In this document: one piece after another, positions 1-52,688 of the stretch | Position numbering within the stretch: position 1 is the first letter of the stretch | Layout: each line of letters starts with the position of its first letter | Assembly: GCA_944325085.1 (NCBI GenBank) | Contig: CALUYT010000014.1 | Coordinates: 1 to 52,688 of the forward strand | Reading direction: 5' to 3' | Source of the DNA: Candidatus Gastranaerophilales bacterium | GTDB taxonomy: Bacteria; Cyanobacteriota; Vampirovibrionia; Gastranaerophilales; Gastranaerophilaceae | DNA length: 52,688 nt | The notes under the pieces: generated by a model | The model's database searches: none | Told to the model about the DNA's origin: nothing | The model's input: only the letters and a program-made list of their open reading frames with translations | Translations under genes and position numbers: made by a program

Positions 1-295
1 ATTTTTTTACAGTTACATTTTCTTTTCTCAAAATATTTAATCCCCAGAAAGTAAAAAATAATGTAACATCATGCCCGCTTGCTTTAGCACCGTTAGCAAT
101 AATAAATGCTGCAAGAGCTTTATCCAAATCATTTGAAAAAACAACTATTGTTTGAGCTTTTTTAGATTGGATTTGATTATTTTGGTTTTGAGCAAATGCT
201 TGACCTTTTTGAATTGCTAATCTTAATGAACGGTTACTTTTTAACCCTTTTAATTCTGCTATTTTATTAATATCTATATATTCTTCGTTTTTCAT
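1..295 (-). CDS. DsrE-like domain protein with HTH-like N-terminus (3' end cut by window)
   Basis: The 98 visible codons fall into two parts. Residues 48-98 match the start of the DsrE/DsrF/DrsH-like sulfur-relay domain, which is often fused to or found beside CoA-disulfide reductase, rhodanese and TusA modules (VVFSNDLDKALAAF, then LFFTFWGLNILRK). Residues 1-40 (YIDINKIAELKGLKSNRSLR) do not look like DsrE; they read like the short helix-turn-helix that opens Mu-type transposases. An in-frame TAA five codons before the ATG bounds the frame, and no clear ribosome binding site is visible. The joining segment (NQNNQIQ) is encoded by a copy of the repeat found at 445-637. The gene could therefore be a DsrE gene whose 5' end was replaced by a mobile-element end. 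DsrE identity is fairly sure; the origin of the N-terminus is inference. Confidence 0.6.
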   Translation of the reverse strand, partial: MKNEEYIDINKIAELKGLKSNRSLRLAIQKGQAFAQNQNNQIQSKKAQTIVVFSNDLDKALAAFIIANGAKASGHDVTLFFTFWGLNILRKENVTVKK

Positions 296-309
296 CGCAG
301 ACACACATT

Positions 310-369
310 AGCTCGGAATTAAATGTATTGGAACATCACTTCCGAGCTTTGTATCATTCTTGTATCATT
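310..369. repeat. Inverted repeat and tandem 9-mer upstream of the DsrE-like gene
   Basis: AGCTCGGAA (310-318) and TTCCGAGCT (340-348) form a perfect 9-bp inverted repeat with a 21-base spacer. TGTATCATT follows twice with an 11-bp period (350-358 and 361-369), one helical turn. The block lies just upstream of the minus-strand DsrE-like gene, so it could be a repressor site or an mRNA stem-loop in the leader. No protein is known to bind it; the function is open. Confidence 0.5.
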
Positions 370-444
370 AAAATTTCCAAAACCTTATGATAATTTTTCC
401 GAAACTTTGTGTTAAATTTTTAATTCCTTGCACAACTGGACTAT

Positions 445-637
445 ACCAAAATAATCAAACTATCCGTACACCTTAAAAACGGTGCTAAAAGCAGCTATAT
501 TAAGAAAAAATCAAGCTATCCGTACAGTCCCCAAAAAGTCCATTTCGGCAGTTTGATTTTTTTGGTAAACATAATTTTCCGACCCGAAAACGCCCACACA
601 AAGCCTACTTTACCAAAATAATCTATCTAGCCGTACA
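445..637. repeat. Iterated transposon-end-like repeats in a gene-free stretch
   Basis: This stretch, within the roughly 400-base gene-free region 296-696, holds several copies of one motif. Read on the minus strand it is TGTACGGATAG followed by TTTGATTATTTTGGT. Copies end at 470 (full), 526 (TGTACGGATAGCTTGATTTT) and 637 (TGTACGGCTAGATAGATTAT, then TTTGGT). An opposite-orientation copy with one mismatch in the 15-mer lies at 552-566, and an exact opposite-orientation 15-mer lies at 172-186 inside the DsrE-like gene. Several sites, both orientations and a TG outer end resemble the ends of Mu, Tn552 or Tn7 type elements. No complete transposase is in view. Confidence 0.5.
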
Positions 638-696
638 AATCAACCTGGACAAAAAATTACACAAAATATAATCAAAAAATCTCTATAAAACGCACT

Positions 697-724
697 AAAA
701 AAGCCACCTTTGAAGGTGGCTTTT
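697..724 (-). terminator. Rho-independent terminator of tRNA-Ser(TGA)
   Basis: GCCACCTT (703-710) pairs with AAGGTGGC (713-720) around a 2-base loop, followed on the minus strand by six T. It starts seven bases beyond the tRNA 3' end, so it ends that transcript. Confidence 0.85.
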
Positions 725-730
725 AAAATT

Positions 731-817
731 AGGAGGAGGTGGGATTCGAACCCACGGTACGCTCGCACGTACGACGGTTTTCAAGACCGCTCCAATCAAC
801 CGCTCTGGCACTCCTCC
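731..817 (-). tRNA. tRNA-Ser (anticodon TGA)
   Basis: The minus strand folds into a class II tRNA. The acceptor is GGAGGAG/CTCCTCC, the anticodon stem GCGGT/ACCGT carries loop CTTGAAA (anticodon TGA), a long variable arm is present, and the T arm is GTGGG-TTCGAAT-CCCAC. CCA is not encoded. The base after the acceptor reads as T, whereas the other serine tRNA in the window (31073-31159) has the usual G. Its own promoter (841-868) and terminator make it a single-gene unit. Confidence 0.93.
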
Positions 818-840
818 AGACAATTGCTTGCTGTATTTAT

Positions 841-868
841 ATTCTACCAATTCAAAATTTATTGTCAA
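841..868 (-). promoter_or_regulatory. Promoter of tRNA-Ser(TGA)
   Basis: On the minus strand TTGACA (863-868) and TAGAAT (841-846) are 16 bases apart, a near-consensus housekeeping promoter about 24 bases upstream of the tRNA. Confidence 0.75.
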
Positions 869-952
869 GCATTTATCTATATTTTTTTAATTCCTATTTT
901 AAATCTATTATATCATGTTATCATATATATTATTAAATAAGGAGATTTCATA

Positions 953-1846
953 ATGAGTAAAATCAATTTTATTGTTGATGAAAATAAATGCATTCATTGC
1001 GGATTATGCGAAAAAGATTGCGTTGCAAATATCATAAAACTAAATGCAAATAAAACACCTGCAATTTCAGAAGAAGATGAAAGCAGATGCATAAAATGTC
1101 AACACTGTCTTGCAATATGTCCTGTTGGGGCTATTTCTATTTTTGGAAAAGATCCGGAAAATTCTAGACTTTGTAATAATTTTCCTAGCGACGAACAAGT
1201 CCTAAACTTAATAGAATCAAGAAGAAGTATTCGTCAATATAAGCATGAAAATTTACCTAAAGAAACAATTGAAAAACTGACAAACATGCTAAAATATTCC
1301 CCTACAGGCTGTAATAAACATAGCTTACACATTTCGGTTATAGATGATATTGACATTATGGACAGATTCAGAAACCGTACAAATAATAAAATTAAAAAAT
1401 TCTTTTTATCAAATAAAATCAATGCTATAGTAAAAAAATTTGCAAGTTACAAAAGTGCTTTTCTTAATGGTGACGATGTAATATTTAGAAATGCCCCACA
1501 TATGATTGTCATCTCATCACCTATAAATGCGCCATGTGTAAACGAAGATCCAATTATTGCCCTTAGCTATTTTGAACTTTACGCTCAAAGTTTAGGTGTT
1601 GGAACACTATGGTGTGGATTTGCTCAAATTTGTTTAAAACTATTTCCTGATTTATGTGAATTTTTAGAAATACCAGAAGGATACAAACCTGGCTATGTAA
1701 TGTTATTTGGTCCAACGGATACCAAATATACACGAACAACTCAACCAGAAGAAATTTCTATAACTAAAGTTAAAGGCACAAAAGATTTAGACAAAATATC
1801 AGGATTAACAAAACTAAAAAGGTATTTTTGGAATACTATCAGGTAA
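953..1846 (+). CDS. Ferredoxin-nitroreductase fusion protein
   Basis: The 297-residue protein starts with a two-cluster 4Fe-4S ferredoxin domain: C13, C16, C19, C23 in one motif and C46, C49, C52, C56-P in the other. A nitroreductase-family FMN domain follows from about residue 85, with the typical opening ESRRSIRQY and a later segment SYFELYAQSLGVGT. Proteins of this build in anaerobes are flavin reductases presumed to take electrons from ferredoxin; the substrate is unknown. The start is fixed by AGGAG eight bases before the ATG. It is a single gene, closed by a hairpin shared with the convergent GtrA gene. Confidence 0.9.
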   Translation: MSKINFIVDENKCIHCGLCEKDCVANIIKLNANKTPAISEEDESRCIKCQHCLAICPVGAISIFGKDPENSRLCNNFPSDEQVLNLIESRRSIRQYKHENLPKETIEKLTNMLKYSPTGCNKHSLHISVIDDIDIMDRFRNRTNNKIKKFFLSNKINAIVKKFASYKSAFLNGDDVIFRNAPHMIVISSPINAPCVNEDPIIALSYFELYAQSLGVGTLWCGFAQICLKLFPDLCEFLEIPEGYKPGYVMLFGPTDTKYTRTTQPEEISITKVKGTKDLDKISGLTKLKRYFWNTIR

Positions 1847-1849
1847 TTA

Positions 1850-1884
1850 AAAAAAGCAGTAATTTTAATTACTGCTTTTTTTTG
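1850..1884. terminator. Bidirectional terminator between nitroreductase and GtrA genes
   Basis: AGCAGTAAT (1855-1863) and ATTACTGCT (1868-1876) form a 9-bp stem with a 4-base loop. A-runs before it and T-runs after it let it work on both strands; it overlaps the stop of the minus-strand gene. Confidence 0.85.
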
Positions 1885-2290
1885 TTTTAAATGCGAAATA
1901 TTTAAATAAGACATAAGTTACAACTGAAACCAAAAATATTGATATAAATTGCGATATATATACATTTTTAATTGCAAATCTCACCAACAATTCTAATATT
2001 ATAACATTCAAAAAATAACTAACTGCCCAAGTAGAACAACATTTTAAATATTCTTTCAAGTAGTTTCCTTTAGTACAAAAAACAAAAAATTTTTGATTAA
2101 AATAAGAAAACACAGAAGATAATGTCCACTGAAGAATAACACAAACCTGATAATGTTTATCTCCAATTAAAAATAGTGCTATTGCAAATATTATATAAGA
2201 TATAGCAGCATTAACTCCTCCAATAAATAAAAACCTTATTTTATCAGGGATTTTACACCACTTATTATACATTAGCGCTAACATGTCCAT
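1865..2290 (-). CDS. GtrA family membrane protein
   Basis: The 141-residue protein has four predicted membrane helices and the two family signatures: FLFIGGVNAAISYIIF in helix 1 and SYFNQKFFVF before the central loop. GtrA-like proteins are small inner-membrane proteins, thought to help move undecaprenyl-linked sugars or other lipid-linked precursors across the membrane. The start is ambiguous among Met1, Met3 and Met7. There is no Shine-Dalgarno, but an extended -10 box (TGATAAACT) ends six bases before Met1, supporting a leaderless start there. It lies 29 bases beyond the efflux operon in the same direction but seems separately transcribed. Confidence 0.82.
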   Translation of the reverse strand: MDMLALMYNKWCKIPDKIRFLFIGGVNAAISYIIFAIALFLIGDKHYQVCVILQWTLSSVFSYFNQKFFVFCTKGNYLKEYLKCCSTWAVSYFLNVIILELLVRFAIKNVYISQFISIFLVSVVTYVLFKYFAFKTKKSSN

Positions 2291-2296
2291 AAGAAC

Positions 2297-2305
2297 AGTT
2301 TATCA
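2297..2305 (-). promoter_or_regulatory. Extended -10 promoter, leaderless GtrA gene
   Basis: TGA-TAAACT on the minus strand ends six bases before the ATG at 2290. No Shine-Dalgarno exists, so the mRNA probably starts at or next to the ATG. No clear -35 box. Confidence 0.45.
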
Positions 2306-2319
2306 CTAGCAAAATAGTA

Positions 2320-3894
2320 TTACAATTCTTTATCCGTTTGCTTAATTGGAGCACCAATTACACGTTCTAATTCGGCAGCATTGATATTATATTGTAAAAC
2401 TGTTGAATAATAACTTAATTGGGCATTTAAATATGTATTTTCAGAGTCTTTTAATACAATTGCATCCTCTAAACCTACTTGATATCTTCTTGTTGCTTGA
2501 TAATGTTGCTCTTTTGCTTGTTGTAATGCTAATTTTGCAACAGCTATACTATCTTGCGAATTCATCAAGTTAATATAGGCACTTTTAACTTCTAAATACA
2601 CATCTTGACGAGTTTGTTCATAATCAGCAACATATTTTTTATATGTAGCATTTGCTTCATCAACTTGTTTTTTCAATAACATCAAATTTATTGCACTATA
2701 CTGTAGTTGGACTCCAAATTGATAGCCATAATCTGCATTGATTTTTCTACCACCATAATTATAAGATCCAAAAGCACTAATATCCGGAGTAAAAGCCCTT
2801 TTAGCACTTCTTACATTTAATTCAGCAGCATCCATTCGTTTTTTTGCTGCCAATAAAGATGGTCTTGTTGATTCAGCTATTTGAATCAAATCAGAAAAAT
2901 TAACATCATATAATTTTGTATTTAAACTATCTTTCAATATTACATCTGCCAACTCAGGAATACCTACAGCATTAGCTAATTGTACAGAAGCTAATTCCAA
3001 TGTATTTTTAGCCTTAATTAAATTCAAATTAGCATTACCTAAGTTATATTCTGCATATGTAACATCAATTTTAGCTTTTTTACCTATATCATAATATGCT
3101 CGAGCTTGTTTTAATTGCAATTCAAAATCTTTAACTGTTTCTTCATAAACAGATTTTTGAATTTTGGCAAATACTAAATTATAATAAGCTACTTTGACAT
3201 TATATATTACAGTTTCGATGCTTGTTTCTGCATCATATCTTGTTGATTCATAAGTTCTTTTTGCAGAATCTGCATAAGACTTAGTTTTTCCAAAATCAAA
3301 CAATAGCATATTAGCTGAAACAGTTGGAACATAATACATATCATACTTGGAAGCCATCATTCTTGAGAAATTTGCCCCCATTGTATTAAACATATCATTA
3401 CGAGAATAACTAACTCCTGCAGACAATGTTGGGAAATAATTAGACCAAGCTTGTCCTATACGAGATTTATATATTTCAGAATTACTAATTGCTGACATAA
3501 TAGCAGGGTGGTGAGTAATAGCAAGTTTTATACAGTCTGCTAAAGTCACTTCACCATGCATATCCGCATATTCAATCTGACTATTAATTACAGGGAACTT
3601 AGTTTCATACATTCCTTCTGCTTCTTTTGAAGATTTAACTTTTGATTTTTCTGCAAAAATACGTTTTTTTATTTCTTTTTTATGATTTACTTTAACTTCT
3701 TCAGGTTCAACTATATGAACTTTATCTTTATCAGCATTTTTCTTTGCTAACTTATCTGCTTTTATAGCTTTTTGAGTTTCTTTTTTAGCTAATCTATCCA
3801 AGTCAGGAGTTACACTTTTATCTTTCGCAAAAACAAAAGTTGAACCTACTGATAATACTGAAGCTAATAAAATTACGTTAAAAATCTTTTTCAT
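2320..3894 (-). CDS. TolC-type outer-membrane efflux channel
   Basis: The 524-residue protein starts with a signal peptide ([20 protein letters not shown], cleavage likely after VFA). A lysine-rich stretch follows to about residue 100, then the two repeated outer-membrane efflux protein domains, whose long helices would form the periplasmic tunnel (DCIKLAITHHPAIMSAISNS, and VDEANATYKKYVADYEQTRQ in the second repeat). It is the last gene of the efflux operon: its ATG overlaps the pump gene's stop by one base (TAATG), so the two are translationally coupled. The lysine-rich N-terminal stretch is unusual for TolC, which normally begins its channel domain soon after the signal. The exported substrate is unknown. 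Confidence 0.92.
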   Translation of the reverse strand: MKKIFNVILLASVLSVGSTFVFAKDKSVTPDLDRLAKKETQKAIKADKLAKKNADKDKVHIVEPEEVKVNHKKEIKKRIFAEKSKVKSSKEAEGMYETKFPVINSQIEYADMHGEVTLADCIKLAITHHPAIMSAISNSEIYKSRIGQAWSNYFPTLSAGVSYSRNDMFNTMGANFSRMMASKYDMYYVPTVSANMLLFDFGKTKSYADSAKRTYESTRYDAETSIETVIYNVKVAYYNLVFAKIQKSVYEETVKDFELQLKQARAYYDIGKKAKIDVTYAEYNLGNANLNLIKAKNTLELASVQLANAVGIPELADVILKDSLNTKLYDVNFSDLIQIAESTRPSLLAAKKRMDAAELNVRSAKRAFTPDISAFGSYNYGGRKINADYGYQFGVQLQYSAINLMLLKKQVDEANATYKKYVADYEQTRQDVYLEVKSAYINLMNSQDSIAVAKLALQQAKEQHYQATRRYQVGLEDAIVLKDSENTYLNAQLSYYSTVLQYNINAAELERVIGAPIKQTDKEL

Positions 3895-6800
3895 TATTCA
3901 TCTATCTCCAAATCTTTATCTGTAATTTCTTTTTTAGGGAACTTATCAACAAATTCTTGAACAATTACATAAAATGCCGGAGTCATAACTGCACCCAATG
4001 TACAAGCAGCAACCATACCACCAAATACAGTTGAACCAACAGAAATTCTTGAATTTGCACCTGCACCTGATGCGAATATCATAGGTAATACACCTATAAT
4101 AAATGCTAACTCAGTCATCATAATTGCTCTAAATCTTAATTTTGCCGCTTTTATAGCTGCCTCTTTTACAGATAAACCATTTTTCTCATGTTCTTCTTTA
4201 GCAAATTCTACAATCAAAATAGACTGTTTTGCGGCCAAACCAACTAATGTAATCATACCGACTTGAGAATAAATATCAAATGATTGATTAATCATCATTT
4301 GGAATATCAATGCACCTAATGCCGCAATAGGTGAAACCAATAATACTGCAACCGGAATAGTATAACTTTCATATAATGCTACCAAGAACAAATATACAAA
4401 TACTAAAGCCATTGATATAATCATTGCAGTTTGTCCAGAAGCTTCTCTTTCTTGAGCTGAAGTACCTGACCAATCAAAAGTCATATCAGCAGGAAGAACT
4501 TTTTTCGCAACAGCTTCCATTGCTTTCATCGCATCACCTGAACTTTTACCAGGAGCCTGCTGACCTTGAATTTGAACTGATTCATACTGGTTATAACGAG
4601 TTATTGATGCTGTACCTACTGTTTGTCTTAATGACATTATTGATAATACAGGTACTTGAACACCATTATTATTTTTTACATATATACCTGATAAATCACT
4701 TGCTTTATCTCTAAAGCCACTTTCAGCTTGTAATTGAACTTTAAATACTCTACCATACTTATTAAAATCATTAACATAATATGTACCTAACATAGATGCC
4801 AATGTTGAATATAATTCTTGCAAATCAACATTTTGAGCCAAAGCTTTTGCATAATCTATATCTACAATATACTGTGGCACATTTGCTTGGAATGAAGTAT
4901 ATACATTTGATAATGTTGGATCTTCATTCGCTGCAGCAATAAGTTTATTTGCCCAAGATTCAAGGTTTTGTGCGGTATATTCACCTTTTGATAACATTTG
5001 GAATTCAAAACCCCCCATCATACTCATACCCATAATAGCCGGAGGTGAGAATGTTTGAATTTGAGCTTCTTTTTCATTTGCTGCAATTACTCTTATCTTA
5101 CTTAATATATCAGTATGACCTAAGCTTGTAGCTCTACCCTGGATCTTACGTACAACCCAATCCCAAGGCCAAATTTTTCTATCTTTATAATCTTTTAACT
5201 TTATAATTGCGTTAGCTGTATTTGTAGAACCGTCACCACCAAATACCATTAATTTTGAAGCATCTACACCCTCAATATCTTTTATTTGATCAACAAATCT
5301 TCTTGTAACAGTTTCAGTTCTTGATAAAGAAGCACCATCCGGCAATGTGATACTTGCAATTAAAACACCTTGGTCTTCATCCGGAATAAAACCTGTTGAA
5401 ATTGTTTTAAATGAAATTAATGTTAATGCCACAATTACAGCATAGAATATGATTAATAACTTTTTATCATATACGAACTTCTTAACATATTCCATATAAA
5501 AATCTTCAAGCTTGGCAAAAACTTCATTAAAATCTTCTACAATCTTTAAAGTTTTATTATTTATTCTTTTCTTAATATGCTCAAACTTACGCATAAATGG
5601 AGATAATTCCATTTCATTTTTCTCAACTTTATGTTGTCCCAAGAAATGAGAACACATTGCAGGAGACAATGACAATGCACAAATTGCTGAAATTGCAATA
5701 GACACAGCAATACAAACAGCAAACTGTTTATACATAACGCCTGTCATACCACCCATAAATACAATAGGTACAAAAACAGCCATCAATACCATTGCCATAG
5801 CAACCAAAGCAAACCCAACTTCTTGCATTGTAATTTGAGTTGCCATAATTGCAGATTTACCTTCATCGATATGTCGTTTTACATTTTCAATAACTACAAT
5901 AGCATCATCAACTACAACACCTACAGCCAATACTAAAGCAAACAATGTTAATAAATTTATTGACATATCTAAAGCCTTTAAAGCTGCAAATGTACCAATT
6001 AATGAAACAGGAATAGTAACACAAGGAACTAACGTTGCCATTCCATCGCCTAAGAATAAATATATAATCAATACAACAATCAATGCTGTTAATAAAATAG
6101 TAAATTCTACTTCCTTCATTGATTCATGAATATAATCTGCGTCATCTTTTAATGTCAAAATCTTGATACCATTTGACATTCTTGAATTTAATTCATCAAC
6201 TTTTTTATGAACAGCCTTTGACAAATTTATAACGTTTGCGTCAGGCAACTGAGAAACCATAATAACAGCAGAAGGTTTACCATTAACCAAACCTAAACTT
6301 GAATATGATTCCGCACCTAATTCAACTCGTCCTATATCCTTTATTTTTACATTAGAACCGTCCATATTTGAACGAATTATAATATTTTCAAAATCTTTTA
6401 CATCAGATAATCTGCCCTTTGTCTTTAATGTTAATTGCAAAGCTTGCTTATCATCAGTAGGAAGCTGACCTAAAGCTCCGGCTGTAACTTGTGTATTCTG
6501 AGCTGATATTGCTGCTTTTACTTCAGATGTTGAAATATTTAATCCTGCCATTTTTTGCGGGTCAAGCCATATTCTCATAGAATAATTGCCCGCACCATAT
6601 ACGTTAACATCAGCAACACCTTCAACACGTTTTAATTCATCTTTAATATATATTGAACCATAGTTGGTCAAATCTAACTGAGACCAATTACCAGATTCAG
6701 GATACAATGTTAAAATTACAGCACCAGAACCTGATGATCTACTAATAGCAGTAACACCAGTTCTTTGTACATCTTCCGGTAATTGTGATTGAACTTGTTG

Positions 6801-7154
6801 AATTCTGTTTTGAACATTCATCAAGTTAATATTTTTATCAGTACCAACCTTAAAATATATAGTTAAAGAATAACTGCCATCATATGATGTAGATACCATA
6901 TATGACATATCTTCAACACCATTTAATTTATTTTCCAATACCGTTGCTACTGAAGATTCTATAACTTCAGCACTTGCACCTTGGTATGAAGCTGAAACTC
7001 TTACCTGTGGTGGTGTTACATCTGGATAACTTTCTTGTTTTAAAGTAATCATTGATATTAAACCAACTATTACTATACAGATAGATATTACTAGCGCAAA
7101 TCTCGGTTTTCTTATAAAGAAAAATAACTTATCTTTATCAAATATCTTTTTCAT
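3894..7154 (-). CDS. RND efflux pump, HAE1/AcrB type
   Basis: This 1086-residue protein has the family layout of two repeats of one helix, a large periplasmic loop and six helices. The proton-relay pair D416/D417 lies in VVVDDAIVV (D407/D408 in E. coli AcrB), and the partner lysine is in [15 protein letters not shown]. Length is near the usual 1030-1080; the extra residues lie in the cytoplasmic region around 510-560. It exports hydrophobic compounds by proton antiport through the neighbouring fusion protein and channel. One-base overlaps with the genes on both sides make a coupled three-gene operon, probably repressed by the divergent MarR protein. Substrates cannot be read from sequence. 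Confidence 0.95.
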
Positions 7155-8323
7155 TATTCTTTACCTGCTTTTTGTTTCTTTTCATAAGTAGCTGCATCTA
7201 TAATCTTTACTTTTTGCCCTGCGGTTGTAACATTTTGAATACCGGCAATTATTACTCGATCTGAACTATCTAATCCGCTATCTACAACCCAATTATTATT
7301 TATATTTTCAGAAACTTTAATATCTTTTTTAACTGATTTGTCACCTTCTACAGTCCACACATAATAACCACTCATTGCATCACCTTTTGTGCAAGATTGA
7401 GGAACTGTCATATAAGTAACTTTCTTTGGTGCTACAAGTGAAACCTTCATATAATCTCCAGGTACTAAATATCCTTTTGAATTATCAAATGTAGCTCTCA
7501 TTTGTACAGATCCAGAATTTTCATCAACTTTATTATCTACAAAATTGATTTTACCAACTTTGCTGTACCAATTTCCGCTGTTAAATTGAACTCGTACTTC
7601 TACATCTTTAAATTTATCACTAGCTCTTAATAATTTTACAAAATCATCTGTTTTTAAACTAAATGAAACATATACAGGGTTTGTACTTGATATATTTACT
7701 AGTGAACCTGATGATGCTGTTACGTAGTTACCTTCTGTTATATTAACTTTACCAATTCTTCCATCTATAGGTGATTTTATTGTTGTATAACTTAAATTAA
7801 CTTTTGCTAATTCATATTTTTGTCTAGCAGCATCTAATAAAGCACTGTTTTGATTTCTTGTAGCTAAACTTTGATCTGCTTCAGAACGGCTTATCAAATC
7901 TTCTTTTACCAATGCATTTGCTCTATTCAATTCCTGTTGAGCATTTTTTAATAGCGCGCTGTACTGATTAACAGAAGCCTTTGAATTGTTAACTTCCAAT
8001 TGATATTCTTTTGGGTCAATTTGAAATAAAACTTGTCCTGTATGAACAAAATCACCTTCTTTAAAATATTTCTTTAATAAAAAGCCGGAAACTCTTGCTA
8101 TTACATCTACAGAATATTTTGCTTCAACTCTGCCTGTAGATTCTGCAGAAATATTTACAGCATCATTATGAGGAAAATCAACAACAACTTCTTTTGGGCG
8201 CAGCATAGCTTGTCGTTGCATAAAACCTAATACTGCCCCTGATATTTTATTATACACTATAGGAACAATAATCACTAATAATACAATTATTGCCATTTGT
8301 TTTCTTGTAATTTTAACGTTCAT
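7154..8323 (-). CDS. RND membrane-fusion (adaptor) protein, HlyD/AcrA type
   Basis: This periplasmic adaptor links pump and outer-membrane channel. It has an N-terminal membrane anchor (residues 10-30), a lipoyl/barrel-sandwich half ([17 protein letters not shown]), a helical hairpin around 100-170, the second lipoyl half ([20 protein letters not shown]), then beta-barrel and membrane-proximal domains. The frame extends four codons upstream to 8335, but GGAGAG sits six bases before the ATG at 8323, so the 389-residue form is preferred. It is the first gene of the operon; its promoter carries the palindrome at 8352-8367. Confidence 0.93.
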
Positions 8324-8351
8324 AATGCTCTCCATTTTACATATTACGAAA

Positions 8352-8367
8352 GGTAGAATTTTCTACC
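8352..8367. promoter_or_regulatory. Candidate MarR operator
   Basis: GGTAGAA-TT-TTCTACC is a perfect 7-bp inverted repeat with a 2-base centre. It starts four bases downstream of the efflux operon -10 box and so covers the expected transcription start. This is the size and placement expected of a MarR-family operator. Binding by the adjacent regulator is inference. Confidence 0.65.
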
Positions 8368-8370
8368 GTA

Positions 8371-8400
8371 ATAATAACTTAAGCGCATTAATACTGTCAA
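8371..8400 (-). promoter_or_regulatory. Promoter of the efflux operon
   Basis: On the minus strand a consensus TTGACA (8395-8400) and TATTAT (8371-8376) are 18 bases apart, followed at once by the palindrome at 8352-8367. This is a strong promoter built to be repressed. Confidence 0.75.
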
Positions 8401-8407
8401 CGCAAAC

Positions 8408-8436
8408 TTGCAATAATACTCCATATATAGTATAAT
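8408..8436 (+). promoter_or_regulatory. Promoter of the marR-type gene
   Basis: TTGCAA (8408-8413) and a consensus TATAAT (8431-8436) are 17 bases apart, giving a leader of about 25 bases before the ATG at 8469. Confidence 0.7.
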
Positions 8437-8468
8437 AACAATGTTTACGGGTTGAAAAGGATACAGGT

Positions 8469-8948
8469 ATGATAAAAAATATTGAAAGATTTACTCAATT
8501 ACAAGAAAATTTAGCATACCAGATTGATTACACTGCAAATTTTAACAGATCCTTCCGCAGAGAATTTCAAATGAAATACATCTCTAAAGATATTTCTCCA
8601 GATGAATTTGTAATACTTTATGCTATTACAAATGTTCCCGATATTACTCAATCTGAACTTGCGAAATTATTATTTAAGGGTAAAGCTCATATAGGCAAAA
8701 TTCTTAATGATATGGAAACTAGAGGTATCATTAAAAGAGCTGCTGAAACCAGAGGAAATATTATTATAAAAAGAAATATTATAACTCCTGTTGGGGCTGA
8801 AATTTATGAAAAAGGTAATAAAGAATTCCAAAGAATAAAAAGCATTATGAAAAAAGAATTTTCAGATGATGACATAAAACAATTTATATTATATCTTAGA
8901 AAATTTAGAGAAGTGCTCAACTCTATTGTAGATGTGAAACTTAAATAA
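8469..8948 (+). CDS. MarR family transcriptional regulator
   Basis: The 159-residue protein has the MarR winged-helix plan: N-terminal dimer helices, a recognition region (ITQSELAKLLFKGKAHIGKI), a wing with basic residues (AAETRGNIIIKRNIITPVG) and a C-terminal dimer helix. AAAGGATA precedes the ATG. It is divergent from the three-gene RND operon with 145 bases between the start codons. That arrangement, with a palindrome on the operon's start site, makes it the likely local repressor, released by the pump's substrates. The ligand is unknown. Confidence 0.88.
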   Translation: MIKNIERFTQLQENLAYQIDYTANFNRSFRREFQMKYISKDISPDEFVILYAITNVPDITQSELAKLLFKGKAHIGKILNDMETRGIIKRAAETRGNIIIKRNIITPVGAEIYEKGNKEFQRIKSIMKKEFSDDDIKQFILYLRKFREVLNSIVDVKLK

Positions 8949-8951
8949 AAA

Positions 8952-8979
8952 AACTCCGGATATATCCGGAGTTTTTTTT
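8952..8979. terminator. Bidirectional terminator
   Basis: A perfect palindrome at 8953-8972 (ACTCCGGATATATCCGGAGT) flanked by A and T runs serves both the regulator gene and the convergent TPR gene. Confidence 0.88.
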
Positions 8980-8985
8980 CGTTAC

Positions 8986-11900
8986 CTACTTACTTAATTC
9001 TTTTATAACCTTCTTTTCTTTAACTACATTTTCAGAAGCTTTGTTCTTTTCTGGTTCATCTTTTTTAAATAATTTCAAAACACCTGAATCTTTTTCTTTG
9101 TTTTTTACTTCTACGTTATTTTCATTCTCTGCATTTTCAACTTCTGAATTTTCAATAACTTCATTTTCTTTTGCGGTTTCAGAATCTTCTGTTGGTTTCA
9201 CATTTTTATCTTTTTTGTCTTTTTGCCACCACCATCTAAACTTTTTCTTTTCTTTTTTAGACTCTGGTTTACTATCTGAAACCTCTTTTTCTAAAACTTC
9301 TGCCTTATCTGATCTTATTACAGGGACATCAGCTTCTGCAGATACATCATCTTTTTGTTTCCCTGTTTCTTCTTTTTGTTTAACATTATCATCATTTGAA
9401 TTATCATTTACTGATTCGCTATTTGAATTCAATTCAACTTCTGATTTTGAATCCTCATTCTTAACTTCAACTTCTGTATTAGCAGTATCATCAGAAGAAA
9501 CTTGTTGAGGTTCTACTATTGATGTATCTTTTATCTCAGAAGATTCATTTACCTTTTGTTTTTTATCTTTTTTCTTGAACAAACCAAAGAATAAATTCTT
9601 ATCTTTTATTTCACTTTGTTTTTCTTCTGTTGAATTTACTTCTTCAATTTTATTTTCTTCTACAACTTTAGGCTCAGTAATTTCTATATTTTGTTTTTCT
9701 TTTTTATTTTTCTTTACTTTTTTATTTTCTTTTTTTACTGATTGAATTTCTGATTTAGAATTTTCTTTATCCGCAATATTATTTAATACTTCTTTATCAT
9801 TTGAGTTTATATTTTCTTCTTCTTTATCTGAAGACTCTACTACATTATCAGAACCTAAAAATGCAGATTGTAAAATATTTCCAATTACAGTTTCTGATGA
9901 TTTTTTTACTTCTTTTAATTCTTTATTTTTTGAAATTTCATCATCTTCTAAAACTGGAGTGGTTGATACATCTATTTTGTCGGTATCTATAATCGCAGGT
10001 TCTATTGGAACATTCTTTTCTTCAGAAACTTTATCTTCATTATTATTTGTTACTTCAACATCTTCAGATTTTTGCAATGGATTTGAAGCAACATCTTCCA
10101 ATAAAACATTAGAATTTTCATCTTGTAATTTAGATTGTTTTTTATCTTTTTGTTTGGTTTTTAAAGATTTTTCTTCCAATCTTTTTGCTTTAACATTTGA
10201 AGAATCATTTTTTACTTTTTCTGGTTTTGTTTTTTCTATATTTGAAATAGATGCTTCTTCATTATTAACCAATGCTGCCTTATTCCTAATAGCCGCAAAA
10301 TCATCAGTAACTCTATTAGGATTTTTTAAAGTATAAGAATTACGAGATAAATTTTCTTCAGCTTTTGTCATAAATGTTCTAGGAACAAACACAACGACTT
10401 CATCGCCATCTTTTATTTTTGGCTCAGGTTTTATATCATCATTTACAGGTTTATTCTCAACATTAACTTTTGCTTGCTTTTCAACAACTTTAGGTTCTTG
10501 TTTTACTTCTTTTTCTTCTAACGTCGTTACTTCTTCTTTTTCATTTAATTTTTGTTCTTTTTCTATTGCTTCATCTTCAACATTATTTACTTTATCTTCT
10601 TTAGGTTGAATAATATCAACATTTTGTTCTGAAACATTTTTATCTATAACAATATCATTTGAAGTTTTTATTTCTTCTGGTTTAACTTCTTCTGCTTTAT
10701 GTTCTTGAACATTTTTATCTGAAGCTTTATCTTTTATAGTATTATTTTCTTCCTGTTCTTTATCTACGGAGCTAGATATTTCATCTATTTCCTTATTAAC
10801 AGATTTTTCTGAATTCTCAGAGTCATCTTGAATAGTCTTATTTTCTTCTTCCATAGTAGATTGCGTATCAACTACCGGAGCTTCTTCTTTTAAATTCTCA
10901 GAATTTTCTACCTGTTCTTCTTTGTTAATATTTTCAGCTTCCTTAACTTTTTGTTCTTCAAGTGGAACATTTTTTATTTCAAAAGTTTCTGATTCTTTTT
11001 CTACAGGTGCTGTTATTACAGTAGGCGTTAAATCTTTTTTCAAAGATTCTGAACTTTCAGATTTATCATCTTTTTCATTGTCTTGCAATTTAGCATTTTC
11101 TTCTACTTTATTTGCATTTAGTTCATCTTTTTGAACTTCTGTATTTTCAACAGGACTAACTTTGTCATTTTGAACTTCTTCTGACTTTGTAATTATTTCA
11201 GAGTCTTCAGGTCTTAATATTGGTTTTTCTGAACTATTATCAGCAAGTTTTTCTGTTGATATACCAGAGGCTTGCTCAATAGAACTATCAGAAGCTTTTT
11301 CTACATCTTTGTGAGGCTCTATAATAGTTGATTCAACTGTATCATCATTATAAAAAGCTCCAGCTACCGGAATTGCAGCTAATGATTGAGAAGCCAACAT
11401 TTGAGCAATTGAACTATTTTCACCTGCTAATGTTTCAGAAGGATCTGTTGATCGCTTTAATTCAGCTTTTTCGTTTTTATTTTCAGACTTATCTGAAACT
11501 TCATCTGATTTAACTGTATCTGATAATTTTGAAGAATATTTTTTATACGCGTAATTATCTATTGTTGACAACTTATAATTTGGCATGACATATTCAAAAG
11601 TGACACCTAAAGAATCAAAAGTTGTTCTTATATAATCGTATTGATTATCTATGTCTTCATATGTAATCACAAGATTAGAATTAAGCATTCCTTGCAATTG
11701 AGTATCATAAAAGCTTTTATATTTATTGTAATCTTCAAGTGAAATTTCACTGTCATTTAATGCTTTTGTATATTGTTTTGAAATATTCTCAACTTTAGAT
11801 AAATTTGCAATTATAGGATTTTGCATAGCCTTTTGAAGATCAGCTTTTACACCTAGACCCTTTTGTTGTATTATTTGAGCTTTTAAATAATACAAATAAC

Positions 11901-13194
11901 TTTCTAAAGTTTTTTCTTTTTTTGATAATTTTTTAACATCAGCATTATATATATCATTCATATTATTGTGAATTTTTTCAATATCAACTAAAGCATCTTC
12001 AAAATATCCTTGCTTATATTGAGATAATGCTCTTAAATATAAAACTGAATTGTAATTTGAAACATGTCTATATAATAATCTTGTTGCGCCTGATGTTACT
12101 GTTGGATAATCTCCTTGTATATACTGCGCAATCAACTTATAATACATACTATTATAATCATTTGAATTATATTTTATTGCAGAATTAAAACTTTTAATGG
12201 CTAAATCATAATCACCTAATTGTAATTGATTTAAACCGATATAGTAATAGTACAAATAACAATTTGGATTATATTTTAAAGCCTGTTTAAAATACTCTAC
12301 AGATTTGACTCTAGCTTCTGAAGAAAAAGTTTCTTCGGCAGTTCTAAAATAAATTTGCCCTAAACTTGCTAATGATTCAAAATCATAAGAATTATATTTT
12401 AAAGCATTTTCAAAAGCTGCAATAGCTTCTTTTTCTTTACCAAGACCAACTAAAGATACACCTGTTAAATAATAACCCAAATAATATTTTGGATAATTTG
12501 AGGTTACATATTGTGATTTATAAATAGATTCTGAATAATTTCCATTTTCAATATCTTCAATTGCTCCATAAATATATTTGTCAACTCCTTGTGGATCTAA
12601 AGCTTTGCCGTATTTTTGCGGACAATTTATCTTTGCAATATCTTCTTTTTTAGGTTTTGGCAAATATATATGTGAATTATAATCAAACGCTTTTTGATAT
12701 GAAGATTCATAAGCAGGCTTATTCAAAGCTTTTTGAGAATACATAAGCATTCCATACAAATTGCCTAATTCAGGATTTTGATATTGATCATCTTTATCTG
12801 CTCCTAAAACCATAGCACTCAATACTTTTGTACCTGTTATAAATTTATCGTCTGAGGTTTTTAAATCTATTGCCTTTTGAAAATCATCTTGCGCTAAATT
12901 ATATTGTCTAAGGGCATAAAAACATTCGCCACGCATTTTATATGCTTCATACTTTTTAGGTTTTGCTTGTATATAATTTGTTAAGTAAACAATTGCAGAT
13001 GAATAATCTTTATTATTCATAAATTCAAAAGCCTTATCTAAAGTTTCTTGATTTGCTTTTATTTCTTCTTGCTTGGTCGTTACAGTACTACCTTCTTGCT
13101 TTACCTCATCAGAATACGCCTGAGATACTGATAAATTATATGCTCCAAGCAACATCACTAACATATATATACATAACTTCTTCTTATTCTTCAT
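8986..13194 (-). CDS. Giant TPR protein with long charged tail
   Basis: This 1402-residue protein starts with a signal-anchor-like segment (CIYMLVMLLGAYNLSVSQAY). About a dozen TPR or Sel1-like helical repeats follow to about residue 420 (for example AYKMRGECFYALRQYNLAQD and ASLGQIYFRT), then a helical linker, then from about 560 to the end a Glu/Lys/Asn/Ser-rich, probably disordered region. Three aromatic-plus-lysine islands recur in the tail: FFGLFKKKDKKQ, FRWWWQKDKKDK and VLKLFKKDEPEK. The frame extends two codons upstream to a TTG, but the ATG at 13194 follows GGGG better. The function is unknown: the TPRs suggest protein binding at the envelope, and the islands could touch membrane or nucleic acid. 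Confidence 0.85.
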   Translation of the reverse strand: MKNKKKLCIYMLVMLLGAYNLSVSQAYSDEVKQEGSTVTTKQEEIKANQETLDKAFEFMNNKDYSSAIVYLTNYIQAKPKKYEAYKMRGECFYALRQYNLAQDDFQKAIDLKTSDDKFITGTKVLSAMVLGADKDDQYQNPELGNLYGMLMYSQKALNKPAYESSYQKAFDYNSHIYLPKPKKEDIAKINCPQKYGKALDPQGVDKYIYGAIEDIENGNYSESIYKSQYVTSNYPKYYLGYYLTGVSLVGLGKEKEAIAAFENALKYNSYDFESLASLGQIYFRTAEETFSSEARVKSVEYFKQALKYNPNCYLYYYYIGLNQLQLGDYDLAIKSFNSAIKYNSNDYNSMYYKLIAQYIQGDYPTVTSGATRLLYRHVSNYNSVLYLRALSQYKQGYFEDALVDIEKIHNNMNDIYNADVKKLSKKEKTLESYLYYLKAQIIQQKGLGVKADLQKAMQNPIIANLSKVENISKQYTKALNDSEISLEDYNKYKSFYDTQLQGMLNSNLVITYEDIDNQYDYIRTTFDSLGVTFEYVMPNYKLSTIDNYAYKKYSSKLSDTVKSDEVSDKSENKNEKAELKRSTDPSETLAGENSSIAQMLASQSLAAIPVAGAFYNDDTVESTIIEPHKDVEKASDSSIEQASGISTEKLADNSSEKPILRPEDSEIITKSEEVQNDKVSPVENTEVQKDELNANKVEENAKLQDNEKDDKSESSESLKKDLTPTVITAPVEKESETFEIKNVPLEEQKVKEAENINKEEQVENSENLKEEAPVVDTQSTMEEENKTIQDDSENSEKSVNKEIDEISSSVDKEQEENNTIKDKASDKNVQEHKAEEVKPEEIKTSNDIVIDKNVSEQNVDIIQPKEDKVNNVEDEAIEKEQKLNEKEEVTTLEEKEVKQEPKVVEKQAKVNVENKPVNDDIKPEPKIKDGDEVVVFVPRTFMTKAEENLSRNSYTLKNPNRVTDDFAAIRNKAALVNNEEASISNIEKTKPEKVKNDSSNVKAKRLEEKSLKTKQKDKKQSKLQDENSNVLLEDVASNPLQKSEDVEVTNNNEDKVSEEKNVPIEPAIIDTDKIDVSTTPVLEDDEISKNKELKEVKKSSETVIGNILQSAFLGSDNVVESSDKEEENINSNDKEVLNNIADKENSKSEIQSVKKENKKVKKNKKEKQNIEITEPKVVEENKIEEVNSTEEKQSEIKDKNLFFGLFKKKDKKQKVNESSEIKDTSIVEPQQVSSDDTANTEVEVKNEDSKSEVELNSNSESVNDNSNDDNVKQKEETGKQKDDVSAEADVPVIRSDKAEVLEKEVSDSKPESKKEKKKFRWWWQKDKKDKNVKPTEDSETAKENEVIENSEVENAENENNVEVKNKEKDSGVLKLFKKDEPEKNKASENVVKEKKVIKELSK

Positions 13195-13266
13195 ACTCAA
13201 ACCCCATAATCATATCTAATCAATCATAGCAATATTATACAATAGAAATTCAAATTAAGAAACACT

Positions 13267-13294
13267 TTGATAAAATCTTTATTTTATATATACT
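13267..13294 (+). promoter_or_regulatory. Promoter of tag, leaderless
   Basis: TTGATA (13267-13272), a 16-base spacer and TATACT (13289-13294), the last ending six bases before the ATG at 13301. No Shine-Dalgarno, so the mRNA is probably leaderless. Confidence 0.6.
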
Positions 13295-13300
13295 TAAACT

Positions 13301-13843
13301 ATGAAACGATGTTTTTGGGTTGACGAAAAATCAGAAATCTACGTGAAATACCACGATGAAGAATGGGGAGTTCCAAAATATGACGATCATGAACTCTTTG
13401 AACTTCTGATACTTGAATCTTTTCAAGCAGGATTATCTTGGATTACTGTACTGAAAAAACGTGAAGATTTTAGATTAGCTTTTGATAATTTTGATTTGGA
13501 GAAAATTATTAATTATGATGAGAAAAAAATATCTGTATTAATGCAAAATCCTAAAATTATCAGATGCAAAAATAAAATACTTGCAGCAATTAACAATGCA
13601 AAAATATTCAAACAAATTCAAGAAGAATATGGTAGTTTCTCAAAATATATTTGGGGCTTTACAAATAATAAAATCATCAAAAATACTACAGGTGAAATTT
13701 ATACTACAACACCTCTTTCTGACACAATCTCAAAAGATTTAAAAAAGCGCGGAATGAAATATGTCGGCTCAATAATCATCTACTCTTATTTACAAGCCAT
13801 CGGAGTTGTAGATGATCACGATAAAACTTGTTTTAAATATTAG
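13301..13843 (+). CDS. tag: DNA-3-methyladenine glycosylase I
   Basis: Tag excises 3-methyladenine from alkylated DNA as the first step of base-excision repair. The 180-residue protein follows the E. coli enzyme closely. The zinc ligands are present: Cys4 in MKRCFW, His18 in YHDEEWG, and the C-terminal His and Cys in DDHDKTC. The core helix QAGLSWITVLKKREDFR carries the conserved base-pocket region. Length is normal (187 in E. coli). It is a single-gene unit with its own leaderless-type promoter, divergent from the TPR gene. Confidence 0.96.
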   Translation: MKRCFWVDEKSEIYVKYHDEEWGVPKYDDHELFELLILESFQAGLSWITVLKKREDFRLAFDNFDLEKIINYDEKKISVLMQNPKIIRCKNKILAAINNAKIFKQIQEEYGSFSKYIWGFTNNKIIKNTTGEIYTTTPLSDTISKDLKKRGMKYVGSIIIYSYLQAIGVVDDHDKTCFKY

Positions 13844-13989
13844 AATATAAAATTTATATTAATATTTAAAAATTTTGTAAATTTTTATAATACTCATAGC
13901 AAAATTTATTTTTCTTTGATTTACAATATATGATGGTATTGTATCACATTAGCAATATAAAGATTTAAGATTTGGCGGAAATAAAATAA

Positions 13990-14541
13990 ATGTCACTAGT
14001 TAATGGAATAAAAAGGATTTGCGAATCAATAGGGAAGGATAATAATCCAGCATACGTAGTTGTTGCGATAGCAACAGCAAAAGGTATTTTTAGACCGTTA
14101 TTTACTATGATGGATAAAAAAGAATCACCTGAAACAAAAAAATACACAGCATTAAGAGAAGGTTTAACTGAAGTTATTGCAATCCCAACATATTTAGCTT
14201 GTGGCACACTTGCAGGTAAAGGTGCAGCATTAGTAAAAGATCCTGAAAAAGCTAAAATGGCTAAACATAATTTAAGATTCATTGGAGTATGTGCAGCGGC
14301 TTTATTTATTATTCCAGGATTATGCTCACTTATTATAAAACCTTTTACAGATGCAATTTTCCATAAAAATGATAAAAAGAAAAATGAACCAGCAAGACTA
14401 GATGTTACCTCTCAAGCTCCTGAATTGAATACTCAAGATTCACAAGATATTGGTAACATAAGCCAAGTTCAAAAAACAAATCCAATATTTAAAAGTTATC
14501 ACTTAGCAACATTTACTAATAATGGAATGAGGGTAGGTTAA
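13990..14541 (+). CDS. Hypothetical membrane protein, tandem paralog 1
   Basis: This unrecognised 183-residue protein has two hydrophobic stretches (residues 60-82 and 96-115) and a polar C-terminal tail. Its motif KGIFRPLFTMMDKKESPETK, then KYTALREGLTE, matches the next gene's KAIGRPSFILLDNQIDSKTK, then KFSATKELLYQ. The shared core is K-x-I-x-R-P-x-F-x3-D-x6-T-K-K-[YF]-x-A-x2-E. GGCGGA ten bases before the ATG is the likely ribosome site. About 145 gene-free AT-rich bases lie upstream and must hold the promoter. The next ATG follows the stop after one base, so the two are an operon and likely act together. Confidence 0.7.
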   Translation: MSLVNGIKRICESIGKDNNPAYVVVAIATAKGIFRPLFTMMDKKESPETKKYTALREGLTEVIAIPTYLACGTLAGKGAALVKDPEKAKMAKHNLRFIGVCAAALFIIPGLCSLIIKPFTDAIFHKNDKKKNEPARLDVTSQAPELNTQDSQDIGNISQVQKTNPIFKSYHLATFTNNGMRVG

Positions 14542-14542
14542 T

Positions 14543-15118
14543 ATGATAGGCGGAATTCAAAATTTAATATCAAATCCTACATTATATAATTTGACACAAA
14601 GTACCGTTACTCAAGTTACAACCGAAACTTGTCTAAAAGCTATTGGCCGTCCATCATTCATATTACTGGATAATCAAATTGATTCAAAAACTAAAAAATT
14701 CTCTGCTACAAAAGAACTTTTATACCAATTAACTTGTCTTGGAATATATCTTTCAATGATTCACCAATTTAAAAAAGCATCATTTTCTATTGGAAGAAAA
14801 TTATTTAAAGACGAAGCTGTATTTAAAGCTTTTGAACATACCGGAGATTTTATGGAATACTATAAAATGGATGAAGCTGCAAGAGCTGAAAAATTAAAAG
14901 CTATTAATAGCTTGCGCAAATCCGGTGATCAATTTGTAAAAGAAAACTTAAATCTTAACCTTGGAAAAGGTATTATAGAAAGTTCTTCAATCTTAGGAAC
15001 TGTTCTAGGGTTAGCTATTCTTGCACCTATTATTTCTCACCCACTAATCCACCCAATACTTAAAACAATGGGATTAGATAAAAATAACGAAAATCAAAAT
15101 AAAACTCAGAAAGCTTAA
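14543..15118 (+). CDS. Hypothetical membrane protein, tandem paralog 2
   Basis: This 191-residue protein shares with the preceding gene the motif KAIGRPSFILLD and the T-K-K-[YF]-x-A-x2-E that follows, and the same order of hydrophobic segments (about residues 60-75 and 150-172). Between these it has a charged amphipathic stretch with AARAEKLKAINSLRKSGDQF that the paralog lacks. AGGGTAGG inside the end of the first gene serves as ribosome site. No known domain is recognised. The pairing of two diverged copies suggests a heteromeric membrane complex; that is inference. Confidence 0.7.
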   Translation: MIGGIQNLISNPTLYNLTQSTVTQVTTETCLKAIGRPSFILLDNQIDSKTKKFSATKELLYQLTCLGIYLSMIHQFKKASFSIGRKLFKDEAVFKAFEHTGDFMEYYKMDEAARAEKLKAINSLRKSGDQFVKENLNLNLGKGIIESSSILGTVLGLAILAPIISHPLIHPILKTMGLDKNNENQNKTQKA

Positions 15119-15123
15119 AAACC

Positions 15124-16134
15124 CTATTTTCTAAAGCCTTTATCCTTTGCAACATGTCGTCCTATAAGATTTAACATTTCATCAAGTTTTACCATTATAT
15201 CAGAATTTGATGCATTTATGCCTGATTTATTTGGATAAATCTCATAATTCTTTGAAGATTCACCGGTTATATTAGGCATAAAAACATTAGCGCCGCTTTG
15301 TAATGCAATAACTCGTCCATTTGGGTTTAATGTTTCCATTGCCGTAGTTGCAGGTATATTTATATCAGGAAGCAACAATCTTGTTATAGCCATTACCTTT
15401 AAAGCCAAATCAAAACTTCCGCAAGGCTCATCTTTTAAAGGGGTATTCGGATGCGGCAAAAATGGACCAACACCTATCATATCAGCATTTAATTCCTTAA
15501 AAAATAAAATATCCTCAGCTAAAGATTTAATACTTTGCCCCGGCAAACCTATTAAACACCCTGTGCCAGTTTCATATCCTAAACTTTTTAAATCATTTAA
15601 ACATCTTATCCTATTTTCAAAACTCATATTTGGATGCATATTGTTATATAAACCTTTATCAGTTGTTTCAATTCTCAACAAATACCTATCTGCTCCAGCT
15701 TCTCTAAATGCTTTGTAATCATCATAAGAGCGTTCGCCGATACTCAAAGTTAATGCCACATCAAACTTTTTAATTTCTGTTATTATTTCACACATCAACT
15801 CTTTACTAAAATATGCATCTTCTCCACTTTGCAAGACTATAGTCTTAAAACCACTTTCAACCCCTTGTTTTACATCTTTCAAAATATCTTCAACAGACAA
15901 CCTATAGCGACTAATTGATAAATTCGCACCACGAATACCACAATACTTACAAGTCTTTGAACATATATTTGAAAATTCTATTAAACCTCTAAGATGAACA
16001 CCATCACCGACAGCAATCTTACGAACAGAATCTGCAGCTTTATATAATTCAGAACCATCTGACTCTAAAAGATTTATTATTTCATCTTTTGATAAAGTGT
16101 GAGTATTTATTGCTTTTTTCAAAATTTCGTTCAT
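15124..16134 (-). CDS. hydE: [FeFe]-hydrogenase maturase HydE
   Basis: HydE is a radical SAM enzyme that helps build the dithiomethylamine-bridged 2Fe subcluster of [FeFe] hydrogenase. The 336-residue protein has the cluster motif C58-x3-C62-x2-C65 in NICSKTCKYCGIRG, the barrel segments TIVLQSGED and RYLLRIETTD, and the HydE-type end FMPNITGESSKNYEIYP. PylB- and BioB-like relatives are alternatives, but these segments fit HydE best. HydF, HydG and the hydrogenase are not in the window. It lies 64 bases downstream of an acyl-CoA synthetase gene, with a hairpin between. The ribosome site is weak. Confidence 0.88.
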   Translation of the reverse strand: MNEILKKAINTHTLSKDEIINLLESDGSELYKAADSVRKIAVGDGVHLRGLIEFSNICSKTCKYCGIRGANLSISRYRLSVEDILKDVKQGVESGFKTIVLQSGEDAYFSKELMCEIITEIKKFDVALTLSIGERSYDDYKAFREAGADRYLLRIETTDKGLYNNMHPNMSFENRIRCLNDLKSLGYETGTGCLIGLPGQSIKSLAEDILFFKELNADMIGVGPFLPHPNTPLKDEPCGSFDLALKVMAITRLLLPDINIPATTAMETLNPNGRVIALQSGANVFMPNITGESSKNYEIYPNKSGINASNSDIMVKLDEMLNLIGRHVAKDKGFRK

Positions 16135-16147
16135 ATTTTATACACCA

Positions 16148-16174
16148 AAGGCAAGGTTTTTAATCCCTTGCCTT
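16148..16174 (-). terminator. Hairpin between the acyl synthetase and hydE genes
   Basis: AAGGCAAGG (16148-16156) pairs with CCTTGCCTT (16166-16174), loop of nine. The T-run after it on the minus strand is short, so it may be a leaky terminator or a processing site inside the operon. Confidence 0.5.
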
Positions 16175-16198
16175 ATAAATCGACTATTATAATATTTA

Positions 16199-17872
16199 TT
16201 AATAACAAGCCATAGTTTCTTCTTTAACTACATTACGTTTAACTTTTCGTGTTGCAGTTCTTGGTAATGGTTCTTTTCGAACAACTATATTTACCGGTCT
16301 TTTGTACGGCGCTAATTTTACAGATAAAGCTTTAACTTCATGAACAATAAATGATTCTAGTTCATTTTCATCTTTATATTTATTTAAAACTTCTTGAGTA
16401 GGAACAATTACGGTCATAATTTCTTCTGTACCGTCTTTTGCTCCTGAAGTACGTTTTGCACCAAACACACAAACTTCTGCAAAATTAGAATTTTGTTCTA
16501 ATACAGCTTCTACTTCTTCCGGAAAGACTTTCTTTCCGCCAGATAGAACAATCATATTTTTTATACGTCCGGTTATATATAATCTTCCATCAGAATCAAA
16601 CTCTGCAATATCTCCTGTATGAAGCCAGCCTTCAGGCTCTAATACTTCTGCGGTTTTTTCTGGATTGTTATAATATCCCTTCATTACAGAAGGTCCTTTT
16701 ACTAACAATTCACCTGTTTCACTATCAATTTTTGCATCGTAAGAATCCAAAACTAAACCTACAGATAACAATTTTCTATCATCTCCTCTATCTACAGAAA
16801 TAATAGGACTTGTTTCTGATAAGCCATAGCATTGGAATACTTTTATACCAATTCTTTCAAAAAATTCACCCACCGTAGGATCTAATGGAGCACCGCCAGT
16901 CATAAATCCATAGAAATTTCCGCCAAATTTTGCCAAAATACTTCTGAATAATTGACGTCTGATTGAATAATCTGTTATATATTCAGCTGCTGCATAAGAT
17001 TTTTCAAATAACAATTTTTCTTCAGGTGGTAATGAATTTATATCAGCTTCTATTGTATTTTTTAATAACTTCATAAATGCAGGAACAACAATCATAAAGT
17101 CAATTTTCTTTTCTCTCATATCACCCAAAACATCTTTTGGTTTCAAGCTTTGAGGATAAAATATTGAAGAACCTCTATTTAAGAATGTTGAAAAGCCAAC
17201 AGTTAATTCAAATAAATGATTCATTGGCAATATAGACAATAAATTAACATTTTCATGAGGTAAAATTTCAGGCAAAATCTTTGCCATACCCCAAACTTGA
17301 GATGTCATATTACCAAAAGTAGTTTGAACGCCTTTTGGAGCACCTGTTGTACCTGAGGTATAAATTATCAATGCAGTATCACGCAAAGATCTATGACGCC
17401 ATTTGCATTCACGTCCAGATGGCAAACTGTATAAACTTGGATATTTTGAATCGTATCTTGGTTCATCCATTAAGATTATATGTTTAATAGACGGTATTCT
17501 TTTTTGCAATTCCAAAGCTTTTTCTAAATTTGCTTGAGATACTGCAAATACAGAAGGTTGACAACTTGTTAAAATAGATTCCAATTCATAAATTGTTAAC
17601 TTGTTATCTAATGGAACAGTTACCATGCCTGATATTACAGCTGCAAATAAGCAAGCACCCATTTCAGGCATTGACTCAGATAATATAGCCATTTTTTCAC
17701 CTTTTTGCATTTGCAAATCTGTTATTAAATAGCTTGCAAATTGCTTGGTTAATAGACTTAAACCTTTATAAGTAAGTTCCTTCCAGCCATATTTATTTCT
17801 TTTACCAAGAGCAATTCTTTCACCATACAATTTTGTATTTTGATCTAATAGTGATAAAATATTCTCTTTCAT
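16199..17872 (-). CDS. AMP-dependent acyl-CoA/ACP synthetase
   Basis: This 557-residue adenylate-forming enzyme activates a carboxylic acid with ATP and passes it to CoA or ACP. Motifs: the P-loop LIIYTSGTTGAPKG (about 170-183), GFMTGGAPLD, YGLSETSP, the GWLHTGDIAEFDSDG hinge and the catalytic-lysine region RTATRKVKRN near the C-terminus. Length and motifs suit a medium- or long-chain fatty acyl ligase. It sits between an acyl-ACP thioesterase and hydE, transcribed the same way, with GGGGAG before the ATG. With the thioesterase it could release and reactivate fatty acids; the exact substrate is not readable. Confidence 0.9.
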   Translation of the reverse strand: MKENILSLLDQNTKLYGERIALGKRNKYGWKELTYKGLSLLTKQFASYLITDLQMQKGEKMAILSESMPEMGACLFAAVISGMVTVPLDNKLTIYELESILTSCQPSVFAVSQANLEKALELQKRIPSIKHIILMDEPRYDSKYPSLYSLPSGRECKWRHRSLRDTALIIYTSGTTGAPKGVQTTFGNMTSQVWGMAKILPEILPHENVNLLSILPMNHLFELTVGFSTFLNRGSSIFYPQSLKPKDVLGDMREKKIDFMIVVPAFMKLLKNTIEADINSLPPEEKLLFEKSYAAAEYITDYSIRRQLFRSILAKFGGNFYGFMTGGAPLDPTVGEFFERIGIKVFQCYGLSETSPIISVDRGDDRKLLSVGLVLDSYDAKIDSETGELLVKGPSVMKGYYNNPEKTAEVLEPEGWLHTGDIAEFDSDGRLYITGRIKNMIVLSGGKKVFPEEVEAVLEQNSNFAEVCVFGAKRTSGAKDGTEEIMTVIVPTQEVLNKYKDENELESFIVHEVKALSVKLAPYKRPVNIVVRKEPLPRTATRKVKRNVVKEETMACY

Positions 17873-17937
17873 ACAGTTCTCCCCTAAATTAACATCTATA
17901 TCTTTAAATGGATTATATCATAAATAACCCATATTGA

Positions 17938-18714
17938 CTATATTGCAACAAAACAAGATTTTATCAAACACAATTCTTCATTTGTTTTTGAATTTTTTAT
18001 AACATGCATTGTTTCACAATTTTCTCTATCATATTTTACCTGCGATATAATATCATCACCGTAGCTAACTTCATGTTTAAAATAAATATCCATACTCTTT
18101 AATCTGTGAGATTGTCTGAATTCATAATCCAAAACTTCCATTGCCCAAGTAATATACACCGTATTATTAACATGATTATTAAAATCTAAATCATCATATC
18201 GCACATGAAAAAGTTTTTCTGCATCAACAGTATCTATTGACTTTAACTTATTTAAAACCAAATCATCTTCTCTTTTTTCAAAATTGAAAAAATCAGGATA
18301 TTCTTGTTTTAAATTAACAACAGATTTATTATCCAAATCAACAATAAACCAAGAACTTGTAGCTCTTAAAAATCTTGCGCCCGTATCATTGTCAAACAAT
18401 TCAAAGTCCCTGAATGCATGCATTCTATTTGCGCCACGATTTTCAGTTTGAACTTTGATTTTTTCAATATTGGCAGGATATGAATCAAATTCAACCCTAT
18501 ATCTAATTAAAAACCAGCCTCTGCCTTTTTTATATAACTCATCCCAACTATACTGATGACCAAGCCTATCAATAGATTTAGCCGCAATATCTTGCATATA
18601 ATTAAATAGAACAGCAGGTTTTATAACACCTTTTCCATCTATTTCTGAAATTGATACAGGATATACCAATTCCATTGTATATTTTTCCGTCGCTTTATCA
18701 ACAGTAATAGGCAT
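17938..18714 (-). CDS. Acyl-ACP thioesterase (FatA/FatB family)
   Basis: This enzyme hydrolyses acyl-ACP to free fatty acid. The 258-residue protein has two hotdog domains: the first with DIAAKSIDRLGHQYSW and GWFLIRYRVEF, the second with the catalytic-type motif DDLDFNNHVNNTVYITWAME (Asn and His in the D-x-N-x-H-V-N pattern). The frame extends to a TTG at 18726, but GGAG six bases before the ATG at 18714 marks that as the start. It follows the Na/Pi cotransporter gene by 17 bases and precedes the acyl synthetase, so all are likely one transcript. Confidence 0.9.
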   Translation of the reverse strand: MPITVDKATEKYTMELVYPVSISEIDGKGVIKPAVLFNYMQDIAAKSIDRLGHQYSWDELYKKGRGWFLIRYRVEFDSYPANIEKIKVQTENRGANRMHAFRDFELFDNDTGARFLRATSSWFIVDLDNKSVVNLKQEYPDFFNFEKREDDLVLNKLKSIDTVDAEKLFHVRYDDLDFNNHVNNTVYITWAMEVLDYEFRQSHRLKSMDIYFKHEVSYGDDIISQVKYDRENCETMHVIKNSKTNEELCLIKSCFVAI

Positions 18715-18731
18715 ACAAAACTCCAATTATT

Positions 18732-20498
18732 TTATTTGTTTATTATCAAAGGATCAACTGCATATTTTGTTTTAAATTCATTAACTTCAGATTGAAAATC
18801 CATATCATTAACTTCTTTTAATCTATTTTTCAAAATATGTTTTGGTATTGTTGAGTATATTGATTGAATAATATTTGTAGCAATATTTGAACAGTGATCA
18901 GAAATTCTTTCTAAATCATTTAAAATTTCTGCATACACAAATCCACGTTTGATATGAATTTTTTCTTGCTTAACTCTTTTAATATGATTTTTCTTAGCAG
19001 TGAATGCGATATCATCAACAACCTGTTCTAACGGCTCAACATGATATGCCAATTCTAAATCATGAGCCACAAAAGCATTCACTGTAACATCGAAAACTTC
19101 TTTTACTGCATTAACTACATGTTTTAATTCTTCTATAGTTACTGGAGATAATTTCCAATCCTTACGATGCATTTTATTTGCAATATTCAATATATGAATT
19201 GCGTGGTCTGCAATCTTTTCGAAATCTGAAATTGATAATATTAATTGAGAAATTTTATTACTATCTTCATCAGACAATTCTCTACCTGAAAGCTTTTGCA
19301 AAAATGATTCTAATGTGTCTTGATATTTATCAATAATAATTTCATTTTTATTAATTATTTCAGCAACTTTTGGATTATACTGCTTCAACATTCTAACAGA
19401 CATTACCAAAGTATCTCTTGTAACTTTTGCCATAGTAGCTGTCACTTTGTAACATTGATTAATTGCAAAAGATGGAGTTAATAACAATCTTTCATCAATA
19501 ATAACTTCCGCTTCATCCTTATCATCTTTTACTACATATAATGCTAGTTTTTCTAACCATTTTGCAAATGGGAACAATATTAATGTCGTAACAACATTAA
19601 AGATAGAATGCACTACAGCAATTCCAAAAGGATTAACTACATCATTAAACGGGTAATCAATAATATAATGACCTAATTCATACAATGGTAAAAAGATTAA
19701 TGCACCCAAAACATTAAATGCAACATGAACTACAGCAACTCGTCTTGCATTAGTATTAACACCGATACTGGAAATTACCGCAGTAATACAAGTTCCAATA
19801 TTTTGTCCGATAATAATTGGAACAGCCATTGAATATGTAACACTACCGGTCATAGATAAAGCCTGCAACATACCAACAGAAGCTGCAGAACTTTGAATAA
19901 TAGCAGTTACAACTAAACCAACTAACAAACCAAATATAGGATTTGTAAATGCGGTTAATATATGAGCAAAATTTGGATCATGCGCCAACGGACTCATTGA
20001 TGAGGACATTAAACCCATACCAAACATTAGAATAGCAAACCCTAAGAAAAAAGTTCCTATATTTTTTCTTCTTGACATATTATTTGGAGAAGTCATAACC
20101 ATAACAACACCAATCAATGCCAATATAGGTGTAAAAGATTCAGGTTTTAAAAGTCTTATAAAGAAATTATCACTTTGAATACCTGATAAACTCAATATCC
20201 AAGATGTTATTGTTGTTCCGACATTTGAACCCATAATAACACCTATCGCCTGAGATAATTTCATAATCCCTGAGTTCACAAAACCGACAAGCATAACAGT
20301 AACTGCTGAAGAACTTTGTACAGCCATTGTAATCCCGGCACCCAATATTAAACTTTTTATTGGATTAGATGTCATTTTCTCCAACATCTTTTCCATTTTT
20401 CCACCGGCAATTTTTTCTAACCCGGCAGACATAACAATCATTCCATATAAAAAGAATGCCAATCCGCCACATAAAGTGAATAAAGAAAAGACATCCAT
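18732..20498 (-). CDS. Na/Pi cotransporter family protein with PhoU-like tail
   Basis: The 588-residue protein has two inverted Na/Pi-cotransport repeats, each with the QSS signature (MAVQSSSAVTVMLVG near residue 60 and AIIQSSAASVG near 200), about eight membrane helices, and a cytoplasmic PhoU-like helical domain from about 350. Such proteins (NptA/YjbB type) move phosphate with sodium; bacterial versions often export. GGGGAT precedes the ATG. It is the first gene of the run with the thioesterase, the synthetase and hydE. Confidence 0.9.
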   Translation of the reverse strand: MDVFSLFTLCGGLAFFLYGMIVMSAGLEKIAGGKMEKMLEKMTSNPIKSLILGAGITMAVQSSSAVTVMLVGFVNSGIMKLSQAIGVIMGSNVGTTITSWILSLSGIQSDNFFIRLLKPESFTPILALIGVVMVMTSPNNMSRRKNIGTFFLGFAILMFGMGLMSSSMSPLAHDPNFAHILTAFTNPIFGLLVGLVVTAIIQSSAASVGMLQALSMTGSVTYSMAVPIIIGQNIGTCITAVISSIGVNTNARRVAVVHVAFNVLGALIFLPLYELGHYIIDYPFNDVVNPFGIAVVHSIFNVVTTLILFPFAKWLEKLALYVVKDDKDEAEVIIDERLLLTPSFAINQCYKVTATMAKVTRDTLVMSVRMLKQYNPKVAEIINKNEIIIDKYQDTLESFLQKLSGRELSDEDSNKISQLILSISDFEKIADHAIHILNIANKMHRKDWKLSPVTIEELKHVVNAVKEVFDVTVNAFVAHDLELAYHVEPLEQVVDDIAFTAKKNHIKRVKQEKIHIKRGFVYAEILNDLERISDHCSNIATNIIQSIYSTIPKHILKNRLKEVNDMDFQSEVNEFKTKYAVDPLIINK

Positions 20499-20632
20499 TA
20501 TTTTATCCCCGCTATTTTGCTAACACATTTAATAAATTTGTTTTTCATATTTTTACTTCCATAATCTACACAGAAAAATTATCATATAAATTACAAAAAT
20601 TTTCAAGAATATTGTATTGCAAAACTATACAT

Positions 20633-23464
20633 TTATTTAATCTTTTTCAATGAAGATATAAAGTTGTTTCTTTCAACATCTCCATCTACTTTTGTTAAAA
20701 ATATTTGACAATCTTTTTCATCTGCATCAATTGGTGGAAGTTGAGATATTTCTGACGCATAATAATTACTATCATTGCGACTACTCAATGGTATTCTGTT
20801 AGCCAAAGAATTTAATGAAATATTTCTTAAAAATCCTAATGCTCCTCTACCTCTGCTTGCAAATTTAGTATAAATTCTTAATGATGCATCTTTATTTTCT
20901 AAATCATATCTGCCAATAATAAATGCACTTAATTCAGGAGCATAAGATTTTATCATCATCTTTTGAACATTATTATCTTTTAATATAATCTCACCATCAA
21001 TTTTATCAAACCTTCCTTCCGGAATATTTACCAAATCAGAAATTGCAGAAGGACTTATCATTGTTAACGGGTTTCTAAATAATGCAGCAGCCTTCATAAC
21101 ATATTCAATAAGACCAACCTTGCCAATTACACCATTTTTAATAAGAAATACCATCTTACCGTTTAACTTTAATGAATCGTCAGTATTCAATGATAAAATA
21201 CCACTAGCTTTACCATTAATCTCATTTGGTAAGTTTAATAATGATGTTGCCATAATGTCTGAATTTACATCTTTTACACCCAAAACTATAGAATAATTAT
21301 GATTTTTCAAATCACAATCTATTTTTGCAGATGAAATCCCCTCTGCTATGTCAAATCTATTTGATGTAATTTTTAATAAACTATTTTTATCTAAAGTTAA
21401 AAGTGCAGCGACATCTGAAAATTTGATATCTTTATAAAATCCTTTTTTAGCCTTTAATACACACTTTTCAATTATTAAATTCGCCAAATCAAATGTTTGC
21501 ACATCATCATCGTCATCTTCATCTCCACCAACTGCCGCTGATTGTGCAAGTACAGTTTGTACATCTGTTGCCGCTTGTTCACTTGGTTTTTGATTATTAA
21601 ATACTCTTAAATATCTTTCTACGTCAACATTATCAACAGTTAAATTTACATCTCTTACTATTATTGGAAATTTAATTTCATTTAAAATAGTGCCGTCAAA
21701 CTCATAACCGGAACGTCTATATCTTCCATCTGCAATTATATGTATATTATTTTTATCTGTCTTAAATTGACCATTCTTAATAAATAAACGCTGACTTGGT
21801 ATTGCAACATTTTCAGCTTTCATATCCGCTACTAATACAGGATATTTGCCTGTATTTACTAAGTGAACTTTCCCTGTAAATTTGCCTTTCTTGAATAGTT
21901 TTTGCTTAACTAACAAATTCAAAAAACCGCTTGGCATTGGTTTTGGTAATTCCAATCCAAAATCTTTTACAAAAGTCTTTCCATCAGATAAATCAATATT
22001 TCCTTTCATACTTACAATTGGAATTCTCACATAATCTCTATCCATTTTCGGAGTTCCAACATAGTATGAAATTGATCGGATATTTAAAAGCATATCTTCA
22101 AAATGCATATCTGCAGTTATAGCTCGACCGGTATGTTCAGTTAATGAATCTTCATCACCATCAATTATAAAACCATTACCTTGCTTGAATATATATATCC
22201 ATTTTAAATCTATCTTATTATATTTTGATTTTAAAACAACTTTGGTATCTGCTTTACCCTTTATTTCTATAGGATATGATAACATTTTTGTTAAATATTT
22301 TTTTGCAAAATCATTTGTTACAACAGCTCCTCCTGTTAAGTTCGTATCAACTGATTTCATATAATCATTTACTACGCCCTCAAAATTCATCTTGTTGTAA
22401 CTTTTGTTATCATAATATCCTTTGAAATTTTTTAAATTTACAGTTTTGGTATCTACTGTAATATCACCACTATTCAAAAGAATAGGTAAATTTGAAAAAG
22501 GTACTAAATTAAAACTTAATTTATTTAAGTTAATTTTACCTTTCATATCTTCATTTGAAAGATTAAACTGAAAATCAAAATTTCCATCAATATTTTTGAA
22601 ATAAACTAATTGTTCAGCAATATTGTTTGGAACAAGTTGAGTGTCTAGCAAATATAAAACTTCCGGAATAGAAAATTTCTTTGCTGTAACATCAATATTA
22701 TAATGTGCATTAGCATCAACATACCCATTAAGAAGAATATTTGATTTGTTTACTTTTATATTTGAATCGTTGATAACTAATTTATTTTTATTTTCTATAT
22801 GTACATTACCTCCATCAGAGGTTAATATTTGTAGAGCTTCTTTACCCTTTGCTATATTTACCAAAACATCATAAGTAACATATTTTTTCAAAACATTATC
22901 ATCTATACTTAAATTTTTGGCATCTACTCTTATTTTTGTATCTTTGTCTATATTATATAAAACTACAGCATTATCAACTTTCATAACAGATTGAAAAACA
23001 TCAACAGTCCAATCTGATTCTTTTTGTTCTTCTTTTTTCTCTTGATTTAAGATAGGTAATGCTAAAATTTTATTTACATCAGCAAATAAATATTTTAAAG
23101 TTACTTTATTTATAACAACTTTTTTATCAAATATATCTGCAAAAGAAATTTTTGTTGAAAAATCATTAATATTTAATAATGTATTCTTTTTATCATACAA
23201 TCCTATTTTATCAACAGAAAATTGAACCTCAGGAGACAAACTGGTTACCAAAACCGGCTTTTGAATATCTAAATCTACTTTTGCATATTTTTCTGCCATT
23301 TGTTCTACGTAACTGATAAATTTATCATTCGAAACAATTGATGGTAATCCCTTAAGATAAAATAAAACTAGCATGCCAGCTAATAAAACAATTACCGAAA
23401 TAACAACTGATATAATTACTAATAATTTCTTTAAATCTCTTCTATTCATTTTTAAATATCCCAT
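20633..23464 (-). CDS. AsmA-like envelope protein
   Basis: The 943-residue protein has one N-terminal membrane helix (residues 14-35) and a long beta-rich periplasmic body, the plan of the AsmA/TamB/YhdP group of bridge-like lipid transporters. The C-terminal AsmA-like part holds LSLNTDDSLKLNGKMVF and VNIPEGRFDKIDGEIILKDN. An acidic insert (GGDEDDDDD) lies near residue 645. The first ATG (23464) lies six bases after an extended -10 box (TGG-TATAAT), fitting a leaderless start; a second ATG five codons later (23449) has a weak GGGAT before it. It likely helps phospholipid traffic to the outer membrane; that role is family inference. Confidence 0.78.
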   Translation of the reverse strand: MGYLKMNRRDLKKLLVIISVVISVIVLLAGMLVLFYLKGLPSIVSNDKFISYVEQMAEKYAKVDLDIQKPVLVTSLSPEVQFSVDKIGLYDKKNTLLNINDFSTKISFADIFDKKVVINKVTLKYLFADVNKILALPILNQEKKEEQKESDWTVDVFQSVMKVDNAVVLYNIDKDTKIRVDAKNLSIDDNVLKKYVTYDVLVNIAKGKEALQILTSDGGNVHIENKNKLVINDSNIKVNKSNILLNGYVDANAHYNIDVTAKKFSIPEVLYLLDTQLVPNNIAEQLVYFKNIDGNFDFQFNLSNEDMKGKINLNKLSFNLVPFSNLPILLNSGDITVDTKTVNLKNFKGYYDNKSYNKMNFEGVVNDYMKSVDTNLTGGAVVTNDFAKKYLTKMLSYPIEIKGKADTKVVLKSKYNKIDLKWIYIFKQGNGFIIDGDEDSLTEHTGRAITADMHFEDMLLNIRSISYYVGTPKMDRDYVRIPIVSMKGNIDLSDGKTFVKDFGLELPKPMPSGFLNLLVKQKLFKKGKFTGKVHLVNTGKYPVLVADMKAENVAIPSQRLFIKNGQFKTDKNNIHIIADGRYRRSGYEFDGTILNEIKFPIIVRDVNLTVDNVDVERYLRVFNNQKPSEQAATDVQTVLAQSAAVGGDEDDDDDVQTFDLANLIIEKCVLKAKKGFYKDIKFSDVAALLTLDKNSLLKITSNRFDIAEGISSAKIDCDLKNHNYSIVLGVKDVNSDIMATSLLNLPNEINGKASGILSLNTDDSLKLNGKMVFLIKNGVIGKVGLIEYVMKAAALFRNPLTMISPSAISDLVNIPEGRFDKIDGEIILKDNNVQKMMIKSYAPELSAFIIGRYDLENKDASLRIYTKFASRGRGALGFLRNISLNSLANRIPLSSRNDSNYYASEISQLPPIDADEKDCQIFLTKVDGDVERNNFISSLKKIK

Positions 23465-23470
23465 AGAAAA

Positions 23471-23479
23471 ATTATACCA
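23471..23479 (-). promoter_or_regulatory. Extended -10 promoter of the AsmA-like gene
   Basis: TGG-TATAAT on the minus strand ends six bases before the ATG at 23464; the mRNA is probably leaderless. It lies back to back with the promoter at 23492-23500. Confidence 0.5.
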
Positions 23480-23491
23480 TAAGTAATTTTA

Positions 23492-23500
23492 TGATATCAT
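23492..23500 (+). promoter_or_regulatory. Extended -10 promoter of the WG-repeat gene
   Basis: TGA-TATCAT ends six bases before the ATG at 23507, with no Shine-Dalgarno. The two divergent promoters share 42 bases. Confidence 0.45.
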
Positions 23501-23506
23501 ATACAT

Positions 23507-24418
23507 ATGAGAAAAATTTTAATCATACTAAGCATATTATTTTTAATCTCAGTTTCTGCTCAAGCAACAGAAACTCAAACTGTACCTGTGGCTGTGCCTG
23601 GTGAAGTTGTAACTTATACTCAAGACACTCTATGGGGCCTAAAAGATAAAAATAGCGAAACAATTTACGTTGAACCTATATACAAAAAACTTATAAGACT
23701 CGGCAATCATTCTTGGATAGTGCAAAATAAGAAAAATAAATTTGGTCTTATTGATAATAACGGAAATGTTTTAATACCTATAAAATATACTCATGCCGAC
23801 AGATTAGTAAGTAAATTCGCAAAATTCGGAAACAACAGTAACTACGGAGTTTATGACGAATATGGTAATACAATTGTAAAACCTGAATTTTCTAAAATTG
23901 ATGTGCTTTATGGAAAAATGTTTTTAACATATAAAAACTATAAATATGGCATTGTAGGTTACAATGGAGAAACCATATTAGAAAATGAGTATGAAGATAT
24001 ATACATGCCAAAACCTAACGTTATGCGAATAAAACATAACGGAGAATGGTATGAATTAGAACAAGTAAATGCAGAAACCCTAACACTACCTGCTGATGCA
24101 AAAAATAATATTGCAAATAAAGAAGGTCTCAACGTATATAATATTGTTATGAATACCGGAGTAATGTCAGGGTATTCAGTTCTTACTTTTTCAGATTACC
24201 TGATTAAAATATTTTCATCAATATCACCTGCTCATGAAGATACAATCGATGAATTAATGCTTTCTCAAGGTGCTGAAACTGTATCTATATTTATGAAATT
24301 AACTTGGCTTCCTAAATATCCTATAGTTTATGTCAGAAAATACTATGAAAATGTAAGAAACCCAAATAATGGTCCTTTATCTGAAGTTAGAAGCGAATTA
24401 AAAAGACAAATTAAGTAG
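23507..24418 (+). CDS. Secreted WG-repeat protein
   Basis: The 303-residue protein has a signal peptide (MRKILIILSILFLISVSAQA) and four WG-type repeats between about residues 43 and 180: LWGLKDKNSETIYVEPIYKK, KFGLIDNNGNVLIPIKYTHA, NYGVYDEYGNTIVKPEFSKI and KYGIVGYNGETILENEYEDI. The C-terminal 115 residues have no recognised domain. WG repeats form beta-rich, presumably binding, surfaces of unknown role. Its last eight bases overlap the end of the convergent cation-efflux gene, with no terminator hairpin between them. Confidence 0.85.
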   Translation: MRKILIILSILFLISVSAQATETQTVPVAVPGEVVTYTQDTLWGLKDKNSETIYVEPIYKKLIRLGNHSWIVQNKKNKFGLIDNNGNVLIPIKYTHADRLVSKFAKFGNNSNYGVYDEYGNTIVKPEFSKIDVLYGKMFLTYKNYKYGIVGYNGETILENEYEDIYMPKPNVMRIKHNGEWYELEQVNAETLTLPADAKNNIANKEGLNVYNIVMNTGVMSGYSVLTFSDYLIKIFSSISPAHEDTIDELMLSQGAETVSIFMKLTWLPKYPIVYVRKYYENVRNPNNGPLSEVRSELKRQIK

Positions 24419-25079
24419 TAAAATCTAATAAAATACCTGAAGAAGTTTTAATTAGATCTATTGCCCATTTTGCAATAATAAGACCTCCTAAAATTCCCAT
24501 AACAGGATCTAGGAAAATTAAACCAAAATATTTACCCAATAATAATGCACCTATTGCCAATATTGAAGTCAAAGCATCTGCAAAAATATGTAAATATGCT
24601 GCCTTATAATTTAAATTTTCTTTTTCTGAATGTTCATTCTCATTTTCATCATGATGAATATGTAATAAATAGTTATGATTATGGTGATGATGTGAGTTTT
24701 GCATAATTAATACACATAACAAATTTATAACTAAACCAATAATAGCTACTAATATTGCATCACTGAATGAAATACTCAATGGATTAAAAAATCTTTCTAC
24801 AGACTCATAAATTATTCCAATTGATGTAAAACCTAAAAGAATAGCACTTGTATAACCACCTAAAGCATTAATCTTTTCTGTTTTATCTTGATATTTAATT
24901 GCAAAAATACATACCAAAAAAGTTATACCCAACGCCAAAGCATGCGTTCCCATATGGAAACCATCAGCCGTCAACGCCATAGAGTGCGATACGATACCAA
25001 AATAAATTTCAATAGCCATTGTAACTAGTGTAATAATGATTACTATTAATGTTTTTGTTTTTAATTTATAATTATCCAT
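24411..25079 (-). CDS. dmeF: Cation diffusion facilitator, DmeF-like
   Basis: This 222-residue inner-membrane metal/proton antiporter has six predicted helices. Helix 2 has the DmeF-type metal site ADGFHMGTHALAL, and helix 5 has HIFADALTS (His and Asp). A His-rich loop (HHHHNHNYLLHIHHDENENE) lies between helices 4 and 5. It ends soon after helix 6 and lacks the roughly 80-residue cytoplasmic domain of many CDF proteins. The CsoR/RcnR-type gene 12 bases upstream points to Co/Ni efflux as in DmeRF pairs; zinc cannot be excluded. Confidence 0.82.
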   Translation of the reverse strand: MDNYKLKTKTLIVIIITLVTMAIEIYFGIVSHSMALTADGFHMGTHALALGITFLVCIFAIKYQDKTEKINALGGYTSAILLGFTSIGIIYESVERFFNPLSISFSDAILVAIIGLVINLLCVLIMQNSHHHHNHNYLLHIHHDENENEHSEKENLNYKAAYLHIFADALTSILAIGALLLGKYFGLIFLDPVMGILGGLIIAKWAIDLIKTSSGILLDFTT

Positions 25080-25091
25080 ATTCCATATCCT

Positions 25092-25367
25092 CTATCTTAA
25101 TTTATCTATATGTTCAACTAATTCTTCAATAATTTCATCACCGTTCTTATTTTGTTTTAGCGCATCATATACACAATGTTGCAAATGACCACGAACAACC
25201 TGTTTCCAAACACCTCTTAATGCAGCTTGTGTTGAAACTATTTGATTTAAAACTTCGATACACTCTCTATCTTCTGATATCATCTTACTTAAACCGTTAA
25301 CTTGTCCTGATATTCGATTTAACCTTACTATAAGCTTCTTTTTATCTTCCTCTGAATAACAACTCAT
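25092..25367 (-). CDS. CsoR/RcnR family metal-sensing repressor, DmeR-like
   Basis: The 91-residue all-helical repressor has the family ligand pattern: Cys36 in RECIEVLNQI, then His61, His64 and Cys65 in GHLQHC. The RLNRISGQVNGL helix is the DNA-binding face. The frame reaches upstream to 25382, but GGAG eight bases before the ATG at 25367 decides the start. It is the first gene of a two-gene unit with the cation exporter and likely represses its own promoter until metal (Co, Ni or similar) binds. Confidence 0.85.
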   Translation of the reverse strand: MSCYSEEDKKKLIVRLNRISGQVNGLSKMISEDRECIEVLNQIVSTQAALRGVWKQVVRGHLQHCVYDALKQNKNGDEIIEELVEHIDKLR

Positions 25368-25381
25368 ATTTTTAATCTCCA

Positions 25382-25400
25382 TATAGGTTATACCTCTATA
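25382..25400. promoter_or_regulatory. Candidate operator of the metal repressor
   Basis: AGGT-ATA-ACCT, with TATA-type flanks on each side, forms an imperfect dyad over the expected transcription start, just after the -10 box. It is less G-rich than known RcnR sites, so assignment is tentative. Confidence 0.45.
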
Positions 25401-25404
25401 CCCT

Positions 25405-25433
25405 ATTATAAAATATCACAACAAATTTTTCAA
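25405..25433 (-). promoter_or_regulatory. Promoter of the dmeR-dmeF-like operon
   Basis: On the minus strand TTGAAA (25428-25433), a 17-base spacer and consensus TATAAT (25405-25410). Confidence 0.75.
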
Positions 25434-25472
25434 CCCCTAAACAATATATTAAAAGATTATCAATTTAAATTA

Positions 25473-26228
25473 TTATAAATGATTAGCAGCTGCCTGCTTA
25501 AAAGCCTTGATAATTACATCTCTTGCAGATATAGCTTGTTCTTTTGTAGCAGGGTTAACATCTTTCAAAGGATAATCTATACCCAACTTTTCATACTTTG
25601 AAACAGCCATATCATGATATGGCAAAACATCTAAAGCTTTTACATTATTTAAGCCTGCCAAAAATTTTCCTAAGTCTATTAAAGATTTTTCATCATCTGT
25701 AAGTCCCGGAACAACAACATGTCTAATCCATACAGATATATTTTTATTTGAAAGATATTTTGCAAATTCTAAAATATTTTTATTTGAATGACCTGTTAAA
25801 TCTATATGTTTTGCTTCATCAATATGCTTAATATCTAATAAAACTAAATCAGTAAATTTTAACAATCTATCAATTTTACCGGTATCATCTTTATTAAAAC
25901 TTATACCTGAAGTATCAAGAGCAGTATGAATTTTACGCATTTTTGCTCGTCTAAATAATTCAGTAACAAAATCTATTTGCAATAAAGGTTCACCACCTGT
26001 AACTGTGATACCACCACTTTTTACAAATTCTTTAACGCCCTCGTATTTATCTAAAATTTCATCAATTGTCATTTTTTTATTTATATCAGTTGTCCAACTA
26101 TCAGGATTATGACAATATTTACATCTCATAGGACAACCCTGCATAAAAACTACAAAACGAATTCCAGGACCATCAACGGTGCCACAAGTTTCAATTGAAT
26201 GAATATTACCAATTAAAGAATTTTCCAT
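25473..26228 (-). CDS. pflA: Pyruvate formate-lyase activating enzyme
   Basis: This radical SAM activase installs the glycyl radical on pyruvate formate-lyase. The 251-residue form has GTVDGPGIRFVVFMQG and the cluster motif C32-x3-C36-x2-C39 (CPMRCKYCHNP), then GGEPLLQ. The frame extends to a GTG at 26243, but that lies inside the -10 box; the ATG at 26228 lies six bases after TATAAT (26235-26240), so a leaderless start is likely. It follows the two pyruvate formate-lyase genes but is separated by a terminator. Confidence 0.92.
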   Translation of the reverse strand: MENSLIGNIHSIETCGTVDGPGIRFVVFMQGCPMRCKYCHNPDSWTTDINKKMTIDEILDKYEGVKEFVKSGGITVTGGEPLLQIDFVTELFRRAKMRKIHTALDTSGISFNKDDTGKIDRLLKFTDLVLLDIKHIDEAKHIDLTGHSNKNILEFAKYLSNKNISVWIRHVVVPGLTDDEKSLIDLGKFLAGLNNVKALDVLPYHDMAVSKYEKLGIDYPLKDVNPATKEQAISARDVIIKAFKQAAANHL

Positions 26229-26234
26229 AATACT

Positions 26235-26240
26235 ATTATA
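26235..26240 (-). promoter_or_regulatory. -10 box of pflA
   Basis: TATAAT ends six bases before the ATG at 26228 and follows the terminator of the upstream gene, so pflA has its own leaderless-type promoter. No convincing -35. Confidence 0.5.
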
Positions 26241-26270
26241 CACCTAAATCACTAAAATTATAACCTATAA

Positions 26271-26296
26271 TAAAAGCCGGAGATTATCCGGCTTTT
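26271..26296 (-). terminator. Terminator after the pfl genes
   Basis: GCCGGA (26275-26280) and TCCGGC (26286-26291) form a stem with a 5-base loop flanked by A and T runs, seven bases after the stop of the glycyl-radical gene. Confidence 0.8.
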
Positions 26297-26302
26297 ACTT
26301 TA

Positions 26303-26539
26303 TTACATTGAACCATGAAATGTTCTTGAAATAACATCATCTTGCTGCTCTTTCGTCAATTTTATAAAATTAACAGCATAACCTGATACTCTTACTGTTA
26401 ATTGAGGATACTTTTCAGGATGAGCTTGAGCATCTAATAATGTTTCACGATTAAATACGTTAACATTCAAATGATGTCCGCCTTTTTCAACATAACCATC
26501 TATTAAATTTATTAAATTTTCTTCTTGCATTGTTGCCAT
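26303..26539 (-). CDS. Pyruvate formate-lyase, separate glycyl-radical subunit
   Basis: The 78-residue protein equals the C-terminal piece of a full-length pyruvate formate-lyase: the end of the core (NLINLIDGY), [16 protein letters not shown], and the glycyl-radical loop RVSGYAVNF with Gly53 as radical site. It has its own strong ribosome site (AAAGGAAA) and its own ATG. The frame is the same as the large gene upstream, but TAA, TAG, TGA, TAA and TAA stops lie between. The large subunit lacks this domain, so both are needed for activity. This differs from E. coli GrcA, which is a spare copy beside a complete enzyme. Confidence 0.9.
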
Positions 26540-26587
26540 AAATTATTTCCTTTCAAATATTTATCAAATTATCTAACATTTTAAAGA

Positions 26588-28672
26588 TTAATTTAAATTT
26601 GTTTCACTACACCCGCAATCAAAACAAACACTTAAATCGCCAAAAAATACTTCATCTTTACCCAATGCGTTAGGGATTATAGAAAATGTATTTGAAATTC
26701 CATCTTGAGCATCATCAAACGGTAATTTTGCAACTGAAGCCAATGACGCCACTGCACCATTAGTATCTCTGCCATGCATAGGATTAGCACCAGGAGCTAA
26801 AGGAATACCGGCTTTTCTACCATCTGGAGTGTTACCTGTTTTTTTACCATAAACCACATTTGAAGTTATAGTTAATATAGACATAGTCGGAATAGAATTT
26901 CTATAAGTATAATGTTTTCTAATCTTTGACATAAAGTTTCTAACCAAATCAACTGCGATCTGATCAACTCTATCATCATTATTTCCGTATTTAGGGAAAT
27001 CTCCTTCTACATCATAATCTACAACTATACCGTTTTCATCTCTTATGGTTTTAACCTTAGCATATTTTATTGCTGATAAAGAATCCGCAACGACAGACAA
27101 CCCTGCAATACCTGTTGCAAAGTATCTTTTTACATCTCTATCATGAAGTGCCATTTGCGCTCTTTCATAACAATATTTATCATGCATATAATGAATTACG
27201 TTCAAAGTGTTTACATATAATCCTGCAAGCCACTCCATCATATCATCATATTTTTCCATAACTTCGTCATAATCCAAATATTCAGAAGTTATAGGACGAT
27301 ATTTTGGTCCGACTTGAGTTTTTAATCTTTCATCTATACCGCCATTTATTGCATACAATAAACATTTAGCTAAATTAGCTCTAGCTCCAAAAAATTGCAT
27401 TTCTTTACCAACTACCATTGACGATACACAACAAGCAATTGCATAATCATCACCATGAGTTACCCTCATTAAATCATCATTTTCATATTGTACTGATGAA
27501 GTTTTTATAGAAATGCGGGCACAATATTCTTTAAATTTATGAGGTAACATTTTTGACCAAAGTACAGTCATGTTAGGTTCCGGAGCTGTACCAAGATTTT
27601 CTAATGTATGCAAGTATCTAAACGAGTTCTTAGTTACCAAAGGTCTGCCATCAACACCAACCCCACCTATTGACTCAGTAACCCAAGTCGGATCACCTGA
27701 GAATAATTCATTATATTCAGGCGTTCTGGCAAATTTCACAAGTCTTAGCTTCATTATAAAATGGTCAATCATTTCTTGAGCTTGAGCTTCAGTTATGATA
27801 CCTTCTTTCAAATCTCTTTCGATATATATATCTAAAAATGTAGAAGTTCTACCAATACTCATAGCTGCACCGTTTTGTTCTTTTATTGCAGCTAAATATC
27901 CAAAATATAACCACTGTATAGCTTCTTTAGCATTTCTGGCAGGTTTAGATATATCAAATCCATAGATTTTACCTAACTCAATCATCTCACCTAAAGCTCT
28001 AATTTGTTCTGAGATTTCTTCTCTTAGTTGAATTCTATCAGGTGTCATCTCACCTTCTAAGGATTTGAATTGTTCTTTTTTATCTTCAATAAGTCTATCA
28101 ATACCATACAATGCAACTCTTCGATAATCACCAATAATTCTGCCTCTTCCATAAGCATCAGGTAAACCTGTAATAATAGCAGAATGTCTTGCTGCCTTCA
28201 TTTCAGGAGTATAAACATCAAAAACACCTTGATTATGAGTTTTTCTATATTTTGTAAAAATTTCAGATACCTCAGAATCAACTTCATAGCCATAAGATTT
28301 GCATGAAGCTTCAGCCATTCTTATACCACCAAACGGTTGCATTGAACGCTTAAGCGGAGCATCTGTTTGCAAACCTACAATAGTTTCTAAATCTTTATCT
28401 ATATATCCTGCGCCATGAGAAGTTATTGTAGATACAATTTTTGTATCCATATCAAGAACTCCACCGTTAGCACGTTCTTTTTTAAATAAATCACAACACT
28501 CTTGCCATAATTTTTTAGTGGCATCTGTTGGTTCTTCTAAAAAGCTTGCATCACCTTCATATAATGTATAATTCTTTTGAATAAAATCTCTTACATTTAT
28601 TTCTTTTTCCCAAGAACCGGATACAAAAGAGGTTTCCGGGTAAATCTTTTTATCCAGCATTGTTTCTACCAT
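26588..28672 (-). CDS. pflB: Pyruvate formate-lyase, large subunit lacking the glycyl-radical domain
   Basis: This enzyme cleaves pyruvate with CoA to acetyl-CoA and formate. The 694-residue chain has the PFL body with the catalytic Cys pair C414/C415 in AIACCVSSM and the late segment [18 protein letters not shown]. The normal protein continues about 60-70 residues to the radical glycine. Here it switches to a short unrelated tail with three cysteines ([11 protein letters not shown]) and stops. The missing part is the next gene, 48 bases on. AGGGAGA precedes the ATG. Confidence 0.93.
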
Positions 28673-28793
28673 AATATATCTCCCTATGTTATTATCTCAA
28701 AATTTTAAATTACATACCTAATCACAAACATTATACACCATAAATTACAAAAAACTACACTTGTAATGATAGATTTATTAATTTGTTACCTAC

Positions 28794-28827
28794 AAAATAC
28801 GGTTGTAAAAATTTACAACCGTATTTT
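28794..28827 (-). terminator. Terminator of the GH77-like gene
   Basis: Perfect 16-bp arms (28794-28809 and 28812-28827, AAAATACGGTTGTAAA and its complement) around a 2-base loop, 28 bases after the stop. Confidence 0.75.
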
Positions 28828-28855
28828 AAAATAAGAATATTTATTAATTAAAAAC

Positions 28856-30904
28856 TTATGCAGCATCTGGTTTTCTGGTGAAATATTTATAAGCACCGGC
28901 AGCTGCAACAACAACACTTGTGATAATCAAGGCAGGTTTTATATATTTATTTTTCTTTACTGATTTTTCAACTGAATTTGCTCCAGGTTTATCTATTGAA
29001 ATCGCTTCTTCAACAACAGACTGTACAGGAGGGTTTTTAGTTCCTTGTTCTGTCACTTCTTCAACTTTAGGATTTGCATTTGCAACACCTATACCATATA
29101 GTTTATTTTTAAACTCAACAATTTTCGCAAACAATTCAGGATGTTCATTATCATAACCTTTAGCTTTAAAGATTTTTTCAAATGCATCCATCAAATTAAA
29201 TGCGTGTCCTGTTTTTACGGCATCATAATATGCTTGTTCAGGATTTGCAGGAATTTTTACTCTAAAGCTTTCTTTAGTTGCCCTTGCTACATCACTAAAA
29301 GTTCTATCTGAACCGAAAAATTCTGTAAAGAACATAAAATTATTCTTTGCTAAAAGAGGCTCTGCATTTTTTGCTCTTATAAACTCATTAGTATCTTCTA
29401 AAGTTTTTGTATCGAGATTTAATATAGAACCTAATTCTTTTACTTGGTTTTCCTTACGCTGAGTGTATATACCATGAGTAGCCAATTCTACCAATGGAGT
29501 TGTATCAACCTTTGAGGCGCCATACATATAATCAGATGCCGGAATTTTAAAATTGTCTGAATAAGCTCTGCTTGAACCCCAACCTCTTTTCATATAATCA
29601 GATGTATAAATTTTTACCCTATCTCTTAATGGTTCTAACAATGAACCATCATCGTTAAAGGCTTTAAAATCTTTTTCTCCTGCCTCAACTTCGTAAAAGA
29701 TATCTTTTGGATTATAATTTTCACCCTTAACACTTTTTACAGCATTTTCAATTAATTCTAAAACACTTGAACCCATATATTTTTGTTCATGATATGAACC
29801 TTCAGAGTTTCTCAACATTGGAGTTACATACCCCCAACCTGTCTCAACTCTTATAGTATCATATCTGCTGGCTGCAAGAGCAAATTTTTGAGCTAAAAGT
29901 TTTGCTGCCGGGCTATTTTGATCAGTTATTTGATAAAAATTCAATGCAGGAATTTTTTTATCCAAAGGTCCCATGTAAACGTCATAAGAAAATGCTTTTG
30001 GATTACTAAACATATCACTTAAAGGGAATTGATAAGCAACATCTCCACCAAATTTTAAACCTTTTTCGTGGGCCTTATCTCTTGCCAACCCTAAAAATTT
30101 ATCTGATAAAAATTTCTTAAATTTATAAAATTCAATATCACTTGCATTTTCACTTAATATTTTAGCTTTTCTAGCATCTCTTGCTTCTTGAGAAAAATCA
30201 GGATCGTACAATTTTTTATCAACTTCTTCACCCCAATGGTCAAATAATGGAGTATTATATTTTTTTGATAAAACTTCATAAATACCATGAGATTCTAACC
30301 ATTGCGCATTCTTAGCGCTATACGCATCATACTCAGAACGTAAAGCTTTTATTTGTTCGCTTTCTCCTGTTTTAAAACGTTCATATGCTTTTTTTAGCAT
30401 TTTATCAAAAGGACTATTTGGAGCAACAACATTTTCAAAATTGGCTAAAACATCCTTACATTCTCCATTATTTGCAGATACAACCTCTTTTAATTCCTCT
30501 GGAGTAATAATTTTTCCGAATTTATCATCTAATAAAAGCTCAGGCTCAATTAAATGAGTACTTAAAGCTTGAGATGAAGTTTTATAAGGAGTGTAAAAAC
30601 CTCCATCAGGAGCAGCCATATATTCACCTGACGGAACATCTTGAATTACATTTGCAGTAGTAAATGTTTTTACAACATCTAAAAACTCCTCACCTTGTTT
30701 AGATAATAATGTTCCTGTTCCTGTATTTGATTCCGGAGCTTGGGGCAAACAGGCACTTGAATATATAAATACAGATTTTTCAGGCCTACCTATTACATCT
30801 AATGCTGATTCTTTTGTTTTAATAAATGCTTCTTTTTCTTCCTTTGTTAAATTCCCAAAATTTACATTCGAACTTCTAAAATTTTGAATTGCCCCAATTT
30901 GCAT
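28856..30904 (-). CDS. GH77-like protein with altered active site and C-terminal membrane anchor
   Basis: The 682-residue protein aligns by eye with the 4-alpha-glucanotransferase (GH77) at 48629-50665: WLESHGIYEVLSKKYNTPLF and the following FYKFKKFLSDKFLGLARDKA, KGLKFGGDVAYQF, NPKAF. The nucleophile motif R-x-D becomes RVE (352-354), and the region matching T-G-x-H-D reads YGASKVD (461-467). A glutamate near the acid/base position (E405) remains. A Thr/Glu-rich linker leads to one C-terminal helix (YIKPALIITSVVVAAAGAYK, about 654-672). The N-terminal NFRSSNVNFG stretch is not part of GH77. It is likely a membrane-tethered pseudoenzyme or changed-specificity enzyme. GGGGGAAA precedes the ATG. 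Confidence 0.75.
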   Translation of the reverse strand: MQIGAIQNFRSSNVNFGNLTKEEKEAFIKTKESALDVIGRPEKSVFIYSSACLPQAPESNTGTGTLLSKQGEEFLDVVKTFTTANVIQDVPSGEYMAAPDGGFYTPYKTSSQALSTHLIEPELLLDDKFGKIITPEELKEVVSANNGECKDVLANFENVVAPNSPFDKMLKKAYERFKTGESEQIKALRSEYDAYSAKNAQWLESHGIYEVLSKKYNTPLFDHWGEEVDKKLYDPDFSQEARDARKAKILSENASDIEFYKFKKFLSDKFLGLARDKAHEKGLKFGGDVAYQFPLSDMFSNPKAFSYDVYMGPLDKKIPALNFYQITDQNSPAAKLLAQKFALAASRYDTIRVETGWGYVTPMLRNSEGSYHEQKYMGSSVLELIENAVKSVKGENYNPKDIFYEVEAGEKDFKAFNDDGSLLEPLRDRVKIYTSDYMKRGWGSSRAYSDNFKIPASDYMYGASKVDTTPLVELATHGIYTQRKENQVKELGSILNLDTKTLEDTNEFIRAKNAEPLLAKNNFMFFTEFFGSDRTFSDVARATKESFRVKIPANPEQAYYDAVKTGHAFNLMDAFEKIFKAKGYDNEHPELFAKIVEFKNKLYGIGVANANPKVEEVTEQGTKNPPVQSVVEEAISIDKPGANSVEKSVKKNKYIKPALIITSVVVAAAGAYKYFTRKPDAA

Positions 30905-31072
30905 AAAAAATTTCCCCCATTAAATATCTATTTATTTTTTATTTTAAGATGCGCAAAAATTTCTATTATTTATAATATCTCTATAGAAACAATTAACTCT
31001 TTTTTTTAGAATAGCATAATAATAAATTATATGTAAATAGTTCTTTATTATTACCCCAATATCACTATAAAA

Positions 31073-31159
31073 CAGAGAGGATGGGATTCGAACCCACGGT
31101 GAAGTTACCCTCACACAACCTTTCCAAGATTGCACCTTAAGCCACTCGGACACCTCTCT
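31073..31159 (-). tRNA. tRNA-Ser (anticodon GGA)
   Basis: Class II tRNA on the minus strand: acceptor AGAGAGG/CCTCTCT, discriminator G, anticodon stem CAATC/GGTTG with loop TTGGAAA (anticodon GGA), long variable arm, T-loop TTCGAAT. CCA is not encoded. It follows the DUF2997 gene but has its own promoter. Confidence 0.93.
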
Positions 31160-31167
31160 ATATTCCA

Positions 31168-31196
31168 ATTATCTTTGAAAGTCTAATTTTCGTCAA
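31168..31196 (-). promoter_or_regulatory. Promoter of tRNA-Ser(GGA)
   Basis: On the minus strand TTGACG (31191-31196), a 17-base spacer and GATAAT (31168-31173), eight bases before the mature tRNA. Confidence 0.7.
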
Positions 31197-31207
31197 GTCT
31201 GCAAAAT

Positions 31208-31417
31208 TTATATATCATAATTTTTTTCGGTTGCATCAGTTTCAATATTTAGAACTTCAGGTTCATAATATTCTTCAGTTCTTTCAATACTGGATATTTT
31301 TGAATCAGTAAGTTTTTCTAAAACTTTAGCATAATCCATACATCTCTTACCTTTTATACCTTCGGTTTCCATTTGAATTGTACCATCCGGAAACAAGCGT
31401 ATTTTCATCTTACCCAT
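31208..31417 (-). CDS. DUF2997-like small protein
   Basis: The 69-residue protein has the family core KIRLFPDGTIQMETEGIKGK, then a helix ending CMDYAKVLEKL and an acidic tail. DUF2997 proteins have no known activity and occur beside Ycf35/DUF1257 proteins and Ycf46-type ATPases, as here. AAAGGA precedes the ATG; the gap to the Ycf35-like gene is 13 bases. It is the last protein gene of the run. Its beta-hairpin stretch resembles the C-terminus of the radical SAM protein at 34359-34964. Confidence 0.75.
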   Translation of the reverse strand: MGKMKIRLFPDGTIQMETEGIKGKRCMDYAKVLEKLTDSKISSIERTEEYYEPEVLNIETDATEKNYDI

Positions 31418-31430
31418 ATATTTTCCTTTA

Positions 31431-32693
31431 TTAAACCTCGACAGTCAAAACTATTGAATTATCTTCCAAAACAGTTTCACTTTCCAATCGCATATTTTCT
31501 TTATCTAAACGTTCTTTTATCTTGTTGTATGTCATTTCCTGAATATTTAGACCATATTCATCATTCAAATCTGTTATAAGCCCTTCGCACTCTTTCATAT
31601 TTGAAACTTGGGTTATATCTAAAGTGTAACCTTGAGAATTATCTTTTTTATAATAAACCATTTCCATTCCAAAAAGCTTACAAGATATCTCATCACCTGT
31701 TTCAACTATTTCTTCTGCACCATGCTCAGTTAGGGTATTTAATAATATACCCTTGTCTGTATAATTTGTTTTGTATGTATATACAACAGTTGATTCATCA
31801 TTAATTAATCTTAAATCTCTACCTGCTGCTATATTTAACTTTCTGAATATTATCTCAGCTTCTTTTGTTATTGCAGCGTTATTAAGTCCAGAAAATTCTG
31901 CAACATAATAGCCGTTTTTCATAACCCAATTCAATGTCGCATTGCTGTTTTTTAATGGAGTTTGAGCATCTGCTTCATAATATAAATACTTAGCAGCTTT
32001 CAATAGTGTTTTTAATTCTTCTTTTTTTATATTTGTCTGAATTTTTAAATTTGTAAGTCCATAAGTTACATTTGTACCTTCACAATCACCATTTAAGCCT
32101 ATATTTAATATTGTTACCTTTTGTTCAACTTCTAATAAAAATTCTGAAGAACTTTGCGGTTTAAAATATTTAAGATTCTGACCATTCATAATTGCAACAA
32201 CTTCATTATCTGATGTTGAAAAAATTTGAGTAGCACCCTCATTTTTTAACACAGAATATATTTCAGACAATTTTGTATAGAAAGTTTCATATATATAATA
32301 AAAATATTCATGAGAATCAATTAATCTAACATTTCGTTGAGCAATAGAATCCAAATCTTTAAAGAATGCCTCTCCCTTAGCTTGCAAATCATCATTATCC
32401 AAGCCGCCAGAAAGTTCAACATATAAATATTTACCTCTAACAACAAAATTAATATTTATGCCTGAATCTAATTTAAAAGTATTTGCACCCAATTCTATAC
32501 AATCAACTCTATTCATCAAGTAAGATAATTCATCATACTTGATATTGGTTAAAACTTTTATATATTTTAATTTTTGTTCGGCATTAGAATTATTAACAGG
32601 TTGTTCATCAGAAGCTTTTTTTATCTTTTCGGCTTTAGCTTCTTCCGGATTTATTAAAAATGCCATTGGATAAGCCATCAATGTTATTGACAT
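31431..32693 (-). CDS. Ycf35/DUF1257-like protein with two similar halves
   Basis: The 420-residue protein has two similar halves. Each has a repeat-like unit: YYIYETFYTKLSEIYSVLKN-EGATQI (about 130-155) and VVYTYKTNYTDKGILLNTLT-EHGAEEI (about 305-330), each preceded by a segment with LDSIAQRNVRLID or LNIAAGRDLRLIN. The C-terminal 50 residues (LNDEYGLNIQEMTYNKIKER, ending in VLEDNSIVLTVEV) resemble the end of Ycf35/DUF1257 proteins. Normal Ycf35 is about 110-130 residues, so this is an enlarged, duplicated form. No enzyme motif is seen. Its gene order beside Ycf46-type and DUF2997 genes supports the call. Confidence 0.6.
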   Translation of the reverse strand: MSITLMAYPMAFLINPEEAKAEKIKKASDEQPVNNSNAEQKLKYIKVLTNIKYDELSYLMNRVDCIELGANTFKLDSGININFVVRGKYLYVELSGGLDNDDLQAKGEAFFKDLDSIAQRNVRLIDSHEYFYYIYETFYTKLSEIYSVLKNEGATQIFSTSDNEVVAIMNGQNLKYFKPQSSSEFLLEVEQKVTILNIGLNGDCEGTNVTYGLTNLKIQTNIKKEELKTLLKAAKYLYYEADAQTPLKNSNATLNWVMKNGYYVAEFSGLNNAAITKEAEIIFRKLNIAAGRDLRLINDESTVVYTYKTNYTDKGILLNTLTEHGAEEIVETGDEISCKLFGMEMVYYKKDNSQGYTLDITQVSNMKECEGLITDLNDEYGLNIQEMTYNKIKERLDKENMRLESETVLEDNSIVLTVEV

Positions 32694-32716
32694 TATTTAT
32701 ATTGACCTTTCTTTTT

Positions 32717-34339
32717 CTAAACGTCTAAAGCTCTACCGCCTCTAGAATTTGTAATATCACTATCTTCATCAGTATTTGATGAATATTGAGCCATATCATC
32801 TTTTTGAGTTGCTGCAACAGCTCTTATATTAGCCCACTGACGAAGCGATAATATCTGTTCTTTTTGCGTTACGGAAAGAGGTACGGTATTTTTGATTGTA
32901 GTTTCCAAATCTGCAAATTCTAAAGGTCGTTTGCTAAAGAAAGCTTCATATAAAGCACTTATAACAACCTGCTCGATTTCTGCACCTACAAAACCTTCCG
33001 TCATACTTGCTAATTTTGAATATAAATCATCATTTAATTCCAATTTACTAGCAACTTCTTTATCTTTTAAACGCTTTGTTAAATGCAATCTAAAAATTTC
33101 TTTTCGTTCTCTTTGAGTAGGCAAATCTACAAAAAATATTTCATCAAAACGCCCTTTTCTTAGTAATTCTGCAGGTAAACTACTGATATTATTTGCCGTA
33201 GCTATAACAAATACTGGAGCTGTTTTTTCTTGCATCCAAGTCAAAAATGTACCAAATATTCTTGATGATGTTCCACTATCTCCATTTGAATTAATACCAC
33301 TTAAACTCTTTTCTATTTCATCAACCCATAAAATAGATGGAGCTACAGCTTCTGCAGTTTTTATTGCTCTGCGCATATTTTCTTCAGAACTTCCTACTAT
33401 ACCTGAGAAAATTTTACCAAAATCCAATTTTAATAAAGGTAATTGCCAAGCTGCACTCATAGCCTTTGCAGTTAAACTTTTACCACAACCAGGTACACCT
33501 GTTATTAAAACACCCTTTGGGGCAGGAAGACAATATTTTTTAGCTGATTCTGACCAAGAATTATTGCGCTTATTTAACCAATTTTTTAAATTTTCCAAAC
33601 CACCTATATCAGAAATACTTATATCCGTATTGATAAATTCCAAAATTCCGGTTTTTCTAATAACTTGCATTTTTTCACTCAAAATAATGCTCAAATCTTT
33701 ACCATCAATTTTTCCGTCATTAACCATTGCCAATGCAAAAGCATTCTCAGCTTCTTGTAATGTTAAACCTAAAGCGGCCTTACATAAACGTTCTTTGCCT
33801 TCTTCATCTAAATCTACAGTATCAATTTGATTATTTTGAGTAATCATTTTATCTAACTTTGCCTTGATTTCTTCCAATGTTGGTAACGGCATATCTAAAA
33901 GTGTTATCTCTTTTTGCATAGTTTCAGGTATTAAAACTTCTGAAGCTAAAAAGATAACATTTTTTCTATATTTACTGGTTTTTAATTCTCCAATAATATC
34001 TCTTAATTTTCTAACAACATTATAATCAACTTGGCGACCTTTCACACCAAAATACACGTGGAAATCACACAAAACAAATACAGCATTTTTATTTGCTTCT
34101 TTTATAAAATCAATAGCTTTATCAGGACTGTTTGTACCATCAATTTTTTGTCCGTTTAACGTAAAACCATTTGTCTGTGTCCAAATATAAACATCTCTTG
34201 TAAATCTTATTAGTTTTTCTGATTTAGCAATTTTATTAATTAAAGCAATAGCCCTTTCTTCTTCCCAAGTTGTCAAATATATATATGGAAATCTTGCTCT
34301 AAATAATCTTGATAATTGTACAATTATATTTTTCATCAT
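32717..34339 (-). CDS. ycf46: Ycf46-type AAA+ ATPase
   Basis: This 540-residue ATPase has the Ycf46 build: an N-terminal alpha/beta domain (FPYIYLTTWEEERAIALINK, with VFVLCDFHVYF), then a single AAA+ module. Walker A is GVPGCGKS (281-288), Walker B ILWVDE (336-341), sensor-1 TANN (391-394), and the typical RKGRFDEIFFVDLPTQRERK follows. Ycf46 is conserved in cyanobacteria and plastids, with a reported link to carbon use; the biochemical role is unclear. The C-terminus ends in an acidic Ser/Asp stretch and GGRALDV, a tail shared with the two HhH proteins upstream. Gaps of 19 and 23 bases to its neighbours mark an operon. Confidence 0.9.
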   Translation of the reverse strand: MMKNIIVQLSRLFRARFPYIYLTTWEEERAIALINKIAKSEKLIRFTRDVYIWTQTNGFTLNGQKIDGTNSPDKAIDFIKEANKNAVFVLCDFHVYFGVKGRQVDYNVVRKLRDIIGELKTSKYRKNVIFLASEVLIPETMQKEITLLDMPLPTLEEIKAKLDKMITQNNQIDTVDLDEEGKERLCKAALGLTLQEAENAFALAMVNDGKIDGKDLSIILSEKMQVIRKTGILEFINTDISISDIGGLENLKNWLNKRNNSWSESAKKYCLPAPKGVLITGVPGCGKSLTAKAMSAAWQLPLLKLDFGKIFSGIVGSSEENMRRAIKTAEAVAPSILWVDEIEKSLSGINSNGDSGTSSRIFGTFLTWMQEKTAPVFVIATANNISSLPAELLRKGRFDEIFFVDLPTQRERKEIFRLHLTKRLKDKEVASKLELNDDLYSKLASMTEGFVGAEIEQVVISALYEAFFSKRPLEFADLETTIKNTVPLSVTQKEQILSLRQWANIRAVAATQKDDMAQYSSNTDEDSDITNSRGGRALDV

Positions 34340-34358
34340 TTCAAACCCTCTTCTGCAA

Positions 34359-34964
34359 CTATTTTACATTATTTCCGCCCAATTGTAAACAAAAAGACTC
34401 TTTAACCTTTGCAAAATCCCCCATTCCGTTTATTTCTAAACGTCCATCAGGCATAACATGCATCTCTATTTTATTTTTATACTTTGAAATTTGCTCAGAA
34501 TTATATTTATCAGTAAGAAAAATATACCTCTGATTTAATGAACCTACCCAAGGTCTTGAAAGATCAAATTTATCTTGTTCAAATCCTCCATCAATTAACA
34601 AATCAATATAATGCAAAAATTCATCTGCATAAATATTTTTACCTGATATTAACTGCTCATATGTATAACCTGTAAAGCAAACCACAGATAAATTCAATGA
34701 CTTAATCAATTTAGCAAGTTTTGATAATTCTTCAGATTGTTCAAAAGGTTCACCTCCAAGAAAAGTTACACCCTCAATATTTTTTTGTTTTTTTATCATA
34801 TCGAAAAGTTGTTCAACAGAATATTTTTTTCCACAATCAAATTCCCAAGTGTCTTTAGCCCAACACCCCAAACATCTTTTCTTACAACCTTGAACCCAAA
34901 TACAAAACCTATTTCCAGGACCTTCTACTGTAGTATTCTCAATTATTTTATAAATATCTAACAT
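34359..34964 (-). CDS. Radical SAM protein, NrdG-like
   Basis: The 201-residue protein resembles the anaerobic ribonucleotide reductase activase family. It has VEGPGNRFCIWVQGCKKRC with cluster cysteines C27-x3-C31-x2-C34, then FLGGEPFEQ for SAM binding and the DLLIDGGFE and LNQRYIF segments. No NrdD lies nearby, the cysteine motif ends GCW rather than GCHN, and the gene is embedded in the Ycf46-type run, so a role other than NrdD activation is likely. The last 35 residues (KIEMHVMPDGRLEINGMG) resemble the DUF2997 protein of the same run. The gap to the HhH gene is two bases. Confidence 0.85.
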   Translation of the reverse strand: MLDIYKIIENTTVEGPGNRFCIWVQGCKKRCLGCWAKDTWEFDCGKKYSVEQLFDMIKKQKNIEGVTFLGGEPFEQSEELSKLAKLIKSLNLSVVCFTGYTYEQLISGKNIYADEFLHYIDLLIDGGFEQDKFDLSRPWVGSLNQRYIFLTDKYNSEQISKYKNKIEMHVMPDGRLEINGMGDFAKVKESFCLQLGGNNVK

Positions 34965-34966
34965 TT

Positions 34967-35893
34967 TTAAAAATCAATTATTCTACCTTCATAAGTATCA
35001 TCATCTGAATTTCCAGACTTAGGATCTTCCATTATTACCCTAGCCTTAATTTTATCTATAAAATGATCCTTAACTTCCGCTACATTTATAAAATCATCAA
35101 TATTTGTAAATAATCCATTTTTATCTCGATATTCTACAATTTTTTTAGCTATAACAATATTTATGCCGGGTAAAACAGAAAGCTCACTTGATGTAGCTGT
35201 ATTTATATTAATTTTATGAGAAGAAACAATATCTTGTAATTCCACAAATGACTGAGTTTTTTCTTCTCTTTCCTTTTCCTGCGGTCTTTCTTTTATACTA
35301 TTTAATTCTACAAAATTTTCTTTTACTTCTCTTGGCTTTTCTGTGCCTTTTGTATAAGAATCCGGCGTTATTTCACCCATTTCTACAAATTTAGGTCCGG
35401 AATTTGAAACATCAATATTAACTTCATGTTTTTCTATTTTCTTGACTTTTGCTTCAATTGTCTTTAATTCAATTTTAGTATCATAACTATAAAAAGATGC
35501 TAAAGAATCCAGAGTTATAAATTCATCAAAAATTCTGCATACTCTATTCCAAGATTTGTTTATATTTACTTTTCCTTTTGTCAATGTGAACATTCTTTTT
35601 GCATGAGTTTTATCTGCAACATTATCCATAACAATGATTTTTTCATCAGGAGAATACATAACAGTGCAGTGCTCATTACTTATAGTATTATGTCCTGACA
35701 CAAATCTTTTTGGAACCATTGTAATACTTGATCTATACAATTTATCAAGAAATATATGACGCAAGATTAATACCGGTACCATTAAAACTAAAAATACCGC
35801 AAGTGAAAAATTTGCTAATTGAGGTGAGAAATACATAAGAGATGCATATACCACCACCACAGAAGCTATAAAATATCTTAATCGTCTAAACAT
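34967..35893 (-). CDS. HhH membrane protein with GRIIDF tail (paralog 1)
   Basis: The 308-residue protein has two N-terminal membrane helices (residues 5-25 and 29-48), a conserved beta-rich domain (about 60-165), a charged linker, and a ComEA-like helix-hairpin-helix domain (about 225-290: ININTATSSELSVLPGINIV, then AKKIVEYRDKNG). ComEA HhH domains bind DNA, but similar HhH pairs also bind proteins. After a Ser/Asp linker it ends YEGRIIDF. The next gene upstream is a full-length paralog with the same end. It lies two bases before the radical SAM gene, so it belongs to that operon. Confidence 0.78.
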   Translation of the reverse strand: MFRRLRYFIASVVVVYASLMYFSPQLANFSLAVFLVLMVPVLILRHIFLDKLYRSSITMVPKRFVSGHNTISNEHCTVMYSPDEKIIVMDNVADKTHAKRMFTLTKGKVNINKSWNRVCRIFDEFITLDSLASFYSYDTKIELKTIEAKVKKIEKHEVNIDVSNSGPKFVEMGEITPDSYTKGTEKPREVKENFVELNSIKERPQEKEREEKTQSFVELQDIVSSHKININTATSSELSVLPGINIVIAKKIVEYRDKNGLFTNIDDFINVAEVKDHFIDKIKARVIMEDPKSGNSDDDTYEGRIIDF

Positions 35894-35958
35894 ACAATAT
35901 TAAAATAACACATCTAAAAATTTATCAATGATATAAATAGATGATTTTCTATAAAACA

Positions 35959-36801
35959 CTAAAAATCTACAATTCTTCCTGAACCATCATCATTATCTTT
36001 ATCTGTCGTTGTTTGAGATTTACCTATCAAAATCATCGATTTAATTTTATCAACAAAATGAGGTTTTACGCCGGCAATTTTTATAAAATCATCTTCTGAT
36101 TTAAATAAACCATTTTTATTTCTATATTCAACAACTTTCTTAGCACCGACAATATTAACTCCAGGAAGATTTGCTATTTCTTCTGATGAAGCGTTATTTA
36201 TATCAATTTTTGAAACCTTATTTGTTGTAACTTTAACCGAACTATCTTTACCTTTATTTTCAACAACATTTGATTTTGATTCTGTCAAACCAGAAGCATT
36301 TTGAGCCACAGCCTCAGTAGCCATATCCTTTATAGGCTTGGTTGCATAAGTTACAATATTAACATACACTTCTAAATTACAAAATGTAGCCAATGAATCT
36401 AAGTTTGTATTTTCATCATACATCTTACATATTTTATTCCACATTTCATTTATTTTTATATCTTTTTGATTTAACACAAACATTCTTTTGGCATTATTAT
36501 AACCATAATCATTATCAAGAACTACAATTTTTTGTCCTGGAGTTAAAACAACTGAACAAAATCGATTACGTATAGATGAAGAACTTTGAACCAAATGTTT
36601 TGGAACTAAAGATGTACTGTGTTTCACATAGAGCCTATCTGCAAAAAACAGCTTAGCAAGGTACAATATAATAGCCAAGACTAAAAAGCTTGCATATATA
36701 TAACTAGCCAAACTCACCCCTAATTCACGAAAGGCACCGAATGACAAAAACATAATTGCCATAATATAAATTACCGGATGTCTTCTGTGATAAATACTCA
36801 T
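35959..36801 (-). CDS. HhH membrane protein with GRIVDF tail (paralog 2)
   Basis: The 280-residue paralog of the next gene has the same order: two membrane helices, the domain with SLVPKHLVQSSSSIRNRFCS and QKIVVLDNDYGYNNAKRMFV, a linker and the HhH domain (KIDINNASSEEIANLPGVNI, then AKKVVEYRNKNG). It ends DGSGRIVDF after an acidic linker. No Shine-Dalgarno; TATAAA with an upstream TGT ends seven bases before the ATG, so this is probably the leaderless first gene of the run ending with DUF2997. Its start faces aroA across 64 bases. Confidence 0.78.
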   Translation of the reverse strand: MSIYHRRHPVIYIMAIMFLSFGAFRELGVSLASYIYASFLVLAIILYLAKLFFADRLYVKHSTSLVPKHLVQSSSSIRNRFCSVVLTPGQKIVVLDNDYGYNNAKRMFVLNQKDIKINEMWNKICKMYDENTNLDSLATFCNLEVYVNIVTYATKPIKDMATEAVAQNASGLTESKSNVVENKGKDSSVKVTTNKVSKIDINNASSEEIANLPGVNIVGAKKVVEYRNKNGLFKSEDDFIKIAGVKPHFVDKIKSMILIGKSQTTTDKDNDDGSGRIVDF

Positions 36802-36808
36802 ATTTACA

Positions 36809-36817
36809 TTTATAACA
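36809..36817 (-). promoter_or_regulatory. Extended -10 promoter of the HhH/Ycf46-type run
   Basis: TGT-TATAAA on the minus strand ends seven bases before the ATG at 36801. It is the only clear promoter found for the six-gene run; the 65-base gap at 35894-35958 could hold a second. Confidence 0.45.
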
Positions 36818-36829
36818 TAAAATTAATAA

Positions 36830-36858
36830 TTTACCCAAATGTAAATTTTATTTATAAT
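36830..36858 (+). promoter_or_regulatory. Promoter of aroA, leaderless
   Basis: TTTACC (36830-36835), a 17-base spacer and TATAAT (36853-36858), ending seven bases before the ATG at 36866; no Shine-Dalgarno. Confidence 0.6.
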
Positions 36859-36865
36859 ATAAAAT

Positions 36866-38146
36866 ATGCAAAAAACAATTTCTAAAAATTTTAAAACTCT
36901 TCAAGGGTCAATAACCATACCTGCCGACAAATCAATTTCGCATAGAGCAGTTATATTTTCTGCCCTTGCAAAGGGTAAATCCACTATAAAAAACTTTTCA
37001 GACGGTCAAGATCCAAAATCTACACTTAATATATTTAAAGCTTTAGGTGTAGATATAGAAATTACAACAAATAATAAATTAATAATAAATTCTAAAGCTA
37101 AACTTTTACCCCCAACAGGAAGACTTGATTGCGGAAATTCCGGAACAAGTATGAGACTTATTGCCGGAATACTTGCAAGACAAAAATTCAACTCAATTTT
37201 AATAGGTGATCAAAGTCTTTCAAAACGACCTATGAAAAGAATTATTGAGCCACTAACTTTAATGGGCGCACATATTGAAACAAAAAAATACACTGCACCA
37301 CTAAAAATACAAGGACAAAAACTACACCCGATTGAATATAAAACACCAAAAGCATCAGCACAAGTAAAATCTTGTATCATACTCGCCGGACTAGGTGCTG
37401 ACGGAGGGAAAACAAAAATAACAGAGCCTTATTTATCTCGTAACCACACAGAAATAATGCTAAAACATATGGGCGCAAATATTGAACAAAACGGACTTAC
37501 AATATCCGTTGAAAAATCAGAATTATCGCCAATAGATATTGAAATTTGTGGAGATATATCTTCTGCTGCATATTTTATAGCCGCAGCATTATTAATTCCT
37601 GACTCAAAAATCATTTTAAAAAATATAGGACTAAACCCTACAAGAACAGGAATTCTCGACATTTTAAAAACTATGGAAGCTAATATAACTATAATTGATA
37701 AAAAAAATATATGCGGAGAAGATGTTGGCGATATATCTGTTGAATATTCAGAATTAAAAGGTTGTGAAATATCAGGAGAGATTATACCTCGACTTATTGA
37801 TGAACTTCCTATTATAGCAGTAATTGCAACCCAAGCTGAAGGAACAACAACAATAAAAGATGCTCAAGAACTAAGAGCAAAAGAATCCGATAGAATAAAA
37901 GCTACAGTTGATGAACTAAAAAAATTAGGTGCAGATATTGAAGAAGCTGAAGACGGAATGATTATACACGGAAAAACAAAACTTATAGGCAATTGTAGTG
38001 TAGAAACATATAGAGATCACCGCCTAGCAATGAGTTTATATATTGCAGGTTTAATTTGCGAAAAAGAAATTACCATAAACAATTTTCAATGGGTAAATAT
38101 ATCATTCCCAAAATTTGAAGAACTTTTCGAAAGTTTAAAAGCCTAA
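36866..38146 (+). CDS. aroA: EPSP synthase (3-phosphoshikimate 1-carboxyvinyltransferase)
   Basis: AroA joins shikimate-3-phosphate and phosphoenolpyruvate, the sixth shikimate-pathway step. The 426-residue enzyme has the substrate-binding start PADKSISHRAVIFSALA, the PEP-site motif LDCGNSGTSMRLIAG, SLSKRPMKRIIEPL, DISSAAYFIAAAL and the late ELRAKESDRIKA and YRDHRLAMS. These resemble Bacillus/Agrobacterium-type enzymes, but the class is not certain from eye alone. It is a single-gene unit with a leaderless-type promoter. It ends five bases from the convergent permease gene, with no hairpin between. Confidence 0.95.
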   Translation: MQKTISKNFKTLQGSITIPADKSISHRAVIFSALAKGKSTIKNFSDGQDPKSTLNIFKALGVDIEITTNNKLIINSKAKLLPPTGRLDCGNSGTSMRLIAGILARQKFNSILIGDQSLSKRPMKRIIEPLTLMGAHIETKKYTAPLKIQGQKLHPIEYKTPKASAQVKSCIILAGLGADGGKTKITEPYLSRNHTEIMLKHMGANIEQNGLTISVEKSELSPIDIEICGDISSAAYFIAAALLIPDSKIILKNIGLNPTRTGILDILKTMEANITIIDKKNICGEDVGDISVEYSELKGCEISGEIIPRLIDELPIIAVIATQAEGTTTIKDAQELRAKESDRIKATVDELKKLGADIEEAEDGMIIHGKTKLIGNCSVETYRDHRLAMSLYIAGLICEKEITINNFQWVNISFPKFEELFESLKA

Positions 38147-38151
38147 AATTC

Positions 38152-38976
38152 TTACTCTTTCACTCCACCTTGCATAATATCATTTATAAAATATTTTTTG
38201 CCTAAAAGAAAAACTCCAACAACAGGGATTGTGCAAATTACAGAACATGCCAGCAAATCACCCCAAAGTGTAATTTCCCTAAAACTACCTTTAAAAATAG
38301 CTAATCCGACAGGAAGAGTTCTCATAGATTCAGTATTTGTAACAATTAACGGCCACATAAAACTATTCCAAGAAGTTACAAACGTAAAAATCGAAAGCGT
38401 TGCAATTACAGGAACAGCTAAAGGTAAAACTATTTTAAAAAATGTAGTAAAAATATTACAACCATCAATTTTCGCAGCTTCTTCCAAGTCCTTAGGTAAA
38501 CCTAAAAAATATTGCCTCATCATAAAAATACCAAAACCGCCAAATAATCCCGGAAGAATTAAAGCTTGGTAAGTATTTATCCAATGGAATTGACGCATCA
38601 AGAAAAATAGAGGAATAATATTAACTTGTGGCGGGACAAGCATTGTAATAAGAATTATCAAAAATAATGTATCTCTATATTTGAAATGTAACCTAGCAAA
38701 AGCATACCCTGCTAAAGCAGAAATTATAACCTGTCCAAACGTAGTCACTAAAGCCACAAACAAACTATTTAAAAAATATTGAAACATCGGAATTTTTTTG
38801 AATACATTTGAATAATTTTCCAATGTTAATGGAGAATATAAAAGTTTTCCACCCTGATTAAAAATCTCACCGTTTGGAACTAATGAAAGATTAAGCATTG
38901 CAAAAAACGGATACAACATACTTATCGCAATAGCAATCAAACAAAAATACCCTAAAATTATTCTCCAATTTTTCAT
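38152..38976 (-). CDS. Carbohydrate ABC transporter permease, MalG family
   Basis: The 274-residue protein has six membrane helices and the cytoplasmic EAA loop (EEAAKIDGCNIFTTFFKIVL) that docks on the ATPase, as in MalG/UgpE-type sugar permeases. The frame opens at 38997, but an extended -10 box (TGC-TATAAT, 38983-38991) ends six bases before the ATG at 38976, which is the likely leaderless start. The usual binding protein, second permease and ATPase genes are not beside it, so it must work with subunits encoded elsewhere. Confidence 0.9.
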   Translation of the reverse strand: MKNWRIILGYFCLIAIAISMLYPFFAMLNLSLVPNGEIFNQGGKLLYSPLTLENYSNVFKKIPMFQYFLNSLFVALVTTFGQVIISALAGYAFARLHFKYRDTLFLIILITMLVPPQVNIIPLFFLMRQFHWINTYQALILPGLFGGFGIFMMRQYFLGLPKDLEEAAKIDGCNIFTTFFKIVLPLAVPVIATLSIFTFVTSWNSFMWPLIVTNTESMRTLPVGLAIFKGSFREITLWGDLLACSVICTIPVVGVFLLGKKYFINDIMQGGVKE

Positions 38977-38982
38977 AAAATA

Positions 38983-38991
38983 ATTATAGCA
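38983..38991 (-). promoter_or_regulatory. Extended -10 promoter of the MalG-like gene
   Basis: TGC-TATAAT on the minus strand, six bases before the ATG at 38976; no Shine-Dalgarno. Confidence 0.55.
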
Positions 38992-39025
38992 TAGCAAATA
39001 AAATCAATAGAAAAATTTAAAAAAG

Positions 39026-39796
39026 TTAAGACATAAAATCATTAAAAATACTCATATGTTTTTTATTCAAATTTGTAAAATTTGTTTTATAAGAAACCTT
39101 TAACTTTGAAGCAAATTTTTTAAGAGCAATATGATTTGCATAAATACATGTTTTTGTAGCAGTATCTTCAAGTAATTGATCCTTAGACAGATCTTTAACA
39201 AATTTTCTAAAGAACTTATCATCAGTCTCTAATTTTTTATAAATATTTGAGCCTATATCACAAATTTCATTTGATAATTTACCTATAATTTTATTAGATT
39301 TAGCATACTTAGAACGAAGAACATTTAGACATTCATCAGTAAACCCCATTACTCTATATAGAGGAACTCCAAGCCTTCGCATTATAGAAACTTCACCAAT
39401 AGAATTGTAAACCTTTAATGTTCGAATAGTATCATAAGGTAAAAAAAACAAAGCTTGCACATCTTTATCACTAAACGAAGCCGTTATACCTTTACCAAGC
39501 AAATCAGGATGTCCATGCACAATAGTATCACATAAAATAGTTAATGGATCCATAGGTATATAAACTCCTTTATTATCACCATCAACTTGTTTCATAACTC
39601 GAGAACCTTCAATCATTACTACTCTTTCAAAAGGTTCTTCTTGATTTAAAGCTCTAACAACAACTGATTTAGCATATTTATGCGCACTTTTTACATTTTG
39701 AAAATTTATTGTTCCATCTGAACATACATACCCAATATTTTTAGTCTTTATTTTTCTGGTAAATATTTGTGGCTTTATTAATAATGATGAAATCAT
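39026..39796 (-). CDS. Hypothetical protein with JAB/MPN-like histidine motif
   Basis: The 256-residue form starts at the ATG with GGAAAG seven bases upstream; the open frame reaches 39883 but has no ribosome site there. Not recognised as a named family. The stretch IVHGHPDLLGKGITASFSDK, followed by D, resembles the JAB/JAMM metal site (H-x-H, then S-x2-D), and a glutamate lies upstream in VVMIEGS. The spacing between the His pair and the Ser is longer than usual. The C-terminal 100 residues are helical and lysine-rich. A metal-dependent isopeptidase-like fold is possible but unproven. It lies 49 bases upstream of the MalG-like gene's start. Confidence 0.6.
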   Translation of the reverse strand: MISSLLIKPQIFTRKIKTKNIGYVCSDGTINFQNVKSAHKYAKSVVVRALNQEEPFERVVMIEGSRVMKQVDGDNKGVYIPMDPLTILCDTIVHGHPDLLGKGITASFSDKDVQALFFLPYDTIRTLKVYNSIGEVSIMRRLGVPLYRVMGFTDECLNVLRSKYAKSNKIIGKLSNEICDIGSNIYKKLETDDKFFRKFVKDLSKDQLLEDTATKTCIYANHIALKKFASKLKVSYKTNFTNLNKKHMSIFNDFMS

Positions 39797-39973
39797 TTTT
39801 ACTTTCCAATAAGATTTTTCTACTAAGCATTTATATGAAAAACTAAAAAAAAGAATTTTGCTAATAAAACACATCTTTTCCAAAATAATTAAATAAAAGT
39901 TAATTTACAATGACTTTCATCAAAATAACGTTAAAATAAAAATATAGAAATTATTTGAATGGAGTTGATGTAT

Positions 39974-42574
39974 ATGCTAGATTTTGACAAATTTACTAAC
40001 TATTCTCAAGAAATCTTATCTAGCGCAAGTTCTTTGATGAATTCATATCAGAATTCACAAATGGAACCTGAGCACATTATGCTAGCTATGATAAAAGATG
40101 ATGGGATAATTAAAGATTACCTTACTGAATTGAAACTCTTAAATCAAAACTTTATAAACAAAATTGTTTCAACAATTGAAAGTTTTCCAAAATTATCCGG
40201 ACCAATAAATCCGCAAAGTTTGTACCTATCAAACAATACTAATCGATTACTTACAATTGCAATCGACGAAGCTAAAACCTTAAAAGATGAATACATAGGA
40301 ATTGAAGCAATACTATTAGCAATGACAAAATTAGACAACAGTAATATCAAAACATTGCTTGAAAATTTCAATGTAACTTCAAACTCTGTACTAAATATAA
40401 TGAAAAAAATAAGAGGAAATAAAAAAGTGGATACAAAAAATGCAGAAGAAAATATGAAAGCCTTAGAAAAATATTCTACAGACTTAACAGAATTAGCTAA
40501 AAAAGGCAAACTCGATCCTGTAATAGGAAGAGATGAAGAAATAAGACGTATAATCCAAGTATTAAACAGAAGAACCAAAAACAATCCTGTGTTAATCGGC
40601 GAACCTGGTGTTGGTAAAACTGCAATAATAGAAGGACTTGCTCAACGTATAGTTAGAGGAGATGTTCCTGAAAGCTTGAAAAATGTTAAACTAATTTCCC
40701 TAGACTTAGGAGCATTAGTTGCAGGCGCAAAATTCAGAGGTGAATTTGAAGAACGATTAAAAGCTGTATTAAAAGAAGTTGAAACTTCAAACGGTGAAAT
40801 CGTAATGTTTATTGATGAATTACACACAGTAGTCGGTGCAGGTGCAACTGAAGGTTCAATGGACGCCGGCAACCTTTTAAAACCAATGTTGGCACGTGGA
40901 GTTTTAAGAACAATAGGCGCTACAACAATTAATGAATACAGAAAATACATAGAAAAAGATCCGGCACTAGAAAGAAGATTTCAACCTGTTATGGTTAATG
41001 AGCCTTCTGTTGAAGATACAATTAGTATCCTAAGAGGATTAAAAGAAAAATACGAAGTTCACCACGGAGTAAGAATTTTAGATAGTGCAATAATTGAGGC
41101 TGCAAAATTATCTGATAGATACATCACAGACAGATTTTTACCGGATAAAGCAATCGATTTAATAGATGAAGCCGCAAGCTCATTACGTATTGAAATAGAT
41201 TCAATGCCGGAAGAAATCGATTCAATGATGCGTCAAAAAATTCAATTAGAAATAGAACGAGAAGCCTTGAAAAAAGAAGAATCTGAAGAAGCTAAAGCCA
41301 AAGTTGAAGACATAACAAAACAAGTAAAGACTTTAGAAGATAAAATCAACATTATGAAAACACAATGGGAACAAGAAAAAGCATCAATAACATCAGAAGC
41401 TGATATTAAAGATGAAATTAACAAAGTAAAAACCCAAATCGAAGAAGCTGAAAGAAATACAGATCTTCAAACAGCGGCAGAATTAAAATATGGCAAATTA
41501 CTTGAATTGGAAAAACAATTAAAAGCTTGCCAAAACAAAGAAAAAGCAGACAACAGTCTATTAAAAGAAGAAGTTACCTCAACCGATATTGATGAAGTAG
41601 TTTCAAAATGGACCGGAATACCTGTAACAAAACTTGTTGAATCAGAAATGCAAAAGCTTTTGAAAATGGAAGATATTTTGCATAAACGATTAGTTGGTCA
41701 AGATGAAGCAGTTAACACAGTTTCTGATGCAATAAGACGCGCAAGATCAGGTTTAAAAGATCCAAAACGACCAATCGGTACATTCTTATTCTTAGGTCCA
41801 ACAGGTGTTGGTAAAACTGAACTTGCAAAATCTTTAGCAGAATTCATGTTCAATGATGAAGATGCTCTAATAAGAATTGATATGTCAGAATATATGGAAA
41901 AACATAATGTTGCAAGACTTGTAGGAGCTCCTCCGGGATACGTTGGATACGAAGAAGGCGGTCAATTAACAGAAGCTGTTAGAAGAAAACCTTATTCAGT
42001 AGTGCTTTTCGATGAAATCGAAAAAGCTCACCCTGATGTATTTAACATAATGCTTCAGATTTTTGATGATGGTAGATTAACTGATTCTAAAGGAAGAACA
42101 GTTGATTTCAAAAATACTCTTATCATTATGACAAGTAATATCGGAAGCGATATAATTCTTGAAAACACATTAAATTCAATGCTATCGCCTGAACAATTCA
42201 ACGATACTAAAGAAAAAGTTTTAGCAGTTCTAAGACAGCATTTCAAACCTGAATTTTTAAACAGAATTGATGAAACTATATTCTTTAAAGCTTTGAATTT
42301 ACAACAATTAAGCAAAATCGTAGATATCCAAATGGAATATCTAAGAAACTTATTAAAAGATCAAGAATTAGAATTTGTTATAACTGACGAGGCTAAAGAA
42401 TTTTTAGCAACTCAAGGATTTAATCCTGTATATGGTGCAAGACCATTAAAACGTGTTATTCAACAAATGGTTGAAAATCCATTATCAAAAATGATTTTGG
42501 CTCAAAACTTCAGAAAAGGAGACAAAATTAAAATTGATATAAACGATGACAAATTAACTTTCGATAAAATATAA
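39974..42574 (+). CDS. clpB: Chaperone ATPase ClpB
   Basis: ClpB rescues aggregated proteins with DnaK. The 866-residue protein has the Clp N-domain, a first AAA+ module with GEPGVGKT, the coiled-coil middle domain (about 410-520) ending in the ClpB-type [20 protein letters not shown], and a second AAA+ module with [18 protein letters not shown]. The middle domain separates it from ClpC and ClpA, and no ClpP-docking loop was noticed. The frame opens at 39959, but GGAG (39961-39964) is best placed for the ATG at 39974. No CIRCE-type operator was seen upstream. A terminator follows. Confidence 0.95.
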
Positions 42575-42601
42575 TATTTCATAAACTCAAACTCTAAACT
42601 T

Positions 42602-42632
42602 AAAGCTTCGAACATGATTTTCGAAGCTTTTT
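42602..42632 (+). terminator. Terminator of clpB
   Basis: AAAGCTTCGA (42602-42611) and TCGAAGCTTT (42621-42630) form a 10-bp stem with a 9-base loop and a T tail, 27 bases after the stop. Confidence 0.85.
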
Positions 42633-42767
42633 CTATTTATACCCTACCTAGAAACACTTATTATATAAGCTTTTTTAGAATTTTGTATAAAATTTTGAAC
42701 TTTTAAAATTTCAAATCGTTATATAAATGTAGGACGAAATTTAAATGAGAAAAAGGAGGGTACAATT

Positions 42768-43010
42768 ATGAAAAAGATTATTGCAACAGCCTTATGTTTA
42801 ACAATATTAGCACCTAGTTGCTTTGCTCGTGGAAAAGGTCACCCTGTACCTCCTCCAAAAAGACACCCTCACTACTCTTATGTAGTTTATGACAACCATA
42901 GAGATGTTCATGTTCATAGATATCATAGAGCATCTGAAAGAACAAGAACTCTTGCTGCAGTAACCGGAATTGCAGGAGTTGCAGCAATTATTTCAGCAAT
43001 TATAGATTAA
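42768..43010 (+). CDS. Small secreted His-rich protein
   Basis: The 80-residue protein has a signal peptide (MKKIIATALCLTILAPSCFA), a His/Pro/Tyr-rich middle (KGHPVPPPKRHPHYS and RDVHVHRYHR) and a hydrophobic glycine/alanine C-terminus (AAVTGIAGVAAIISAIID). AAGGAGGG before the ATG is one of the strongest ribosome sites in the window, suggesting high expression. No family is recognised; the histidines could bind metal. The gap 42633-42767 holds AT-rich promoter-like sequence only. Confidence 0.7.
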   Translation: MKKIIATALCLTILAPSCFARGKGHPVPPPKRHPHYSYVVYDNHRDVHVHRYHRASERTRTLAAVTGIAGVAAIISAIID

Positions 43011-43129
43011 ACTTAAATAACATACACTTTTACATCTTTTTACCTATTAAATAAACCAATCTAACTCTTAATCTATTAATTTACCCCACTTTATTCTTAA
43101 ATCTTAATCTTAATCCCGAACTCCATAAG

Positions 43130-43160
43130 ATAGCCCTTTTTATAAGGGCTATTATTTTAA
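43130..43160 (+). terminator. Hairpin terminator in the 43011-43250 gap
   Basis: ATAGCCCTT and AAGGGCTAT pair around a 5-base loop (43130-43152), followed by a T-rich stretch. It lies 120 bases beyond the His-rich gene and is the only structure seen in this 240-base gap. Confidence 0.6.
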
Positions 43161-43250
43161 TTTGATTTACTAAAATTATATTTTTATCTGACTGTTCAAA
43201 AAAATTTTTTTCAGTTTTTAAAAAAATATAACGGATTTAAGGAGAATATA

Positions 43251-43673
43251 ATGGAATTAAATGGAACCCCACTAATCAAAAGATACAATTACGAAAGACA
43301 AAATGCTCGCTGGGTAAGAGATGAATTAGATACACGCTTTTTTCCTGATGAATATGGTGAATATTTTTATGCAAAACATCTTGAAAACTCAATAGAACAC
43401 CCAACTATTGGCATGCTGGCAATGCACGAAGCTAAAAATAAACCTCTAATAAACTATCCGCATCATTTTATTAGAAATCAAAAAATCCTTGAAAATGAAA
43501 GTTCTGAAGTTAAACTTCTTGCTCAAACATTTAATGATATCGTTGATTTTGTTTATCCTAGAACAAAAAAAATTAGGGAATTTATTATTAAAAATAACAG
43601 AATAGATTTTGATACAGTAAAAAAATCAAAAGGATATAATTGGCTTGATAAATTAAAGTTATTTATGAAATAA
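43251..43673 (+). CDS. Hypothetical protein, 140 residues
   Basis: Soluble protein with no recognised family. Notable parts are RQNARWVRDELDTRFFPDEY near the start, a Met/His segment (IGMLAMHEAKNK, INYPHHFI) in the middle and a basic C-terminus (KSKGYNWLDKLKLFMK). AAGGAG seven bases before the ATG supports the start. It is a single gene between two terminators. Codon and base use look like the neighbours. Confidence 0.7.
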   Translation: MELNGTPLIKRYNYERQNARWVRDELDTRFFPDEYGEYFYAKHLENSIEHPTIGMLAMHEAKNKPLINYPHHFIRNQKILENESSEVKLLAQTFNDIVDFVYPRTKKIREFIIKNNRIDFDTVKKSKGYNWLDKLKLFMK

Positions 43674-43698
43674 ATCTAAACCACAAATACACAGTACA

Positions 43699-43729
43699 AA
43701 AAAGATCTGCGATATGCAGATCTTTTTTG
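43699..43729 (+). terminator. Terminator of the 140-residue gene
   Basis: AAGATCTGC (43702-43710) and GCAGATCTT (43716-43724) with a 5-base loop and T tail. Confidence 0.88.
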
Positions 43730-43846
43730 TAACAATTTCTTTACAATTCAAGTTTAAAATTAAAGTTTCACTATTTATATTCCGATAAATAATATGTAAC
43801 TAAACAAAACTAATTTTCCTCCTTTTCCACTATTAACCTACTAAAC

Positions 43847-43870
43847 GGAACCTAAAAAGGTTCCTTTTTT
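43847..43870 (+). terminator. Second, orphan terminator hairpin
   Basis: GGAACCT-AAAA-AGGTTCC (43847-43864) followed by six T on the plus strand. No plus-strand gene lies between it and the terminator at 43699-43729. On the minus strand the tail is poor, so it fits the DUF2752 gene less well. Confidence 0.65.
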
Positions 43871-43884
43871 ATTGCCTATCCCAA

Positions 43885-44166
43885 TTAAAAATCAAAAGTT
43901 TCTTTAAGCATAAAAAACCAAACGATAATTAATAATGGAAAAAATATAATAATTAAATGATTATAATCATATGCTTGCTGAAATTGACCATGGCTCAATG
44001 CGACAAAAGCTCTGGTTAAACCACACCCCCAACAATCATGGTGGGTTATCAATTTTATTAAACAAAAACTTTTCAAATGAAGACTGACTGTCACATTTGC
44101 CAATATAACAGCTAATATAGGTAAAGCTAAAACAAATATCTTATTATAAACAGTCTTATTACTCAT
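43885..44166 (-). CDS. DUF2752 family membrane protein
   Basis: The 93-residue protein has two or three membrane helices and the family motif DCWGCGLTRAFVALSHGQFQ followed by a YNH region. DUF2752 proteins are small inner-membrane proteins of unknown role, often near TM2-domain genes, as here. No Shine-Dalgarno is visible; a strong hairpin (44179-44204) ends twelve bases before the ATG. Confidence 0.82.
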   Translation of the reverse strand: MSNKTVYNKIFVLALPILAVILANVTVSLHLKSFCLIKLITHHDCWGCGLTRAFVALSHGQFQQAYDYNHLIIIFFPLLIIVWFFMLKETFDF

Positions 44167-44177
44167 AAATTTATTTA

Positions 44178-44211
44178 ACGCTGTACTGAATTTTCAGTAC
44201 AGCGTTTTTTA
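44178..44211. terminator. Hairpin between TM2 and DUF2752 genes
   Basis: CGCTGTACTGAA (44179-44190) pairs with TTCAGTACAGCG (44193-44204) around two bases, a 12-bp stem. Six T follow on the plus strand; the minus-strand tail is TTAAAT. It probably ends the TM2 transcript, and its closeness to the DUF2752 ATG may affect that gene's translation. Confidence 0.65.
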
Positions 44212-44228
44212 ATACTAAACTACTAAAA

Positions 44229-44639
44229 CTAAGGAGTAACAGCAGCACCAGCAGTACCTGCAGCAGCTCCTGCCCCAGCGCCACTAGTAATAGCTGCAGC
44301 AACCACAGAAAATATAACTGCGCCATATAATAATGCACCAATAACAGCTAATACCATTATAGCAATATAAACATAGCCTAACCAAGGAATTCTTTCATAT
44401 AACTCACTTCCATCTTCATGTCTATATTGCCCTAGAGCAATTACAATGCCATCAATTAGTGCCCATATGCAACTTATTGGAGCTAAACAACCGGTGATAG
44501 TAAGAACTAACATTGCCCAAGCCGTATTTTGCTTACCTGTATAAAATCTATGAGCTCCTAAAGTTCCTAATGTCCAGCACAACATCATTGCTGCAACCCA
44601 GTTTTTACCTTTTAAATTTTCTAACTCTGTTCCAACCAT
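44229..44639 (-). CDS. TM2-domain membrane protein 1
   Basis: The 136-residue protein has a TM2 domain of two helices joined by a short turn: LGTLGAHRFYTGKQNTAWAM, then LTITGCLAPISCIWALIDG. A third helix and a glycine/alanine-rich C-terminal segment (SGAGAGAAAGTAGAA) follow. AGGAGG precedes the ATG. A paralog lies 15 bases upstream. TM2 proteins have no agreed biochemical role in bacteria. Confidence 0.85.
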   Translation of the reverse strand: MVGTELENLKGKNWVAAMMLCWTLGTLGAHRFYTGKQNTAWAMLVLTITGCLAPISCIWALIDGIVIALGQYRHEDGSELYERIPWLGYVYIAIMVLAVIGALLYGAVIFSVVAAAITSGAGAGAAAGTAGAAVTP

Positions 44640-44654
44640 AACATTAACCTCCTA

Positions 44655-45014
44655 TTATCTAAACAATGTTGGTAAATAAGCCAAAATACCTACAACAAAT
44701 ATTACAAAGGATATAATAGTAAAAATACCTGCAATAATAGCACAACCCGGATTATATGGTTCTAATTCATCATTATCTGAATCTAAAAACTTGTTTGTAC
44801 ATAAAGTAAACAAATCTATAAACCACCAGACTATAGATGCAATAGATAAACACCCAGTAATAGTAAGCAATAACATTGCAAGACCTGTTTTCCATCTGCC
44901 AACATAAAATCTGTGCACACCAAAGCAACCTAAAAAGAAGGCTAAAAGTAATGCTATCACATAGGACTTTGGCTCTTTTTTAGGGCTGGAATTTAATCCA
45001 TAATCGTAACTCAT
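44655..45014 (-). CDS. TM2-domain membrane protein 2
   Basis: The 119-residue protein has a short basic N-terminus (SSPKKEPKSY) then the TM2 domain: FFLGCFGVHRFYVGRWKTGL, LTITGCLSIASIVWWFIDLF. A third helix near the C-terminus follows an acidic loop (SDNDELEPYNPG). GAGGA precedes the ATG. It is the first gene of the TM2 pair, which probably arose by tandem duplication. Confidence 0.85.
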   Translation of the reverse strand: MSYDYGLNSSPKKEPKSYVIALLLAFFLGCFGVHRFYVGRWKTGLAMLLLTITGCLSIASIVWWFIDLFTLCTNKFLDSDNDELEPYNPGCAIIAGIFTIISFVIFVVGILAYLPTLFR

Positions 45015-45094
45015 ATCTTAATATCCTCATATATAAAATACCTATACGAGTTTAAAATATTTATTAAGATTTGTAATCATCTGTTATTATGAAT

Positions 45095-45532
45095 TTATTT
45101 TCCGGTAGAACCAAAACCGCCAACACCTCGTGCAGTTTCAGATAGTTCAGTAACAACTTCCAATTTAGCCTGTTCTACTCGCGCTATAATCATTTGAGCA
45201 ATTCTTTCATCTGGTTGAATTGTATATGTTTCATTAGAAATATTTACAACTGGAACACAAACTTCGCCTCTATAATCTTCATCAATTGTTCCAACACAAT
45301 TTATTAAAGTAATACCGTGCTTTATTGATAATCCTGAACGTGGTCTGATTTGAGCTTCATAACCATGTTCCAGTTCAATTTTTAAACCAGTAGGAATCAA
45401 TTTTCTCTCTAATGGTTTTAACTCTACAGGTTCTGAAATTGCTGCACATAAATCCATTCCTGCAGCACCTTCTGTTTTATATTCCGGTAATATTCTATTA
45501 TTTTCCAATCTTTTAATTTTTAATACAGTCAT
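45095..45532 (-). CDS. dut: dUTP diphosphatase
   Basis: Dut hydrolyses dUTP to dUMP and keeps uracil out of DNA. The 145-residue subunit of the trimeric enzyme has all five motifs: [21 protein letters not shown], the catalytic-Asp region [25 protein letters not shown] and the C-terminal [11 protein letters not shown] that closes on the nucleotide. AAGGAG precedes the ATG. Length is typical. Confidence 0.96.
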
Positions 45533-45552
45533 TATTAATCTCCTTCAAAAAT

Positions 45553-45600
45553 AAAAACCTCTTGTATTATTTGATAATAAAATACAAAGAGGTTTTTGTA
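45553..45600. terminator. Terminator between the 79-residue gene and dut
   Basis: AAAAACCTCTTGTATT and AATACAAAGAGGTTTTT pair with one bulged base, with T-rich flanks on both strands. It ends the upstream 79-residue gene, leaving dut to be transcribed separately. Confidence 0.75.
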
Positions 45601-45621
45601 AACTTGTTAAGTTGTTTAAAT

Positions 45622-45861
45622 CTATAAAACACTTGGAAATTCTGCCATTGAATCTGTAAATTCAATAGTATCTTTATCCGGAGTACGTTCCAACGGGAAT
45701 TTGTCCATATTATTTTTCAACAACTTCAATTCAAAATGTTTATTAAAATCATCAATACTATCTAGCTTTGCTACGCTCTTGCTTGGCTTGATATTTTTCA
45801 ACAAATTAGGATTTTGATCCAAAATACCTAATATATCAAAACCGTCAAATCTTATTGCCAT
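45622..45861 (-). CDS. Hypothetical protein, 79 residues
   Basis: Small soluble protein of no recognised family, starting MAIRFDGFDILGILDQNPNL and ending DTIEFTDSMAEFPSVL. AAGGAG precedes the ATG and terminators flank the gene on both sides, so it is an independent unit between alaS and dut. Confidence 0.65.
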   Translation of the reverse strand: MAIRFDGFDILGILDQNPNLLKNIKPSKSVAKLDSIDDFNKHFELKLLKNNMDKFPLERTPDKDTIEFTDSMAEFPSVL

Positions 45862-45892
45862 ATATTTCTCCTTTTCTTTTGATGTAAAAAAT

Positions 45893-45925
45893 AAAACCCT
45901 AACAAAATATTTTTTGCTAGGGTTA
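45893..45925 (-). terminator. Terminator of alaS
   Basis: AACCCTAACAAAA and TTTTGCTAGGGTT pair (one G-U or mismatch) around a short loop, with a T-rich tail on the minus strand, ten bases after the alaS stop. Confidence 0.75.
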
Positions 45926-45934
45926 TTGTTATTT

Positions 45935-48541
45935 TTATAAAGATTTCAAATCTGTTTCTACCTTGGTTAAAACTTCATCTAATTTTGAAGAATCCTTAAC
46001 ACCACCTTGAGCAAAGTTTGGTCTGCCACCACCATTTGCTCCTGTAGCTCTGGCAATTTCACCAACTATTTTTCCGGCATTAACACCTTTTTTAACAAAA
46101 TTATCAGAAACTTTTACTGCAACAGTAGTTTCACCTGCTAAAACAATTATACTGTCGCCCAATTTTTGAGATAAAAATTCTAAACCAATTTTTATTCCAA
46201 TAGGTTTTAATGCTGAAACTTTTGAAATAAATAACTTGCCGCCTTCTATATCCTGAGCCTTAGATACAAAAGACGCAAATTTATTTCTTGCATTTTCTTC
46301 TTCCAATTTTTCTATTTGCTTTTGAAGTTCTCTATTTTCATCAGATAATTTTTCAACACGCTCAACAACTTCATCAAAATGAGATTTGAATTTTGTAGAT
46401 AATTTATCAATTTCTGCAGATTTTGCATTCAAATATTCAATTGCAGCTTTTGATACAACAACCTCAATACGTCTTGTTCCTGCAGCAATTGCACTTTCAG
46501 AAACTATCTTAACAACTCTCAAATCCTTAAGTTGTCTTGCATGAGTACCTGCACAAAATTCTTTAGAAATACATTCTTTATCATCTTCTATAGATACAAC
46601 TCGAACTTCATCGCCGTATTTTTCACCAAATAAAGCTGTTGCTCCTGTTAATTCAGCTTCTTTAATACCCATTACTTGAGTATTTACTTTGTAATTACCG
46701 CCAATCCAATTATTCATTATACTTTCAGTTTTTCTAATTTCATCAGCAGTCATAGCTCTTGTGAATGTAAAGTCAAATCTCATTCTATTTTCTTCAACTT
46801 GAGAACCTGCTTGCTTAACTTCATCACCCAAAACATTAATTAATGCAGCTTGAAGCAAGTGAGCCGATGTATGGTGAACTCTTATTTCTTCACGACGAGC
46901 TAAATCAATTGTAGCTTTTACTACATCGCCAATTATAACTTCTCCATTTAAAATTTCACATCTGTGAACATACAAATCATTAACTTTGAATGTTGTCAAA
47001 ACTTCTGCTTTTAAATTTTGACTTTCGATAATTCCGCTATCGCCTACCTGACCACCACATTCAGCGTAAAATGGAGTTTTATCTAATACGATATCAACAA
47101 AACCTTCACCTTCAATTTGAGCTAAAATTTTAGCATCTGAACATTCATTTTCGCTATATCCGATAAAATTAGTTGATCCAACTTCTTTTTCTATCTTAGC
47201 GTATTTGATATCTCCTGTTACACTTATTTTTGCAGTCGCAGCTTTTGCTCTTTCTTTTTGTTCAAGCATAGCTGTTTTAAATCCAGCTTCATCAACTTTT
47301 AAACCGTTTTCTTCTGCAATTTCTTTTGTTAATTCAAATGGGAAACCAAATGTATCATACAATTTGAAAGCGCTTTCTCCATCAATATCTTTTTTGTTAT
47401 CAATGAATTCATCAAGCATTTTGTAACCACGATCAAGTGTTTTAGCAAATCTTTCTTCTTCTTTTTTGATTGTATCGATAACTTTTTGCTTATTTTTAAC
47501 CAATTCAGGATAAGCTTCTCCATACATATCAACAATTACATCAACCAATTTATATAAAAATGGCAATTCCATTCCCAAAATTTTACCGTGGCGAAGAGCT
47601 CTACGTAAAATCATACGCAACACATAACTTCTGCCTTCATTACCAGGAATTACACCATCTGAAATCAAAAATGATACACATCTTGCGTGGTCTGTTATAA
47701 TTCTTAGTGATATATCAGTTTTTTCAGATTTTTTATATGGAACACCACTCATTTCTGAAACTTTATCCATAATTGGTTTTAATAAATCAGTTTCAAAAGT
47801 AGAAGCTACCCCTTGGCAAACCATAGTGATACGTTCTAAACCCATGCCGGTATCAACGTTTTTCTTACCTAAAGGAGATTGATTACCTTCTTCATCTTGG
47901 TAAAGTTCTGTGAATACCAAGTTCCAAATTTCAACCCATCTATCGCATTCACAAGTATCGATACCACAATTTGGATCATCACATTTATATTGTTCACCTA
48001 AGTCATAGTGAATTTCAGAACAAGGACCACTAGAACCTGAAGCTCCAGTAGGTCCCCAGAAATTGTCTTTTTTACCTTTTCTTTTGATTCGTTCAGCCGG
48101 AACGCCTACACTTCTCCAAATTTCATAAGCTTCATCATCAGTTTCAAAAATAGTAATCCAAAGTCTATCTTTATCTAATTTCAAAACTTCTGTAACAAAT
48201 TCCCAAGCCCAAGGTATAATTTCTTTTTTATAATAATCTCCAAAAGAAAAATTACCTAACATTTCAAAAAATGTATGATGGCGTGGAGTTCTGCCAACAT
48301 TTTCGATATCAGAATCTTTACCGCCTGCTCTTGCACATTTTTGGCAAGATGTAGCTCTTGCAGGATTATATGGACATTCTTGAATGCCTAAAAATATCGG
48401 TAAAAATTGCAACATACCTGCTGTTGTTAATAATACAGTAGGATTATCTGGTACAAGACTTGAACTTTCTACTACTGTGTGTTGACGCTTATTTTTAAAA
48501 TAATCTAAATACAATTTTCTAATTTCATTTCCGGTTAGCAT
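45935..48541 (-). CDS. alaS: Alanyl-tRNA synthetase
   Basis: AlaS charges tRNA-Ala. The 868-residue enzyme has the class II catalytic core (motif 1 region VVESSSLVPDNPTVLLTTAG, and RHHTFFEMLGNFSFGDYYKK), the editing domain with the zinc-type HTSAHLLQAAL and CAGTHARQLKDL motifs, a coiled-coil stretch (about 700-750) and the C-Ala domain ending in the glycine-rich ATGANGGGRPNFAQGGV. Length is normal. AGAGGAA precedes the ATG. Confidence 0.97.
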   Translation of the reverse strand: MLTGNEIRKLYLDYFKNKRQHTVVESSSLVPDNPTVLLTTAGMLQFLPIFLGIQECPYNPARATSCQKCARAGGKDSDIENVGRTPRHHTFFEMLGNFSFGDYYKKEIIPWAWEFVTEVLKLDKDRLWITIFETDDEAYEIWRSVGVPAERIKRKGKKDNFWGPTGASGSSGPCSEIHYDLGEQYKCDDPNCGIDTCECDRWVEIWNLVFTELYQDEEGNQSPLGKKNVDTGMGLERITMVCQGVASTFETDLLKPIMDKVSEMSGVPYKKSEKTDISLRIITDHARCVSFLISDGVIPGNEGRSYVLRMILRRALRHGKILGMELPFLYKLVDVIVDMYGEAYPELVKNKQKVIDTIKKEEERFAKTLDRGYKMLDEFIDNKKDIDGESAFKLYDTFGFPFELTKEIAEENGLKVDEAGFKTAMLEQKERAKAATAKISVTGDIKYAKIEKEVGSTNFIGYSENECSDAKILAQIEGEGFVDIVLDKTPFYAECGGQVGDSGIIESQNLKAEVLTTFKVNDLYVHRCEILNGEVIIGDVVKATIDLARREEIRVHHTSAHLLQAALINVLGDEVKQAGSQVEENRMRFDFTFTRAMTADEIRKTESIMNNWIGGNYKVNTQVMGIKEAELTGATALFGEKYGDEVRVVSIEDDKECISKEFCAGTHARQLKDLRVVKIVSESAIAAGTRRIEVVVSKAAIEYLNAKSAEIDKLSTKFKSHFDEVVERVEKLSDENRELQKQIEKLEEENARNKFASFVSKAQDIEGGKLFISKVSALKPIGIKIGLEFLSQKLGDSIIVLAGETTVAVKVSDNFVKKGVNAGKIVGEIARATGANGGGRPNFAQGGVKDSSKLDEVLTKVETDLKSL

Positions 48542-48628
48542 AGTTTTTAATTCCTCTTATATTTTATTCTATGCTCTAATTGTAACGAAAACATAATAAA
48601 ATTGCCAATAGTTTAGTCTAAAATAAAT

Positions 48629-50665
48629 CTATTCAACATCAGAAGATTCATATAAATCATTCATCATTTTCACATAATCATCGGCCAAATCTTTATATCC
48701 AGGATTTATACCACTTTTATTTACTCTATCAAGAAATCCTTTTGGAAAGACTCTGCTCCAATATGGTAACAATGCTTCCGGCGTTGTTTTCATAAGATAT
48801 TTATCATTCATTCCATTCCAATATCCGGGAATATTTGGACGATAATAAATACCTAAAGCATCTTGCAAAGTTGTTTGTACCTGTTTTATGTTATCTTGAG
48901 TATAATGCCATTTCATCAACTCTTTAAATACTAAATCTCTATCTTGCATTTCTTCTTCTGTTAAATTTAATTCTTCCTCACAGAACTGTTTAAACAATGC
49001 AGGAGAACTGTTACTATCCATATCTTCCGATAAGTTATCTAATAACAAATCTACATAATCTTTTAATGGCGGCAAATCATGATTACCTGTCAATACAGCA
49101 ATGTTAGATTGTTTTTTCAAATTAGCAGGATAAGACAAATTGTTTATATTTTGTTCTTCAGATAAATTTTCACCAATACCCATTGCTATTGGAATTCTTT
49201 GACTTATAAAATCTTTTCCAAAATGTTTTTTAAAGTCTTGATAAGCCTTAGTTTCTGCTAATGGTCCAAAATCTTCTAACACATAGCTATCTTCTGGCTT
49301 TTTACCTTCTTCTTTTGCTACACGCTTAAATAACTCAAACATATTCTCACCTTTTGAATTTGTCTTTTTATCAATTCTGACAATCCAATCTGGTTCAAAA
49401 AAAGCTTTTCCCATACCACCTTTTTCAACAGGCGCAAAAATCTCATCTCCTTTTAAAATACGTCCATCAGGGGTTTCGTATTCTGTTGGAATTTCGGCTC
49501 TGTTTATATAGCCAACAAAATGATCTAAGCGCAAATCTCCTTCATTTATTAATTTTCTGATAGAAGCCTCTTGGTATTCCCAAAACTTAGGAGAATCATA
49601 ATCATATAAAGCGTGTCCCCAAACTTGAGTTCTTGGGTATGCAGCTTCTGGCGGGCAACCACTAACTTTTTCAGGATAAAATTTATCATTTAGCAAAAAC
49701 ATATCCTTATTTGCCCATACATCTACACCATTTGGGTTTACACCAATTGCTAAATCTAAAATCAGATTTATACCCTTTTCATCAAGTTCTTCTTTAAATT
49801 GTTTGAATTGTTTATCAAATAAAAATTGCTCAAATTTATATAACTCAACTTGTTTTATAACTTTTCGCTGCTCTGATTTTCCAAAATCCTCATCTAATAG
49901 CTCTGATAACATTTTATTTAATGATAATCCGCTATTTTGCGCATCTTCAGGCAATGTCTGATATTTAATTGGCCAATCATGCCAGTTATCACCATATTTG
50001 GAAGAAATACCATTATAAGCTGCATAAGTATTTAACCATAATTTGCCATTTTCTTTTACAAAATTTTTATACTCAAGCTTCAATGGGTGATTTGAATCCA
50101 ATTTTAAAAATCTATCATAAGCCTTTTCAAATCGTGGATTTTTTTGAGCTTGTAACATCTGTAATGTAAAAGATAAAGGCGTAACATCATCAGGTAATTC
50201 TGATTTTTTCAATAATCCACCATATTCAGGTTTTACTAATTCGTTTAAATTTACTAAATAAATATTTTTACTAAATCTTCCTGAAGCATTATAAGGACAT
50301 AAATCATCACCAACCGCAAATAACGGATTCATTATCCAATGAGTTTGCTTTGACTTTTGTAAAAAATCAATAAATTTATCAGTTTCTGGATCTAAAAATT
50401 GTCCACAGTATGACCTTGTCGCAGGTAAATTTGATATATTGAAAAGCATTCCTCTTTGCTTAACTTTCCCTTTTCCATCAACACCGGTAAATGAAATTAC
50501 ATTATATAAATTTTTAGATGAAGGAACATCTGATGATTTTATAAAACAGTCAGAAACTACAGAATTATTTAATTTATTTATAAAATTAGGTCTGACAGAA
50601 TTATTCGATATATAATCACCATATTTGAAAGATTTTATATTAACCCCAATAGAATCTACTTGCAT
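48629..50665 (-). CDS. malQ: 4-alpha-glucanotransferase-like GH77 enzyme
   Basis: This family transfers glucan chains during glycogen or maltodextrin metabolism. The 678-residue protein has the GH77 signatures: WANKDMFLLN, the nucleophile motif RLDHFVGYI (Asp381), VLEDFGPLAE (Glu464, acid/base) and TGNHDLPP (Asp530). H-D-L-P-P replaces the common T-H-D-N-D, as in other atypical GH77 members. The first 70 residues are not GH77 and are Asn/Ser-rich. AAGGGG precedes the ATG. The paralog at 28856-30904 has lost two of the three motifs. Confidence 0.85.
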   Translation of the reverse strand: MQVDSIGVNIKSFKYGDYISNNSVRPNFINKLNNSVVSDCFIKSSDVPSSKNLYNVISFTGVDGKGKVKQRGMLFNISNLPATRSYCGQFLDPETDKFIDFLQKSKQTHWIMNPLFAVGDDLCPYNASGRFSKNIYLVNLNELVKPEYGGLLKKSELPDDVTPLSFTLQMLQAQKNPRFEKAYDRFLKLDSNHPLKLEYKNFVKENGKLWLNTYAAYNGISSKYGDNWHDWPIKYQTLPEDAQNSGLSLNKMLSELLDEDFGKSEQRKVIKQVELYKFEQFLFDKQFKQFKEELDEKGINLILDLAIGVNPNGVDVWANKDMFLLNDKFYPEKVSGCPPEAAYPRTQVWGHALYDYDSPKFWEYQEASIRKLINEGDLRLDHFVGYINRAEIPTEYETPDGRILKGDEIFAPVEKGGMGKAFFEPDWIVRIDKKTNSKGENMFELFKRVAKEEGKKPEDSYVLEDFGPLAETKAYQDFKKHFGKDFISQRIPIAMGIGENLSEEQNINNLSYPANLKKQSNIAVLTGNHDLPPLKDYVDLLLDNLSEDMDSNSSPALFKQFCEEELNLTEEEMQDRDLVFKELMKWHYTQDNIKQVQTTLQDALGIYYRPNIPGYWNGMNDKYLMKTTPEALLPYWSRVFPKGFLDRVNKSGINPGYKDLADDYVKMMNDLYESSDVE

Positions 50666-50735
50666 ATATACCCCTTAAAATAAACTAACTACAAATAATA
50701 TAATACAAACAATTTTTTTTTTGCTAAATATCCTC

Positions 50736-50763
50736 TTGCAAGAAAAAATTTTCGTGCTAGTAT
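50736..50763 (+). promoter_or_regulatory. Promoter of tRNA-Arg
   Basis: TTGCAA (50736-50741), a 16-base spacer and TAGTAT (50758-50763) preceded by TGC, eleven bases before the mature tRNA. Confidence 0.65.
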
Positions 50764-50774
50764 AAGAAATGTAA

Positions 50775-50848
<74 letters not shown>

Positions 50849-50874
50849 TTTTTCTTTTTATAAGATATAATTAA

Positions 50875-50913
50875 GTTTCAGCCACTTTATAGTAAGGCTG
50901 ATTTTTATTTTTA
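50875..50913 (+). terminator. Terminator downstream of tRNA-Arg
   Basis: TCAGCC (50878-50883) and GGCTGA (50896-50901) with a 12-base loop and T-rich tail. Confidence 0.6.
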
Positions 50914-51001
50914 GTCAATTGTTGTTGTAAAGTCGCAAAAAAGTTGCATTTTTTATTTTTATCCTCTCAAACATTAATTTTTTGTTTATTTTTTTTTATT
51001 A

Positions 51002-51043
51002 TCAGTATAAATATGTTACTATTGTTATACTGACAATATTGTT
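51002..51043. promoter_or_regulatory. Operator-like inverted repeats upstream of the NPPK-repeat gene
   Basis: TCAGTATAA (51002-51010) and TTATACTGA (51025-51033) form a perfect 9-bp inverted repeat with a 14-base spacer. ACAATATTGT, a perfect palindrome, follows at once. The block ends 15 bases before the ATG at 51058, where a repressor would block transcription. No regulator gene is in view. Confidence 0.5.
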
Positions 51044-51057
51044 TAAATTTAGGAAAT

Positions 51058-51690
51058 ATGCAAAAAGAAAAATTAGAGCAAGATAGTGAATATAGAGAAA
51101 TATTAAAGAAATATTATACAGAAAATCATGCATTTATAGAAAAAGCTATATTCACTGTAACCGCAAGTGCGATAACATTTCTATTAGGTTTTTTTCAAAA
51201 TATCAATAAAGCTATGTTCTTCCCATATAGTGTTGGCATAGCCTTATTTGTTATTACCTTAATCATACAGTTAATCTCTGCTGTATTATCTAGGGAAGGT
51301 TGTGATGCGGGATTAGATAGTAACCAATATGAATTGGCAACTGTTTATTTTAATTATTCTAGATTTTTAAATAATACCTTCTTGATAACGTTTTGCCTAG
51401 CTATTTTATGTGTATCAATTGTGATTCCAATAAACTTTTGTATGACAGATAAACAAATGCAAAATTATCTATATGAACAAAGTATAAGTACACCAGTTTA
51501 TAAATATAAAGAAAGGAAAGAATATATGACTAAAAAAATAAACGTGAATAATGGTCTAAATCCACCTAAAGCAATAAATGTCTTTGCTCAAGATGGCTAT
51601 AACCCTCCAAAATCAATTTTAAATGAAGGTTATAATCCTCCAAAAACAACCGCTCCAAAACCTGTTGTAAAACCCAAAACAACTAAATAG
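51058..51690 (+). CDS. Membrane protein with C-terminal NPPK repeats
   Basis: The 210-residue protein has three membrane helices (about 28-46, 54-76, 107-126), a basic stretch, then three copies of [NDE]-G-[LY]-N-P-P-K (NGLNPPK, DGYNPPK, EGYNPPK) and a Lys/Pro-rich end. AGGAAAT precedes the ATG. Met157 (51526) has a good site of its own, AAGGAAAG five bases upstream, so a separate 54-residue repeat protein could also be made in frame. Not a known family. Its place between tRNA-Arg and a recombinase suggests cargo of an integrated element, for example defence or exclusion; that is inference. Confidence 0.7.
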   Translation: MQKEKLEQDSEYREILKKYYTENHAFIEKAIFTVTASAITFLLGFFQNINKAMFFPYSVGIALFVITLIIQLISAVLSREGCDAGLDSNQYELATVYFNYSRFLNNTFLITFCLAILCVSIVIPINFCMTDKQMQNYLYEQSISTPVYKYKERKEYMTKKINVNNGLNPPKAINVFAQDGYNPPKSILNEGYNPPKTTAPKPVVKPKTTK

Positions 51691-51740
51691 GATTAATTAA
51701 ACTAAAATTACCCCCATCCTAAATAAGAAAATCAGGGATT

Positions 51741-52688
51741 TTATGTCCCCAATTTTCTTGCTACTTCTTTAACAGGTTGAGAAGTTTTTACAAGACAATC
51801 AAGGAGATTAACGCATTGTTCTGTAACTTCTGGCAATAAGTGAGTATATAAATCCATTGTCATTTTTATTGAAGTATGTCCAAGCTGATGCTGCACATAC
51901 TTCATCGGGGCACCGTTAGCAAGCAACAAGCTGGCATATGTGTGTCTTAAATCATGAAATCTTATTGTATCGATTCCTGCTCTTTCAAGTGAAGGCTTAA
52001 ACCTTCTTTTAATCATATTATTGGCGTCTTGATAATTCCCGTCACTATTAGGAAAAACAAGATTATTTACATTTGGTGGACAAGCCATTTTCCATTCCCT
52101 TAAAACTTGCATAAGTTCCTGCGACAAATCAATTTTTCTTATCTTACCTGTTTTGGGCGTCCCTATACGACCATGAGTATAATTTTTATCAATAGTAATT
52201 TTCTTTGTAATCCAGTTTATTGAATCCCAGCTGAGAGCTAATAATTCACCCTGTCTCATACCTGTAAATAAAGCCGTAAATAACAAAGGATAAAAATCAG
52301 GATAAACCACTTTTGTTTTTGAAAGCAAAGTTTTAACTTCAATAGAAGAAAGTGCCCTAATTTTATCATTTTTTGTTTCTTTCAATGTTTGCTTGTGGGC
52401 AGGATTTCTTGTTATAACATTGCTATCAATCATGAATGTGTAAATTTCACTAATCAATTTAGTATACTTGTTAATAGTTGAATGGGTTCTGCCTGTATCA
52501 ACCATTTGTTTTATAAATTCTTTCACCATAAGAGGTGTAATTTCTGTTAATTTCATTTCACCGAAAAATGGGTAGATATGATTTTTCAAATAACCTTTGT
52601 AACCTTCTTCTGTCGAAGGTTTACAATGAATACTTACATGTAGCCTCATAAACATTTCGCCAGCTTCTTTGAAAGTAGTTTTAGAATC
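51741..52688 (-). CDS. Phage-type tyrosine recombinase/integrase (5' end cut by window)
   Basis: The visible 315 residues cover part of the N-terminal SAM-like core-binding domain (TTFKEAGEMF, YLKNHIYPFFGEMKLTEI) and the whole catalytic domain: Arg in FTGMRQGELLALSW, the beta-hairpin Lys region GTPKTGKIRKI, HDLRHTYASLLL, QLGHTS and the nucleophile Tyr in LYTHLLPE. The frame is open to the window end, so an internal Met at 52655 is not the true start. It resembles integrases of prophages and conjugative elements in low-GC bacteria. It points toward tRNA-Arg. Confidence 0.93.
   Translation of the reverse strand, partial: DSKTTFKEAGEMFMRLHVSIHCKPSTEEGYKGYLKNHIYPFFGEMKLTEITPLMVKEFIKQMVDTGRTHSTINKYTKLISEIYTFMIDSNVITRNPAHKQTLKETKNDKIRALSSIEVKTLLSKTKVVYPDFYPLLFTALFTGMRQGELLALSWDSINWITKKITIDKNYTHGRIGTPKTGKIRKIDLSQELMQVLREWKMACPPNVNNLVFPNSDGNYQDANNMIKRRFKPSLERAGIDTIRFHDLRHTYASLLLANGAPMKYVQHQLGHTSIKMTMDLYTHLLPEVTEQCVNLLDCLVKTSQPVKEVARKLGT

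Follow-up and report, generated by a model that had tools for sequence, protein, structure and literature searches.

Ycf46, Ycf35 (DUF1257), and DUF2997 are conserved in cyanobacteria, and Ycf35 and Ycf46 are also found in algal plastids. To our knowledge, no biochemical role has been assigned to any of these three families, and in the literature naming DUF2997 or DUF1257 we found no functional study of a joint system. In Synechocystis, slr0373-slr0374(ycf46)-slr0376 is a stress-responsive chromosomal operon, and loss of ycf46 lowers the activity of the carbonic anhydrase EcaB (PMC7496141). A second cyanobacterial cluster, DUF2997-Ycf35-Fed7, places DUF2997 beside DUF1257 together with an iron-sulfur protein (PMC4284462). 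In IetAS and in TA-type AAA+/S8 pairs, the AAA+ protein belongs to the SpoVK/Ycf46/Vps4 group.

We analyzed a stretch of 52,688 nucleotides (here, the window) on contig CALUYT010000014.1 of a gut bacterium, Candidatus Gastranaerophilales. An earlier note on this DNA had described six open reading frames at 31208-36801 on the minus strand as a candidate system, with most gaps between genes of 2 to 23 bases. All six were found at those coordinates, and the spacing agrees with that description: HhH2 and HhH1 are separated by 65 bases, and the remaining gaps are 2, 19, 23, and 13 bases. The count of sigma-70 promoter-like sites in the region was not above chance expectation. The features of the locus are as follows:

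35959..36801, minus strand: HhH2, with an N-terminal hydrophobic hairpin, a ComEA-type HhH_3 domain, and the C-terminal tail GRIVDF
35959..35979, minus strand: tail codons of HhH2 (GRIVDF-stop)
34967..35893, minus strand: HhH1, with an N-terminal hydrophobic hairpin, a ComEA-type HhH_3 domain, and the C-terminal tail GRIIDF
34967..34987, minus strand: tail codons of HhH1 (GRIIDF-stop)
34359..34964, minus strand: NrdG-like radical SAM enzyme, with CxxxCxxC, GGEPF, and a C-terminal extension
32717..34339, minus strand: AAA+ ATPase, first module without a P-loop, second intact, with the C-terminal tail GGRALDV
32717..32737, minus strand: tail codons of the AAA+ protein (GRALDV-stop)
31431..32693, minus strand: DUF1257/Ycf35-like protein, four beta-alpha units in the model, candidate adaptor, without the tail
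31208..31417, minus strand: DUF2997 protein, with a conserved GxKGxxC, candidate adaptor, without the tail
31072..31160, minus strand: tRNA-Ser(gga), module boundary on one side
36866-38146, plus strand: aroA, module boundary on the other side

Each of the described systems resembles this locus in part. The Synechocystis operon has a Ycf46-type AAA+ gene followed by a true DUF1257 gene (PF06868 E 6e-21), as in the window order, and the AAA+ proteins of 21 cyanobacterial loci, which we equated with slr0373-0376 by gene order and size, end in a related tail, [RQ][ML]E[FW]. Unlike the window, however, this operon lacks the HhH, radical SAM, and DUF2997 genes, and its AAA+ protein falls in a separate clade. 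The Fed7 cluster likewise brings DUF2997, DUF1257, and an iron-sulfur protein together, but a [4Fe-4S] ferredoxin replaces the radical SAM enzyme, and the AAA+ and tailed proteins are absent. IetA is the best PADLOC match of the window AAA+ protein; this match covers the generic AAA core only, and the operon lacks the S8 protease of IetAS. Across the anti-phage systems in PADLOC-DB, no system's signature proteins were matched, and the matches obtained were to generic AAA proteins or, weakly, to viperin-like radical SAM proteins.

The AAA+ protein contains a Pfam AAA domain (E 8.7e-30), and its structural model shows a double-ring fold like those of p97 D1-D2 (Z 26.3, 467 residues) and Pex1/Pex6 (Z 24.5, 479 residues, 4.3 A), both of which belong to adaptor-using machines with double AAA modules. 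The Walker A/P-loop is absent from the first module, where an invariant EExR and a conserved DxH are present instead; the second module retains intact Walker A and B motifs, sensor 1, and arginine finger. Pex1 and Pex6 likewise have degenerate first rings. The modeled fold agrees with the description of this protein in the earlier note as an ATP-driven remodeler. The alignment begins at p97 residue 208, and no segment of the model aligned to the p97 N-domain; with neither that domain nor two ATP-binding AAA modules, the protein falls outside the p97/CDC48 family, and a C-terminal tail, rather than ubiquitin, would mark its proposed clients. A degenerate first and an active second AAA module is the architecture of Ycf46, to whose cyanobacterial members the protein aligns over its full length with about 45-48% identity and invariant residues in common. 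The note calls Ycf46 conserved with cyanobacteria, but the AAA+ tree does not support descent of the window protein with cyanobacterial Ycf46: a 98* fork places it with the proteins of Clostridia and of other full systems, and 23 cyanobacterial Ycf46 sequences form a separate, long-stemmed 100* clade of which it is not a member. On this tree we reject vertical inheritance of this AAA+ gene from cyanobacterial Ycf46.

Both HhH proteins match HHH_3 (PF12836, ComEA-type; E 7.5e-19 and 1.9e-15) and score below the cut-off of the whole-protein ComEA model TIGR01259 (52.3 and 48.8 vs 152 bits). N-terminal hydrophobic segments are predicted in both, as expected if they form a membrane HhH pair, and we predict that they are membrane-anchored proteins of a DNA-binding type. 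The pair is a tandem duplication that is seen in some relatives only.

The radical SAM enzyme has a clear radical SAM/Fer4_12 match (E 2.5e-37) and scores barely above the NCBIfam cut-off for NrdG (TIGR02491; 128.4 vs 126.1 bits). It carries a C-terminal extension, which the canonical NrdG of this genome lacks; the only match between this extension and DUF2997 is a 16-column hairpin at 79% probability. The NrdD of the genome (G000:C52) adjoins its own 163-aa NrdG, and the gene studied here sits in the AAA+ operon, so that this radical enzyme is indeed without its usual NrdD partner and does not fit the role of an NrdD-partnered activase. Since NrdD has its own adjacent NrdG, activation of NrdD by the operon enzyme is unlikely.

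The 420-aa protein encoded downstream of the AAA+ gene has no Pfam match and does not reach the gathering cut-off of PF06868. By hhalign, its residues 304-418 align with Ycf35 over 112 columns, ends included (probability 87%, pairwise E 4e-6), and a homologue (L103) falls just below the PF06868 cut-off (E 6e-4, 20.4 vs 22.2). This C-terminal profile alignment, the place in the operon, and the near-threshold homologue suggest kinship with DUF1257; we use the label DUF1257-like and do not file the protein as a DUF1257/Ycf35 (PF06868) member. The earlier note had called it a "Ycf35-like double protein"; in the model, one beta-alpha unit is repeated four times rather than twice. Single units resemble TBP-like and appendage-platform folds (beta2-adaptin, Z 9.7 over 85 residues; SNF1/AMPK alpha C-terminal domain, Z 8.8 over 76), from which we draw no functional claim because these Z scores are little above the usual noise. 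The DUF2997 protein scores well above the gathering cut-off of PF11211 (E 2.7e-11, 43.6 vs 24.1 bits). A natural DUF1257-DUF2997 fusion in a phage locus (L178) supports joint action of the two; an hhalign match between DUF2997 and DUF1257 was discarded because a fusion among the input sequences had probably produced it.

We compared the locus with related genomes and with loci fetched from other lineages. The AAA+ and DUF1257-like genes show identical presence and absence, occurring in the same 27 of 59 related genomes, and the order HhH, radical SAM, AAA+, DUF1257-like, DUF2997 is kept in 19 of 20 fetched loci, including loci with different flanks. Because of these two observations, we conclude that the six genes are a system rather than chance neighbors. 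The gene set is also mobile: the same families occur together in Bacillota, Actinomycetota, Bacteroidota, Fusobacteriota, and Planctomycetota and on plasmids, and an archaeon carries part of the set; on an actinobacterial plasmid, the order is AAA, DUF1257-like, DUF2997, HhH, rSAM. The prospect that the genes would be neighbors only here and scattered in relatives, which would have counted against a system, is thus not borne out. That they are chance neighbors or unrelated housekeeping genes has a negligible probability: all that favors it is that AAA+ and radical SAM are generic families, and it is refuted by the co-occurrence, the cross-phylum order, and the common tail described below. Cultivated hosts include Neobacillus, Paenibacillus aquistagni, Aneurinibacillus, Clostridium peptidivorans, and Microbacterium. 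Plasmid radical SAM matches without a Ycf46-type AAA+ gene belonged to other cassettes (e.g., AAA-domain, PIN, hypothetical, AAA, radical SAM).

A new observation here is a common C-terminal tail, R-x-[ILV]-[DE]-hydrophobic-COOH, on the AAA+ protein and on each of the two HhH proteins. The strict motif ends 54 of 60 non-redundant HhH partners and 4 of 1402 other proteins from the same loci (0.04 expected by composition; Fisher p 1.6e-86, which is nominal because the rows are related), and three of those four are likely partners. Within this genome, a DNA pattern survey covering G, E, or D before the arginine found that the only open frames ending in the [GDE]R form are AAA+, HhH1, and HhH2. 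The tail also occurs on unrelated proteins, namely membrane Mrr-type (Mrr_cat) nucleases and TPR proteins, and jumbo phages encode about 9 and 10 tailed proteins (WGR, SLOG, S77 prohead protease, DUF3150, and vWA-like) plus DUF2997 and AAA+. The motif type shifts jointly, being D-type on AAA+ and partners in cells and E-type on both in phages. In G023, which lacks the AAA+ gene, an orphan HhH gene beside aroA has no tail; this is the one clean case of tail loss with module loss, a second orphan being truncated. Two observations count against the tail-directed reading proposed below: AAA+ loci of Streptococcus and Fusobacterium have tail-like ends with no detectable DUF1257 or DUF2997, and some DUF1257/DUF2997 systems have no recognizable AAA+ tail.

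Several explanations of the tail were considered. It could be a structural assembly motif that holds AAA+, HhH, and adaptor proteins in one stable membrane complex, with the target of the AAA+ protein elsewhere (e.g., bound DNA or a foreign protein). The strict motif is present on 55 of 100 cellular AAA+ proteins themselves, a pattern more in keeping with a shared docking site than with a mark of substrates, and in many cases just one gene of the operon encodes a partner. However, the functionally diverse tailed proteins of large phages are more numerous than a single complex would be likely to accommodate, and HhH partners are expanded to at least four copies in some genomes (L125); we consider this explanation rather unlikely. 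We think it quite improbable that the tail is a radical SAM substrate site, modified or tagged as in radical-SAM-modified peptides. The radical SAM gene is present in nearly every cellular full system, and the enzyme is free for another target given that NrdD has its own NrdG. Yet the gene is missing next to AAA+ in G025 and G028, and the tails persist in G028; in Streptococcus satellite and IncA/C plasmid loci, tail-like ends occur although radical SAM is absent; and no radical SAM relative is present in three phage records, possibly fragments, that each encode several tailed proteins, making such a role unlikely as a general rule.

A role in genome defense, in which membrane HhH or Mrr nuclease proteins would catch incoming DNA and the AAA+ protein would drive rejection or a suicidal response, is in our view possible but on the unlikely side. 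The module is patchy within its genus (26 of 36 g1 genomes are positive), is found on plasmids, and adjoins integrase, serine recombinase, and Dam-like genes in some loci, and membrane Mrr_cat proteins carry the tail. Against this, PADLOC-DB models fit generic AAA at most, in cyanobacteria a related core of AAA+ and DUF1257 forms a chromosomal operon induced by stress (PMC7496141), and in phages, which also encode the machinery, the tails sit on the phages' own structural proteins.

The mechanism that we favor, with confidence a little short of even, is that of an AAA+ remodeling machine, encoded by the operon and directed by the tail. The tail would act as a recognition and docking signal that brings partners, here two membrane-anchored HhH proteins, to the AAA+ ring, with the DUF1257-like and DUF2997 proteins as probable adaptors between tailed partners and AAA+. 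The tail of the AAA+ protein itself may tie it to the same adaptor or serve as a built-in pseudo-substrate; in the monomer model, its middling confidence (pLDDT 66-69) gives no clear docking on the AAA+ protein. ATP hydrolysis would then extract, disassemble, or switch the partners, which may be protein-DNA assemblies at the membrane. An accessory part may fall to the radical SAM enzyme, which would modify or repair one of the core components, and the tail itself would not depend on it. A role in the handling or rejection of foreign DNA, or in stress, is weakly suggested because the module is patchy, mobile, and able to carry a nuclease client.

That the AAA+ protein and the membrane HhH proteins encoded beside it end in one and the same tail hints at a means, not described before, by which proteins are marked for a single machine. 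More broadly, and tentatively, bacteria, archaea, plasmids, and phages may share a widespread system of C-terminal address tags, in which the tail R-x-[ILV]-[DE]-hydrophobic on many unrelated proteins is read by a Ycf46-class AAA+ protein together with DUF1257/DUF2997. This reader would set the fate of the carriers (extraction, activation, placement, or turnover), and tag and reader would coevolve. The tail would be a cheap experimental handle, offering five residues for deletion, fusion, or use as bait, and would predict clients from sequence alone, large phages included. If the address-tag reading is true, it would provide a function for Ycf46, Ycf35, and DUF2997.

We confirmed that the six same-direction genes reported for this module are all real open reading frames (ORFs) in a 1.89-Mb genome that is 96% complete and that nearest matches ally with Gastranaerophilales (Melainabacteria):

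31208-36801, minus strand: HhH2, HhH1, radical SAM (rSAM), AAA+, DUF1257-like and DUF2997 genes, bordered by aroA on one side and tRNA-Ser on the other

The Pfam search matched HHH_3 (twice), radical SAM, AAA and DUF2997, and returned no match for the remaining 420-amino-acid (aa) protein. Three observations alone led us to name it DUF1257-like: an end-to-end alignment of its last 115 residues with Ycf35 profiles, its position, which is that of DUF1257 in other loci, and a homologue that falls near the PF06868 threshold. The earlier note had put the genes forward as a candidate system, and co-occurrence and kept order among relatives bear this out. Across 59 genomes, comprising that of the window and 58 relatives, the AAA+ and DUF1257-like proteins were found in exactly the same 27, HhH proteins in all 27 and two others, and module-type rSAM orthologues (at least 48% identity) in 26 of the 27. 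The order HhH, rSAM, AAA+, DUF1257-like, DUF2997 was kept in 19 of 20 fetched regions, three of which lacked the aroA flank; the exception, genome G025, lacks rSAM at that place, and genome G028 likewise has none between HhH and AAA+.

Three module proteins share a C-terminal tail that was absent from every other surveyed window protein: AAA+ ends in SRGGRALDV, HhH1 in TYEGRIIDF and HhH2 in DGSGRIVDF. Considering all loci together, the strict motif R-x-[IVLM]-[DE]-[IVLFMWY]-COOH ended 54 of 60 nonredundant HhH proteins (composition alone predicts 0.04 among 60) versus 4 of 1,402 background proteins, namely three operon neighbors (two in locus L116, one in L122) and one DUF2997 protein. A genome-wide DNA pattern search of the window's genome, limited to the [GDE]R form, gave eight matches, only three of which end real gene-length frames, all in this operon. 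The tail or a close variant also occurs on membrane TPR proteins, some with degenerate HhH, and on membrane Mrr_cat endonuclease-like proteins, in L116 and in second, divergent modules of genomes G022 and G008. Each second module (loci L319 and L320) adjoins a serine recombinase and a Dam-like gene, with an integrase also adjacent in G022; these recombinase-bearing elements carry the tailed TPR and membrane Mrr-type proteins. Two aroA loci with decayed or lost modules represent natural knockouts: L321 (G020) retains a truncated orphan HhH gene adjoining tRNA-Ser genes, and L322 (G023) retains, beside aroA, the only intact orphan HhH gene after module loss, which is tailless.

The module is wide-ranging and mobile. 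Scanning about 85,000 species genomes, we found the set in Actinomycetota, Bacillota, Bacteroidota, Fusobacteriota and Planctomycetota (HhH was not detected in the planctomycetotal sets); in the archaeon Methanosphaera, the scan found AAA+ accompanied by a tailed HhH protein. A Paenarthrobacter plasmid carries AAA+, DUF1257-like, DUF2997, HhH and rSAM genes consecutively; on a Paenibacillus polymyxa plasmid, AAA+, DUF1257, DUF2997 and rSAM are accompanied by two membrane proteins; an E. coli IncA-type plasmid has AAA+, DUF2997 and a small protein at the DUF1257 position. In an AAA+ tree built by a quick method, with several open forks, full systems cluster together, the window branch has Clostridia as its sister, and the Ycf46 sequences of cyanobacteria form a separate clade.

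Tails also occur in phages. Pattern searching and frame checking identified tailed proteins in three large phage records that contain DUF2997 and AAA+: G441 has about ten, G443 about nine and G442 a few. Among these proteins are WGR, S77 prohead protease, YspA-SLOG, DUF3150, vWA-like (assigned by eye, with no Pfam match) and small proteins. Enrichment in G441 and G443 was estimated at p near 1e-12 (binomial, gene counts assumed). The acidic position is E on both AAA+ and clients in these phages, and mostly D on both in cells. Similar but less strict pairs were found on an IncA/C-type plasmid (AAA+ GRKLAIGD; two proteins with KRKIILD ends) and in a Streptococcus satellite phage (AAA+ TRKVLV; a 573-aa protein NRKIKI). 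Separately, L180, L191, L193 and similar viral loci share a conserved operon of large phages, in which a related AAA+, its end often acidic (EEDDL-like), lies amid eight constant-size genes; DUF1257 and DUF2997 were not detected adjacent to this AAA+. Locus L082, on a Treponema succinifaciens plasmid, has rSAM and a tailed AAA+ (VRKLEM) within a contractile-injection-like gene cluster.

The predicted AAA+ model (pLDDT 87.6; 66-69 for the last 20 residues) aligns lengthwise with p97 D1-D2 (Z 26.3, 467 residues) and Pex1/Pex6 (Z 24.5, 479 residues, 4.3 A). Walker A, Walker B, sensor and RKGRFDE are all intact in its second module. The first module may have its own role, because EExR is invariant and D-x-H conserved among 52 sequences despite the missing P-loop. 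Most of the genus encodes a DUF1257-like protein of about 420 aa, others one of about 330 aa, and another family has two separate short genes instead. The protein therefore probably grew by duplication; its model (pLDDT 77.7, pTM 0.43) has four beta-alpha units and weakly resembles TBP-like or adaptor-platform folds. At the N-terminus, most HhH proteins have one or two hydrophobic segments; for the window pair, a hairpin that leaves HhH and tail in the cytoplasm would be the simplest topology. The rSAM has CxxxCxxC and GGE motifs and a C-terminal extension carrying an NGMGDF-type motif; the genome's NrdD is paired with its own, distinct NrdG, and the tailed phage records contain no relatives of the module enzyme. 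A different recurrent plasmid cassette (L091, L092, L094, L096) comprises a large AAA-domain protein, a PIN protein, a hypothetical protein, an AAA ATPase and an NrdG-like rSAM.

Elsewhere in the window, we observed the following:

26303-28672, minus strand: split pyruvate formate-lyase (PFL), its 694-aa body ending ahead of the glycine-radical loop
about 26303-26539: distinct small ORF that has its own start and bears [11 protein letters not shown]; PFL-AE lies downstream
28856-30904, minus strand: GH77-like protein with just a partial 4-alpha-glucanotransferase match and a C-terminal hydrophobic segment
48629-50665, minus strand: GH77-like protein of similar size, assigned by eye

The split reflects a natural enzyme in two pieces or else an assembly error.

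In cyanobacteria, slr0373-slr0374(ycf46)-slr0376 is an operon without known function that responds to many stresses, and EcaB activity falls upon ycf46 loss (PMC7496141); DUF2997-ycf35-fed7 is a conserved cluster in which fed7 is dispensable (PMC4284462). The open-licence literature searched contains no description of the system or tail. Most simply, the system would be explained as a reader-and-tag pair made up of the tail, AAA+ and the small companions: tail-bearing proteins would be brought to AAA+ and then remodeled by it, and AAA+'s own tail would either share their receptor or compete for it. Of the steps in this account, the analysis showed anatomy, conservation, tail sharing and predicted fold, and we infer binding, direction, an adaptor role, radical chemistry and biological purpose. 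The system would work like AAA+ machines that use adaptors and recognition motifs; the particular machine, parts list and tag appear undescribed. Because the tagged partners in the window are membrane HhH proteins, the process probably involves DNA-binding proteins located at the membrane.
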